The notes beneath the pieces are model-generated. The model was not told the DNA's origin. It made no database searches and saw only the letters and a list, made by a program, of their open reading frames with translations. Positions 1-52,177 of a stretch of DNA of 52,177 bases are shown here, piece by piece; within the stretch, counting starts at the first letter, position 1; every line of letters begins with the position of its first letter. Both the position numbers and the translations under genes were made by a program. Source of the DNA: Bacillota bacterium. Lineage in GTDB: Bacteria; Bacillota; Clostridia; Oscillospirales; Oscillospiraceae. The stretch spans positions 1-52,177 of the forward strand of contig JAQXPK010000112.1 of assembly GCA_029100605.1 (NCBI GenBank), read 5' to 3'.

Positions 1-312
1 TACCACGACATCAGCCTTGCCCAGCAGGCCAGAGGCACGGAAATGAGCAAAAAGGCCAGCCTCGTCAACCGGCTGAAGGCAGCCAGCTCCATTCTGATTC
101 CCCTGATTCTGTCCTCCATGGACAGAATCGAGACGATTTCCAACGCCATGGAGTTACGGGGCTTCGGCAAGGAGAAAAAACGCACCTGGTATTCCGCCCG
201 TCCCTTCTCCAGGGCAGACATCGCCAGCATGGTTGTGTGCCTGCTGCTGGTTGTCCTGTCGTTTCTGCTGACCTATCTCAATGGCGGACGGTATTTTAAT
301 CCCTTCCACTAA
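1..312 (+). CDS. Energy-coupling factor transporter transmembrane protein (EcfT/CbiQ family), C-terminal part, truncated by window edge
   Basis: Frame is open from base 1; translation ...DRIETISNAMELRGFGKEKKRTWYSARPFSRAD resembles the C-terminal EcfT coupling region and ends with a TM segment. Confidence 0.8.
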   Translation, partial: YHDISLAQQARGTEMSKKASLVNRLKAASSILIPLILSSMDRIETISNAMELRGFGKEKKRTWYSARPFSRADIASMVVCLLLVVLSFLLTYLNGGRYFNPFH

Positions 313-322
313 AAAGCAAATA

Positions 323-354
323 AGCGGCGGGTTTACCCGCCGCTTTCTTTATAG
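323..354 (+). terminator. Intrinsic terminator after ecfT
   Basis: AGCGGCGGG TTTA CCCGCCGCT followed by TTCTTT. Confidence 0.75.
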
Positions 355-1257
355 CATCACAGACAGAAGGGTCACGATAATCACAATGCTGATCACGATT
401 GAGATGGAATTTAAGGCGCTGGACAGTCCCACGTCTCCCTTCATTTCCCCGGTGAAGCCCGGGACTGCGGAGCCGATGGGGCTGAACACCAGAATCACCA
501 GCGCCTGACGGATGGCAAGGTCAAAGGGAAGCAGATGATAAAACGTCAGCGCCAGAACCGCCGCCAGAGCGTAGCGGATGGACAGCAGCTTGACGATTCG
601 CCCAAGCTGTGACCGGTCGCCTCCCAGCTTAAAGCCCACGCCGATCATCAGCATCGCCATAAAGGCGTTGGCATCGGCGATCATCCGGGCGCAGGATACC
701 ACCGCTCCCGGCACCGGTATTTTCGTCAAGTTCAGGATAACCATGATCAGATAGCACACGAAGGGCACGGATCTTGCCAGGGAGGATACGATCCGTTTCA
801 CGGAAAACCGCCCGCCGTCTTTCACCATGGAGGCTACGCTGAAGGCTCCGCCCAGACAGATGACGGCGTTGCCCACATCAAACAGGCTGCAAGTGATCAC
901 GCCTACCGGCCCCAGAAAACTCTGGGCGAAGGGCAGCGTGAAACAGCCGATATTGTAACCGGACAGGTTCAAGACGGCAAAGGCTCGGTATTCCCGGCTC
1001 TTTTTCAGCCCGGTCAGGTATCCAAGCGCCATGTAGGCAAGGCCTCCGCCCAGCCCCAACAGTGCCAGAGTCAGCAGGGATACGTCAATTTCCAGACTCG
1101 CGAAATTGCAGACAATGGCGGCGGATAGGGTGATCCGGATGGTGATTTTCGACAGCAGGGTAAAATCCGATTCCTGGAAGAAGCCGATCCGTTTCAGGGC
1201 ATAGCCCAGGATAATGACGGCGACAAAGCTGCCGGCGCGTACCAAAATATCGAGCAT
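349..1257 (-). CDS. AEC (auxin efflux carrier) family transporter
   Basis: ORF 349..1368; likely start MLDILVRAGSF at 1257 with an AGGAGG upstream; about 10 hydrophobic segments and an AEC-like sequence. Confidence 0.8.
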   Translation of the reverse strand: MLDILVRAGSFVAVIILGYALKRIGFFQESDFTLLSKITIRITLSAAIVCNFASLEIDVSLLTLALLGLGGGLAYMALGYLTGLKKSREYRAFAVLNLSGYNIGCFTLPFAQSFLGPVGVITCSLFDVGNAVICLGGAFSVASMVKDGGRFSVKRIVSSLARSVPFVCYLIMVILNLTKIPVPGAVVSCARMIADANAFMAMLMIGVGFKLGGDRSQLGRIVKLLSIRYALAAVLALTFYHLLPFDLAIRQALVILVFSPIGSAVPGFTGEMKGDVGLSSALNSISIVISIVIIVTLLSVML

Positions 1258-1282
1258 GACTGCCTCCTGAACTGTTTTTTCC

Positions 1283-1323
1283 ATGATACACGATGAAACG
1301 AAAAATGTAAACGCAAATTTACA
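1283..1323 (-). promoter_or_regulatory. SigA-type promoter of the AEC gene with overlapping palindrome TGTAAA-N6-TTTACA
   Basis: Minus strand TTTACA-17 nt-TATCAT; the -35 is one arm of TGTAAACGCAAATTTACA (1306..1323). Confidence 0.55.
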
Positions 1324-1381
1324 ATTTCCTATCGAAATTTGAAGCGTACTGTGATATACTAACAGCAATTCTTATTAGGGG

Positions 1382-2596
1382 ATGATCGATATGACTAAGG
1401 AACAGATTTTGGCGGAGGCCGCTTCCCTTCAGGAGGACATCAAAGCCCACCGCCAGTGGCTTCACCGCCATGCGGAAACCGGCTTTGACCTGACGGAAAC
1501 CAAGCCCTACGTCAAAAAGGAACTGGAAAAAATGGGATATACCGTCTCGGAATGCGGAAAAGCAGGGCTGATTACCACCGTGGGCAAGCCCGGCGGAAAG
1601 GTCTTTCTGCTGCGAGCGGACATGGACGCCCTGCCCATTGCCGAGGAAGCGGAGGTGGACTTTGCCTGCACCAACGGCAAGATGCACGCCTGCGGTCACG
1701 ATATGCACACCGCCATGCTTCTGGGGGCGGCAAAGCTGCTGAAAACCCATGAATCGGAGCTGGGCGGACTGGTAAAGCTCATGTTCCAGCCCTCGGAGGA
1801 AACCTTTGAAGGCGGAAAGGACATGATTGCCGCCGGCGCGCTGGAGAATCCCAGACCGGATGCTGCCATGATGATTCATGTGGCTGCCGGAATGCCTCTG
1901 CCTGCGGGCACCGTGGTAATCTCCGCCCCCGGCGTCAGCGCCCCGGCCGCTGACTATTTCACCATCAAGGTGCAGGGCAAGGGCTGTCACGGTTCCGCGC
2001 CCCAGAACGGTATTGACCCGCTGACAGCCGCTGCCCATATTCTCATCGCCCTGCAGGAAATCCACGCTCGGGAGCTGTCTGCTTCTGACGAGGCGGTGCT
2101 CACCGTGGGCACCTTCCACGCTGGGGAAGTGGGCAACGTGATTCCAGACACCGTGACCATGGGCGGCACCATCCGCACTTACGATGAAAAGACCCGGGCA
2201 TTCCTGAAGGAACGGATGACCGCCATTTCCCAGGGAATTGCCGCCGCCTTCCGGGCGACTGCGGAAGTGACCTTCGGCTCCGGCTGTCCCACGCTGGTCA
2301 ACGACAAGGCGCTTTCCGACAAGGTTACTGGGTACCTGAAAGAGCTGCTCGGCCCCCACGGTGCCTTTACCACCGCAGAGCTCAGCGGCGGCAAGCCCTC
2401 CCGGGGCGGCGGTTCGGAGGATTTTGCCTACGTCAGCCAGGAGGTGCCTTCTTTGATGCTGGCACTGGCGGCAGGCGAGCCTGCCAAGGGCTATGCCTAT
2501 CCCCAGCACCACCCCAAGGTTAAGTTTGACGAAAGCGTCCTGTCCACCGGTGCGGCGGTCTTTGCCTACTGCGCTATGGAGTATCTTCAAGAATGA
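1382..2596 (+). CDS. M20 family amidohydrolase (hippurate/N-acyl amino acid hydrolase-like)
   Basis: HRHAETGFDLTET, MHACGHDMHTAMLLGAA, QPSEE and GGSEDFAYVSQEVPS motifs typical of M20D amidohydrolases. Confidence 0.9.
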   Translation: MIDMTKEQILAEAASLQEDIKAHRQWLHRHAETGFDLTETKPYVKKELEKMGYTVSECGKAGLITTVGKPGGKVFLLRADMDALPIAEEAEVDFACTNGKMHACGHDMHTAMLLGAAKLLKTHESELGGLVKLMFQPSEETFEGGKDMIAAGALENPRPDAAMMIHVAAGMPLPAGTVVISAPGVSAPAADYFTIKVQGKGCHGSAPQNGIDPLTAAAHILIALQEIHARELSASDEAVLTVGTFHAGEVGNVIPDTVTMGGTIRTYDEKTRAFLKERMTAISQGIAAAFRATAEVTFGSGCPTLVNDKALSDKVTGYLKELLGPHGAFTTAELSGGKPSRGGGSEDFAYVSQEVPSLMLALAAGEPAKGYAYPQHHPKVKFDESVLSTGAAVFAYCAMEYLQE

Positions 2597-2634
2597 AAGT
2601 ATGAGGTAACTGTTTGCTGAATCAGAATCAACTG

Positions 2635-2680
2635 GGAATTGTGTCCTGACCGGGAGGTTGGCACAATTCCGCAACCTCCC
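2635..2680 (+). promoter_or_regulatory. Two overlapping, mutually exclusive 9-bp inverted repeats upstream of the RNHCP gene
   Basis: GGAATTGTG(2635-2643)/CACAATTCC(2662-2670) and GGGAGGTTG(2652-2660)/CAACCTCCC(2672-2680), all perfect. Confidence 0.5.
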
Positions 2681-2716
2681 AAAAGATTTTCAAATACTTT
2701 TAGGAGGTAATTTCCC

Positions 2717-3124
2717 ATGAATCGGGAAAACAAGCGAATACAATACGAAAAAGGCTATTACAAAACCCATCCCTGTGATGACAGCTTTACCTGCAAAAAC
2801 TGCGGCTATCCCGTCGTCCCCACGGGTGCGGGCAGTGACCACCGAAACCACTGTCCCAACTGCCTGTGCTCCCTGCATCTGGACATAGAGCCGGGTGACC
2901 GGGAAGCGGATTGGGGAGGACTGATGGAACCGGTGGCAGTGTGGGTGCGGAAAAACGGCGAGTGGGCCGTTATCCACCGCTGCCGTATTTGCGGTGCCTT
3001 CAGCTCAAACCGGGTGGCGGCGGATGACAACCCCATTAAACTGATCTCCATCGCCATGAAGCCTATTGGGAATCCCCCCTTCCCTATTGAGCGGATGACA
3101 GAGATCACCGCAAAACTGGAATAG
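2717..3124 (+). CDS. RNHCP domain-containing zinc-finger-like protein
   Basis: CxxC pairs, SDHRNHCPNCLCSLH and HRCRICGAFSSNRVAADDNP match the RNHCP family; RBS TAGGAGG upstream. Confidence 0.85.
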   Translation: MNRENKRIQYEKGYYKTHPCDDSFTCKNCGYPVVPTGAGSDHRNHCPNCLCSLHLDIEPGDREADWGGLMEPVAVWVRKNGEWAVIHRCRICGAFSSNRVAADDNPIKLISIAMKPIGNPPFPIERMTEITAKLE

Positions 3125-3130
3125 CCCTAG

Positions 3131-3292
3131 GGCAATACCGCATAATGGGGCAAGGAGATTCGGCGAGAGATTTTGACACAAGCGAAAGTATGAAAAATTG
3201 GGGAATACTGGATGTATTTTCCATTTTTCATACTGCACGATTGGGGCTTTCGATCCGCCGAAGCCCGCTGTTCCCATTGTGCGGTGTTGCCA
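3131..3292. repeat. 162-bp foldback/MITE-like element with imperfect terminal inverted repeats
   Basis: Left end GGCAATACCGCATAATGGG, right end reverse complement GGCAACACCGCACAATGGG (17/19); internal long hairpin 3187-3208/3214-3234. Confidence 0.65.
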
Positions 3293-3338
3293 TAGAAATG
3301 GCAACTGCGCCGGAATCCATCCGATTCCGGCGCGGTTT

Positions 3339-4802
3339 TTATTCTTCTCTGCGTAAAATCCGGTAAACCAGGTCCATGTCCATTCCCTCCCGGACGGCCT
3401 GCGCCAGCGTGTCATATTGCCTTTGCCGATAGGCGTCGGCGTCGCAGCTGTGCAGGTTGGAAAAAGAAATTCCCTTCCTTTGGCAAACCACCCGTAGTAC
3501 GGCATCCGCAATGTCGGGAGCGTCAAATATGCCGTGGATATAGCTGCCGTAGACATTTCCCTGCCCGACCACAGGCGGATGAAGTTCCCGGCTGCGACCC
3601 ATATGGATTTCGTAGCCCGTATACCGCAGACCGTTCAGCCCGCCCAGCAGTCCCGGAACCTTTTGAAACACACCGGAGGTCTGCGTCTGCACCTTTTCTC
3701 CCCGGAACACAGTTTCCACGGGCAGCAGCCCCATCCCGGCAAGCTCCGTGACCCCGGCGGCCTCCACCTGATCCGGGTCGGAGATACTGCGTCCCAGCAT
3801 CTGATACCCGCCGCAGATGCCGAACACCGGCGTACCGGCAGCCGCTGCCTTGCATACGGCGGCTTCCAGCCCGCTTTGCCGCAGCCATTGCAGATCGGCT
3901 ATGGTGCTTTTGGTTCCGGGCAGGAATATCAGGTCGGGATCCCCCAGCTCCGACAGGCGTTCCACAAATCGAACTGACACATTTTCATACCGTTCAAAGG
4001 GAGCAAAGTCCGTGAAATTGGAGATTCTCGGCAGGCGGATCACCGCGATGTCCAGGAGCTTGCGTTCCGGGCAGGCGGAGAACCGCTGGGTGAGGCTGTC
4101 CTCGTCGTCAATGTCCACATGAATATAGGGCACTACCCCGGCCACCGGTACGCCGCAGAGTGCTTCCAGGGTCTTCAGCCCCGGTTTCAGAATCGCCCGG
4201 TCGCCCCGGAATTTGTTGACAACGGTGCCCTTGATTCTCGCCCGCTCCTCCGGTTCCAGTAGGGCGACGGTGCCATACAGCTGGGCAAATACTCCGCCCC
4301 GATCAATGTCGCCAACCAGCAGCACCGGCGCGTCCACCAGCTTGGCAAGACCCATGTTTACGATGTCGTCCTGCCTGAGGTTGATTTCCGCCGGACTTCC
4401 CGCGCCCTCAATGACCAAAATGTCATACTCTGCGTCCAGGCTATGGTAGGCATCCAGCACTGCCGGGAGCAGCTCCCGCTTCCGGCGGTAGTATTCCATG
4501 GCCTTCATATTGCCCAGAACCTGCCCGTTTACAATCACCTGACTGCCTACGTCTGTGGTGGGCTTCAACAGGATCGGATTCATCCGCACGTCCGGCGCAA
4601 TCCCTGCCGCCTCCGCCTGCACCACCTGCGCCCGACCCATCTCCCCGCCGGAGGCGGTGATAAAGGAGTTCAGCGCCATATTCTGACTTTTGAAGGGCGC
4701 AACGCGATAACCGTCCTGCCGGAAGATCCGGCACAGGCCGGCGCACAGCAGGCTTTTGCCCACGTTGGACATGGTGCCCTGGATCATAATATTCTTAGCC
4801 AT
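3339..4802 (-). CDS. cbiP: Cobyric acid synthase (glutamine-hydrolysing)
   Basis: [47 protein letters not shown]-terminus and [10 protein letters not shown] amidotransferase motif. Confidence 0.95.
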
Positions 4803-5856
4803 GGCTGTATTCCTCCAATACGCGCCGGATTCCGCCCATTAGCGCCTCATTTTCCTCCCGCCGCCGGACGGCGATCCGATACCACCCGGGGGCAAGGCCA
4901 TGGTAGTTATCACAGTTCCGAATGGCGATCTTTTGCCGCCGCAGAGCGGTGTCCAGTCCCTCCGGCCCCTGAAACAGCAGGTAGTTTACCTTGGATGGGC
5001 AGACCCACAGTCCCAACGCTTCCAACTGTGCCCGGAGCCACGCCCGCTCTTTTTGAATCAAGGCACGGGTCTGTTCCAGAAACGCCGTTTCCTTCAGCGC
5101 CGCCTCCCCTGCCACCTGAGCCGGGGTAGAAACATTCCAGGGCGGAACGGATTTTGCCATTCTCGCCAGCAGCGTCTCATCGGCAGTCAGGCAGTAGCCC
5201 AGCCGCAGCCCCGCCATGCCGTAGCTTTTGGTAAATGCCTTGAGAAGAAAGACGTGGGGATTCTCCGCCAGCTGTGCCTTGAGGCTCTCCTTCCCGTCGG
5301 ATAAGTCCGCGAAGCACTCGTCCACAAAGAGGCGAATGCTGCGCTTTCCACAAAGCTTTACAATTTCCCCTAGCAAATCCAGGGGGATGGTCTGGCCGGT
5401 GGGGTTGTTGGGATTGCACAGGAACACAGCCTCCGGCTTTTCCTGTTCCAGAAACGTCAGGAACCCTTCATCCAGGACGAATTCCCTGTCCCGGGAGAGG
5501 AAATAACGGGAAACATGGCACCCCAACCGCTCCAAGGCAATGGCGTATTCCGAAAAGGTGGGGGCAAGCTCCACCGCTCGTTTCGCGCCGATAGCGGCAC
5601 AGTAGGAATAGATCAGCTCCGCCGCACCGTTTCCGCAGAGAATCCAGTTTTCCGGAACCTGCTCAAAGGCTGCAATGGCGCTTACCAGTCTCCGGCAATA
5701 GGGATCCGGGTAGCGATGAAGCTGGTTAAGACTCTCCTCTACCGCCGCAAGCACCCCGGGGGGCGTGCCCAGAGGGTTGGTGTTGGCGGAACAATCCAGG
5801 AGGATTTCCTCACCGTAGACGTCCCCGCCGTGGGGATTGTTTGTTTGGTACAGCAT
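4795..5856 (-). CDS. cobD: Threonine-phosphate decarboxylase-like PLP aminotransferase (CobD-type)
   Basis: Class I aminotransferase with [14 protein letters not shown] and [18 protein letters not shown], located between cbiB and cbiP. Confidence 0.88.
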
Positions 5857-5866
5857 TTCCCTTCAC

Positions 5867-6829
5867 CTACCAAAGAAACCACAGGAGTTTCCCACCCGCG
5901 CACAGCGCCAAAGCGAGCAAGGCGGTAACGTACAGAAGCCGACAAGCCATGGGAATGTCCTCCGGCGTGATCTCCCGTTTGGCATCGCCGATATACTGCT
6001 TTTTGTGAAGAACACCGTGGTACCAGGCGTCCCCACCCAGCCGCAGACCCATCAGCCCCGCGCAGACCGATTCCGTCTGGGCGGAGTTTGGGCTGGCGTG
6101 GTTGTACCGATCCCGCTTGAAGATTCGCCAGCCGCTTTTGCCGTCCATGCCCAGAACTGTCCCGGCAAGCAGCATTAAAAGCGCCGAACACCGAGAGGGT
6201 AGAAAATTAAACAGATCATCCATTTTGGCGCTGACAAGGCCGATGTTCCGGTAGGGCAGCTCCACATAGCCCAGCATGGAGTCCATGGTGTTTACCGCTT
6301 TATAGAGAAAGCCAAGAGGCGCGCCACCCAGGGCAAGATAGAAAAGCGGTGCGATTACACCGTCGGAGGTGTTTTCCGCCACGGTCTCCACCGCTGCCCG
6401 GGAAACTCCAGCCCCATCCAGGTGAACCACGTCCCGTCCGACGATCATGCAGACCGCCTGCCGGGAACGAGCCAAATCCCCGGTTTTCACAGCGGCATAT
6501 ACCTTCATGCTCTCGTCTTTTAAGGATTTTGTTGCCAAAATCTGGGCGCACATGACGCTTTCCACAGCCAATCCCAGCCAGGGGCTGACACGGCGGCAAA
6601 CCGTAAGCAGCGCCCAGGGAATGGCGGTGGAAAGTCCGGCAACCAGTGTCCACAGAACGCCCCCGGCGACCCGCTCCCCCCAGACCGTTTTCGGAAACAG
6701 CCTCCGCAGAAGCCGCTCCAGAAAGCTGATTTCTTTCCCGATCAACGCCACCGGGTGGGGAATGCCGTGGGGATCCCCCACCAGCAGATCCAGCCCGAAG
6801 CCCATAATGAGCGCCGCTAACGACCACAT
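5867..6829 (-). CDS. cbiB: Adenosylcobinamide-phosphate synthase
   Basis: MWSLAALIMGFGLDLLVGDPHGIPHPVALIGKEISFLE and ENTSDGVIAPLFYLALGGAPLGFLYKAVNTMDSMLGY; start trimmed from ORF 5867..7330. Confidence 0.93.
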   Translation of the reverse strand: MWSLAALIMGFGLDLLVGDPHGIPHPVALIGKEISFLERLLRRLFPKTVWGERVAGGVLWTLVAGLSTAIPWALLTVCRRVSPWLGLAVESVMCAQILATKSLKDESMKVYAAVKTGDLARSRQAVCMIVGRDVVHLDGAGVSRAAVETVAENTSDGVIAPLFYLALGGAPLGFLYKAVNTMDSMLGYVELPYRNIGLVSAKMDDLFNFLPSRCSALLMLLAGTVLGMDGKSGWRIFKRDRYNHASPNSAQTESVCAGLMGLRLGGDAWYHGVLHKKQYIGDAKREITPEDIPMACRLLYVTALLALALCAGGKLLWFLW

Positions 6830-8799
6830 TCGCCCATCCCTCCCTGCATGGTAAATAGGTAAATGGGATTCTGTCCGGTCATCAGGCTGTAGGCGCCTGC
6901 TTTCCGTGCCTTTGCCACAGTGAGGCACACCACATCCGTCTCCCGGAAGGGAAATTGCTGCAAACACCGGGTCAGCTCCCCCACGGATTCCAGCGCAATG
7001 GCGGTGGCCACGATCCGGACGTTGGGATTTTTCTCCAGCAGAAGGCCGATGATGCCCCGCAGGTTCCCGCCCGCGCCGCCGATAAAGGCGTGGGTGGGAG
7101 CCGGTAATTCCCGGCAGGCCTCCGGCGCGGTGCCCGGCACAATGGTTACGTTTTCTGCCTGGAATTTGTCCCGGTTCTTCTCCAGCAGCGCCAGAGCCGT
7201 CTCCCTGCGCTCTATGGCGTAGATCTGTCCTTCCGATGCCGCCAGAGCCATTTCCATGGTCACGCTGCCGCTGCCCGCGCCAACGTCCCAGACAACTGCG
7301 TCCGCTGTCAATCGGAGTTTGGACAGGCACAGGCAGCGCACCTCGCTTTTGGTCATGGGAACGCTCTCCGCCCGGAGAAACGTGTCGTCCGGGAGCCCCT
7401 GGGTCACCGTGACTTTGGCGCTCGGATTCTCAATCAAAGCGGCGCAGAGACTGGGAAATCGGTTTGAGGACAAGCTCTCAGCAGTTCCGGTCACGATTTT
7501 TTCCTCCGGATACCCCAGATTCTGGCCTACGGAGACCGTGACGTGTCCAAGACCGCCCTTCACCAATTTTTGGCAAAGTATACCCATGCCGTTTTCCCCT
7601 CCGGTCAGAACAAAGACACGGCGGTGCCTGCTTACGTCGGCGCAGAGATTTCGCTGCCGTCCGTGGGCGCTGACACACACCACGTTCTCATAGGAAGTGC
7701 CCAGCTTTGCGCAGAGATAGACAAGGGAGCTGATTCCCGGAAGGGTGCGAACCTTGCAGTCTGACAGCATAGGCAGCAGCTTTTTCGTGCCGCTGAAAAA
7801 GCCCACGTCCCCGGACATCACCACCGCAAACCGGCGGTATTCCCGGTGAGAATGGATGTATTCCGCGATGGCCTCCGGGGCAATAGCCTCCACCACCGGC
7901 TGCCCGGGAAGCGCGGCGCTTTCCAGCATCCGCTTCGCGCCGATGACACAGTCCGCATGGCGGATGGCCTCCTCTGCCGCCGATGTCAGAAAAGCCCGGC
8001 TTCCGGGGCCTATGCCCACAATGCTGATTTCCGGCTTCCAGGTGAACCCAAACCGGCTGCACAGGCAGCTCACAACCCCGGAGAAGTCCAATCCCGCGAT
8101 CTGGGGCGGTCGCCCGATGACGACAGCCGTTGCCCCCACTTCCCTTGCGGCGGAGATTTTTTCTTCAAAGCCTCCGGCAGAGCCGGACTGCTTTGTGACC
8201 AGATACGCCGCCGCCACGGAGCGGAGCATGGCAGCGTTCATTTCCCGGGAAAAGGGTCCCTGCATCGCCAGAATGTGAGACGGCGGAAGCCCTGCTTCCC
8301 GGCACAGCCGCAGAGAATCCTCCATGGGCAGCACCCGGGCGAACACCCGCCCGGCAAAATCCGTCACAGAGGAAAACTTGGCAAGTTCCTTGCTCCCGGT
8401 GGTCAGCAGGATATTCCCTGTCACCTGATTCAGATAGGCAACCGCCGCCGGAATGTCGGGAACGAACACAGCGTCCGCCGCCTTGTCGTCGTCGCTGCGC
8501 AGCAGCCGGAGATATTCCGTACCCGTTTCCGCGCAGGCCTGACAGATGTTCTGGGTGACCGCGCTGGCGTAGGGATGGGTAGCGTCCACCACCAGGTCAA
8601 AACGTTCCTTTCGGAAAAGGGCTGCCATGTCCTCCCGGGTCATCCGTTTGGCGGAGATCATAAGATTGTCCCCGGGCTTCAGCAGGGTTTCCCCATACTC
8701 CGTGGCTACACAAGCGGTAACGGAAGTAGGCTGCGACCTCAGGAACTCCACCAGCTCCCGCCCCTCCGTAGTACCGGCAAAGACGCACAGCTTACACAT
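6817..8799 (-). CDS. Trifunctional fusion: precorrin-6A reductase (CbiJ/CobK) + CbiE methyltransferase + CbiT methyltransferase
   Basis: N-term CVFAGTTEGRELVEFL (CbiJ); ISIVGIGPGSRAFLTSAAEEAI (CbiE) from about 8034; MTKSEVRCLCLSKLRLTADAVVWDVGAGSGSVTMEMAL (CbiT) from about 7356; one uninterrupted frame. Confidence 0.92.
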   Translation of the reverse strand: MCKLCVFAGTTEGRELVEFLRSQPTSVTACVATEYGETLLKPGDNLMISAKRMTREDMAALFRKERFDLVVDATHPYASAVTQNICQACAETGTEYLRLLRSDDDKAADAVFVPDIPAAVAYLNQVTGNILLTTGSKELAKFSSVTDFAGRVFARVLPMEDSLRLCREAGLPPSHILAMQGPFSREMNAAMLRSVAAAYLVTKQSGSAGGFEEKISAAREVGATAVVIGRPPQIAGLDFSGVVSCLCSRFGFTWKPEISIVGIGPGSRAFLTSAAEEAIRHADCVIGAKRMLESAALPGQPVVEAIAPEAIAEYIHSHREYRRFAVVMSGDVGFFSGTKKLLPMLSDCKVRTLPGISSLVYLCAKLGTSYENVVCVSAHGRQRNLCADVSRHRRVFVLTGGENGMGILCQKLVKGGLGHVTVSVGQNLGYPEEKIVTGTAESLSSNRFPSLCAALIENPSAKVTVTQGLPDDTFLRAESVPMTKSEVRCLCLSKLRLTADAVVWDVGAGSGSVTMEMALAASEGQIYAIERRETALALLEKNRDKFQAENVTIVPGTAPEACRELPAPTHAFIGGAGGNLRGIIGLLLEKNPNVRIVATAIALESVGELTRCLQQFPFRETDVVCLTVAKARKAGAYSLMTGQNPIYLFTMQGGMGECGR

Positions 8800-9523
8800 C
8801 CCGATACCCCCTGGGTGTGACCAGGTTTCCGGCGATTTCTTTGGCTGCGGCGTTGCCGATGAACACGGTGCAGAACATATCCACGTCCAGGTCTTGCATC
8901 TGAGCCAGCGTGCAAAGGCGGCGATCCTGCCCCTCCCGGCCTATGTTTCTCACAACGGCGCAAAGCCGCTCACCGGGCAGCACCCGGCGGAGAATGACGC
9001 AGGCTCGACGCAGATGATCCGGCCTACCGTGGCTGGCGGGATTGTACAGGACGATGGAAAGATCCGCCTCCGCAGCGGCAGTCAGGCGTTTTTCGATGGT
9101 TTCCCAGGGAGTCAGCCGGTCGCTGAGGCTGATGACGGCAAAATCATGGGTCAGGGGCGCGCCCAGCAGAGCGCCGCCGCTGCAGGCCGCCGTCAGACCG
9201 GGGACGATTTCCACCTCCGGCGTCCGTTTCTCTCCCCGCAGCTCCAGAACCAGCGCCGCCATGCCGTAAATGCCGCTGTCCCCGGAGCAAACCAGGCTCA
9301 CGGTTTTGCCCTGCTCCGCCGCCTCCAGTGCCATCCGGCAGCGCTGGGCTTCCCGGGTCATGGGGGTTGTCAAAAACGTCTTGTCCGGATACCACTGCTT
9401 CACCAGCTCCACATAGACGTGGTAGCCGATAATCAGATCGCTCCTGGACAATATCTTCCCAGCTCGAATGGTCATGTCATCATAATCCCCGGGACCAATG
9501 CCCACTACATACAGTTTCCCCAA
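8792..9523 (-). CDS. cbiH: Precorrin-3B C17-methyltransferase
   Basis: LYVVGIGPGDYDDMTIRA, SGDSGIYGMAALVLEL, LTHDFAVISLSDRLTPWE, IVLYNPASHGR. Confidence 0.92.
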   Translation of the reverse strand: MGKLYVVGIGPGDYDDMTIRAGKILSRSDLIIGYHVYVELVKQWYPDKTFLTTPMTREAQRCRMALEAAEQGKTVSLVCSGDSGIYGMAALVLELRGEKRTPEVEIVPGLTAACSGGALLGAPLTHDFAVISLSDRLTPWETIEKRLTAAAEADLSIVLYNPASHGRPDHLRRACVILRRVLPGERLCAVVRNIGREGQDRRLCTLAQMQDLDVDMFCTVFIGNAAAKEIAGNLVTPRGYRDV

Positions 9524-10529
9524 AACGTACCTCCCAATGTTCTGCCGCCACGGCGATGGTTACGCCGTCACAGGCTGTTTTCTCCACAAGCAATGTTTGT
9601 GCGCCCAGCATTGCCGCACGCTGGCAGACGTTGTCCACCCCGGTGACGCTCTGAACAAATTCCGAGGGAGGAAACGCGCCCTGCACGGCTCGCAATTCCT
9701 CCGGGGTATAAAACGTCACGTCCCAACCATGCTTCTGACAAAAAGCCAGAAGCCCAGGTTCGCTTTGCTTTCGGTCGATGGACGCGGCGCATTTGACCGC
9801 GTGAACGTCCAGATCGTGTTCCGACAGAACCGTTTCCACTGCCGTTTCCACATTCTCTGCCCGGATGCCCTTTCGGCATCCGATGCCAATATGCAGTACC
9901 TTTGGAATCAGGCGAAGGGTTTTTGAGAAGGGTTCTTTCCTGCGAAAGGTGATGTAGATCCCCAAATCACCGCGGCTGCCCTGCACAACGCCGCTGGGCA
10001 ACGGCGTAGCAATGGGAAAGTCGCTTTTCAGCGGTACGTCCCCTTCCAGAATGGCGGCGGAAACTGCCTTTGCCGTTTGTAGATCGCTGATCCAATACCC
10101 TTCGGAAGCCGCCCAGGCATCCACGGAAAACCGCTGGTTGATGTCCGTTGCGGTGGTAATCACAGCCGTTGCCCCCAGAGCCCGGGCCAGCTTCCCCGCC
10201 AAAGCATTGGCGCCGCCGATGTGACCGGAGAGCAGTGGAATGACGAACCGACCCAGCTCGTCAATGCAGACAACCGCCGGATCTGTCCGCTTATCCCGGA
10301 CAAAGGGGGCGATTTCCCGGACGGCAATGCCGCAGGAGCCGATAAAAATCAGCGCCTCGGCTGATGAAAAGCACGCCCCATAAAAAGGCCGGGATGGCTT
10401 TGGCAGAACGCCGATCCCATCTCCTTCCAGACGCTGCGGGGCATTGATTTCGGCATCGGGCAGCACTTCTGTTACGCGCTTCGCCGTTTCCAGTCCCCGC
10501 CGACTGTAGGCGAAGATCACGGCCTTCAC
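9480..10529 (-). CDS. cbiG: Cobalt-precorrin-5A hydrolase
   Basis: FIGSCGIAVREIAPFVRDKRTDPAVVCIDELGRFVIPLLSGHIGGANALA and HIGIGCRKGI motifs. Confidence 0.93.
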   Translation of the reverse strand: MKAVIFAYSRRGLETAKRVTEVLPDAEINAPQRLEGDGIGVLPKPSRPFYGACFSSAEALIFIGSCGIAVREIAPFVRDKRTDPAVVCIDELGRFVIPLLSGHIGGANALAGKLARALGATAVITTATDINQRFSVDAWAASEGYWISDLQTAKAVSAAILEGDVPLKSDFPIATPLPSGVVQGSRGDLGIYITFRRKEPFSKTLRLIPKVLHIGIGCRKGIRAENVETAVETVLSEHDLDVHAVKCAASIDRKQSEPGLLAFCQKHGWDVTFYTPEELRAVQGAFPPSEFVQSVTGVDNVCQRAAMLGAQTLLVEKTACDGVTIAVAAEHWEVRFGETVCSGHWSRGL

Positions 10530-11281
10530 TGTGTTGCCTCCCGGAATGCCGTTGTAAAGGCGGGGTCATAGAGCTTGGAGCGCTGATATTCCCTGCCCAG
10601 GCAGTCTCCCACCACGATCAAAGCCGTCTTGCTCAAGTGATTCTCCGTCGCCGTCTTATGGAGGGATGCAACGGTGCAGCGGAAGCGCTTCTCGTCGGGC
10701 CAGGTGGCCTTGTACACAATGGCGGCGGGGGTATCCTCCGGATAGCCCCCGGCGAGCAGCTCTCTCTGAAGCTGCTCCGTTAGAGAGGTGCTGAGAAACA
10801 GCACCATCGTCGCCCGATGGGCGGCAAGAGAGCGGATGGATTCCCGCTCCGGAACCGGCGTTCTGCCGGCGGCGCGGGTGATAATGACCGTCTGGCTCAC
10901 CTCCGGCAGGGTATATTCCGCTTTCAACGCCGCCGCCGCGCCGCAGAAGGCGCTTACCCCCGGGCAGACATCGTAGGCGATTCCCAGGGCCTCCAGCGCG
11001 TCAAACTGCTCCCGAACCGCGCCGTAGATGCTGGAATCCCCGGTGTGTAGACGAACGGTGGTTTTTCCCGCCGCCTCCGCCGCCTGCATAACGGCAACGA
11101 CCTCCTCCAGCGTCATTTTTGCGCTGTCGTAAATGGCACAGCCTGGTTTACAATCCGCCAGCAGCGCCGGATTCACCAGCGACCCGGCGTAGATCACCAC
11201 ATCCGCCTCTCGCAGCAGCCGGGCGCCCCGCACCGTAATCAGATCTACCGCGCCGCTTCCCGCGCCTACAAAGTGCACCAT
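10526..11281 (-). CDS. cbiF: Precorrin-4 C11-methyltransferase
   Basis: MVHFVGAGSGAVDLITVRGARLL, VIYAGSLVNPALL, LHTGDSSIYGAVREQ, PGVSAFCGAAAALK. Confidence 0.94.
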   Translation of the reverse strand: MVHFVGAGSGAVDLITVRGARLLREADVVIYAGSLVNPALLADCKPGCAIYDSAKMTLEEVVAVMQAAEAAGKTTVRLHTGDSSIYGAVREQFDALEALGIAYDVCPGVSAFCGAAAALKAEYTLPEVSQTVIITRAAGRTPVPERESIRSLAAHRATMVLFLSTSLTEQLQRELLAGGYPEDTPAAIVYKATWPDEKRFRCTVASLHKTATENHLSKTALIVVGDCLGREYQRSKLYDPAFTTAFREATQ

Positions 11282-12411
11282 GTTGATTCCTCCTTAATTC
11301 TCCCCAGCAGCTTCTCCGCATTTGGGGTCTGCCCCAAAACACCGTATTCCTTGGAAAACACCACTGCGCCGGTCTGCAACGTCTCGCCGCCCCGGCAATG
11401 CAGATGAAAACCGATCCTCTGGATCAGCCCGGCTAGGGTCTTGTCCCAGCAGCCGCCCTCCCGGATGACGCGAAGGGCATCGTCACAGGCCACGCAGTTG
11501 AGAATTTCTTCCATGCTTCCGGCAGCCAACCCGGCCGAACCGGCGTGAGCCGCCAGAATTTCCATACGGCAGTCGCCGTACTTGGAGTGGGTATTCATCA
11601 TGCCCCCCGCAATCTTGACCAGCTTCCCGACGTGTCCGATGAGCAGCGCCCCCCGGAAGCCCAGTTCCTTGCAGATGTCCAGGGCATCGCCGATAAAGTT
11701 GGAGCACTGCACCGCAATGGCAGGATCAATCCCCAAACTGTCCCGGACGAAGTCGGAGCCATAGTTGCCCGGGGTGAGCAGCACATACTCGCAGGTTTCC
11801 CGGCGCTGCCGCAGCTCCACCCGGATGGTATCCACAAGGGCTTTTTCACTCATGGGTTCCACGATTCCCGTGGTGCCCAGAATGGATATGCCGCCCTGAA
11901 TGCCCAGACGTGGATTGAAGGTCTGCTTTGCCAGCGTTTCCCCCTCCGGGGCGGAAACAATCACCGAAAGGCCCCCGTGGTAATCCGTCAGTGCCATCAC
12001 CTGGAACACATTATCCCGGATCATCTTACGGGGGACAGAGTTGATGGCTGCCGCTCCAACGGGCTGATCCAGCCCCGGCTTTGTCACCCGGCCAATGCCC
12101 GCCCCGCCGTCAATCGTGACGCCGGGGGTGCTGGAATACCGAACCTCAGCAAAAATCAGCGTTCCGTTGGTCACGTCCGGGTCGTCACCGCTGTCCTTCT
12201 GAACGGCGCAGATAACCCGCGTATCCTCCATGTGGATTTCCCGGATCTCCAGATTCAGCTCCATCCCCTTGGGGGTTTGAAGCTGAATTTGCTCCATTTT
12301 CCGTCCCGTAAGCAGCATCCAGGCCGCCGCCTTGGCTGCCGCGGCGGCGCAGGAGCCGGTGGTATAACCGAGACGCAGCGTTTTTCCGTCCTTTTGAATG
12401 TAGCTGTCCAT
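11266..12411 (-). CDS. cbiD: Cobalt-precorrin-5B C1-methyltransferase
   Basis: LRLGYTTGSCAAAAAKAAAWML, DDPDVTNGTLIFAEV, LGTTGIVEPMSEKALVDTIRVE; start MDSYIQKDGK at 12411. Confidence 0.94.
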   Translation of the reverse strand: MDSYIQKDGKTLRLGYTTGSCAAAAAKAAAWMLLTGRKMEQIQLQTPKGMELNLEIREIHMEDTRVICAVQKDSGDDPDVTNGTLIFAEVRYSSTPGVTIDGGAGIGRVTKPGLDQPVGAAAINSVPRKMIRDNVFQVMALTDYHGGLSVIVSAPEGETLAKQTFNPRLGIQGGISILGTTGIVEPMSEKALVDTIRVELRQRRETCEYVLLTPGNYGSDFVRDSLGIDPAIAVQCSNFIGDALDICKELGFRGALLIGHVGKLVKIAGGMMNTHSKYGDCRMEILAAHAGSAGLAAGSMEEILNCVACDDALRVIREGGCWDKTLAGLIQRIGFHLHCRGGETLQTGAVVFSKEYGVLGQTPNAEKLLGRIKEESTWCTL

Positions 12412-12415
12412 GGTA

Positions 12416-13039
12416 TTACCGCGCGATCTGGTACAGCAGGGCGTTGCAGATGGCAGCAGCCACATTGCTGCCGCCCTTGCGTCCCCGGGCCACAATGCAG
12501 GGCACTGGGTCGCCGAGAATCAGCTCCTTGCTCTCCACCACGTTGACAAATCCCACCGGAACGCCGATGACCAGCGCCGGGTGGAGCTTTTCCTCCCCCA
12601 TCAGCTCGTGAATCGAAACCAGAGCGGTGGGCGCGTTGCCGATGGCGAACAGGCAGGGCTTATCCAGCTTCGCCGCCCGTTCCATGGATACCATGGCTCG
12701 GGTCACGCCCCGCTGTTTGGCCTCGGCGGCAACATCCGGGTCTGCCATGAAGCAGTGGACGTGTCCGCCCAGCCTGCCCAGGATGGTTTTATTGATGCCC
12801 GCTTTTGCCATCTGGGTATCTGTGACAATGTCACAGCCGCTTTTCAGAGCTTCGATTCCTTTCTCCACCGCATGGTCGGAAAACACCAGATTCTCCACAT
12901 AGGAGAAATCCGCTGTGGTGTGAATGACCCGCTTGATCACCGGCTCCTGCACCGGATCCAAAACGGTGTCCCCCAGCAGTTCGGTGATGATTTCAAAGCT
13001 CCGCCTTTCAATGTCCGCAGGTTTGACGGTTTCCAGCAT
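12416..13039 (-). CDS. cbiC: Precorrin-8X methylmutase
   Basis: RVIHTTADFSYVENLVFSDHAVEKG, CDIVTDTQMAKAGIN, IGVPVGFVNVVESKELI; start MLETVKPADIERR at 13039. Confidence 0.94.
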   Translation of the reverse strand: MLETVKPADIERRSFEIITELLGDTVLDPVQEPVIKRVIHTTADFSYVENLVFSDHAVEKGIEALKSGCDIVTDTQMAKAGINKTILGRLGGHVHCFMADPDVAAEAKQRGVTRAMVSMERAAKLDKPCLFAIGNAPTALVSIHELMGEEKLHPALVIGVPVGFVNVVESKELILGDPVPCIVARGRKGGSNVAAAICNALLYQIAR

Positions 13040-14390
13040 GACGCATTCTCTCCTTTCGGCACGCATCGTAGAAATTCCGGGCGAAATCCGGATTGGCATA
13101 GAAATGAAAGTGGGGAAACCCGGCATAGAGGCAGGAGGTGGCGACGGCGCATTTCCACTGTTTTCCGCTGGCCTTTTCGGCGGTAAAGCCGCTTCCCGGC
13201 TGAGTACAGTCCCAGCGGTGAAATTCATGTCCGGCAATGGATTGCCCTGCCTTGCACAGCAGATTGTCCTCACGGGCGGTGAGTGTGACATAGCCAAACC
13301 TGGTCAGCTTCCCGTTGTCATAGCAGTCCCCGGGCAGAAAGCCTACCATAGGTTTGCCGGCGATGGACTGGGTCAGATACATAAATCCGCCGCACTCGGC
13401 GATGCAGGGAAGGCCATCTGCCAGCGCATTCCCAACGGAGCGGCGCATGGACAGGTTGCCGGAAAGCTGGTCTGTGTACAGCTCCGGGTATCCGCCCCCC
13501 AGGTACAGCCCATCCAGGTTATCCGGCAGCGCCGAATCCTCCAGAGGACTGAATTCTACGATTTCCGCCCCCATCTCCCGGAGGGCCTCCAGATTGTCTC
13601 CATAGTAGAAGCAGAACGCCCTGTCCTGGGCTACGCCGATGCGTACCGGCTCCTGCCGGGGAAAAAGCACCTCCCGGCAGGTGATGGGCTCCGCAGCTTC
13701 CGCAAGTGCCAGAATGCCTGCCAGATCCAGACTTTTTTCCGCCTGGGCCGCTAGAGAAGCCATGATCTGCTTCCAATTTTCCACCTCCTGGGCGGTAATC
13801 AGTCCCAAATGGCGGCTGCCCAGGGTACATTCCGGCAGATTTGGCAGAAAACCCAGAGGACGTATGCGGTCGCCAAACCGCTGCCGAATGGCCTTTGCCA
13901 GACCGGGATAGGTCATGGGACTGCACCGGTTCAGAATGACGCCCCGGATCCGGTTGCCCGGGTACAGGTCGAGAAACCCCTGAATCACTGCCAGAACAGA
14001 CAGCGCGGCACCGGCAGCGCTGACCACCAGCACAACCGGGCTGACCGTCACCACCGCCGTCTCATAGGTGCTGGCTCGGGGGGAATCCAGGGTCAAGCCG
14101 TCATAGTAACCCATGACCCCCTCCAATACGCTGACGTCGCATCCCACGGCGTTTCTGGCAAGCAGATACCGCAAAGTGTTGTCCGAGAAGAAATAGCCGT
14201 CTAAATTCGCGCTCTTCGCGCCGATGATCCGGCTGTGGAACATGGGATCGATGTAATCCGGGCCGCATTTGAAGGCTCCGACCCTCATTCCCCGGTTCAC
14301 CATCGCCTGCAGCACGGCACAGGTGACGGAGGTCTTTCCACAGCCGCTGTTGGTTCCCGCAATCACAATTCTGGGAACAGGTGCTTTCAT
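13008..14390 (-). CDS. cbiA: Cobyrinic acid a,c-diamide synthase
   Basis: PRIVIAGTNSGCGKTSVTCAVL, FKCGPDYIDPMFH, VLEGVMGYYDGL, GLYLGGGYPELY, IAECGGFMYL. Confidence 0.94.
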   Translation of the reverse strand: MKAPVPRIVIAGTNSGCGKTSVTCAVLQAMVNRGMRVGAFKCGPDYIDPMFHSRIIGAKSANLDGYFFSDNTLRYLLARNAVGCDVSVLEGVMGYYDGLTLDSPRASTYETAVVTVSPVVLVVSAAGAALSVLAVIQGFLDLYPGNRIRGVILNRCSPMTYPGLAKAIRQRFGDRIRPLGFLPNLPECTLGSRHLGLITAQEVENWKQIMASLAAQAEKSLDLAGILALAEAAEPITCREVLFPRQEPVRIGVAQDRAFCFYYGDNLEALREMGAEIVEFSPLEDSALPDNLDGLYLGGGYPELYTDQLSGNLSMRRSVGNALADGLPCIAECGGFMYLTQSIAGKPMVGFLPGDCYDNGKLTRFGYVTLTAREDNLLCKAGQSIAGHEFHRWDCTQPGSGFTAEKASGKQWKCAVATSCLYAGFPHFHFYANPDFARNFYDACRKERMRHAGNRQTCGH

Positions 14391-15499
14391 GGCAGCGTCT
14401 CCCCTTTCCAAACGGGAATCCCCTGTTGCTTTGCCAGGATGAGCAGTTGAGCGTTCCGCCGGTTCAGGCTGCCCGCAGGGGCTCCCGCGTCGATCACTTG
14501 GCGGCAACTGCGCAAAATTGATGCCGCCGCGTCATACGCCTCTTGCGTCATTTCCGAAAACGCCGGGACGGTGATCACATGGTCGCTCAGCCCCCGGGCA
14601 ATCTGGGTGTCCACATCGTTTTCAAACAGAATCCCGGCGGCGAAGGGAATCTGTCTTTTTTGCAGCTGCCGAAAAAACGGCGCGCCGTACCCGGCTCCCG
14701 CCACAACGAACACCTCCGGCGTTCCCTTGGGCTTCGCCAGCTCCACGCTGCCGAACAGCAGATTATAGGCTCCTGCCTCCATGTCGTAAAGCCTCTCGAT
14801 GACGTGTTCCCGGACAATCTGTTCCGGCGGGCCGAAAGCGTCGATGGTCTCCCCCTTCACGCACAGCAGGAAGTCCGAGACCTTCATGGCAAGGTCGATC
14901 TCGTGGAGGGACAGAATCACCGTGGTTCCCTGCTGTCGTGCCATGCTCCGCAGAATGTCCAGCAGCTCGATTTTGTAGCGAATATCCAAATACGCCGTGG
15001 GCTCGTCCAGGACGATGACCTCCGGCTCCTGGCAGATGGCTCGAGCCAGCAGAATCCGCTGCCGCTGGCCGTCGGACAGGGTGGAAAATTCCCGGTTCGC
15101 CAGTTCCAAGGCGTGCACCCGCTCCATGGCTTCCCGGACAATGCGCTTATCCTCCGGTGTCAGATGCCCCATTCGGTTGGTGTAAGGGTAGCGTCCGGCG
15201 GCAACGACCTCGGCACAGGTCATCAGCTCCGGGCGGACGCGATCCGTCAGCATCACCGCAACGGACTTGGCCATTTCCCTGGCAGGCCAGTGAGAAAGTT
15301 CCTGCCCGCCGACGGTGACAGTCCCCCGCAGGGCAGCCATCTGCCGGGTGATGGATTTTAAGATGGTGGATTTGCCCGCACCATTCGGACCGATCAGGGT
15401 CAGAATCTTCCCTTTTTCCAGGGACAGGCAGATGTCATGGATCAAAACCTGCCCGTGATAGCCAACCGCCAGATGGTCGGTTTCAAAAAACGCGCCCAT
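14387..15499 (-). CDS. Corrinoid/iron-siderophore family ABC transporter ATP-binding protein with about 120-aa C-terminal extension
   Basis: Walker A GPNGAGKSTILKSI, signature LSDGQRQRILLARAI, Walker B VIVLDEPTAYLD; extra C-terminal domain VFVVAGAGYGAPFFRQLQKR... Confidence 0.92.
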   Translation of the reverse strand: MGAFFETDHLAVGYHGQVLIHDICLSLEKGKILTLIGPNGAGKSTILKSITRQMAALRGTVTVGGQELSHWPAREMAKSVAVMLTDRVRPELMTCAEVVAAGRYPYTNRMGHLTPEDKRIVREAMERVHALELANREFSTLSDGQRQRILLARAICQEPEVIVLDEPTAYLDIRYKIELLDILRSMARQQGTTVILSLHEIDLAMKVSDFLLCVKGETIDAFGPPEQIVREHVIERLYDMEAGAYNLLFGSVELAKPKGTPEVFVVAGAGYGAPFFRQLQKRQIPFAAGILFENDVDTQIARGLSDHVITVPAFSEMTQEAYDAAASILRSCRQVIDAGAPAGSLNRRNAQLLILAKQQGIPVWKGETLP

Positions 15500-15500
15500 A

Positions 15501-16553
15501 TCATTCCTCCTGTCTGCGCCGCTTGATCATCATGTAGATCACCACCGGCGCTCCGAAGGCCGAGGTCACGGTGCTGATTGCCAGCTCCGTGGGGGCAAGT
15601 GCCGTCCGGGCGATTAAATCGCAGAAGATACAGAACACGCTGCCGCAGAGGAACGTTGCCGGAATGACGAGAGCCGGGCGGGCGGTTTTCATCACCGACC
15701 GGGTAATGTGGGGCACGGCGATGCCCACAAAGGAAATCGGCCCTGCCAGTGCGGTGACACAGGCGGAAAGAAGGCTGCTCAGCAAAATCAACAGCACCCG
15801 GAAGGGGCGGATGGCAATGCCCAGGCTCCGGGCATAGCCCTCCCCCAGGGCATAGGCGCCGATGGGTTTGCTCAACAGCCAAGCTCCAATCAGGCAGGGA
15901 ACGCACAGGCAGACGGCAGCTTTCACACTCTCCCAATCCGCGCCGGAGAAGCTGCCCATTGACCAGCCAGTGAGATTCGCGATGTCCTGTTCGTCCGCAA
16001 AGGTGACGCAGAAATCCGTCACCGCGCTGCAGATATAGCCGACCATAATGCCGATCACCAGCAGCATGGACATATTCTTCACCCGCTGCGCCAGCAGCAG
16101 CACCACGCCGGTGATGAGCAGGGAGCCGAGAAACGCGGCGGAAATGAGCACGCCGGAGCCTGCCTGACGCAGATGCTCCGCCAGGAAAATCACCGTGATG
16201 CCAACCACCATTTTCGCTCCGGAGGAGATACCCAGCACAAAAGGCCCCGCGATGGGGTTGCGAAAAAAGGTCTGGAGCAGAAAACCGGAAACGGATAGCG
16301 CACCTCCCAGCACTGCCGCCAGCAGAACCCGGGGCAGCCGGATCCGGAACAGAATTGTCCCCGCTGTGGAGCCGTCAATCTGCCCATGTACCGCGGCATT
16401 CCATAGCATCCGGAAAATATCTCCCGCAGGAATGGAAACCGAGCCGGTGTTTACGTTCAGTACCAGCCCCCACAGCAGCAGCGCCGTCAGAAGGATCACG
16501 ACAACCGTGAACCTAGCCAGGCCGCCAATGGTAATTTCACTGTTCTGCTTCAT
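15501..16553 (-). CDS. FecCD/BtuC-family ABC transporter permease
   Basis: RLPRVLLAAVLGGALSVSGFLLQTFFRNPIAGPFVLGISSGA and GPISFVGIAVPHITR. Confidence 0.93.
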   Translation of the reverse strand: MKQNSEITIGGLARFTVVVILLTALLLWGLVLNVNTGSVSIPAGDIFRMLWNAAVHGQIDGSTAGTILFRIRLPRVLLAAVLGGALSVSGFLLQTFFRNPIAGPFVLGISSGAKMVVGITVIFLAEHLRQAGSGVLISAAFLGSLLITGVVLLLAQRVKNMSMLLVIGIMVGYICSAVTDFCVTFADEQDIANLTGWSMGSFSGADWESVKAAVCLCVPCLIGAWLLSKPIGAYALGEGYARSLGIAIRPFRVLLILLSSLLSACVTALAGPISFVGIAVPHITRSVMKTARPALVIPATFLCGSVFCIFCDLIARTALAPTELAISTVTSAFGAPVVIYMMIKRRRQEE

Positions 16554-16568
16554 GCTATCCGTTCCTCT

Positions 16569-17702
16569 TCATTTCAGCCGGTACAGATAGGTCAGCTCCA
16601 GACTGTCCGGGTCTGTGGTGGTAAAGACCGCCCGAAATTCCTTGGTCATCTGTCCGATCTGCAAAGTTTGCTGATACATATTCTGGCTTGTACACCACAC
16701 ATTTCCCGTCTGAACCGCCCGAAATTCCGCCAAAAGCGGACTGATCTCCAGCAGCTGCGCCATGCTGTCCACCTGACCGTTGATGGCGCTGTTGTAAATC
16801 ACCACATCCGCGTCCTTTGCGGCGGCGAAGAAGGTTTCCATCTCCAGCTTGACCGTGGAGGTGGCGGTCTCCGGGTCGCCCAGATCCTTGAAAACGTAGG
16901 TTCCTCCCGCCAGCTCGATCATTTTGCTGACATAGTCCGTGCTTTTCCTCACGACGGCGTTTCCGGCGGAGCTGATGTAGAAAAACGCAACGGTTTTTCC
17001 GGTGGCCTTCCCTGCCGCAGCCTCCTCGAAATAGGCTGCCTGCTGTTCAAACAGTGCCTCGGCTTTTTCCTCTTCATTCAAAAGCGCACCGTAGAGCTTG
17101 ATCCACTCCGTTCGCCCGAGGGGGTGTCTTTCGTGGCTGGCCTGGTCAATGAGTACGGGAATGCCCAGCTCCTCCAGCTTTTCCTTAACCTCCGAGGCAT
17201 GACCGATCATGGTGGATTCCACCGCCAGGTCGCACTGCCCGTCCAGAATCAGCTCATAGTCCGGCTCGCTGTACTTCCCGGCGTAGCGCATATCTCCGGA
17301 GGCCATGGCTTCCTTGGCGCTGTCAATGTACCATCCATCCTCCTTTGTGCCGGAAAGGCGGACGGCGTCCACCCGTCCCAGGCCGTCAAACAGGCACATG
17401 GCAGCCGTTGCCGCGAGATAGATGTGGTCAAGGGGCTGATGAATCAGAGCAATGTCGGGATCCACGCCCTCCGGTGTCTCCCCGCCCTCCGGAATCACCA
17501 GAAACCGGCTGCCGTCTCCCAAGGTGATTCCCTTATAGCCGTCCCGGTAGTAGTCCACCCGGAATTCATGGGCGTATTCCAGTTCCATGGAGGACACCGG
17601 CTCCCCCAGTCCCTCATTTTGCGGTTTCCGGACGGAGTCGCAGCCGCACAGCAGCAGACAGGCGGCTAAAAGCGCGATGAGACGAATTGACGTGCGTCTC
17701 AT
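16569..17702 (-). CDS. ABC transporter substrate-binding lipoprotein (BtuF/FecB-like)
   Basis: Lipobox LLLCGC; periplasmic-binding-protein-like sequence; directly upstream of permease and ATPase genes. Confidence 0.88.
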   Translation of the reverse strand: MRRTSIRLIALLAACLLLCGCDSVRKPQNEGLGEPVSSMELEYAHEFRVDYYRDGYKGITLGDGSRFLVIPEGGETPEGVDPDIALIHQPLDHIYLAATAAMCLFDGLGRVDAVRLSGTKEDGWYIDSAKEAMASGDMRYAGKYSEPDYELILDGQCDLAVESTMIGHASEVKEKLEELGIPVLIDQASHERHPLGRTEWIKLYGALLNEEEKAEALFEQQAAYFEEAAAGKATGKTVAFFYISSAGNAVVRKSTDYVSKMIELAGGTYVFKDLGDPETATSTVKLEMETFFAAAKDADVVIYNSAINGQVDSMAQLLEISPLLAEFRAVQTGNVWCTSQNMYQQTLQIGQMTKEFRAVFTTTDPDSLELTYLYRLK

Positions 17703-18550
17703 TTTGTCTGCAGGGTCGCGGGGTCAAAGTGAAGAGTGTAGTCGATCAGATGCGGCTCGCTCATGGCGGTGGTGCAGGCACTGACAGCCATATCCTCACC
17801 CAACACAATGGGAATGGCAAAGGTGGAATTGCCGCTCTTCTGGATCGGATCGTAGGAAACGCCGTCTATAACCATGTATTCATAGTTCGAGCTACTCCAC
17901 TGAATGGTGGCTGTAAGGGTTTTTCCGTCGGATACAAGCACTGCCGGTGATTCCACCCCCGCCCGGCCTGTGCCGCCTGTCAGGGTCACTTCACAGGTAT
18001 AGCTGCCCTCCACAGGAACCGGATTCTGCACACTGACTTTGTGGTCGTACCAGACGCCCTTGGTTCCCAGAATGGCAAGGTCAAATTCCTGCCCCAGGCG
18101 GGCAACGGGAATGTCAAAGCCGAAAACCGCTTCCTCCATTCCGTCGCTGTAGGTCACGGTATCCTCCGTCGGTTCCAGCCAACGGGCGCCATCCTGCTGG
18201 GCCTGTTCCGCAGTGCCCACAAACAGGTTGACAATTTTCTTTGACGCCAGGCTGACGTGGATGGTCATTTCTCCACCGCTCACCGTCAGCGTGCCCTTGC
18301 CGTCACAGGCCTCGCTTGGGTGGAACATTCCGCTGTCCGTCTCAAAATCCGCCAAATACACGCCGTCCGCCAGCGTGATGGTGGTAGCGAGTGCTTCGGT
18401 TGCTTCCTCTGCCGCAGTCGCGGCTGTGGTTTCCGTCGGGACGGTTGTTGAAGCAGGTTGCGTATCGACATTTGGTGTCTGCTTGGCTCCGCAGCCGGTC
18501 AGAAGCAGCAGAGCAAGTAGCGCCGCAATCCATTTTTCAGGTCTTTTCAT
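17699..18550 (-). CDS. Lipoprotein with two tandem beta-rich domains, function unknown
   Basis: Signal MKRPEKWIAALLALLLLTGCG; two domains with parallel organisation, the second ending IQWSSSNYEYMVIDGVSYDP...GNSTFAIPIVLGEDMAVSACTTAMSEPHLIDYTLHFD. Confidence 0.7.
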   Translation of the reverse strand: MKRPEKWIAALLALLLLTGCGAKQTPNVDTQPASTTVPTETTAATAAEEATEALATTITLADGVYLADFETDSGMFHPSEACDGKGTLTVSGGEMTIHVSLASKKIVNLFVGTAEQAQQDGARWLEPTEDTVTYSDGMEEAVFGFDIPVARLGQEFDLAILGTKGVWYDHKVSVQNPVPVEGSYTCEVTLTGGTGRAGVESPAVLVSDGKTLTATIQWSSSNYEYMVIDGVSYDPIQKSGNSTFAIPIVLGEDMAVSACTTAMSEPHLIDYTLHFDPATLQTK

Positions 18551-18608
18551 GCAAAATCCTCCCTGTTCAAAGTGCCCGGAGGCGGATTTCGCCTCCGGGC
18601 AGATTGGT

Positions 18609-19853
18609 TTATCCGTTCAGAGCGTCAATCGCGGCTTGGGTATGTGCGACGTAAAGCGCCTGAACCTCCGCAATGCTGCCAAGTCCGGCAATCTGGGTCT
18701 CCACACTGTCAAAACCGGCGTCGGAGAACATGCTCTTCCAGGAATCGGCGTCGTCACCTGCCATATCGTTGTTGGCGTGGTCGCCTGCCACCACCATCAG
18801 AGGACGCAGAATCACGTTCCGATAGCCGGCTGCTTTGACGGCTTCAATCACCGCCTCGCAGGATGTTTCCTCCGGTTCTCCCTCCACCGTGCCGACAAAT
18901 ACGTTTTCGTAGCCCAGGGTATTCATCTGGGTCTGCATCTGGCTGTAGGTGACCTTCGCCACGTGGGCAGTACCATGCCCCATCAGAACAAAGGCTGTGC
19001 TCTGTTCCGCCGCAGCCCCGGCATCGGCAAAACCGCCGTCTGCGGCGGTATCGCCAACGATGGCCTTTGCCACAGCCTCCTTGTCGGCATTGATGACGCC
19101 GGCGTCGCTGCCGACCTCACCCAGAAGCGGCTCCGCAACAGAAATCTCCTCGAATTTGTCCCGGTAGGCGTCGATGGCGTCCATCATTTCGTCGTACTCA
19201 GCGCCGTGCATCAGGTGGGTGGGCTGTACAACCAGCTCCTTTACACCGTTGGCAACGGCGCGCTCCAGTGCCTGATCCATGTTATCGATGGCCTCGCCGT
19301 CCCGAGCCTGGATATGGTTGATGATGATCTGGGCGGTAAAGGCCCGGCGGACGGCCCATTCCGGAAACGCCGCCTGCAAAGCGTCCTCAATGCCCTTGAT
19401 GTCAGCCACGCGGCTGTCATTGAAGGAGGTGCCGAAGCTGACCACCAGAATCTCCTTCTCGCCAATTTCGTCGGCATTCCGGGGATCGTCCAGGGAAGCG
19501 TCGCCGGTATCCCGACCAAAGTAGTCTGGATCGGCGTTCTCGCCTTCCACCAGTTCCTTCTGTGCATCGGTCAGAGCGTCCCAGGCGGCCTTCGCCGCCG
19601 CGCACTGTTCGTCCGTATTCTCCGTGCGCTGCTGGACATAGATGGCGTCGATCAGTTCCGCGACTGCATCCGCCGCAGTCTGGTCGTCTACCACGGCTTC
19701 CGTCTCAGTAGGGGCAGCGGTCGAATCAACAACGGGCGCCGTTGTTGCCATTTCGGTGGTTTCGGTTGTATTGGAGGCCGCGCCGCAGCCGCCCAGCAGT
19801 ATTGCCGCCGCCAGAGCTGCCGCGATCACAGCGGTTCCCTTTTTGATATTCAT
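18609..19853 (-). CDS. cbiK: Sirohydrochlorin cobaltochelatase (CbiK family) with lipoprotein signal peptide
   Basis: MNIKKGTAVIAAALAAAILLGGCG lipobox, helical linker AAWDALTDAQKELVEG, then ILVVSFGTSFNDSR, VVQPTHLMHGAEYDEM, FVLMGHGTAHVA, VVAGDHANNDMAGDDADSWKSMF. Confidence 0.9.
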   Translation of the reverse strand: MNIKKGTAVIAAALAAAILLGGCGAASNTTETTEMATTAPVVDSTAAPTETEAVVDDQTAADAVAELIDAIYVQQRTENTDEQCAAAKAAWDALTDAQKELVEGENADPDYFGRDTGDASLDDPRNADEIGEKEILVVSFGTSFNDSRVADIKGIEDALQAAFPEWAVRRAFTAQIIINHIQARDGEAIDNMDQALERAVANGVKELVVQPTHLMHGAEYDEMMDAIDAYRDKFEEISVAEPLLGEVGSDAGVINADKEAVAKAIVGDTAADGGFADAGAAAEQSTAFVLMGHGTAHVAKVTYSQMQTQMNTLGYENVFVGTVEGEPEETSCEAVIEAVKAAGYRNVILRPLMVVAGDHANNDMAGDDADSWKSMFSDAGFDSVETQIAGLGSIAEVQALYVAHTQAAIDALNG

Positions 19854-19932
19854 GAAAGATTCCTCCCTGTGCTTTTTCGCACAAAAATCTATTTTCATGT
19901 CCTTTCGGGCGGTACCAGCCGTCAGGCAGCAT

Positions 19933-19977
19933 AAAAACCGGTTATCCCCGGATACCGGCACTGCGCCGGTATCCGGG
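19933..19977 (-). terminator. Alternative terminator/antiterminator in the leader of the cobalamin operon
   Basis: Minus strand: CCCGGATACCGGC-GCAGT-GCCGGTATCCGGG (13 bp perfect) overlaps CCGGTATC-CGGG-GATAACCGG-TTTTT (8 bp, one bulged A, then T5). Confidence 0.6.
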
Positions 19978-20154
19978 CAAAATCCGCTACGGCACATGGG
20001 CAATCCGCCGCAGCCTTCGGGCCGCAAGAGGGAACGGCCCGATATGCAGAAACAGCCGGGGCAAACCCCTTTCGGGATCTGCTCCGGCCGTTTTTCCGTC
20101 AGCAAAACACATCCGCCTGTCTCATAGCTCGAAAACAGGCAGTCATCACACATT

Positions 20155-20350
20155 TAAGCAGGTCTCCTGACTTACGCATCCACAGCCGCCGCACAGCCTT
20201 CTCGGGAAAACCCAATGACCGACTTTCGTCATGTGCGGCAGCCTCCACGCTTACAGTGGCGGCACCGTTCCGGATTTACACCGGATTCACTATTCTCCGC
20301 CGCGCCCAAACAGGAATCGCAGCGGCACTTAAACGCTTCTTTACTTGCCA
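20155..20350 (-). promoter_or_regulatory. Cobalamin (adenosylcobalamin) riboswitch
   Basis: Minus strand contains GGTGTAAATCCGGAACGGTGCCGCCACTGTAAGCG and GTAAGTCAGGAGACCTGC, the conserved cobalamin riboswitch core and P3/P1-side boxes. Confidence 0.95.
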
Positions 20351-20443
20351 ATAAGATACTCCTCTTTCCCGGATTTGTCAAGAGGTTTTTCGGTATCAGC
20401 ATACAGATATTTCCGGCAGCCCCTTCAGGGCTGCCGGAAGCCG

Positions 20444-23400
20444 TCAGTCGATGGTGGAGATGCCCAGGGTGATTTCCTCCAGCACGTCCAGCAGCACCCG
20501 CACCGTATCCAGGGCAGTGAGCATGGTCACGCCGTTTTCCACCGCACAGCGGCGGATCTGGCTGGAACCGGAGTGAATGTCCTCGCAGCGGACGTCCATG
20601 GTGTTGATGACATAGGTGACGTAGCCCTGCCGGATGGAGGTCAGAATCTCGTCGGAGCCGTCGTCCACCTTGGCCCGAATGCGGGTCTTGATGCCGTGCT
20701 GCCGCAGAAACACGGCGGTGCCCGCCGTGGCCTCGATATTGAAGCCAAGCTGGTAAAAACGGCGGATCAGAGGCAACGCCTCCTCCTTGTCCTCGTCGGA
20801 GATGGTCACGAACACCGTTCCGTAGTTTTCCAGCTTCATGCCGGAGGCCTGCAGCGCTTTGTACAGAGCGCGGGTCAGGGAGTTATCGTAGCCGATGGCC
20901 TCGCCGGTGGACTTCATTTCGGGAGACAGATAGGCATCCAGCCCCCGGAGCTTGGAGAAGGAGAAGGCCGGTGCCTTGGCGTAGTAGCGTTTTTTCTCAT
21001 CGGGATAGAGCATATCAATGCCCTGCTCCTTCAGGCTCTGCCCAAGCGCCACACGGGTGGCGATGTCCGCCAGTGGGTAGCCGGTGGCCTTGCTCAGGAA
21101 GGGCACGGTACGGGAGGAACGGGGATTGACCTCGATGATGTACACGTTGTCCTCCGGATCGACGATAAACTGGATATTGTACAGTCCCTTGATGCCGATG
21201 GCGGGGCCAAGCTTCTTCGCGTACTGCAAAATGACACCCTTGACCTTGTTGGAAATGGAGAAGGAAGGGTATACGGAGATGGAGTCGCCGGAGTGAACGC
21301 CGGTGCGCTCCACCAGCTCCATGATGCCGGGAACGAACACATCATGCCCGTCGCAGATGGCGTCGATCTCCACTTCCTTGCCCCGGATATACTTGTCCAC
21401 CAGCACCGGCTTATCGGCGTCAATTTCCACGGCGGTCTGAAGGTAATGCCGCAGCTGACCCTCGTTTGCCACGATCTGCATTGCCCGTCCACCCAGCACA
21501 AAGCTGGGGCGTACCAGCACGGGATACCCGATTTCCCGGGCGGCGGCGACACCGTCCTCAATGCGGGTGACAGCCTTTCCTTTGGGCTGGGGAATGTTCA
21601 GGGAGAGCAGCAGCTTTTCAAAGGCATCCCGGTTTTCCGCTTTTTCAATGGCGGCGCAGTCGGTGCCGATGATGTTTACACCAAGATCCGCCAGGGGCTG
21701 GGCAAGGTTAATGGCGGTCTGCCCCCCAAGAGACGCGATAACGCCCTCGGGCTTTTCCAGCTCCACCACGTTCATCACGTCCTCCACCGTCAGCGGCTCA
21801 AAATACAGCTTGTCGGAGGTCGTGTAATCCGTGGAAACGGTTTCAGGGTTGTTGTTGATGATGATAGCCTCGTAGCCCGCGTTTTTGATGGTCTGAATGG
21901 CGTGGACGGTGGAATAGTCGAATTCCACTCCCTGCCCGATGCGGATGGGGCCGGAGCCAAGGACAATGACCTTCTTTTTATCCGACACAATGGACTCGTT
22001 TTCGATCTCGTAGGTGGAGTAGAAGTACGGGATATAGCTGTCAAATTCTCCTGCGCAGGAGTCGATCATTTTGTACACCGGATGGATGTGGTTGCTCTTG
22101 CGCAGAGCCAGTACCTTCTGCTCCGGCACCTTCCAGATGCGGGCCACTGCCTTGTCGGAAAAGCCCATCTTCTTTGCCTGGTAGTACACGCTGCTGTCCA
22201 TGGGCGCTTCTTCCAGTTCCCCTTCCAGCGCCACGATATTGCCCAGCTTTCGGATGAAGAAATCGTCGATGGTGCTTGCTTTGACGATTTCCTCAACGCT
22301 GACGCCCAGGCGAAGCAGCTGGGCGATGGCGTAGATTCGGTCGTCGGTGCCGATTTTGATATAATCCAACAGTGCTTCTCGGCTCCAGTCGTCAAATTTC
22401 GCCATATACAGGTGGTACACACCGATTTCGAGGGAGCGGATGCCCTTGAGCAGGCTTTCCTCAAAGGTGCGGCCCACGCTCATGGTCTCGCCGGTGGCCT
22501 TCATCTGGGTGCCCAGGCGGTTGTTGGCATCGGAGAACTTGTCGAAGGGGAACCGGGGCATTTTGGTCACCACATAATCAAGCGCAGGCTCGAAGGCGGC
22601 GCAGGTGTTGGCCAGGCGGATCTCGTCCAGGGTCATTCCCACACAGATTTTTGCGGATACCCGAGCGATGGGATAGCCGGAGGCCTTGGAAGCCAGAGCC
22701 GAGGAGCGGGACACACGAGGGTTGACCTCGATGAGGTAATATTGGAAGGACTTGGGATCCAGGGCAAACTGCACGTTGCACCCACCCTGAATCTTCAGGG
22801 CGCGGATGAGCCGCAGGGCGGAATCCCGGAGCATATGATATTCCTTGTTGGTCAGGGTCTGAGAGGGGCACACCACGATGGAGTCTCCGGTGTGGATACC
22901 CACGGGGTCCAGATTTTCCATGTTGCAGATGGCAATGGCGGTGTCATTGGCGTCTCGCATGACCTCGTATTCGATTTCCTTGAAGCCCTTGATACTCTTT
23001 TCCACCAGCACCTGGTGAACGGGAGACAGCACCAGGGCGTTTTTCATGATCTCCCGGAACTCCTCCTCGTTGTCGGCGAAGCCGCCGCCGGTGCCACCCA
23101 GGGTAAAGGCGGGGCGAAGCACCACGGGATAGCCGATGGCTTTGGCGGCCTCCAGACCCTCTTCCATGGAGTTGGCAATCTGAGATGGAAGCACCGGCTC
23201 GCCCAGACCCTCGCACAGTTCTTTGAACAGCTCCCGATCCTCCGCCTGCTCAATGGAGCGGCTGGGGGTTCCCAGAAGCTCCACATGGCATTCCTTGAGT
23301 ACGCCCTTCTTTTCCAGCTGCATGGCAAGATTCAGACCCGTCTGACCGCCGATGCCGGGGATAATGGCGTCGGGACGTTCATAACGGACGATTCTGGCAA

Positions 23401-23620
23401 TATACTCCAGGGTCAGCGGCTCCATGTAAACCTTGTCCGCGATGGCGGGGTCGGTCATGATGGTGGCAGGGTTGCTGTTGCAGAGGATGACCTCGTAGCC
23501 CTCCTCCTTCAGCGCCAGGCACGCCTGGGTGCCGGCGTAGTCGAATTCTGCCGCCTGCCCGATGACGATGGGGCCGGAGCCAATGACCAGAATTTTCTTC
23601 AAATCGGTACGTTTCGGCAT
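20444..23620 (-). CDS. carB: Carbamoyl-phosphate synthase large subunit
   Basis: [33 protein letters not shown]; duplicated ATP-grasp halves, about 1058 aa. Confidence 0.97.
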
Positions 23621-23621
23621 A

Positions 23622-24703
23622 TTACGCTTCCTCCATCATGGCGATGAATTCATCGAACAGGTATGCGCTGTCCTGAGGGCCGGGGGCGCTTTCGGGGTGA
23701 TACTGGACGGAGAAAATCCGGTCTGAACTGCACTTCTGCCCTTCTACAGTGTTGTCCAGCAAATTTACGTGGGTTACAGTCAGGCCGGTGCCTTCCAGGC
23801 TCTCCGCATTCACAGCGTAGGAGTGGTTCTGGGAGGTGATCTCCACCTTCCCGGTCTGCAGGTTTTTCACGGGATGGTTGCCGCCCCGGTGACCAAATTT
23901 CAGTTTGTAGGTGCTTGCGCCGTAGGCCAGGGCGATGATCTGATGACCCAGACAGATGCCGAAAATGGGCAGTTTCCCCCGCAGGGCGCGAACCAGCTGG
24001 ATGACGGGCTTGGCATCCTCCGGGTTGCCGGGGCCGTTGGAAATGAACAGGCCGTCGGGCTTCAGCGCTTCTACCTCCGCCGCCGTAATCGTCCAGGGAA
24101 CGACGGTGACCTGACAGCCCCGGGCGTTGAGACTGCGGACGATATTCCGCTTCATCCCGCAGTCCACGGCAACCACATGGAACCTGGGATTGTCGCAGGG
24201 CGACACCCAGGCTTCCCGGGCGCTGACATGCGCCACCTGATCCGTCGGCAGACTGTGGGATTTCAGCTCCGCCACACCCACGATGTTGGGAACCTCCGCG
24301 TCCACGATCAGCGCCTTGCAGGTGCCCTCGTCCCGAATATGCCGAGCCAGCCGGCGGGTATCCACCCCGGAAATGCCCACAATGTCATATTCCAGCATCA
24401 CATCCTCCAGCGTCCGCTGGGCGCGGAAATTGGAGGGGTGTTCATTGACCTCCCGGACGATCATGGCGCTGATGGTGGGTGTTACCGTCTCATAATCCTC
24501 GGCGCACATACCGTAATTACCGATGAGCGGATAGGTCATCACCACGGCCTGTCCGGTGTAGGAAGGGTCGGACAGAATCTCCTGATAGCCAACCATGGAG
24601 GTATTGAATACCAGCTCCACCAGCGCGTCCCGTTTTGCGCCGAACCCGGAGCCGTAGAATTCGGTTCCGTCCTCCAGAATGAGCTTTCTGTTAAAAATAC
24701 GGT

Positions 24704-24707
<4 letters not shown>
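23622..24707 (-). CDS. carA: Carbamoyl-phosphate synthase small subunit
   Basis: [29 protein letters not shown] and [17 protein letters not shown]. Confidence 0.97.
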
Positions 24708-29567
<4,860 letters not shown>

Positions 29568-29624
29568 AAGCAGCCTCCTGATTCTGTCTGATGCGATTGA
29601 TGCCGTTTTGCGGCGTTGTCTGTC

Positions 29625-31175
29625 TTACTCCCACTCCACCGTTGCTGGGGGTTTGCTTGTAATGTCGTAGACGATGCGGTTGATATGGGGCACCTCGTTG
29701 ACAATGCGGACGGAAGCCCGATCCAAAACCTCATAAGGAATCCGGGTCCACTCCGCCGTCATAAAGTCCTTGGTCGTGACGCTGCGCAGAGCCAGAACAT
29801 TTTCATAGGTGCGTCCGTCGCCCATGACGCCAACGCTTCTGGCGTTGGTCAGCACCGCGAAATACTGACTGCACATATCTCCCAGATTGGCCTTTGTGAT
29901 TTCCTCCCGGAAAATGGCGTCCGCTTCCCGGAGAATGTCCAGCTTTTCCTTGGTCACATCTCCCAGGATCCGGATGGCAAGGCCGGGGCCCGGGAAGGGC
30001 TGACGGTGTACCAAATAGTCCGGAAGCCCCAGTTCTTTGCCCAAAAGCCGGATTTCGTCCTTGAAAAGGTGATCCAGCGGCTCCAGAACAGACTTAAACT
30101 GGGCAATGACCTCCTTGGGCAGGAGCCGGTTGTGGTGGCTCTTGATTACGTCCGCGTCACCGGCGCCGGATTCAATGACATCTGGGTAGATGGTGCCCTG
30201 GGCAAAGAAGTCCTCCTTGGTGATGCCGAATTTCATGGCCTCATCCAGGAACACATAACCAAACTCCGCGCCGATGATCTGGCGCTTGCGCTGGGGATCC
30301 TCCACCCCCTTGAGCTTGTCGAGGAAACGCTTTTCCGCGTCAACACGGACAAAGTGGATCTTCCATTTGGCGAAAGCGGCCTCCACTTCGTCGCCCTCGT
30401 TTTTTCGCATACAGCCGTGATCCACAAAAACGGCGGTCAACCGATCCCCCACCGCCTCGGCCAGCAGCGCCGCGAGGACGGAAGAATCCACGCCGCCGGA
30501 CAAAGCCAGCAGTACCCTACCCTTGGGGCCGATGGTCTGGCGGAGCTGGGCGACGGTTCTCTGGCAGAAGTCCTCCATGGTCCAGGTGCCCTTGGCGCCG
30601 CAGATCTCATAGAGGAAATTGCGGAGCATCTGGGTGCCGAACTGGGTGTGATCCACTTCTGGGTGATACTGAACGCCATAGAAGCCCCGGCGTTCGTCGG
30701 CGATGGCGGCGTTGGGACAAGCGTCGGTGTGAGCGACCAGTTCAAAGCCCTCGGGCACCTTCGCCATGTAGTCTCCGTGGCTCATCCAGGAGATGGCCTG
30801 CTCCGGAACGTCCTTGAAGAGCTTGCAGTTGGTATTGTAGTAGGTCACGGTCTTGCCGTATTCCCGGGCGGTATCCGCCTGGGCGGCGGTTACCTCACCG
30901 CCCAGGGTGTAGGCCATCAGCTGGCAGCCGTAGCAGATGCCCAGAATGGGCACACCAAGTTCAAAGACCGCCGGGTCAACATGGGCGGAATCCTCCAGGT
31001 AGACACTGTTGGGGCCGCCGGTGAAGATGATGCCCATGGGCGCGAAGGCGCGGATGTCGTCCATTGACGTGGTATAGGGCTTGATTTCGCAATATACGTT
31101 CTGCTCCCGAACCCGCCGGGCGATGAGCTGGTTGTACTGCCCGCCAAAGTCGAGAATCAGGATTTTTTCTTCCAT
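29625..31175 (-). CDS. guaA: GMP synthase (glutamine-hydrolysing)
   Basis: ILILDFGGQYNQLIARRVRE, LALSGGVDSSVLAALLAEAVG, C-terminal DITSKPPATVEWE. Confidence 0.98.
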   Translation of the reverse strand: MEEKILILDFGGQYNQLIARRVREQNVYCEIKPYTTSMDDIRAFAPMGIIFTGGPNSVYLEDSAHVDPAVFELGVPILGICYGCQLMAYTLGGEVTAAQADTAREYGKTVTYYNTNCKLFKDVPEQAISWMSHGDYMAKVPEGFELVAHTDACPNAAIADERRGFYGVQYHPEVDHTQFGTQMLRNFLYEICGAKGTWTMEDFCQRTVAQLRQTIGPKGRVLLALSGGVDSSVLAALLAEAVGDRLTAVFVDHGCMRKNEGDEVEAAFAKWKIHFVRVDAEKRFLDKLKGVEDPQRKRQIIGAEFGYVFLDEAMKFGITKEDFFAQGTIYPDVIESGAGDADVIKSHHNRLLPKEVIAQFKSVLEPLDHLFKDEIRLLGKELGLPDYLVHRQPFPGPGLAIRILGDVTKEKLDILREADAIFREEITKANLGDMCSQYFAVLTNARSVGVMGDGRTYENVLALRSVTTKDFMTAEWTRIPYEVLDRASVRIVNEVPHINRIVYDITSKPPATVEWE

Positions 31176-31193
31176 TTGCCGTTTCCCTCCCAT

Positions 31194-32609
31194 TCAGATG
31201 TTGATTTCCGCCTGGCTCCGGGCAACGCCGGAAATCAGGGGCTTCACCTTCTCCACATAGGCGTGGGTCTGCTCGGCGCAGCGTCCGGTGTAGCGCATGG
31301 GATCGAGAACGGCCTCCATCTCCTGCTTCGTCATGCCAAATTCCGGATGGGTTGCCAGGTCCGCCAAAAGATCCCAGCTTTCGCCGTTTTTCATCTTGGC
31401 GGTGGCGTCCATGGAACAGGTGCGAATGATTTCATGGAGCTGCTGCCGGTCGCCGCCCCGCTTGACACCCTCCATCATGAGGTTTTCCGTGGCGATAAAG
31501 GGCAGGTACTCCCGGACGGTCTTTTCCACGATTTTCTCGTTGACATGGAGGCCGTCGGTGACGTTCTGAGCCAGCCGCAAAATGGCGTCGGCGCAGAGGA
31601 AGCCCTCCGGCAGAGAGATGCGGCGGTTGGCGGAATCGTCCAGTGTCCGTTCCAGCCACTGGGTGGAAGAGGTCATGGGTGCGTTCATGGCGTCCGCCAT
31701 CAGGTAGCGGGACAGCGAGCAGATACGCTCTGAGCGCATGGGGTTGCGCTTGTAGGCCATGGCGGAGGAACCGATCTGGTTTTTCTCGAAGGGCTCTTCC
31801 ACCTGACGGTCGTGCTGCAGCAGGCGAATGTCGTTTGCCATGCGGTAGGCGCTCTGGGCAATGGCGGACAGGCAGTTGAGAATGCGGCTGTCCAGCTTCC
31901 GGGGATAGGTCTGACCGCACACATCAAAGCACTTGTCAAAGCCGAAATCCGCGCTGATCATCCGGTTCATCTCGTCAATTTTGGCGGTATCCCCGTCGAA
32001 CAGCTCCAGGAAGCTGGCTTCCGTGCCGGTGGTGCCCCGGCAGCCCAGGAACTTCATGTTGCTGATGACAAAGTCCAGCTCCTCCAGATCGGTGACAAAG
32101 TCCTGCATCCAGAGGGTGGCGCGCTTGCCCACGGTGACCAGCTGGGCGGGCTGATAGTGGGTATAACCCAGGGTGGGCATGGCTTTGTACTTCTCCGCGA
32201 ATTCAGAAAGATTGGCAATCACCTTAAGCAGCTCACCGCGAAGGTACTTCAGCCCGTCCCGGTAGAGAACGATGTCGGCGTTGTCGGTGACGTAACAGCT
32301 GGTGGCGCCCAGGTGAATGATACCGGCGGCGGAAGGCGCGGCCTTGCCGTAGGTGTACACATGAGCCATCACATCGTGGCGGACTTCCTTTTCCCGGGCG
32401 GCGGCACAGGCAAAGTCAATGTCCGAAATATGGGTTTCCAGCTCCTCCACCTGTTCCTGGGTCACAGGCAGCCCCAGGGCGTGCTCGGCTTTTGCCAGGG
32501 ACACCCACAGTCTGCGCCAGGTCTCGATGCGTTTCTGCTGGGAGAAAAGATTCAACATATATTCGGAGGCATAGCGGGAACTTAAGGGAGATTCATACTT
32601 GTCTGTCAT
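31194..32609 (-). CDS. purB: Adenylosuccinate lyase
   Basis: YESPLSSRYASEYM and signature GSSAMAYKRNPMRSE; start MTDKYESPL at 32609. Confidence 0.96.
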   Translation of the reverse strand: MTDKYESPLSSRYASEYMLNLFSQQKRIETWRRLWVSLAKAEHALGLPVTQEQVEELETHISDIDFACAAAREKEVRHDVMAHVYTYGKAAPSAAGIIHLGATSCYVTDNADIVLYRDGLKYLRGELLKVIANLSEFAEKYKAMPTLGYTHYQPAQLVTVGKRATLWMQDFVTDLEELDFVISNMKFLGCRGTTGTEASFLELFDGDTAKIDEMNRMISADFGFDKCFDVCGQTYPRKLDSRILNCLSAIAQSAYRMANDIRLLQHDRQVEEPFEKNQIGSSAMAYKRNPMRSERICSLSRYLMADAMNAPMTSSTQWLERTLDDSANRRISLPEGFLCADAILRLAQNVTDGLHVNEKIVEKTVREYLPFIATENLMMEGVKRGGDRQQLHEIIRTCSMDATAKMKNGESWDLLADLATHPEFGMTKQEMEAVLDPMRYTGRCAEQTHAYVEKVKPLISGVARSQAEINI

Positions 32610-32622
32610 AACTGCCTCCTGA

Positions 32623-33897
32623 TCACCGAAGAATGATGCTGTCCCGCTCCGGGCCAACGGAAACGTAGCCGATGGGGCAGCCGATGTTCTTTTCGATATA
32701 TTCTACATAGTTCCGGGCGGCCTTGGGCAGATCTTCCCACCGGCGGACGCCGGAAATGTCGCACTTCCAGCCATCGAGGTACTCGATAACAGGCTTGGCG
32801 TCGTTCTGGAGCGTGGGGAACGGGAATTCGTCCGTCACTTCGCCGTTCAGAAGATAGTGGGTGCAGACGGGAATTTTGTCCAGGTAGCTCAGCACGTCCA
32901 GCTTGGTCAACGCGATGTTGGTCGCGGCCTGTACCTGAACACCGTAGCGGGTGGCAACCAGGTCGATGGGGCCGACCCGGCGGGGACGACCAGTCTTCGC
33001 GCCGTACTCAAAGCCAGCCTCCCGCAGCCTGTCCGCCTCGGGGCCGAACATCTCACAGACAAAGGGGCCTTCGCCCACGCAGGTGGAGTAGGCTTTTACC
33101 ACGCCGATCACCTCGTCGATCTTCGCCGTGGGCAGGCCGGAGCCCACCGGCGCGTAGGCCGCGATGGCATTGGAGGAGGTGGTGTAGGGATAAATGCCGT
33201 AATCCAGATCCCGAAGAGCGCCCAGCTGAGCCTCAAAGAGGATCCGCTTCCCTTCCGCCTGAGCCTTGCGCAGGAACACGCCGGTGTCACAGATGAAGGG
33301 CTTGATTTTTTCGCAGTATTCATCCATCCATGCCTTCAGCTGCTCCATGGTCACTCTCTGCGCGCCGTAGACCCCGGTGAGAGTGAGATTTTTCCACTCC
33401 AGCAGATCCTGAAGGTGCTCATACAGGTGCTCCGAGTGCAGGAGTTCTCCCGCGAGAATGGTTTTTTTCTGATATTTATCGGAGTAAAACGGCGCGATGC
33501 CCTGCTTGGTGGAGCCGTACTTCTTATCCTTCAGCCGCGCCTCTTCCAGACCGTCCAGCAGACGGTGCCAGGGCAGCAGCAGCGACGCCCGGTCGCTGAT
33601 CCTCAGATTCTCCGGGGTAATGGGTACGCCCTTGCCGGATACGTCCTGAATTTCGTTCCACAGATTCTCCGGATCCAGAGCCACGCCATTGCCCAGAATA
33701 TTCACAACGCCTTTCCGGAAAATGCCGGAGGGCAGCAGATGCAGAGCGAACTTCCCGTGCTCGTTTACGACGGTATGTCCGGCATTGCCGCCGCCCTGGT
33801 AGCGGATGACAACATCAAAATCCTCGGTCAGCAAATCGACCATACGGCCCTTGCCCTCATCGCCCCAGTTAATGCCAACAATCGCGGTGTTTGCCAT
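32623..33897 (-). CDS. purA: Adenylosuccinate synthetase
   Basis: AIVGINWGDEGKGRMVDLL, QGGGNAGHTV, VGPERDSIILR C-terminus. Confidence 0.97.
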   Translation of the reverse strand: MANTAIVGINWGDEGKGRMVDLLTEDFDVVIRYQGGGNAGHTVVNEHGKFALHLLPSGIFRKGVVNILGNGVALDPENLWNEIQDVSGKGVPITPENLRISDRASLLLPWHRLLDGLEEARLKDKKYGSTKQGIAPFYSDKYQKKTILAGELLHSEHLYEHLQDLLEWKNLTLTGVYGAQRVTMEQLKAWMDEYCEKIKPFICDTGVFLRKAQAEGKRILFEAQLGALRDLDYGIYPYTTSSNAIAAYAPVGSGLPTAKIDEVIGVVKAYSTCVGEGPFVCEMFGPEADRLREAGFEYGAKTGRPRRVGPIDLVATRYGVQVQAATNIALTKLDVLSYLDKIPVCTHYLLNGEVTDEFPFPTLQNDAKPVIEYLDGWKCDISGVRRWEDLPKAARNYVEYIEKNIGCPIGYVSVGPERDSIILR

Positions 33898-34025
33898 TTG
33901 GATTTCCTCCGATTCCAGTATTTTGGGAAGCTCTGAGGCAGATGGCTGCTTCAGAGATTCCGTTGATAGCCTCTGACACGCGTTTGCAGGGCGAAGGGGT
34001 TGGCTCCGTCCTGCAATGGGTCACA

Positions 34026-34742
34026 TTATTTGAGATGCGCTTCCAGCCGCTTCATGATTTCGGCGTAGGCTTCCTCCACGCCGCCCAGATCCCGGCGGAA
34101 ACGATCCTTGTCCAGCTTCTCGTGGGTCTTGCTATCCCACAGGCGGCTGGTGTCGGGGCTGATCTCGTCGGCCAGGACGATGGTGCCGTCGGACAGGCGT
34201 CCGAACTCCAGCTTAAAGTCCACCAGAGTGACGCCGCAGGTCAGCCAGAACGCCTTCAGGGCGTCGTTAATCCGGAAGGAATAGTCCTCAATGGTCTTGA
34301 TTTCCTCGGGAGTTGCCAGCTTCAGCGCCAGAGCGTGATAGGTATTGAGCAGCGGATCGCCCAGAGCGTCGTTTTTATAGGAAAACTCAATGGTGGGCTG
34401 GTCAAAGACCACACCCTCCTCCACACCATAGTGCTTGGAGAAGGAACCGGCAGCAATGTTGCGGACAATGACCTCCAGAGGAACAATGGAAACCTTCTTT
34501 ACCAGGGTCTCCCGATCGGACAGCTCCTTGACGAAGTGGGTGGGAATCCCCTGCTTCTCCAGATACGCCATCAGCCGGTTGCTCATCTGGTTGTTGATAA
34601 CGCCCTTGCCCGCAATGGTGCCCTTCTTCAGGCCGTTAAAAGCGGTGGCATCGTCCTTGTAATCCACAATCAGAAGTTCGGGATCGTCCGTGGCAAAAAC
34701 CTTCTTCGCCTTGCCTTCATACAGCTGCTGCAGTTTTTCCAT
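34026..34742 (-). CDS. purC: Phosphoribosylaminoimidazole-succinocarboxamide synthase
   Basis: LQQLYEGKAKKVFATDDPELLIVDYKDDATAFNG, LVDFKLEFG, LADEISPDTSRLWD. Confidence 0.96.
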   Translation of the reverse strand: MEKLQQLYEGKAKKVFATDDPELLIVDYKDDATAFNGLKKGTIAGKGVINNQMSNRLMAYLEKQGIPTHFVKELSDRETLVKKVSIVPLEVIVRNIAAGSFSKHYGVEEGVVFDQPTIEFSYKNDALGDPLLNTYHALALKLATPEEIKTIEDYSFRINDALKAFWLTCGVTLVDFKLEFGRLSDGTIVLADEISPDTSRLWDSKTHEKLDKDRFRRDLGGVEEAYAEIMKRLEAHLK

Positions 34743-34767
34743 TTTGTTAACCTCCATATGTGTATTC

Positions 34768-34794
34768 ATTTCTAAGGCAACACCGCACAATGGG
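34768..34794. repeat. Half-copy of the 3131-3292 element end, in the purC leader
   Basis: GGCAACACCGCACAATGGG (34776..34794) is identical to the reverse complement of 3274..3292; similarity continues through CATTTCTA. Confidence 0.6.
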
Positions 34795-34855
34795 AGCTGC
34801 CCTAACAGGCTTCCGCATACCCGGGGACGGAACCGTGCCATCCCATACTTTTTTA

Positions 34856-34884
34856 GAATACCACAATATGAGGCCAAACGCAAT
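34856..34884 (-). promoter_or_regulatory. Putative SigA promoter of the purC-led transcription unit
   Basis: Minus strand TTGCGT-17 nt-TATTCT. Confidence 0.5.
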
Positions 34885-34972
34885 GATAAAATCCACCATA
34901 TATTCCGTTTTGGAAGGTCAAAATCCGGTGTTATCCGCCAAAAAGCCCAGGCGCGAAGGGTGTCGAAGCAGG

Positions 34973-36553
34973 TTACTTTCCGCTGTCGCCGTAATTGGAC
35001 AGCACTCGGGCGGAGGGATCGTTGACGTTGCAGCCCTCCCAGGACTTGTTGGGCATCCAGAAGTCCACGATCATCTGACTCTGGCCCGGATAGTATTTCT
35101 CGAAAATCTCCCGGTACAGCAGAGATTCCTTGGTAAACGGCTGGGCATGGGTATACTTTGCCCGTTTTTCTTCAAATTCTTCCTGGGTGTAGCAGGTTTC
35201 AGCGTATTCCTTGAGATAGTCCACCATGGAATGACCCACGGCGTCGGAAAAGGCCGCTTTCTCCCGCCAGAGAATGTCGTGGGGCAGATAGTCACCGTCC
35301 TCAAACGCATGGCGCAGCAGATACTTGCCCTTGTTGTATTTGTTCAGCTTCATCTCCGGATTGATTGCCATGACATACTTCACAAAGTCCAAATCGCCGA
35401 AGGGCACCCGGGCTTCCAGAGAATTGACGCTGATGCACCGGTCTGCCCGGAGCACATCGTACATATGCAGCTCCCGAATCCGCTTCTGGGCCTCCTCCTG
35501 GAAGGCCTGGGCGGAGGGGGCAAAATCGGTATACTTATAGCCAAACAGCTCGTCGGAGATTTCACCGGTAAGCAGCACCCGGATGTCGGTTGTCTCGTGA
35601 ATGGCCTTGCACACCAGATACATACCGATGCTGGCGCGGATGGTGGTAATGTCGAAGGTTCCCAGCAGCTCCACAACAGGTTCCAGCGCCGCGAGAACAT
35701 CCTCCTTGGAAATGATGACCTCAGTGTGGTCGCTGCCAATGTAATCGGCAACCTGTTTGGCGTACTTCAGGTCGATGGCGTCCTCGCTCATGCCGATGGC
35801 AAAGGTACGGATGGGTTTCTGGCTCTCCCGGGCGGCGATTGCGCACACCAGGGAGGAATCCAGGCCGCCGCTGAGGAGGAAACCAACCTTGGCATCGGCG
35901 ACCAGGCGTTTTCTCACGCCGGCAACCAGCTTGTCATGAATGTTCCGGCAAACAGTCTCCAGATCGTCGGGAAGCACGTGATCCACGGCGGCAATATCGC
36001 AGTAGCAGACGAATTTCCCGTCGCAGTAGTAGTGTCCGGGAGGAAACGGCAGGATCTTATCTGCCAGACCCACCAGATTCTTCGGTTCACTGGCAAACAG
36101 GATCGTACCGTTTTCATCGTAGCCATAGTATAGTGGGCGTATGCCGATGGGGTCTCTCGCCGCGATGAATTTGTCCTGCCGCGCGTCGTACAGGATACAG
36201 GCGAATTCCGCGTCCAGCTTGGCGAACATATCCACACCGTACTTTTCGTACATGGGCAGAAGAACCTCACAGTCGGATTCGCTGTAGAAGGTGTAGTCCT
36301 TGGACAGTTCCGCCTTGATTTTTTCAAAGCCGTAGATTTCGCCGTTGCAGACCACCCAGCTGCCGTTCAGACCGAAGGGCTGCATACCGGTGGGGTTTAA
36401 GCCCATAATGGACAGTCGGTGAAAGCCCAGAAGGCCCTGACCGGCATCCACAACGCGGGTATCGTCAGGGCCGCGGGAAATTGTTCTGGCAAAGCCTTCC
36501 TGAAATGCCTTCAGCTTCGTGGGCTTGCCGCAGTAACCGATAATGGAACACAT
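34973..36553 (-). CDS. asnB: Asparagine synthase (glutamine-hydrolysing)
   Basis: MCSIIGYCGKPTKLKAFQEGFARTISRGPDDTRV and LLSGGLDSSLVCAIAARE. Confidence 0.93.
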   Translation of the reverse strand: MCSIIGYCGKPTKLKAFQEGFARTISRGPDDTRVVDAGQGLLGFHRLSIMGLNPTGMQPFGLNGSWVVCNGEIYGFEKIKAELSKDYTFYSESDCEVLLPMYEKYGVDMFAKLDAEFACILYDARQDKFIAARDPIGIRPLYYGYDENGTILFASEPKNLVGLADKILPFPPGHYYCDGKFVCYCDIAAVDHVLPDDLETVCRNIHDKLVAGVRKRLVADAKVGFLLSGGLDSSLVCAIAARESQKPIRTFAIGMSEDAIDLKYAKQVADYIGSDHTEVIISKEDVLAALEPVVELLGTFDITTIRASIGMYLVCKAIHETTDIRVLLTGEISDELFGYKYTDFAPSAQAFQEEAQKRIRELHMYDVLRADRCISVNSLEARVPFGDLDFVKYVMAINPEMKLNKYNKGKYLLRHAFEDGDYLPHDILWREKAAFSDAVGHSMVDYLKEYAETCYTQEEFEEKRAKYTHAQPFTKESLLYREIFEKYYPGQSQMIVDFWMPNKSWEGCNVNDPSARVLSNYGDSGK

Positions 36554-36626
36554 GGGGGTATCCTCCTCAAACAACCCGTGGGAGAGCCGCAAGCGGCTCT
36601 CCCGTGGATTTACTTTCTATCTTGTT

Positions 36627-38339
36627 TTACTCAACGTCCTGCAGAGCGTCGTAGCCTTCCTCGCCGGTACGAACCTTGACTACGTTCTCCACATCGCAGA
36701 CGAAGATCTTGCCGTCGCCGATATGCCCGGTGTAGAGCACCTTCTTGGCAGTCTCGATGACCGTACGGACAGGGACTTTGCTGACCACAATGTCAACCTG
36801 AACCTTAGGCAGCAGGTTGGTCTCCACCTGAACGCCCCGGTAGTATTCCGGTTTGCCCTTCTGGATACCGCAGCCAAGGACATGGGAGACGGTCATGCCG
36901 GTGATGCCGATGGAGGTCATAGCGTTCTTCAGATTCTCCAGGCGGGATTCCTTGCAGACGATCTCCACCTTGGTGAACTTGGGCGCGCCCTCCTCCCGGA
37001 AATCGGGAACCTTCTTTACGGGCACCGCCTCGGCAGCAGGCACATCTCCGGTGACGACAACAGGCTCGTCGTCGGCGCAAACCGTGTCGGGCATCATGGA
37101 GAAGCCAGCGTAAGCAGTGAGCAGACCATGCTCGGTCACATCCAGGCCGGTCACTTCTTCCTCGGCGCTGACACGCAGGCCGATGGTCTTTTTAATAATG
37201 GTGAACACGATGGTGATAATCACAGCCACATAGGCAGCCACAGAAATAACGCCCAGCAGCTGAATAAGCAGCATATGGACGCCGCCGCCATAGAACAGAC
37301 CCTTTTCTGTGGACACGCCGGTGGCGAACAAACCGGTGAGAATGGTGCCCAGGGCACCGCACACGCCGTGAACGGAAACCGCGCCAACGGGATCATCGAT
37401 CTTGGCGACCTTGTCGAAGAACTCGACGGAGAGCACCACAACGATGCCGAAAATCGCGCCCATGATTGCGGCACCTACAGGAGATACCGCGTCGCAGCCG
37501 GCGGTGATGCCCACCAGGCCCGCCAGAGCCGCGTTATAGGTCATGGAGACATCGGGCTTGCCATAGCGGATCCAGGTAAAGATCAGGGTTACGCAGCAGG
37601 CAACCGCCGCCGCCAGGTTGGTGTTGAAGAAAATCAGGCCGGCGCTGGTCAGCGCGTCGTCGGAATCCATTGCCACGGTGGAGCAGCCGTTGAAGCCGAA
37701 CCAGCAGAACCAGAGGATGAACACGCCCAGGGCGGCCGCCGTGATGTTGTGACCCAGAATGGCCTTGGGCTTGCCCTCCTTATCGTACTTGCCGATCCGG
37801 GGGCCAAGCATTGCCGCGCCAATACAGGCACACACGCCGCCGACCATATGGACAGCCGTGGAACCGGCGAAATCATGGAAGCCCAGCTGGCTCAGCCAGC
37901 CGCCGCCCCAGATCCAGTGGCCGGAAATGGGATAGATGAACAGAGAAATACAGGCGGAGTAGATGCAGTAAGCGCTGAACTTGGTGCGCTCCGCCATGGA
38001 GCCGGAGACAATGGTTGCCGCAGTGGCACAGAACACGGTCTGGAAAATGGCAAACGCCCACAGGGGAACGCCCGAGGGGAGCACGGAGCTATAATCCCTG
38101 GAAATACCGGGATCCAGCCAGCCCAGAATCGCGTTTCCGGCGCCGAACATAATGCCGAAGCCGAACAGCCAGAAGCAGGGAGTGCCGATGCAGAAGTCCA
38201 TCAGGTTTTTCATGAGGATATTGCCGGTGTTCTTTGCTCGGGTGAAGCCCGCTTCGCACAGGGAGAAACCTGCCTGCATGAAGAAAACCAGCGCTGCGCC
38301 CAAAAGTACCCAGATGGTGTTAACAGAACTCAGTGTCAT
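36627..38339 (-). CDS. Ammonium transporter with C-terminal fused P-II regulatory domain
   Basis: Amt core FFMQAGFSLCEAGFTRAKNTGNILMKNLMDF and GFHDFAGSTAVHMVGGVCA; last about 116 aa are P-II (KVEIVCKESRLENLKNAM...QKGKPEYYRGVQVE...TGHIGDGKIFVCDVENVVKVRTGEEGYDAL). Confidence 0.95.
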   Translation of the reverse strand: MTLSSVNTIWVLLGAALVFFMQAGFSLCEAGFTRAKNTGNILMKNLMDFCIGTPCFWLFGFGIMFGAGNAILGWLDPGISRDYSSVLPSGVPLWAFAIFQTVFCATAATIVSGSMAERTKFSAYCIYSACISLFIYPISGHWIWGGGWLSQLGFHDFAGSTAVHMVGGVCACIGAAMLGPRIGKYDKEGKPKAILGHNITAAALGVFILWFCWFGFNGCSTVAMDSDDALTSAGLIFFNTNLAAAVACCVTLIFTWIRYGKPDVSMTYNAALAGLVGITAGCDAVSPVGAAIMGAIFGIVVVLSVEFFDKVAKIDDPVGAVSVHGVCGALGTILTGLFATGVSTEKGLFYGGGVHMLLIQLLGVISVAAYVAVIITIVFTIIKKTIGLRVSAEEEVTGLDVTEHGLLTAYAGFSMMPDTVCADDEPVVVTGDVPAAEAVPVKKVPDFREEGAPKFTKVEIVCKESRLENLKNAMTSIGITGMTVSHVLGCGIQKGKPEYYRGVQVETNLLPKVQVDIVVSKVPVRTVIETAKKVLYTGHIGDGKIFVCDVENVVKVRTGEEGYDALQDVE

Positions 38340-38469
38340 AATGGTTACCTCCTCATTCTCTCAAAAATAGTGTTTCCGATCTATCTCCTCACAACTGTCA
38401 TCGGGAGGGATGGTCAGTCCCTCCCGACCGGCCGGACTGTTCCGGCCATTGGCAGCTATGGTAGGGAGC

Positions 38470-40566
38470 TTACTTCACGCTGAACAGCAGATCGCCGTAG
38501 GTGGGGAAGGGCCAATACTCGGAAGAGGTCTGGGTCTCAGCCTCGTCGGCTACGGCACGCAGAGCCGCCATCTTACCGAGGATCGTATCCCGGATGGCGC
38601 AGGACTCTTCCTTGATGTCGGTGTAGTTCTTCAGTTCCAGAACAGCGGCTTCCAGCTCATCGGTCTTAATGGCAATCTGGTCGGTCAGGCCAGACAGCTT
38701 GGTCAGAAGGCCGGTTTCATAACCGCAGGCAAGCTCAGGGGCAACCGCTTTCTTGGAGGCAATGGAGGATGCCAGATCGGCGGTATAGCCTTCCACGGCG
38801 GGGAGAATCTGCTTTCTCGCCATATCCACCATGGTGTTGGCCTCGATGATAACCGTCTTGCAGTAGTTCTCCAGCATGATCTCGCAGCGGGACTGAAGCT
38901 CGGAGACGGAGAAGATCTTGTGAGAAGTCAGCAGATCCACATTCTTCTTGTCCAGCAGATGGGGCATACAGTCGGGAGTGGTAGGATAGTTGCACAGACC
39001 CCGAACCTCGGTGGCCTCCTTGATCCAGGCAGCGTCGTAGCCGTTGCCGTTGAAGAGGATGCGCTTGTGATCCTTGATGGTCTTCTGGATCATCTCGTGC
39101 AGAGCGGTCTCAAAATCCTCTGCGCCCTCCAGACGATCGGCGTAGACCTTCAGAGACTCGGCGACGGCAGCGTTGAGCATGATGTTGGCGCAGGCGATGG
39201 AATCGGAAGAGCCGACCATACGGAACTCGAACTTATTGCCGGTGAACGCGAAGGGAGACGTACGGTTCCGATCGGTGGTGTCTCTGGGGAACCGAGGCAG
39301 AACATCCACGCCCAGCTTCATGGTGGTCTTCTCGGCGGCGCTGTAGGGAGTGTCGTTCTCGATGGCTTCCAGAACGCCCATCAGCTCATCACCCAGGAAG
39401 ATGGAAATCACAGCGGGAGGCGCTTCATTGGCGCCCAGACGATGGTCGTTGCCGGCGGTGGCTACGCTCAGACGGAGCAGATCCTGATAGTCGTCCACGG
39501 CCTTGATGACCGCGCAGAGGAACAGCAGGAACTGGGCGTTTTCGTAGGGGGTTTCACCGGGAGACAGCAGATTCACGCCGGTATCGGTAGCCATGGACCA
39601 GTTGTTGTGCTTGCCGGAGCCGTTGACGCCGGCGAAGGGCTTTTCATGTAACAGGCACACCAGGCCGTGCTTCGCGGCGACCTTCTGCATGATCTCCATA
39701 GTCAGCTGATTGTGGTCGGTGGCGATGTTGGTGGTGGTGTAAATGGGCGCCAGCTCGTGCTGGGCGGGAGCCACTTCGTTGTGCTCGGTCTTTGCGAGGA
39801 TGCCCAGCTTCCACAGCTCCTTGTTCAGGTCCTCCATGAACGCGGCTACCCGGGGCTTGATAACGCCGAAGTAATGGTCGTCCATCTCCTGCCCCTTGGG
39901 AGACTTGGCACCGAACAGGGTGCGTCCGGTGTAGACCAGATCCTTGCGTTTCTCGTACATCTCCTTATCTATCAGGAAATATTCCTGCTCGGGGCCGACG
40001 GAGGTGCGGACGCACTTGACATCGGTATTGCCGAAGAGCCGAAGGATCCGCAGAGCCTGACGGTTCAGTGCCTCCATGGAGCGCAGCAGCGGAGTTTTCT
40101 TATCCAGCGCCTCGCCGCCGTAAGAGCAGAACGCGGTGGGAATGCACAGGGTCTTGCCCTTGATAAACGCATAAGAAGTGGGATCCCAGGCGGTATAGCC
40201 CCGAGCCTCAAAGGTGGCGCGCAGGCCGCCGGAGGGGAAAGAGCTGGCGTCGGGCTCGCCCTTGATCAGTTCCTTGCCGGAGAAATCCATGATCACGCCG
40301 CCGTCGGGAGCAGGAGAAATGAAGCTGTCGTGCTTCTCTGCGGTGACGCCGGTCAGCGGCTGGAACCAGTGGGTGTAATGGGTGGCGCCGTGGGCAACGG
40401 CCCAGTCCTTCATTGCGGAGGCAACCGCGTTGGCGACGGAAGCGTCCAGCTTTGCGCCCTCATCGATGGTCTTGCGCAGGGACGCGTACACGTCCGCTGA
40501 CAGATTGGCCTTCATCACCCGGTCATCGAATACCAGGCAGCCGAAATAATCAGAAACAGTTTCCAT
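38470..40566 (-). CDS. glnN: Glutamine synthetase type III
   Basis: About 698 aa from [20 protein letters not shown] motifs [42 protein letters not shown]. Confidence 0.94.
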
Positions 40567-40625
40567 AGCAAACGCTCCTTTTTGAAATTGGTCAATCCGG
40601 GTGAAGCTCATCCGAACCGCCGGAA

Positions 40626-40681
40626 AATAAAAAAGCGGCAAGGACGCTGATGAGCATTCACTCGGAGACGTCCTTGCCTTC
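40626..40681 (-). promoter_or_regulatory. ANTAR-type hairpin overlapping leader terminator of glnN
   Basis: Minus strand GAAGGC-AAGGAC-GTCTCC (40664..40681, hexaloop A1/G4) overlaps terminator GGCAAGGACG...CGTCCTTGCC-GC-TTTTTT (40629..40678). Confidence 0.65.
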
Positions 40682-40690
40682 ACGCTGAGC

Positions 40691-40719
40691 ATTTTACACC
40701 ATGATTTCCCATTTGTCAA
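40691..40719 (-). promoter_or_regulatory. SigA promoter of glnN
   Basis: Minus strand TTGACA-17 nt-TAAAAT. Confidence 0.8.
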
Positions 40720-40756
40720 CACCCTGCACAAAAAAAGTTTTTTGCCTTTGGGTAGA

Positions 40757-40785
40757 TTGACAAGGCGTGATAAAAGGAATATAAT
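40757..40785 (+). promoter_or_regulatory. SigA promoter of the GSI-like gene
   Basis: TTGACA-17 nt-TATAAT, perfect consensus. Confidence 0.88.
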
Positions 40786-40792
40786 ACCATCA

Positions 40793-40854
40793 GGAGCAAA
40801 GGCGTTCCCGGCGTGTCGATTGCGCCCGTTTTCCGGGGATTCCTTTGCTTTTTG
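40793..40854 (+). promoter_or_regulatory. ANTAR-type hairpin overlapping leader terminator of the GSI-like gene
   Basis: GGAGC-AAAGGC-GTTCC (40793..40808, hexaloop A1/G4) overlaps terminator AGCAAAGG (40795-40802)...CCTTTGCT (40842-40849)-TTTT. Confidence 0.65.
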
Positions 40855-40933
40855 TATCGTTTGTGTCGAATAATGGGAAATTAGTTTGCTTCTTTCCCCA
40901 CTTTGTCTGTTTTGCAGGAAGGTTGGTTGCGTT

Positions 40934-42142
40934 ATGAAATATACTCCCCAGGAGGTCATACAGTACATTCAGGAGGAGGATGTGAAATTCATCCGTCTTG
41001 CCTTCTGCGACTGCCTCGGAAGACCGCGGAATATTTCCATCATGCCCCATGAGCTGGAGCGGGCGTTCAAGTACGGCATCGCCATCGACGCCTCAGCCAT
41101 CGCGGGCTTCGGGGACGAGGTGAACAGCGACCTGTTTCTGCATCCGGACGCCTCCACCATCACCGTTCTGCCCTGGCGTCCCGAGCACGGCAGTGTGGTG
41201 CGAATGTTCTGTGCCATCACCCATCCCGACGGCGCTCCCTTTGCCCACGACACCCGAAACCTGCTCAAGCAGGCGGTTGCGGACGCGGAAAAAGTGGGTT
41301 TCTCCTTCTCCTTTGGCTCCGAACTGGAATTCTACCTGTTTCAGCTGGACGAAAACGGCGTCCCCACGGAAGTCCCCTACGATCAGGCGACCTACATGGA
41401 TGTCGCCCCCGAGGACAGATGCGAAAATGTCCGCCGGGAGATCTGCCTGACCCTGGAGCGCATGGGCATCCAGCCGGAATCCTCCCACCACGAGGAAGGC
41501 CCCGGGCAGAACGAGGTGGATTTCCGCTATTCCGATCCCCTTTCCGCCGCGGACAACGCCGTCACCTTCCGCACGGTCGTCAAGACCATCGCCGCAAGAA
41601 ACGGGTTGTATGCGGATTTCTCCCCGAAGCCCCTGGTGGGGCATCCCGGCAGCGGCTTTCACATCAATATGTCCGTACAGGGTCAGGGAGAAGCCCTCAT
41701 GCACCGTGCCATGGGCGGCATTCTGGATAAAATCGCGGATATGACTCTATTCCTCAACCCCTCTGAGGCGTCCTACAGCCGTCTTGGCGCCCACAAGGCC
41801 CCGAAATACATCTCCTGGTCCAGCAACAACCGCTCCCAGCTCATCCGGGTTCCCGCCGCCTCCGGCGAATACCGACGCTTTGAGCTGCGCAGTCCCGACT
41901 GCACCGCGAATCCCTATCTGGCCTTCGCGCTGCTCATTTGGGCGGGGCTTTCCGGAATCCAGGGCAACATTGCGCTGCCGGAGGCCTGCAACGTCAACCT
42001 GTATAAGGCGGATTCCCAGAACCTTGCCGGTCTTTCCTCCCTCCCCCAGTCTCTGGGCGAAGCCGCGGGAATTGCCGGGAAAAGTGCTTTCATCGCGGAG
42101 CATATTCCCGCGTCTCTGACCGAGTTTTATTCCAAGCGGTAA
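40934..42142 (+). CDS. Glutamine synthetase family protein (GSI-like, short form, 402 aa)
   Basis: [77 protein letters not shown]. Confidence 0.93.
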
Positions 42143-42178
42143 GCGCCATGACCGGAATCACGGAAAGGAGGGAGCCGA

Positions 42179-42763
42179 ATGGTTTTCAGCGATCAGACCT
42201 ACAGCGTTTTGGTTGTTTCCGCCGCGCAGAAATTCAATGAAGCCCTCGCTCCCCTTCTCCCTGGCTCGGAGTATTACCCGGTGTGCTTCGTCTCCAACAT
42301 CACAGCGGCGCGGCGGGAACTTCTGAACAAAATCTATGATTTTGTCATTGTAAACGCTCCCCTGCCCGATGATCTCGGTACCCGCTTTGCCATGGACGCC
42401 TGCAGCAAGGCCGGTACCGTGGCGCTGCTGCTGGCTCGTGCCGATGTTTTTGACGAGGTGGACGCCAAAGTCTCCGCCCAAGGGGTTTTTACCCTCCAGA
42501 AGCCCACTTCCCTGCCGGCGCTCCAGCAGAGCCTGAAATGGATGGCCGCCGCCCGGGAACGGCTGCGGCGCATGGAGGAGAAAACCACCTCCATCGAGGA
42601 AAAAATGGAGGAGATCCGCCTTGTGAACCGGGCCAAATGGCTGCTCATCGAGCAGCTGAAAATGACCGAGGCGGAAGCCCACCGGCACATCGAAAAACAG
42701 GCCATGGATCGGTGTGTTTCCAAGCGGGAGATCGCTCTGGGCATTATCAAAACCTACGCTTAA
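42179..42763 (+). CDS. ANTAR-domain response-regulator-like protein with degenerate receiver domain
   Basis: C-terminal coiled coil plus ANTAR helices (VNRAKWLLIEQLKMTEAEAHRHIEKQAMDRCVSKREIALGIIKTY); N-terminal receiver fold lacking the DD pair and Asp (VLVVSAAQ, FVIVNAPLP). Confidence 0.9.
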   Translation: MVFSDQTYSVLVVSAAQKFNEALAPLLPGSEYYPVCFVSNITAARRELLNKIYDFVIVNAPLPDDLGTRFAMDACSKAGTVALLLARADVFDEVDAKVSAQGVFTLQKPTSLPALQQSLKWMAAARERLRRMEEKTTSIEEKMEEIRLVNRAKWLLIEQLKMTEAEAHRHIEKQAMDRCVSKREIALGIIKTYA

Positions 42764-42765
42764 AA

Positions 42766-42798
42766 AGCGCTGCGAGAGGCTTTTCCCGCAGCGCCTTT
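42766..42798. terminator. Bidirectional intrinsic terminator between the ANTAR gene and ligA
   Basis: AGCGCTGCGAGAGGCTTTTCCCGCAGCGCC then TTTT; A-run on the other side. Confidence 0.75.
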
Positions 42799-42827
42799 TC
42801 CTTGTCGGTAACAATTCAGCCGACCCT

Positions 42828-45432
<2,605 letters not shown>

Positions 45433-45469
45433 CCCCCCGGGGCAAGGATATGCGCAAACCGCAAAAGCA

Positions 45470-47854
45470 TTACAGCTTTTTCATGTGAGCCGAGGCGGTC
45501 TTAGCCATGAGTTTCTTGGTGCCGATGTCGTCAAAGGCAATTTCCAGCAGGGCGTCGCCGCCCATTTTCTGGACGGAGAGCACCAGTCCCCGGCCAAAGG
45601 CCGCGTGCATTACCATGTCCCCTTGGTTCAGCTCCAGGCAGGGTGTCGCGGGCGCGGCGCTGGCGGTGGGAAGCACCGGCTTCGGCTTACGGGGCGCGGC
45701 GGCGTAGACGCTGTGCTGCCCATACCCCTCCTCATAAGCGCGGTGGAAGCCGCCCCGCTTCACAATGCAGTCCTCCGGGATCTCCTTCAGGAACCGGGAG
45801 GGCAGCGCGGCGGAGGTTCTGCCGTAGATCATACGCTGCCGGGCATGGGTAATGGTCAGGCTCTGCTTGGCCCGGGTGATGGCAACATAGCACAGCCGCC
45901 GCTCCTCCTCCATTTCCTCGGCGTCGCCGATGGCCCGCATCCCGGGAAACAGGCCGTCCTCAAAGCCCACCAGAAACACATGGGGGAATTCCAGTCCCTT
46001 CGCCGAGTGCATGGTCATCATCACCACGGCGTCGTCGCCTTCGTTATACTGTTCCAAATCGGTGTACAGGGCGATTTCCTCCAGGAATCCCGCCAGCGTG
46101 GGCACTTCCGCGTTTTCCACATAGGTGTTGATGCTGGATTTTAATTCATGGACGTTTTCCAGGCGGGTCTTATTCTCCTCAGTGTCCTTACTGGTCAGCA
46201 TATCCACATAACCTGTGCGGATGAGCAGCTCGTCGTAGAAGTCCGGCAGGCTCATACCCTCCTCCAAAAGCTGCGCCATGCCCTCAATGAGGGCGGAGAA
46301 CTGCATCAGCTTCATGGCGGACTTTTCCAGCGGCGCGTAGGAATAGGGGTCTGAGATCACACTGTACAGCGGCTTGCCCTCCGCCTCCGCCAGACGCCGG
46401 GCGGTATCGATGGTTTTCGCCCCCAGACCCCGGGGAGGATTGTTGATGATCCGTCCCAGCCGCAGATCGTCAGCGCGGTTGTTGATGACGCACAGGTACG
46501 ACAGCATATCCTTGACCTCGGCGCGGTCAAAGAACCGGGTGCCGCCGATGACCCGGTAGGGAATGCCGTTGCGCTTGAGGGCAAATTCCATTGCGTTGGA
46601 CTGGGCGTTGGTACGGTACAAAATGGCGTAATCTCTGAAATTTTTTCCATGGGAACCGGCGAGAATCTGCCCGGCAACGAAGTTAGCCTCGCTTCCCTCG
46701 TCTGAGGCTTCGTAGACGGTGATGGGGTCACCCTGTCCGTTTGCCGTCCAGAGCTTCTTTCCCTTGCGGCCCAGATTGTGGGCAATCACCGCGTTGGCGG
46801 CATTGAGGATCGCCTGGGTGGAGCGGTAATTCTGCTCCAGCCGGATAACCCGTGTCCCCCGGTACTGCTTTTCAAAGCTCAGGATATTCTCAATGGTGGC
46901 GCCCCGGAAACGGTAGATGCTCTGGTCGTCGTCACCCACCACGCAGATATTCTCGTGCCCCCCGGCAAGCAGGGATGTGAGCAAATACTGCATATGGTTG
47001 GTGTCCTGGTACTCGTCCACCAGGACGTAGCGGAACTTGTGCTGATAGTAGGTTCTCACATCCTCGTACTGCTGCAGAAGCTGAACGGTGACGAAAATGA
47101 TGTCGTCAAAATCCAGGGCGTTGTTCTCCTTCAGTCGGCTCTGGTATTTTTCGTAAGCCCGGGCAATGTGCAAAGCGCGCACGTCGCCGGCACTTTCCGC
47201 CCGCTGCAGCATCTCCCCGGGGGACACCAGCTTGTCCTTCTCCCGGCTGATGGCGGCAAGGACGTATTTCGCGGGGAAGGTCTTGTCGTCCAGCCCCATG
47301 TCCTTGATGATTTCCTTCATGATCCGCTCGGAATCCGCCGAATCGTAGATGGTAAAGCTGCGGGTATAGCCCATCCGTTCAATGTCCCGCCGCAGAATCC
47401 GACAGCAGGCGGAGTGGAAGGTCATGGCCCAGATGTCCTGAGCTTCCGGGCCCAGGAGATTGCTCAGCCGCTCCTTCATTTCATTGGCGGCTTTATTGGT
47501 GAAGGTGATGGCGATGATGCTCCAGGGCGCGGCAGGCTCCACAGCGCAGAGGCTGTCCGCCCGGCGGGTATTCAAGGGACCGGGATCGTCCCCCAGGCTC
47601 TCCAGGAAGGCTACATCCTCTTCCGTAACGGTGTCGGGGATTTCATCGCTGTCGCTGCCCCGGCCGAAGCGCATAAGATTGGCAATCCGGTTGATGAGGA
47701 CGGTGGTCTTGCCGCTGCCCGCGCCTGCCAGCAGGAGCAGAGGCCCCTGGGTGGTCATCACAGCCTGCCGCTGCATATCGTTGAGCTGAGAAAACTGCCT
47801 GGCTATGTAATTGTGCCGGGCAGTCAAAAATCGGGAATCCAACTGTTCAGTCAT
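45470..47854 (-). CDS. pcrA: ATP-dependent DNA helicase UvrD/PcrA
   Basis: LLLLAGAGSGKTTVLINRI, VDEYQDTNHMQY, LEQNYRSTQAILNAAN, MTMHSAKGLEFPHVFLVG. Confidence 0.96.
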   Translation of the reverse strand: MTEQLDSRFLTARHNYIARQFSQLNDMQRQAVMTTQGPLLLLAGAGSGKTTVLINRIANLMRFGRGSDSDEIPDTVTEEDVAFLESLGDDPGPLNTRRADSLCAVEPAAPWSIIAITFTNKAANEMKERLSNLLGPEAQDIWAMTFHSACCRILRRDIERMGYTRSFTIYDSADSERIMKEIIKDMGLDDKTFPAKYVLAAISREKDKLVSPGEMLQRAESAGDVRALHIARAYEKYQSRLKENNALDFDDIIFVTVQLLQQYEDVRTYYQHKFRYVLVDEYQDTNHMQYLLTSLLAGGHENICVVGDDDQSIYRFRGATIENILSFEKQYRGTRVIRLEQNYRSTQAILNAANAVIAHNLGRKGKKLWTANGQGDPITVYEASDEGSEANFVAGQILAGSHGKNFRDYAILYRTNAQSNAMEFALKRNGIPYRVIGGTRFFDRAEVKDMLSYLCVINNRADDLRLGRIINNPPRGLGAKTIDTARRLAEAEGKPLYSVISDPYSYAPLEKSAMKLMQFSALIEGMAQLLEEGMSLPDFYDELLIRTGYVDMLTSKDTEENKTRLENVHELKSSINTYVENAEVPTLAGFLEEIALYTDLEQYNEGDDAVVMMTMHSAKGLEFPHVFLVGFEDGLFPGMRAIGDAEEMEEERRLCYVAITRAKQSLTITHARQRMIYGRTSAALPSRFLKEIPEDCIVKRGGFHRAYEEGYGQHSVYAAAPRKPKPVLPTASAAPATPCLELNQGDMVMHAAFGRGLVLSVQKMGGDALLEIAFDDIGTKKLMAKTASAHMKKL

Positions 47855-47930
47855 AGCTGCACCTGTTTCAAAAATAGGATACAGCTATTTTAGCGCATTT
47901 TCGCCAAAAGGTAAAGAGGGAAAATGGCGA

Positions 47931-48635
47931 TCAGGCCATAAGCTGCCGGAGCTGAGCGATGGCCTTTTTCTCGATGCGGGATACCTGCACCTGGCTGACG
48001 TTCATCACCGCCGCCACCCGCTGCTGGGTCAGGCCGTGGAAGTAACGCAGTTGAATCACCAGCCGTTCCCGCTCCGCAAGTCCCTGGACGGCCTGGCGCA
48101 GGGCGATTTTCTCCACCATCCGCTCCTCGGACTCCGTGTCCGTGAGGATATTCTCCAGGGTGAACCCGTCCTCCCCGGTTTCCCGCTGGATGGATTCCGT
48201 TGCCGCCGTTGCCGTTTCCGCCATGGCGATCTCCTCGGGGGTCAGCCCGGTCTGCCGGGAGATCTCCTGAATGGTGGGTTCCCTTCCCAGAGCCCCGGTG
48301 AGGCGGCTGCGGGCGACTTTGATGGCGGCTGCCTGCTCCTTCAGGCTCCGGGACACCTTCACAGCCCCGTCGTCCCGGAGAAACCGTCGGATCTCCCCGG
48401 CGATTTTCGGTACGGCGTAGGTGGAAAACTGGGTTCCGTAGGTTAAATCAAACCCCTCCACCGCCTTGAGAAACCCCAGGCATCCCAGCTGGTACAGATC
48501 GTCCGCCTCGGTGCCCCGGCCCAGGAACCGTCGGGCTACCGACCAGATCAGTCCGGAGTTTTCCTCCACCAGGGTTTCGGAGGCCTCTCTGTCTCCCTGC
48601 TGCGCCCGGGCGATCAGTTCCTCCAGCCTGCTCAT
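47931..48635 (-). CDS. sigF: RNA polymerase sigma-F factor
   Basis: Sigma-70 sporulation sigma of 234 aa, 4-nt overlap with spoIIAB. Confidence 0.92.
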   Translation of the reverse strand: MSRLEELIARAQQGDREASETLVEENSGLIWSVARRFLGRGTEADDLYQLGCLGFLKAVEGFDLTYGTQFSTYAVPKIAGEIRRFLRDDGAVKVSRSLKEQAAAIKVARSRLTGALGREPTIQEISRQTGLTPEEIAMAETATAATESIQRETGEDGFTLENILTDTESEERMVEKIALRQAVQGLAERERLVIQLRYFHGLTQQRVAAVMNVSQVQVSRIEKKAIAQLRQLMA

Positions 48636-49063
48636 TGCCGCCGCTGGAGCTTCCGGCGCATATGAACCGTCGTGCCCTTTCCGGGCTTGGAAGAGATTTC
48701 CAGAGTGGTCATGAAGCTCTCCATAATGGTAAAGCCCATGCCGCTGCGTTCCGCGCCGCCGGTGGTGTATGTAGGCCGCCGCGCCTGCTCGATGTCCGCA
48801 ATGCCAACGCCCCGATCCTTGACCACAATGTCCAGAACGTTATCCTTGAGGATTCGGCAGCGCAGGGTGATGTTGCCCAGCTTTTCGGGATACGCGTGGA
48901 CGATGCAGTTGGTCACCGCCTCGCTGACCGCTGTGCGGATGTCCCCCAGTTCCTCCAGGGTCGGATCCATCTGAGCGGCAAAGCAGGCCACCGCCGAACG
49001 GGCGAAGGCCTCGTTGGCGGACTTGCTGGGAAAGTCCAAAATCATGTAGTTGTCGAATTTCAT
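48632..49063 (-). CDS. spoIIAB: Anti-sigma F factor
   Basis: SKSANEAFARSAVACFAAQMDPTLEELGDIRTAVSEAVTNCIVHAY and GHKL kinase motifs. Confidence 0.95.
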   Translation of the reverse strand: MKFDNYMILDFPSKSANEAFARSAVACFAAQMDPTLEELGDIRTAVSEAVTNCIVHAYPEKLGNITLRCRILKDNVLDIVVKDRGVGIADIEQARRPTYTTGGAERSGMGFTIMESFMTTLEISSKPGKGTTVHMRRKLQRRQ

Positions 49064-49377
49064 GATACAGCCTCCTTGATTTCCACCAGTTTGTCAATTC
49101 CCGACGCCCGAAACACCCGCATGGGCTGTGGGGCAATGCCGGTTAACAGCAGCTTTCCCTCAATCTGGGTCATGCACCTGAGTGCGTTGATGACCACGGC
49201 AATTCCCGAGGAATCCACAAAGCTCACATCCTGAAAATCCAGCACGCAGACCTCCGGGGTGTAGGCCTCGATTTTCGCGGCAATGGCCTGAATATAGCTC
49301 TTGGCACAATGGTGATCAATCTCTCCGGTCAGAGCCACCGTCAGGCGGCCCTCCTCCAAAAAGCTGGTAAAGTGCAT
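49060..49377 (-). CDS. spoIIAA: Anti-sigma F factor antagonist
   Basis: STAS domain; LDFQDVSFVDSSGIAVVINALR phosphoserine motif. Confidence 0.95.
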   Translation of the reverse strand: MHFTSFLEEGRLTVALTGEIDHHCAKSYIQAIAAKIEAYTPEVCVLDFQDVSFVDSSGIAVVINALRCMTQIEGKLLLTGIAPQPMRVFRASGIDKLVEIKEAVS

Positions 49378-49414
49378 ATGCTACCTCCTTGGTTGATTTG
49401 CTGGATTCCAGTAT

Positions 49415-49454
49415 AAAATCCCGTTTCCGATTTTTCAGTCGGAAACGGGATTTT
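49415..49454. terminator. 16-bp perfect hairpin between eutH and spoIIAA, terminator on either strand
   Basis: AAAATCCCGTTTCCGA-TTTTTCAG-TCGGAAACGGGATTTT. Confidence 0.75.
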
Positions 49455-49475
49455 GAGAAAATTCCTGTGATTTGC

Positions 49476-50555
49476 TTAGCCTGAGAAATCGGAACGCCAT
49501 TCCAGAAAAAGGGCGACGCCAGCGGCAAGAAGGGCGCCGGTCAGCTTTGCCGCAAGCAGTGCCAACGCCATATTCGGCTCCGCCGCGATGGTGTAGCCCA
49601 GGTGGGCGGCAAAGGTGGAAGCGCCGCAGACACACAACGCTCCGCAGACCACCTTTCCCCGCCGATCCATCCGGGGAATCATGGCAAGGGCGGGCGCCAC
49701 ACTGACCAGTGCCAGCAGCAGCCCTGTGGTGGACACCTCGTTCAGCCCCGTGTGTCTGCCGATCCAGGCAAAGGGGCGGCGCAGCAGCCGCTGGCACAGC
49801 TCCGCCAGAGGCATACTGCCCAGCATCGCGACGGCAATGGAGCAGGCCACCTCCATGGCATCCATCAGAGGCACGCAGCCCGGAATCGGATTCCAGCCGG
49901 TAAGATACCCCACTGCGCCCAGGGTAAGACCGAATCCCGCCAACGCACGGATCGCCTTGGCAAAGCCCTGAAACAGGCGGATCATAGCCTCCGGCTTTCG
50001 GAGAAGGCCGATTAGCAGCGCCCCGCAGAGCACCAAAATCGGCATCGTCTGCCAGAGAATTACGCCAAAGCCCAATCCGGTAAGGATGCCCCCAATGAGC
50101 AGCCCCACAGGCATACAGGCAAGTCCGATCAGAATACCCCGGAGAAAAGCCGGGCGATCCTCCGCGCCCATGGTGCCCAGCCCCACGGGTATGGTAAACA
50201 CCACGGTGCAGCCGAACAGCGCGGAAACGATGATTCCGGCGAACCGACCGATCTGTGGATCCACCGCCAGCTCCGTCGCCATGGAATACCCGCCCATGTC
50301 GATGGCAAGAATGCTTCCCAGCATTCCAGGGTCGATGCCCACCGCGCCGCAAACGGGGCCGGCGAGCTTTCCCAGCAGTCCGGAGAGCACCGGCGAAAGG
50401 CAGAGAATGCCGACCATGGAAAGGGCAATGGAGCCCAGCAACCCAAACGCCTCGGCAAACCGCTGTCCCAGCCCGAACCGGTTGCCAAGAATGTAGTCCC
50501 CGCCGCCGAGGACGGCGCCGAAGGCCATAACGTACAGAATGATCCGATTGAACAT
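49476..50555 (-). CDS. eutH: EutH-like ethanolamine permease
   Basis: MFNRIILYVMAFGAVLGGGDYILGNRFGLGQRFAEAFGLLGSIALSMVGI, AIDMGGYSMATELA, FTIPVGLG typical of EutH; start trimmed from 50615. Confidence 0.85.
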   Translation of the reverse strand: MFNRIILYVMAFGAVLGGGDYILGNRFGLGQRFAEAFGLLGSIALSMVGILCLSPVLSGLLGKLAGPVCGAVGIDPGMLGSILAIDMGGYSMATELAVDPQIGRFAGIIVSALFGCTVVFTIPVGLGTMGAEDRPAFLRGILIGLACMPVGLLIGGILTGLGFGVILWQTMPILVLCGALLIGLLRKPEAMIRLFQGFAKAIRALAGFGLTLGAVGYLTGWNPIPGCVPLMDAMEVACSIAVAMLGSMPLAELCQRLLRRPFAWIGRHTGLNEVSTTGLLLALVSVAPALAMIPRMDRRGKVVCGALCVCGASTFAAHLGYTIAAEPNMALALLAAKLTGALLAAGVALFLEWRSDFSG

Positions 50556-50601
50556 ACTTCTCCTGATTGCATGGCAAAAGGGACCGCAAAAAGCCGCTGT
50601 C

Positions 50602-50676
50602 TCCCTTTTGACCACAAGCTGTCAAAAGGGAAACGGATTGCCACGCCAGGAAGGCGCCCCGGCTCGCAATGGCAGG
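50602..50676. repeat. Hairpin plus REP-like palindrome upstream of eutH
   Basis: TCCCTTTTGAC-N8-GTCAAAAGGGA followed by GGATTGCCACGCCAGGAAGGCGCCCCGGCTCGCAATGGCA (ATTGCCACGCC...CTCGCAATG palindromic pattern). Confidence 0.5.
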
Positions 50677-50704
50677 CTTCTCTTGCAGTCCCTCTGCAGA
50701 TGAA

Positions 50705-52177
50705 TTACAGCTTCTTCAACGCTTCCTCGCTCTGCTCCAGGCTTGCAATGAGGTCGCGGGCCTTCTGAGCCTTTTCCCGTTCGGCGTTCACAACCGCCTC
50801 GGGCGCTCGGGAGGTGAACTTTTCATTGCTCAGCTTGGCCTCCAGAGAGGAAAGGAACTTGCGGTTCTTTTCCAGCTCCTTGGAGATCCGCTCCAGCTCC
50901 TTCGCAACGTCCACCAGCTGCCCCATGGGGATATACAGCTTAGCGTCGGCGGTGGTGCAGGTCACGAGCCCGTCCAGATTTTCCGGCTCAGCGTCCAGCA
51001 TGGTCACGGTGTCGGCGTAGGCCAGCCGCTGGATAAAGCCCTCGCCCTCGGTGTAAACCTGGGGCTTGGAGGTCAGCACGTACAGCGCAGCCTTCTTGGC
51101 GGGGGGCACGTTCATCTCCGCCCGGCGGTTGCGGATGGCGCGGATCGCCTCCATGACGGACTCCATGTGGCTCTCTTCCGTGGGGAACGCCAGCTCTTGC
51201 CGATACTGAGGCCATTTGGCGACGATCAGCGCATCGCCCTCATGGGGGATGTTCTGCCAGATTTCCTCGGTAATGAAGGGCATGAAGGGATGCAGCAGCC
51301 GCAGAACCTGATCCAGCACGTACACCAGCACCTGCAGAGCCGTCTGCTTGCGCTGAGAATCCTCAGAGTACAACCGGGCCTTGGTCAGCTCGATATACCA
51401 GTCGCAGTAGGTGTCCCAGATAAAGTCGTACACCTTCTGGACAGCCACGCCCAGCTCATACTTTTCCAGATTCTCGGTAACTTCAGCAATCAGGGTATTC
51501 AGCTTGGACAGCACCCACTTATCAGGAATTTCCAGTTTTTCCGCAGCAGGCAGTTCATTGACGGCATCCTCGTCCAGATTCATCAGCACATAGCGGGACG
51601 CATTCCATAGCTTGTTTGCAAAGTTCCGCATGGCCTCACACTTTTCCGTGAAGAACCGAGTGTCGTTTCCGGGGGAGTTGCCGGTAATCAGATTCAGACG
51701 CAGGGCATCACAGCCGTACTTGTCGATCATTTCCAGCGGGTCAATGCCGTTGCCCAGAGACTTGGACATTTTCCGTCCCTGATTATCCCGCACCAAACCG
51801 TGTATCAGTACCGTGTGGAAGGGTGTCTTTCCGGTGTGCTCGCAGCCGGAGAAGATCATTCTGGCAACCCAGAAGAAGATGATGTCGTATCCGGTGACCA
51901 GAACATCGGTGGGATAGAAATAATCAAGATCCTCAGTCTTGTCGGGCCAGCCCAGAGTCTCAAAGGGCCACAGGGCGGAGGAGAACCAGGTGTCCAGCAC
52001 ATCCTCCTCCCGGGTGATATTGGTGCTGCCGCACTTCTCGCACTTGCAGGCATCTTCACGGGAAACGGTAATATGACCGCAGTCATTGCAGGTCCAGGCC
52101 GGAATCTGATGGCCCCACCAGAGCTGACGGGAAATGCACCAGTCACGGACATTTTCCATCCAGTTCATATAGGTCTT
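50705..52177 (-). CDS. valS: Valine-tRNA ligase, C-terminal part, 5' end outside window
   Basis: WCISRQLWWGHQIPAW, GRKMSKSLGNGIDPLEMID, C-terminal coiled-coil arm ELERISKELEKNRKFLSSLEAKLSNEKFTSRAPEAVV. Confidence 0.96.
   Translation of the reverse strand, partial: KTYMNWMENVRDWCISRQLWWGHQIPAWTCNDCGHITVSREDACKCEKCGSTNITREEDVLDTWFSSALWPFETLGWPDKTEDLDYFYPTDVLVTGYDIIFFWVARMIFSGCEHTGKTPFHTVLIHGLVRDNQGRKMSKSLGNGIDPLEMIDKYGCDALRLNLITGNSPGNDTRFFTEKCEAMRNFANKLWNASRYVLMNLDEDAVNELPAAEKLEIPDKWVLSKLNTLIAEVTENLEKYELGVAVQKVYDFIWDTYCDWYIELTKARLYSEDSQRKQTALQVLVYVLDQVLRLLHPFMPFITEEIWQNIPHEGDALIVAKWPQYRQELAFPTEESHMESVMEAIRAIRNRRAEMNVPPAKKAALYVLTSKPQVYTEGEGFIQRLAYADTVTMLDAEPENLDGLVTCTTADAKLYIPMGQLVDVAKELERISKELEKNRKFLSSLEAKLSNEKFTSRAPEAVVNAEREKAQKARDLIASLEQSEEALKKL

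Follow-up and report, generated by a model that had tools for sequence, protein, structure and literature searches.

Introduction

The ANTAR protein AmiR has a pseudo-receiver that is controlled by AmiC (PMC3369936), and in the NasS-NasT system a receiver-ANTAR protein is held by a co-encoded sensor and freed to bind leader RNA (PMC3795266). EutV of Enterococcus faecalis is phosphorylated by EutW, and its RNA consists of two hairpins, P1 and P2, of which P1 is needed in vivo. An A at the first and a G at the fourth position of the loop are the hallmark of ANTAR RNA (PMC3369931, PMC8934654), and ANTAR elements before glutamine synthetase (GS) genes are already known (PMC3369931, PMC3369936). 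In Clostridium saccharobutylicum, according to the account in PMC6316151, citing Stutz 2007, the ANTAR antiterminator NitR induces GS/GOGAT genes on nitrogen limitation. Pseudo-receiver ANTAR proteins, with AmiR as the example, and the clostridial ANTAR regulator NitR have both been described before.

Glutamine synthetase itself can act as the nitrogen sensor of a regulator. In Bacillus and its relatives it serves GlnR, with which it is co-encoded, and TnrA, and it is the feedback-inhibited enzyme that controls GlnR (PMC9249791). Both regulators bind DNA, and their GS is fully active. Receivers without a phosphoacceptor form a group of their own, the aspartate-less receivers (ALR; RitR and others). 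According to the available part of PMC4395418, Asn is the second most common substitution among them and they are enriched with ANTAR outputs; no example of an ALR partnered by GS was found in that part of the survey.

Here we analyse a 52,177-nucleotide contig (JAQXPK010000112.1, assembly GCA_029100605.1) of a Bacillota bacterium of the Oscillospiraceae, called the window throughout, in which an ANTAR protein is encoded directly behind a homologue of type I GS. We consider it rather probable that this protein is a phosphorelay-independent antiterminator of GS/GOGAT genes that takes its signal from the GSI-like partner, following the logic of AmiC-AmiR with a sensor of the GS fold.

The ANTAR protein and its receiver

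The gene (42179..42763, forward strand) starts with ATG, has a ribosome-binding site and lies 36 nt 3' of the stop codon of the GSI-like gene. From the ORF call, Pfam, alignments and an AlphaFold2 model, its 194-aa product consists of a pseudo-receiver, a coiled coil and an ANTAR domain. Only the last of these was recognised by Pfam (PF03861, residues 139-190, E 1.9e-15, 56.8 bits against a curated cut-off of 27.3), which returned no receiver match. In the AlphaFold2 model (27-row alignment, pLDDT 89, pTM 0.70) the receiver part forms five beta-alpha units. As in receivers, beta3 (55-59) ends in Asn59 and beta5 (104-108) in Lys108, and a helix of 49 residues (112-160) forms the coiled coil, after which come the ANTAR helices. 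Among solved structures, the closest in fold are Rv1626, EutV (6ww6, RNA-bound, TM 0.72), with which the protein also shares its domain order, and AmiR (1qo0), which has the same succession of pseudo-receiver, coiled coil and ANTAR domain. It is the one ANTAR protein found in its own genome, which is 84% complete.

A preliminary description of this gene, made from the letters alone, had read it as a receiver without phosphoacceptor aspartate and without the usual acidic pair. The alignments to solved structures bear this out: Asn59 aligns with the phosphoacceptor Asp of both KdpE and Rv1626, and Ser14-Ala15 with the acidic pair of KdpE. The model agrees, with EutV and AmiR among its structural neighbours and Asn59 at the end of beta3. 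With N59, S14 and A15 the protein lacks both the Asp phosphoacceptor and the acidic Mg-binding pair of a classic response regulator, and its receiver fold with a replaced phospho-Asp places it, by model and alignments, among the ALRs.

The same losses were seen in 212 relatives from the class Clostridia, a set made up of the first relatives collected (25 of these 27 have Asn59) and of genomes added across the class. Position 59 is occupied by N in 193 of them, S in 6, D in 6, H in 3, Q in 2, C in 1 and V in 1; position 14 is acidic in none and position 15 in three. On the sequences compared, the dead receiver is a trait of the family, beyond chance. Since the loss of acidic pair and phosphoacceptor is conserved across the class, control by a classic phosphorelay is unlikely, as had been suspected. 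Even the relatives that bear Asp at the phosphosite are without the acidic pair and therefore probably do not work as ordinary response regulators. The late lysine, which had been noted as kept, is indeed present here as Lys108 at the end of beta5, but it is not universal in the family: 187 of the 212 relatives have it, while the other 25 carry R, V, L, T, I, M or S. The loop that follows the phosphosite, N-x-P-L-P-D-D-x-G, is strongly conserved among relatives, which suggests that a docking or pocket function may survive. The family was seen in records titled Oscillospiraceae, Lachnospiraceae, Eubacteriales and Clostridia, and 222 of the 389 genomes in a class-wide sample gave a match, the weakest of these matches being probably other ANTAR proteins.

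The GSI-like partner

The first gene of the operon (40934..42142, forward strand) encodes a GSI-like protein of 402 aa, identified by Pfam and alignments; together with GSIII it makes up the two proteins of the GS fold found in the 84% complete genome. In almost every locus of the relatives with enough upstream sequence, a type I GS homologue lies directly upstream of the ANTAR gene on the same strand, usually at a distance of 20-200 nt, divergent families included. By synteny, a pseudo-receiver ANTAR gene and a co-encoded gene for a presumed non-kinase partner are thus arranged as in the AmiC-AmiR operon of Pseudomonas aeruginosa. The partners themselves differ: AmiC is an amide-binding protein of the periplasmic-binding-protein fold in a system with other targets, and the sensor of NasS-NasT (Paracoccus, Azotobacter) is a nitrate-binding NrtA-like protein, whereas the partner here is a GS homologue. 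The earlier suggestion that the input may come from a protein partner, as AmiR receives it from AmiC, fits such immediate synteny in nearly all relatives. NasR, which had been offered as a second parallel, is a poor one because it has a NIT domain in place of a receiver.

The partner has the family sequence of a type I GS and its metal, ATP and glutamate ligands, which are kept in at least 95% of the GSI-like sequences, but not the catalytic flap Glu (Salmonella E327, B. subtilis E304), which is replaced by Lys. In B. subtilis, Glu304 is catalytic and contacts glutamine in the feedback-inhibited form, and in Bacillus-type GS the C-terminal helices link the two rings of the enzyme (PMC9249791). 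In the protein of the window one flap residue is deleted, the equivalent of Asn264 is Pro, as is usual among the partners, and the C-terminal ring-linking region is shortened, with about 25 residues missing. Across 204 partners the flap position holds Lys in 148 and Glu in 38, and K, R, S, N, D, Q, C, H, L, A and F all occur in various lineages; the C-terminal tail after the anchor has a median length of 33 residues in Lys partners versus 58 in Glu partners. The contact between GS and GlnR in B. subtilis is made by the E flap and the C-terminal helices, the very parts that are changed or lost here, so that a contact between the GSI-like protein and the ANTAR protein would have to differ from it.

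A tree of the GS partners was obtained with a quick, short search and rooted with a single outgroup (archaeal GS). In this tree the partners that retain Glu branch off at the base, and most of them already stand beside non-Asp receivers; the receiver Asp therefore seems to have been lost before the Glu of the enzyme. The Lys-type partners, including that of the window, form one large clade (SH-aLRT support 97). The Glu state changed at least six times, with other lineages having lost Glu separately from the Lys clade. Every sampled genome with a Glu-less partner has a GSIII, and Glu is retained in both genomes that lack GSIII, a pattern to be read with the presence of GSIII in 76 of 78 genomes, which leaves little contrast for linking GSIII to the loss of the flap Glu. 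At two loci of relatives (L201 and L216) a second GSI gene stands in tandem before the partner GSI and ANTAR genes, which suggests duplication before specialisation.

Two other readings of this gene pair have to be considered. The motifs that rim the former phosphosite (NxPLPDDxG, KP) are among the most conserved parts of the receiver and could form a ligand pocket, and direct ligand sensing by the pseudo-receiver is possible. The antiterminator and its RNA targets would then be the same, the signal would be a small molecule (glutamine, 2-oxoglutarate or a nucleotide) and the GSI-like protein would simply be co-regulated, which alone can explain a tight operon. We hold this to be unlikely, given that the pairing with one GSI lineage is near universal while the GS degenerates, and that an enzyme with no role beyond co-regulation would not be expected to be kept after the loss of its catalytic Glu. 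The GSI-like protein could also still be an enzyme with another amine substrate, since phosphoryl transfer to glutamate may survive with the conserved ligands. It would in that case be an active ligase of the gamma-glutamyl-amine synthetase type, and the ANTAR protein would have a different input such as a pathway metabolite or PII, a domain of which is encoded nearby in an Amt-PII fusion. This seems to us quite unlikely: the flap residue drifts among lineages, unlike what a defined new substrate specificity would produce, Amt-PII is found near only a few loci, and the predicted regulon (see below) is GS/GOGAT and not amine catabolism.

Leader RNA elements

Two promoter-like sites score best in the region, those of the GSI-like-ANTAR operon (TTGACA-17-TATAAT, sigma-70 type, 12/12; 40757..40785, forward strand) and of the divergent gene for GSIII (TTGACA-17-TAAAAT, sigma-70 type, 11/12; 40691..40719, reverse strand). 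GSIII itself (38470..40566, reverse strand, Pfam) is a presumed target. Right after each promoter comes an intrinsic terminator: AGCAAAGG...CCUUUGCUUUUU at 40793..40853 (forward strand) in the GSI-like leader, with a hairpin z of -3.63, and GGCAAGGACG...CGUCCUUGCCGCUUUUUU at 40629..40679 (reverse strand) in the GSIII leader, with a z of -4.65. In both leaders the 5' arm of the terminator can refold into a short hairpin that begins near +1 and carries an AnnGnn hexaloop. This hairpin is GGAGC[AAAGGC]GUUCC in the GSI-like leader (40793..40808, forward strand), where it starts at about +1, and AGGC[AAGGAC]GUCU in the GSIII leader (40666..40679, reverse strand). At -2.7 kcal/mol, which shuffled sequences match, the GSIII hairpin alone is marginal and would therefore depend on protein binding for its stability. 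An A1/G4 hexaloop over an intrinsic terminator is also what EutV RNA has, and it corresponds to P2 of a dual-hexaloop ANTAR RNA; for P1 there is no room in the two leaders of the window.

A fixed-rule scan of the relatives found the hexaloop-terminator in 31 of 46 GSIII leaders, against 0 of 138 dinucleotide shuffles, and in 18 of 176 GSI leaders, against 0 of 528; the GSIII leader of the window, with its 4-bp stem, falls below the rule and is outside the 31. Fewer GSI leaders with the element are expected where GSI follows a glutamate-synthase-like gene inside an operon. The stems covary (GAGC/GUUC, AGGC/GUCU, CGAC/GUCG), while the percentage of stem pairing is no evidence, since the leader set was chosen for pairing. 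Of 31 leaders preceded by a good promoter, 29 have a stem that begins 7-12 nt 3' of the -10 box; there the stem is transcribed first, which leaves no room upstream for a P1 hairpin. Tandem elements are present in a few relatives.

Within the window, the leaders of amt-PII, asnB and purC are free of hexaloop elements. An Rfam search at gathering level returned no relevant RNA, only a cobalamin riboswitch (RF00174, 93 bits; 20140-20347, reverse strand) that lies directly upstream of a gene for a cobalt chelatase with a CbiK domain. A 12-base hexaloop pattern run over the genome was rejected as too unspecific (114 matches versus 53 in the reversed control), and covariance models were used instead; model matches opposite the GSIII hairpin, on the other strand, were discarded as mirror matches.

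The predicted regulon

One covariance model, R1, includes the two leaders of the window, and a second, R2, was for that reason built without them. On the window's own genome, R1 found the two GS leaders and one site on another contig (C128:23038-23100, reverse strand), directly before an ORF of the glutamate synthase type (gltB), a class-II amidotransferase (GATase_2, E 3.3e-169). The gltB leader has its own promoter-like sequence and the hairpin GAAC[AATGGC]GUUC. The top three sites of R2 in this 2-Mb genome were those of GSIII (27.9 bits), gltB (24.5) and GSI (20.8), respectively at E-values of 0.001, 0.01 and 0.12. Rough as these E-values are, the kind of genes that came out in all three cases lends independent support. 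In relatives, further elements stand before GSIII, purC, a class-II amidotransferase gene and the gene for an ABC-transporter ATPase. Downstream of GSIII in the window, the genes for an ammonium transporter that carries a C-terminal PII fusion (36627..38339, reverse strand) and, following it, for the asparagine synthase AsnB (34973..36556, reverse strand) are possible targets by read-through.

The element and the ANTAR gene also occur together. Among 16 genomes of the same genus, all nine with the ANTAR protein carry the element at E <= 1.8e-4, and none of the seven without it has a strong element (none at E <= 0.05 in five, one weak match in two). Four of the nine had supplied sequences to the model; in the five that had not (G001, G013, G015, G038, G058) the comparison stands at 5/5 versus 0/7 (Fisher about 0.001, shared ancestry uncorrected). 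One 99% complete genome of the genus without an ANTAR match has a weak element-like leader before purC (L290, G021:C45:4522-4580), possibly a relic or the target of another regulator.

Leader terminators are common before biosynthetic genes, and the binding of the ANTAR protein to these hexaloops is a prediction. That the hairpins are ordinary attenuators unrelated to the protein is nevertheless very unlikely, as many families have AnnGnn hexaloops with covarying stems over the terminators of these genes and the shuffles have none, and presence of the element tracks that of the ANTAR gene within one genus.

A clostridial ANTAR gene that adjoins a GS gene and has GS/GOGAT targets, here predicted from leaders, resembles NitR, as far as its published description allows the comparison. 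In the open-access literature available for NitR we found no description of a catalytically altered GS partner or of single-hexaloop leaders.

Proposed mechanism

The dead receiver, the conserved gene pair, the exchange of Glu for Lys in the partner, the leaders and the regulon, as read from the sequences, are the elements of the mechanism we favour, in which a GS-fold partner sets the antiterminator. The ANTAR protein would probably be active when nitrogen is limiting, in line with what is reported for NitR of clostridia. Its active ANTAR domain would bind the AnnGnn hexaloop as soon as the 5' ends of the GSIII, gltB and GSI-like-ANTAR RNAs leave the polymerase and, since the hexaloop hairpin uses the 5' arm of the terminator, RNA polymerase would read through. 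From known ANTAR proteins, RNA binding and antitermination can be strongly inferred.

The receiver would not be phosphorylated in the usual way and would serve as a docking domain set by the GSI-like protein, which would read the nitrogen status via its glutamine/glutamate/ATP site. Synteny and the loss of residues point to sensing by the partner. By analogy with AmiC-AmiR, NasS-NasT and GS-GlnR, and less firmly than the antitermination step, we suggest that the GSI-like protein acts as a sensor by binding to the pseudo-receiver, with the regulator kept inactive at nitrogen excess. In what would be the most economical polarity, the GSI-like protein would hold the ANTAR protein at nitrogen plenty and free it on limitation, and because the GSI-like-ANTAR operon has its own element, this release would be self-reinforcing.

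That a distal histidine kinase or a small phosphodonor drives the protein, via deamidation of Asn59 or through another residue, is hardly credible: reversion of Asn to Asp at such phosphosites is reported (PMC4395418), and might occur here too, and a few family members carry Asp, but essentially every member, the Asp bearers included, lacks the Mg-binding acidic pair, and no kinase gene is adjacent, the neighbours being, in keeping with the preliminary description, of other kinds (ligA, yunB, uvrD, spoIIA-type genes and eutH). Histidine kinase control was rejected on these residues and this neighbourhood; a HisKA_3 search of the genome, which covers one kinase class and is weak evidence, gave no match.

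Judged provisionally, by the open-access literature, two features appear to be new: the constant pairing of a pseudo-receiver ANTAR protein with a Glu-less GS, and the use of one hexaloop placed at +1. We are evenly divided on the wider claim that a GS turned non-catalytic nitrogen sensor directly controls an RNA-binding antiterminator via a dead receiver and a single hexaloop target at the 5' end, and that this is the main nitrogen switch of many gut Clostridia. The system may show how large groups of gut and rumen Clostridia control ammonium assimilation. It is a clear candidate for an enzyme retired to a sensor once a second enzyme, GSIII, took over the chemistry, and its compact antiterminator, with one hairpin at +1, bears on the question of one versus two hexaloops for ANTAR proteins.

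Elsewhere in the window, a gene for an EutH-like ethanolamine permease (49479-50612, reverse strand) closely follows, on its downstream side, a spoIIA-type cluster (STAS, HATPase_c_2, sigma factor), with no other eut genes seen nearby. On the other side, GSIII opens a same-strand run (20444-40566, reverse strand) of amt-PII, asnB, purC, purA, purB, guaA, glmS, pyrG, a purF-like amidotransferase gene, carA and carB. These are genes that make or use glutamine, or purine/pyrimidine genes, and the run has the appearance of a glutamine supercluster with GSIII and its terminator leader at the head.
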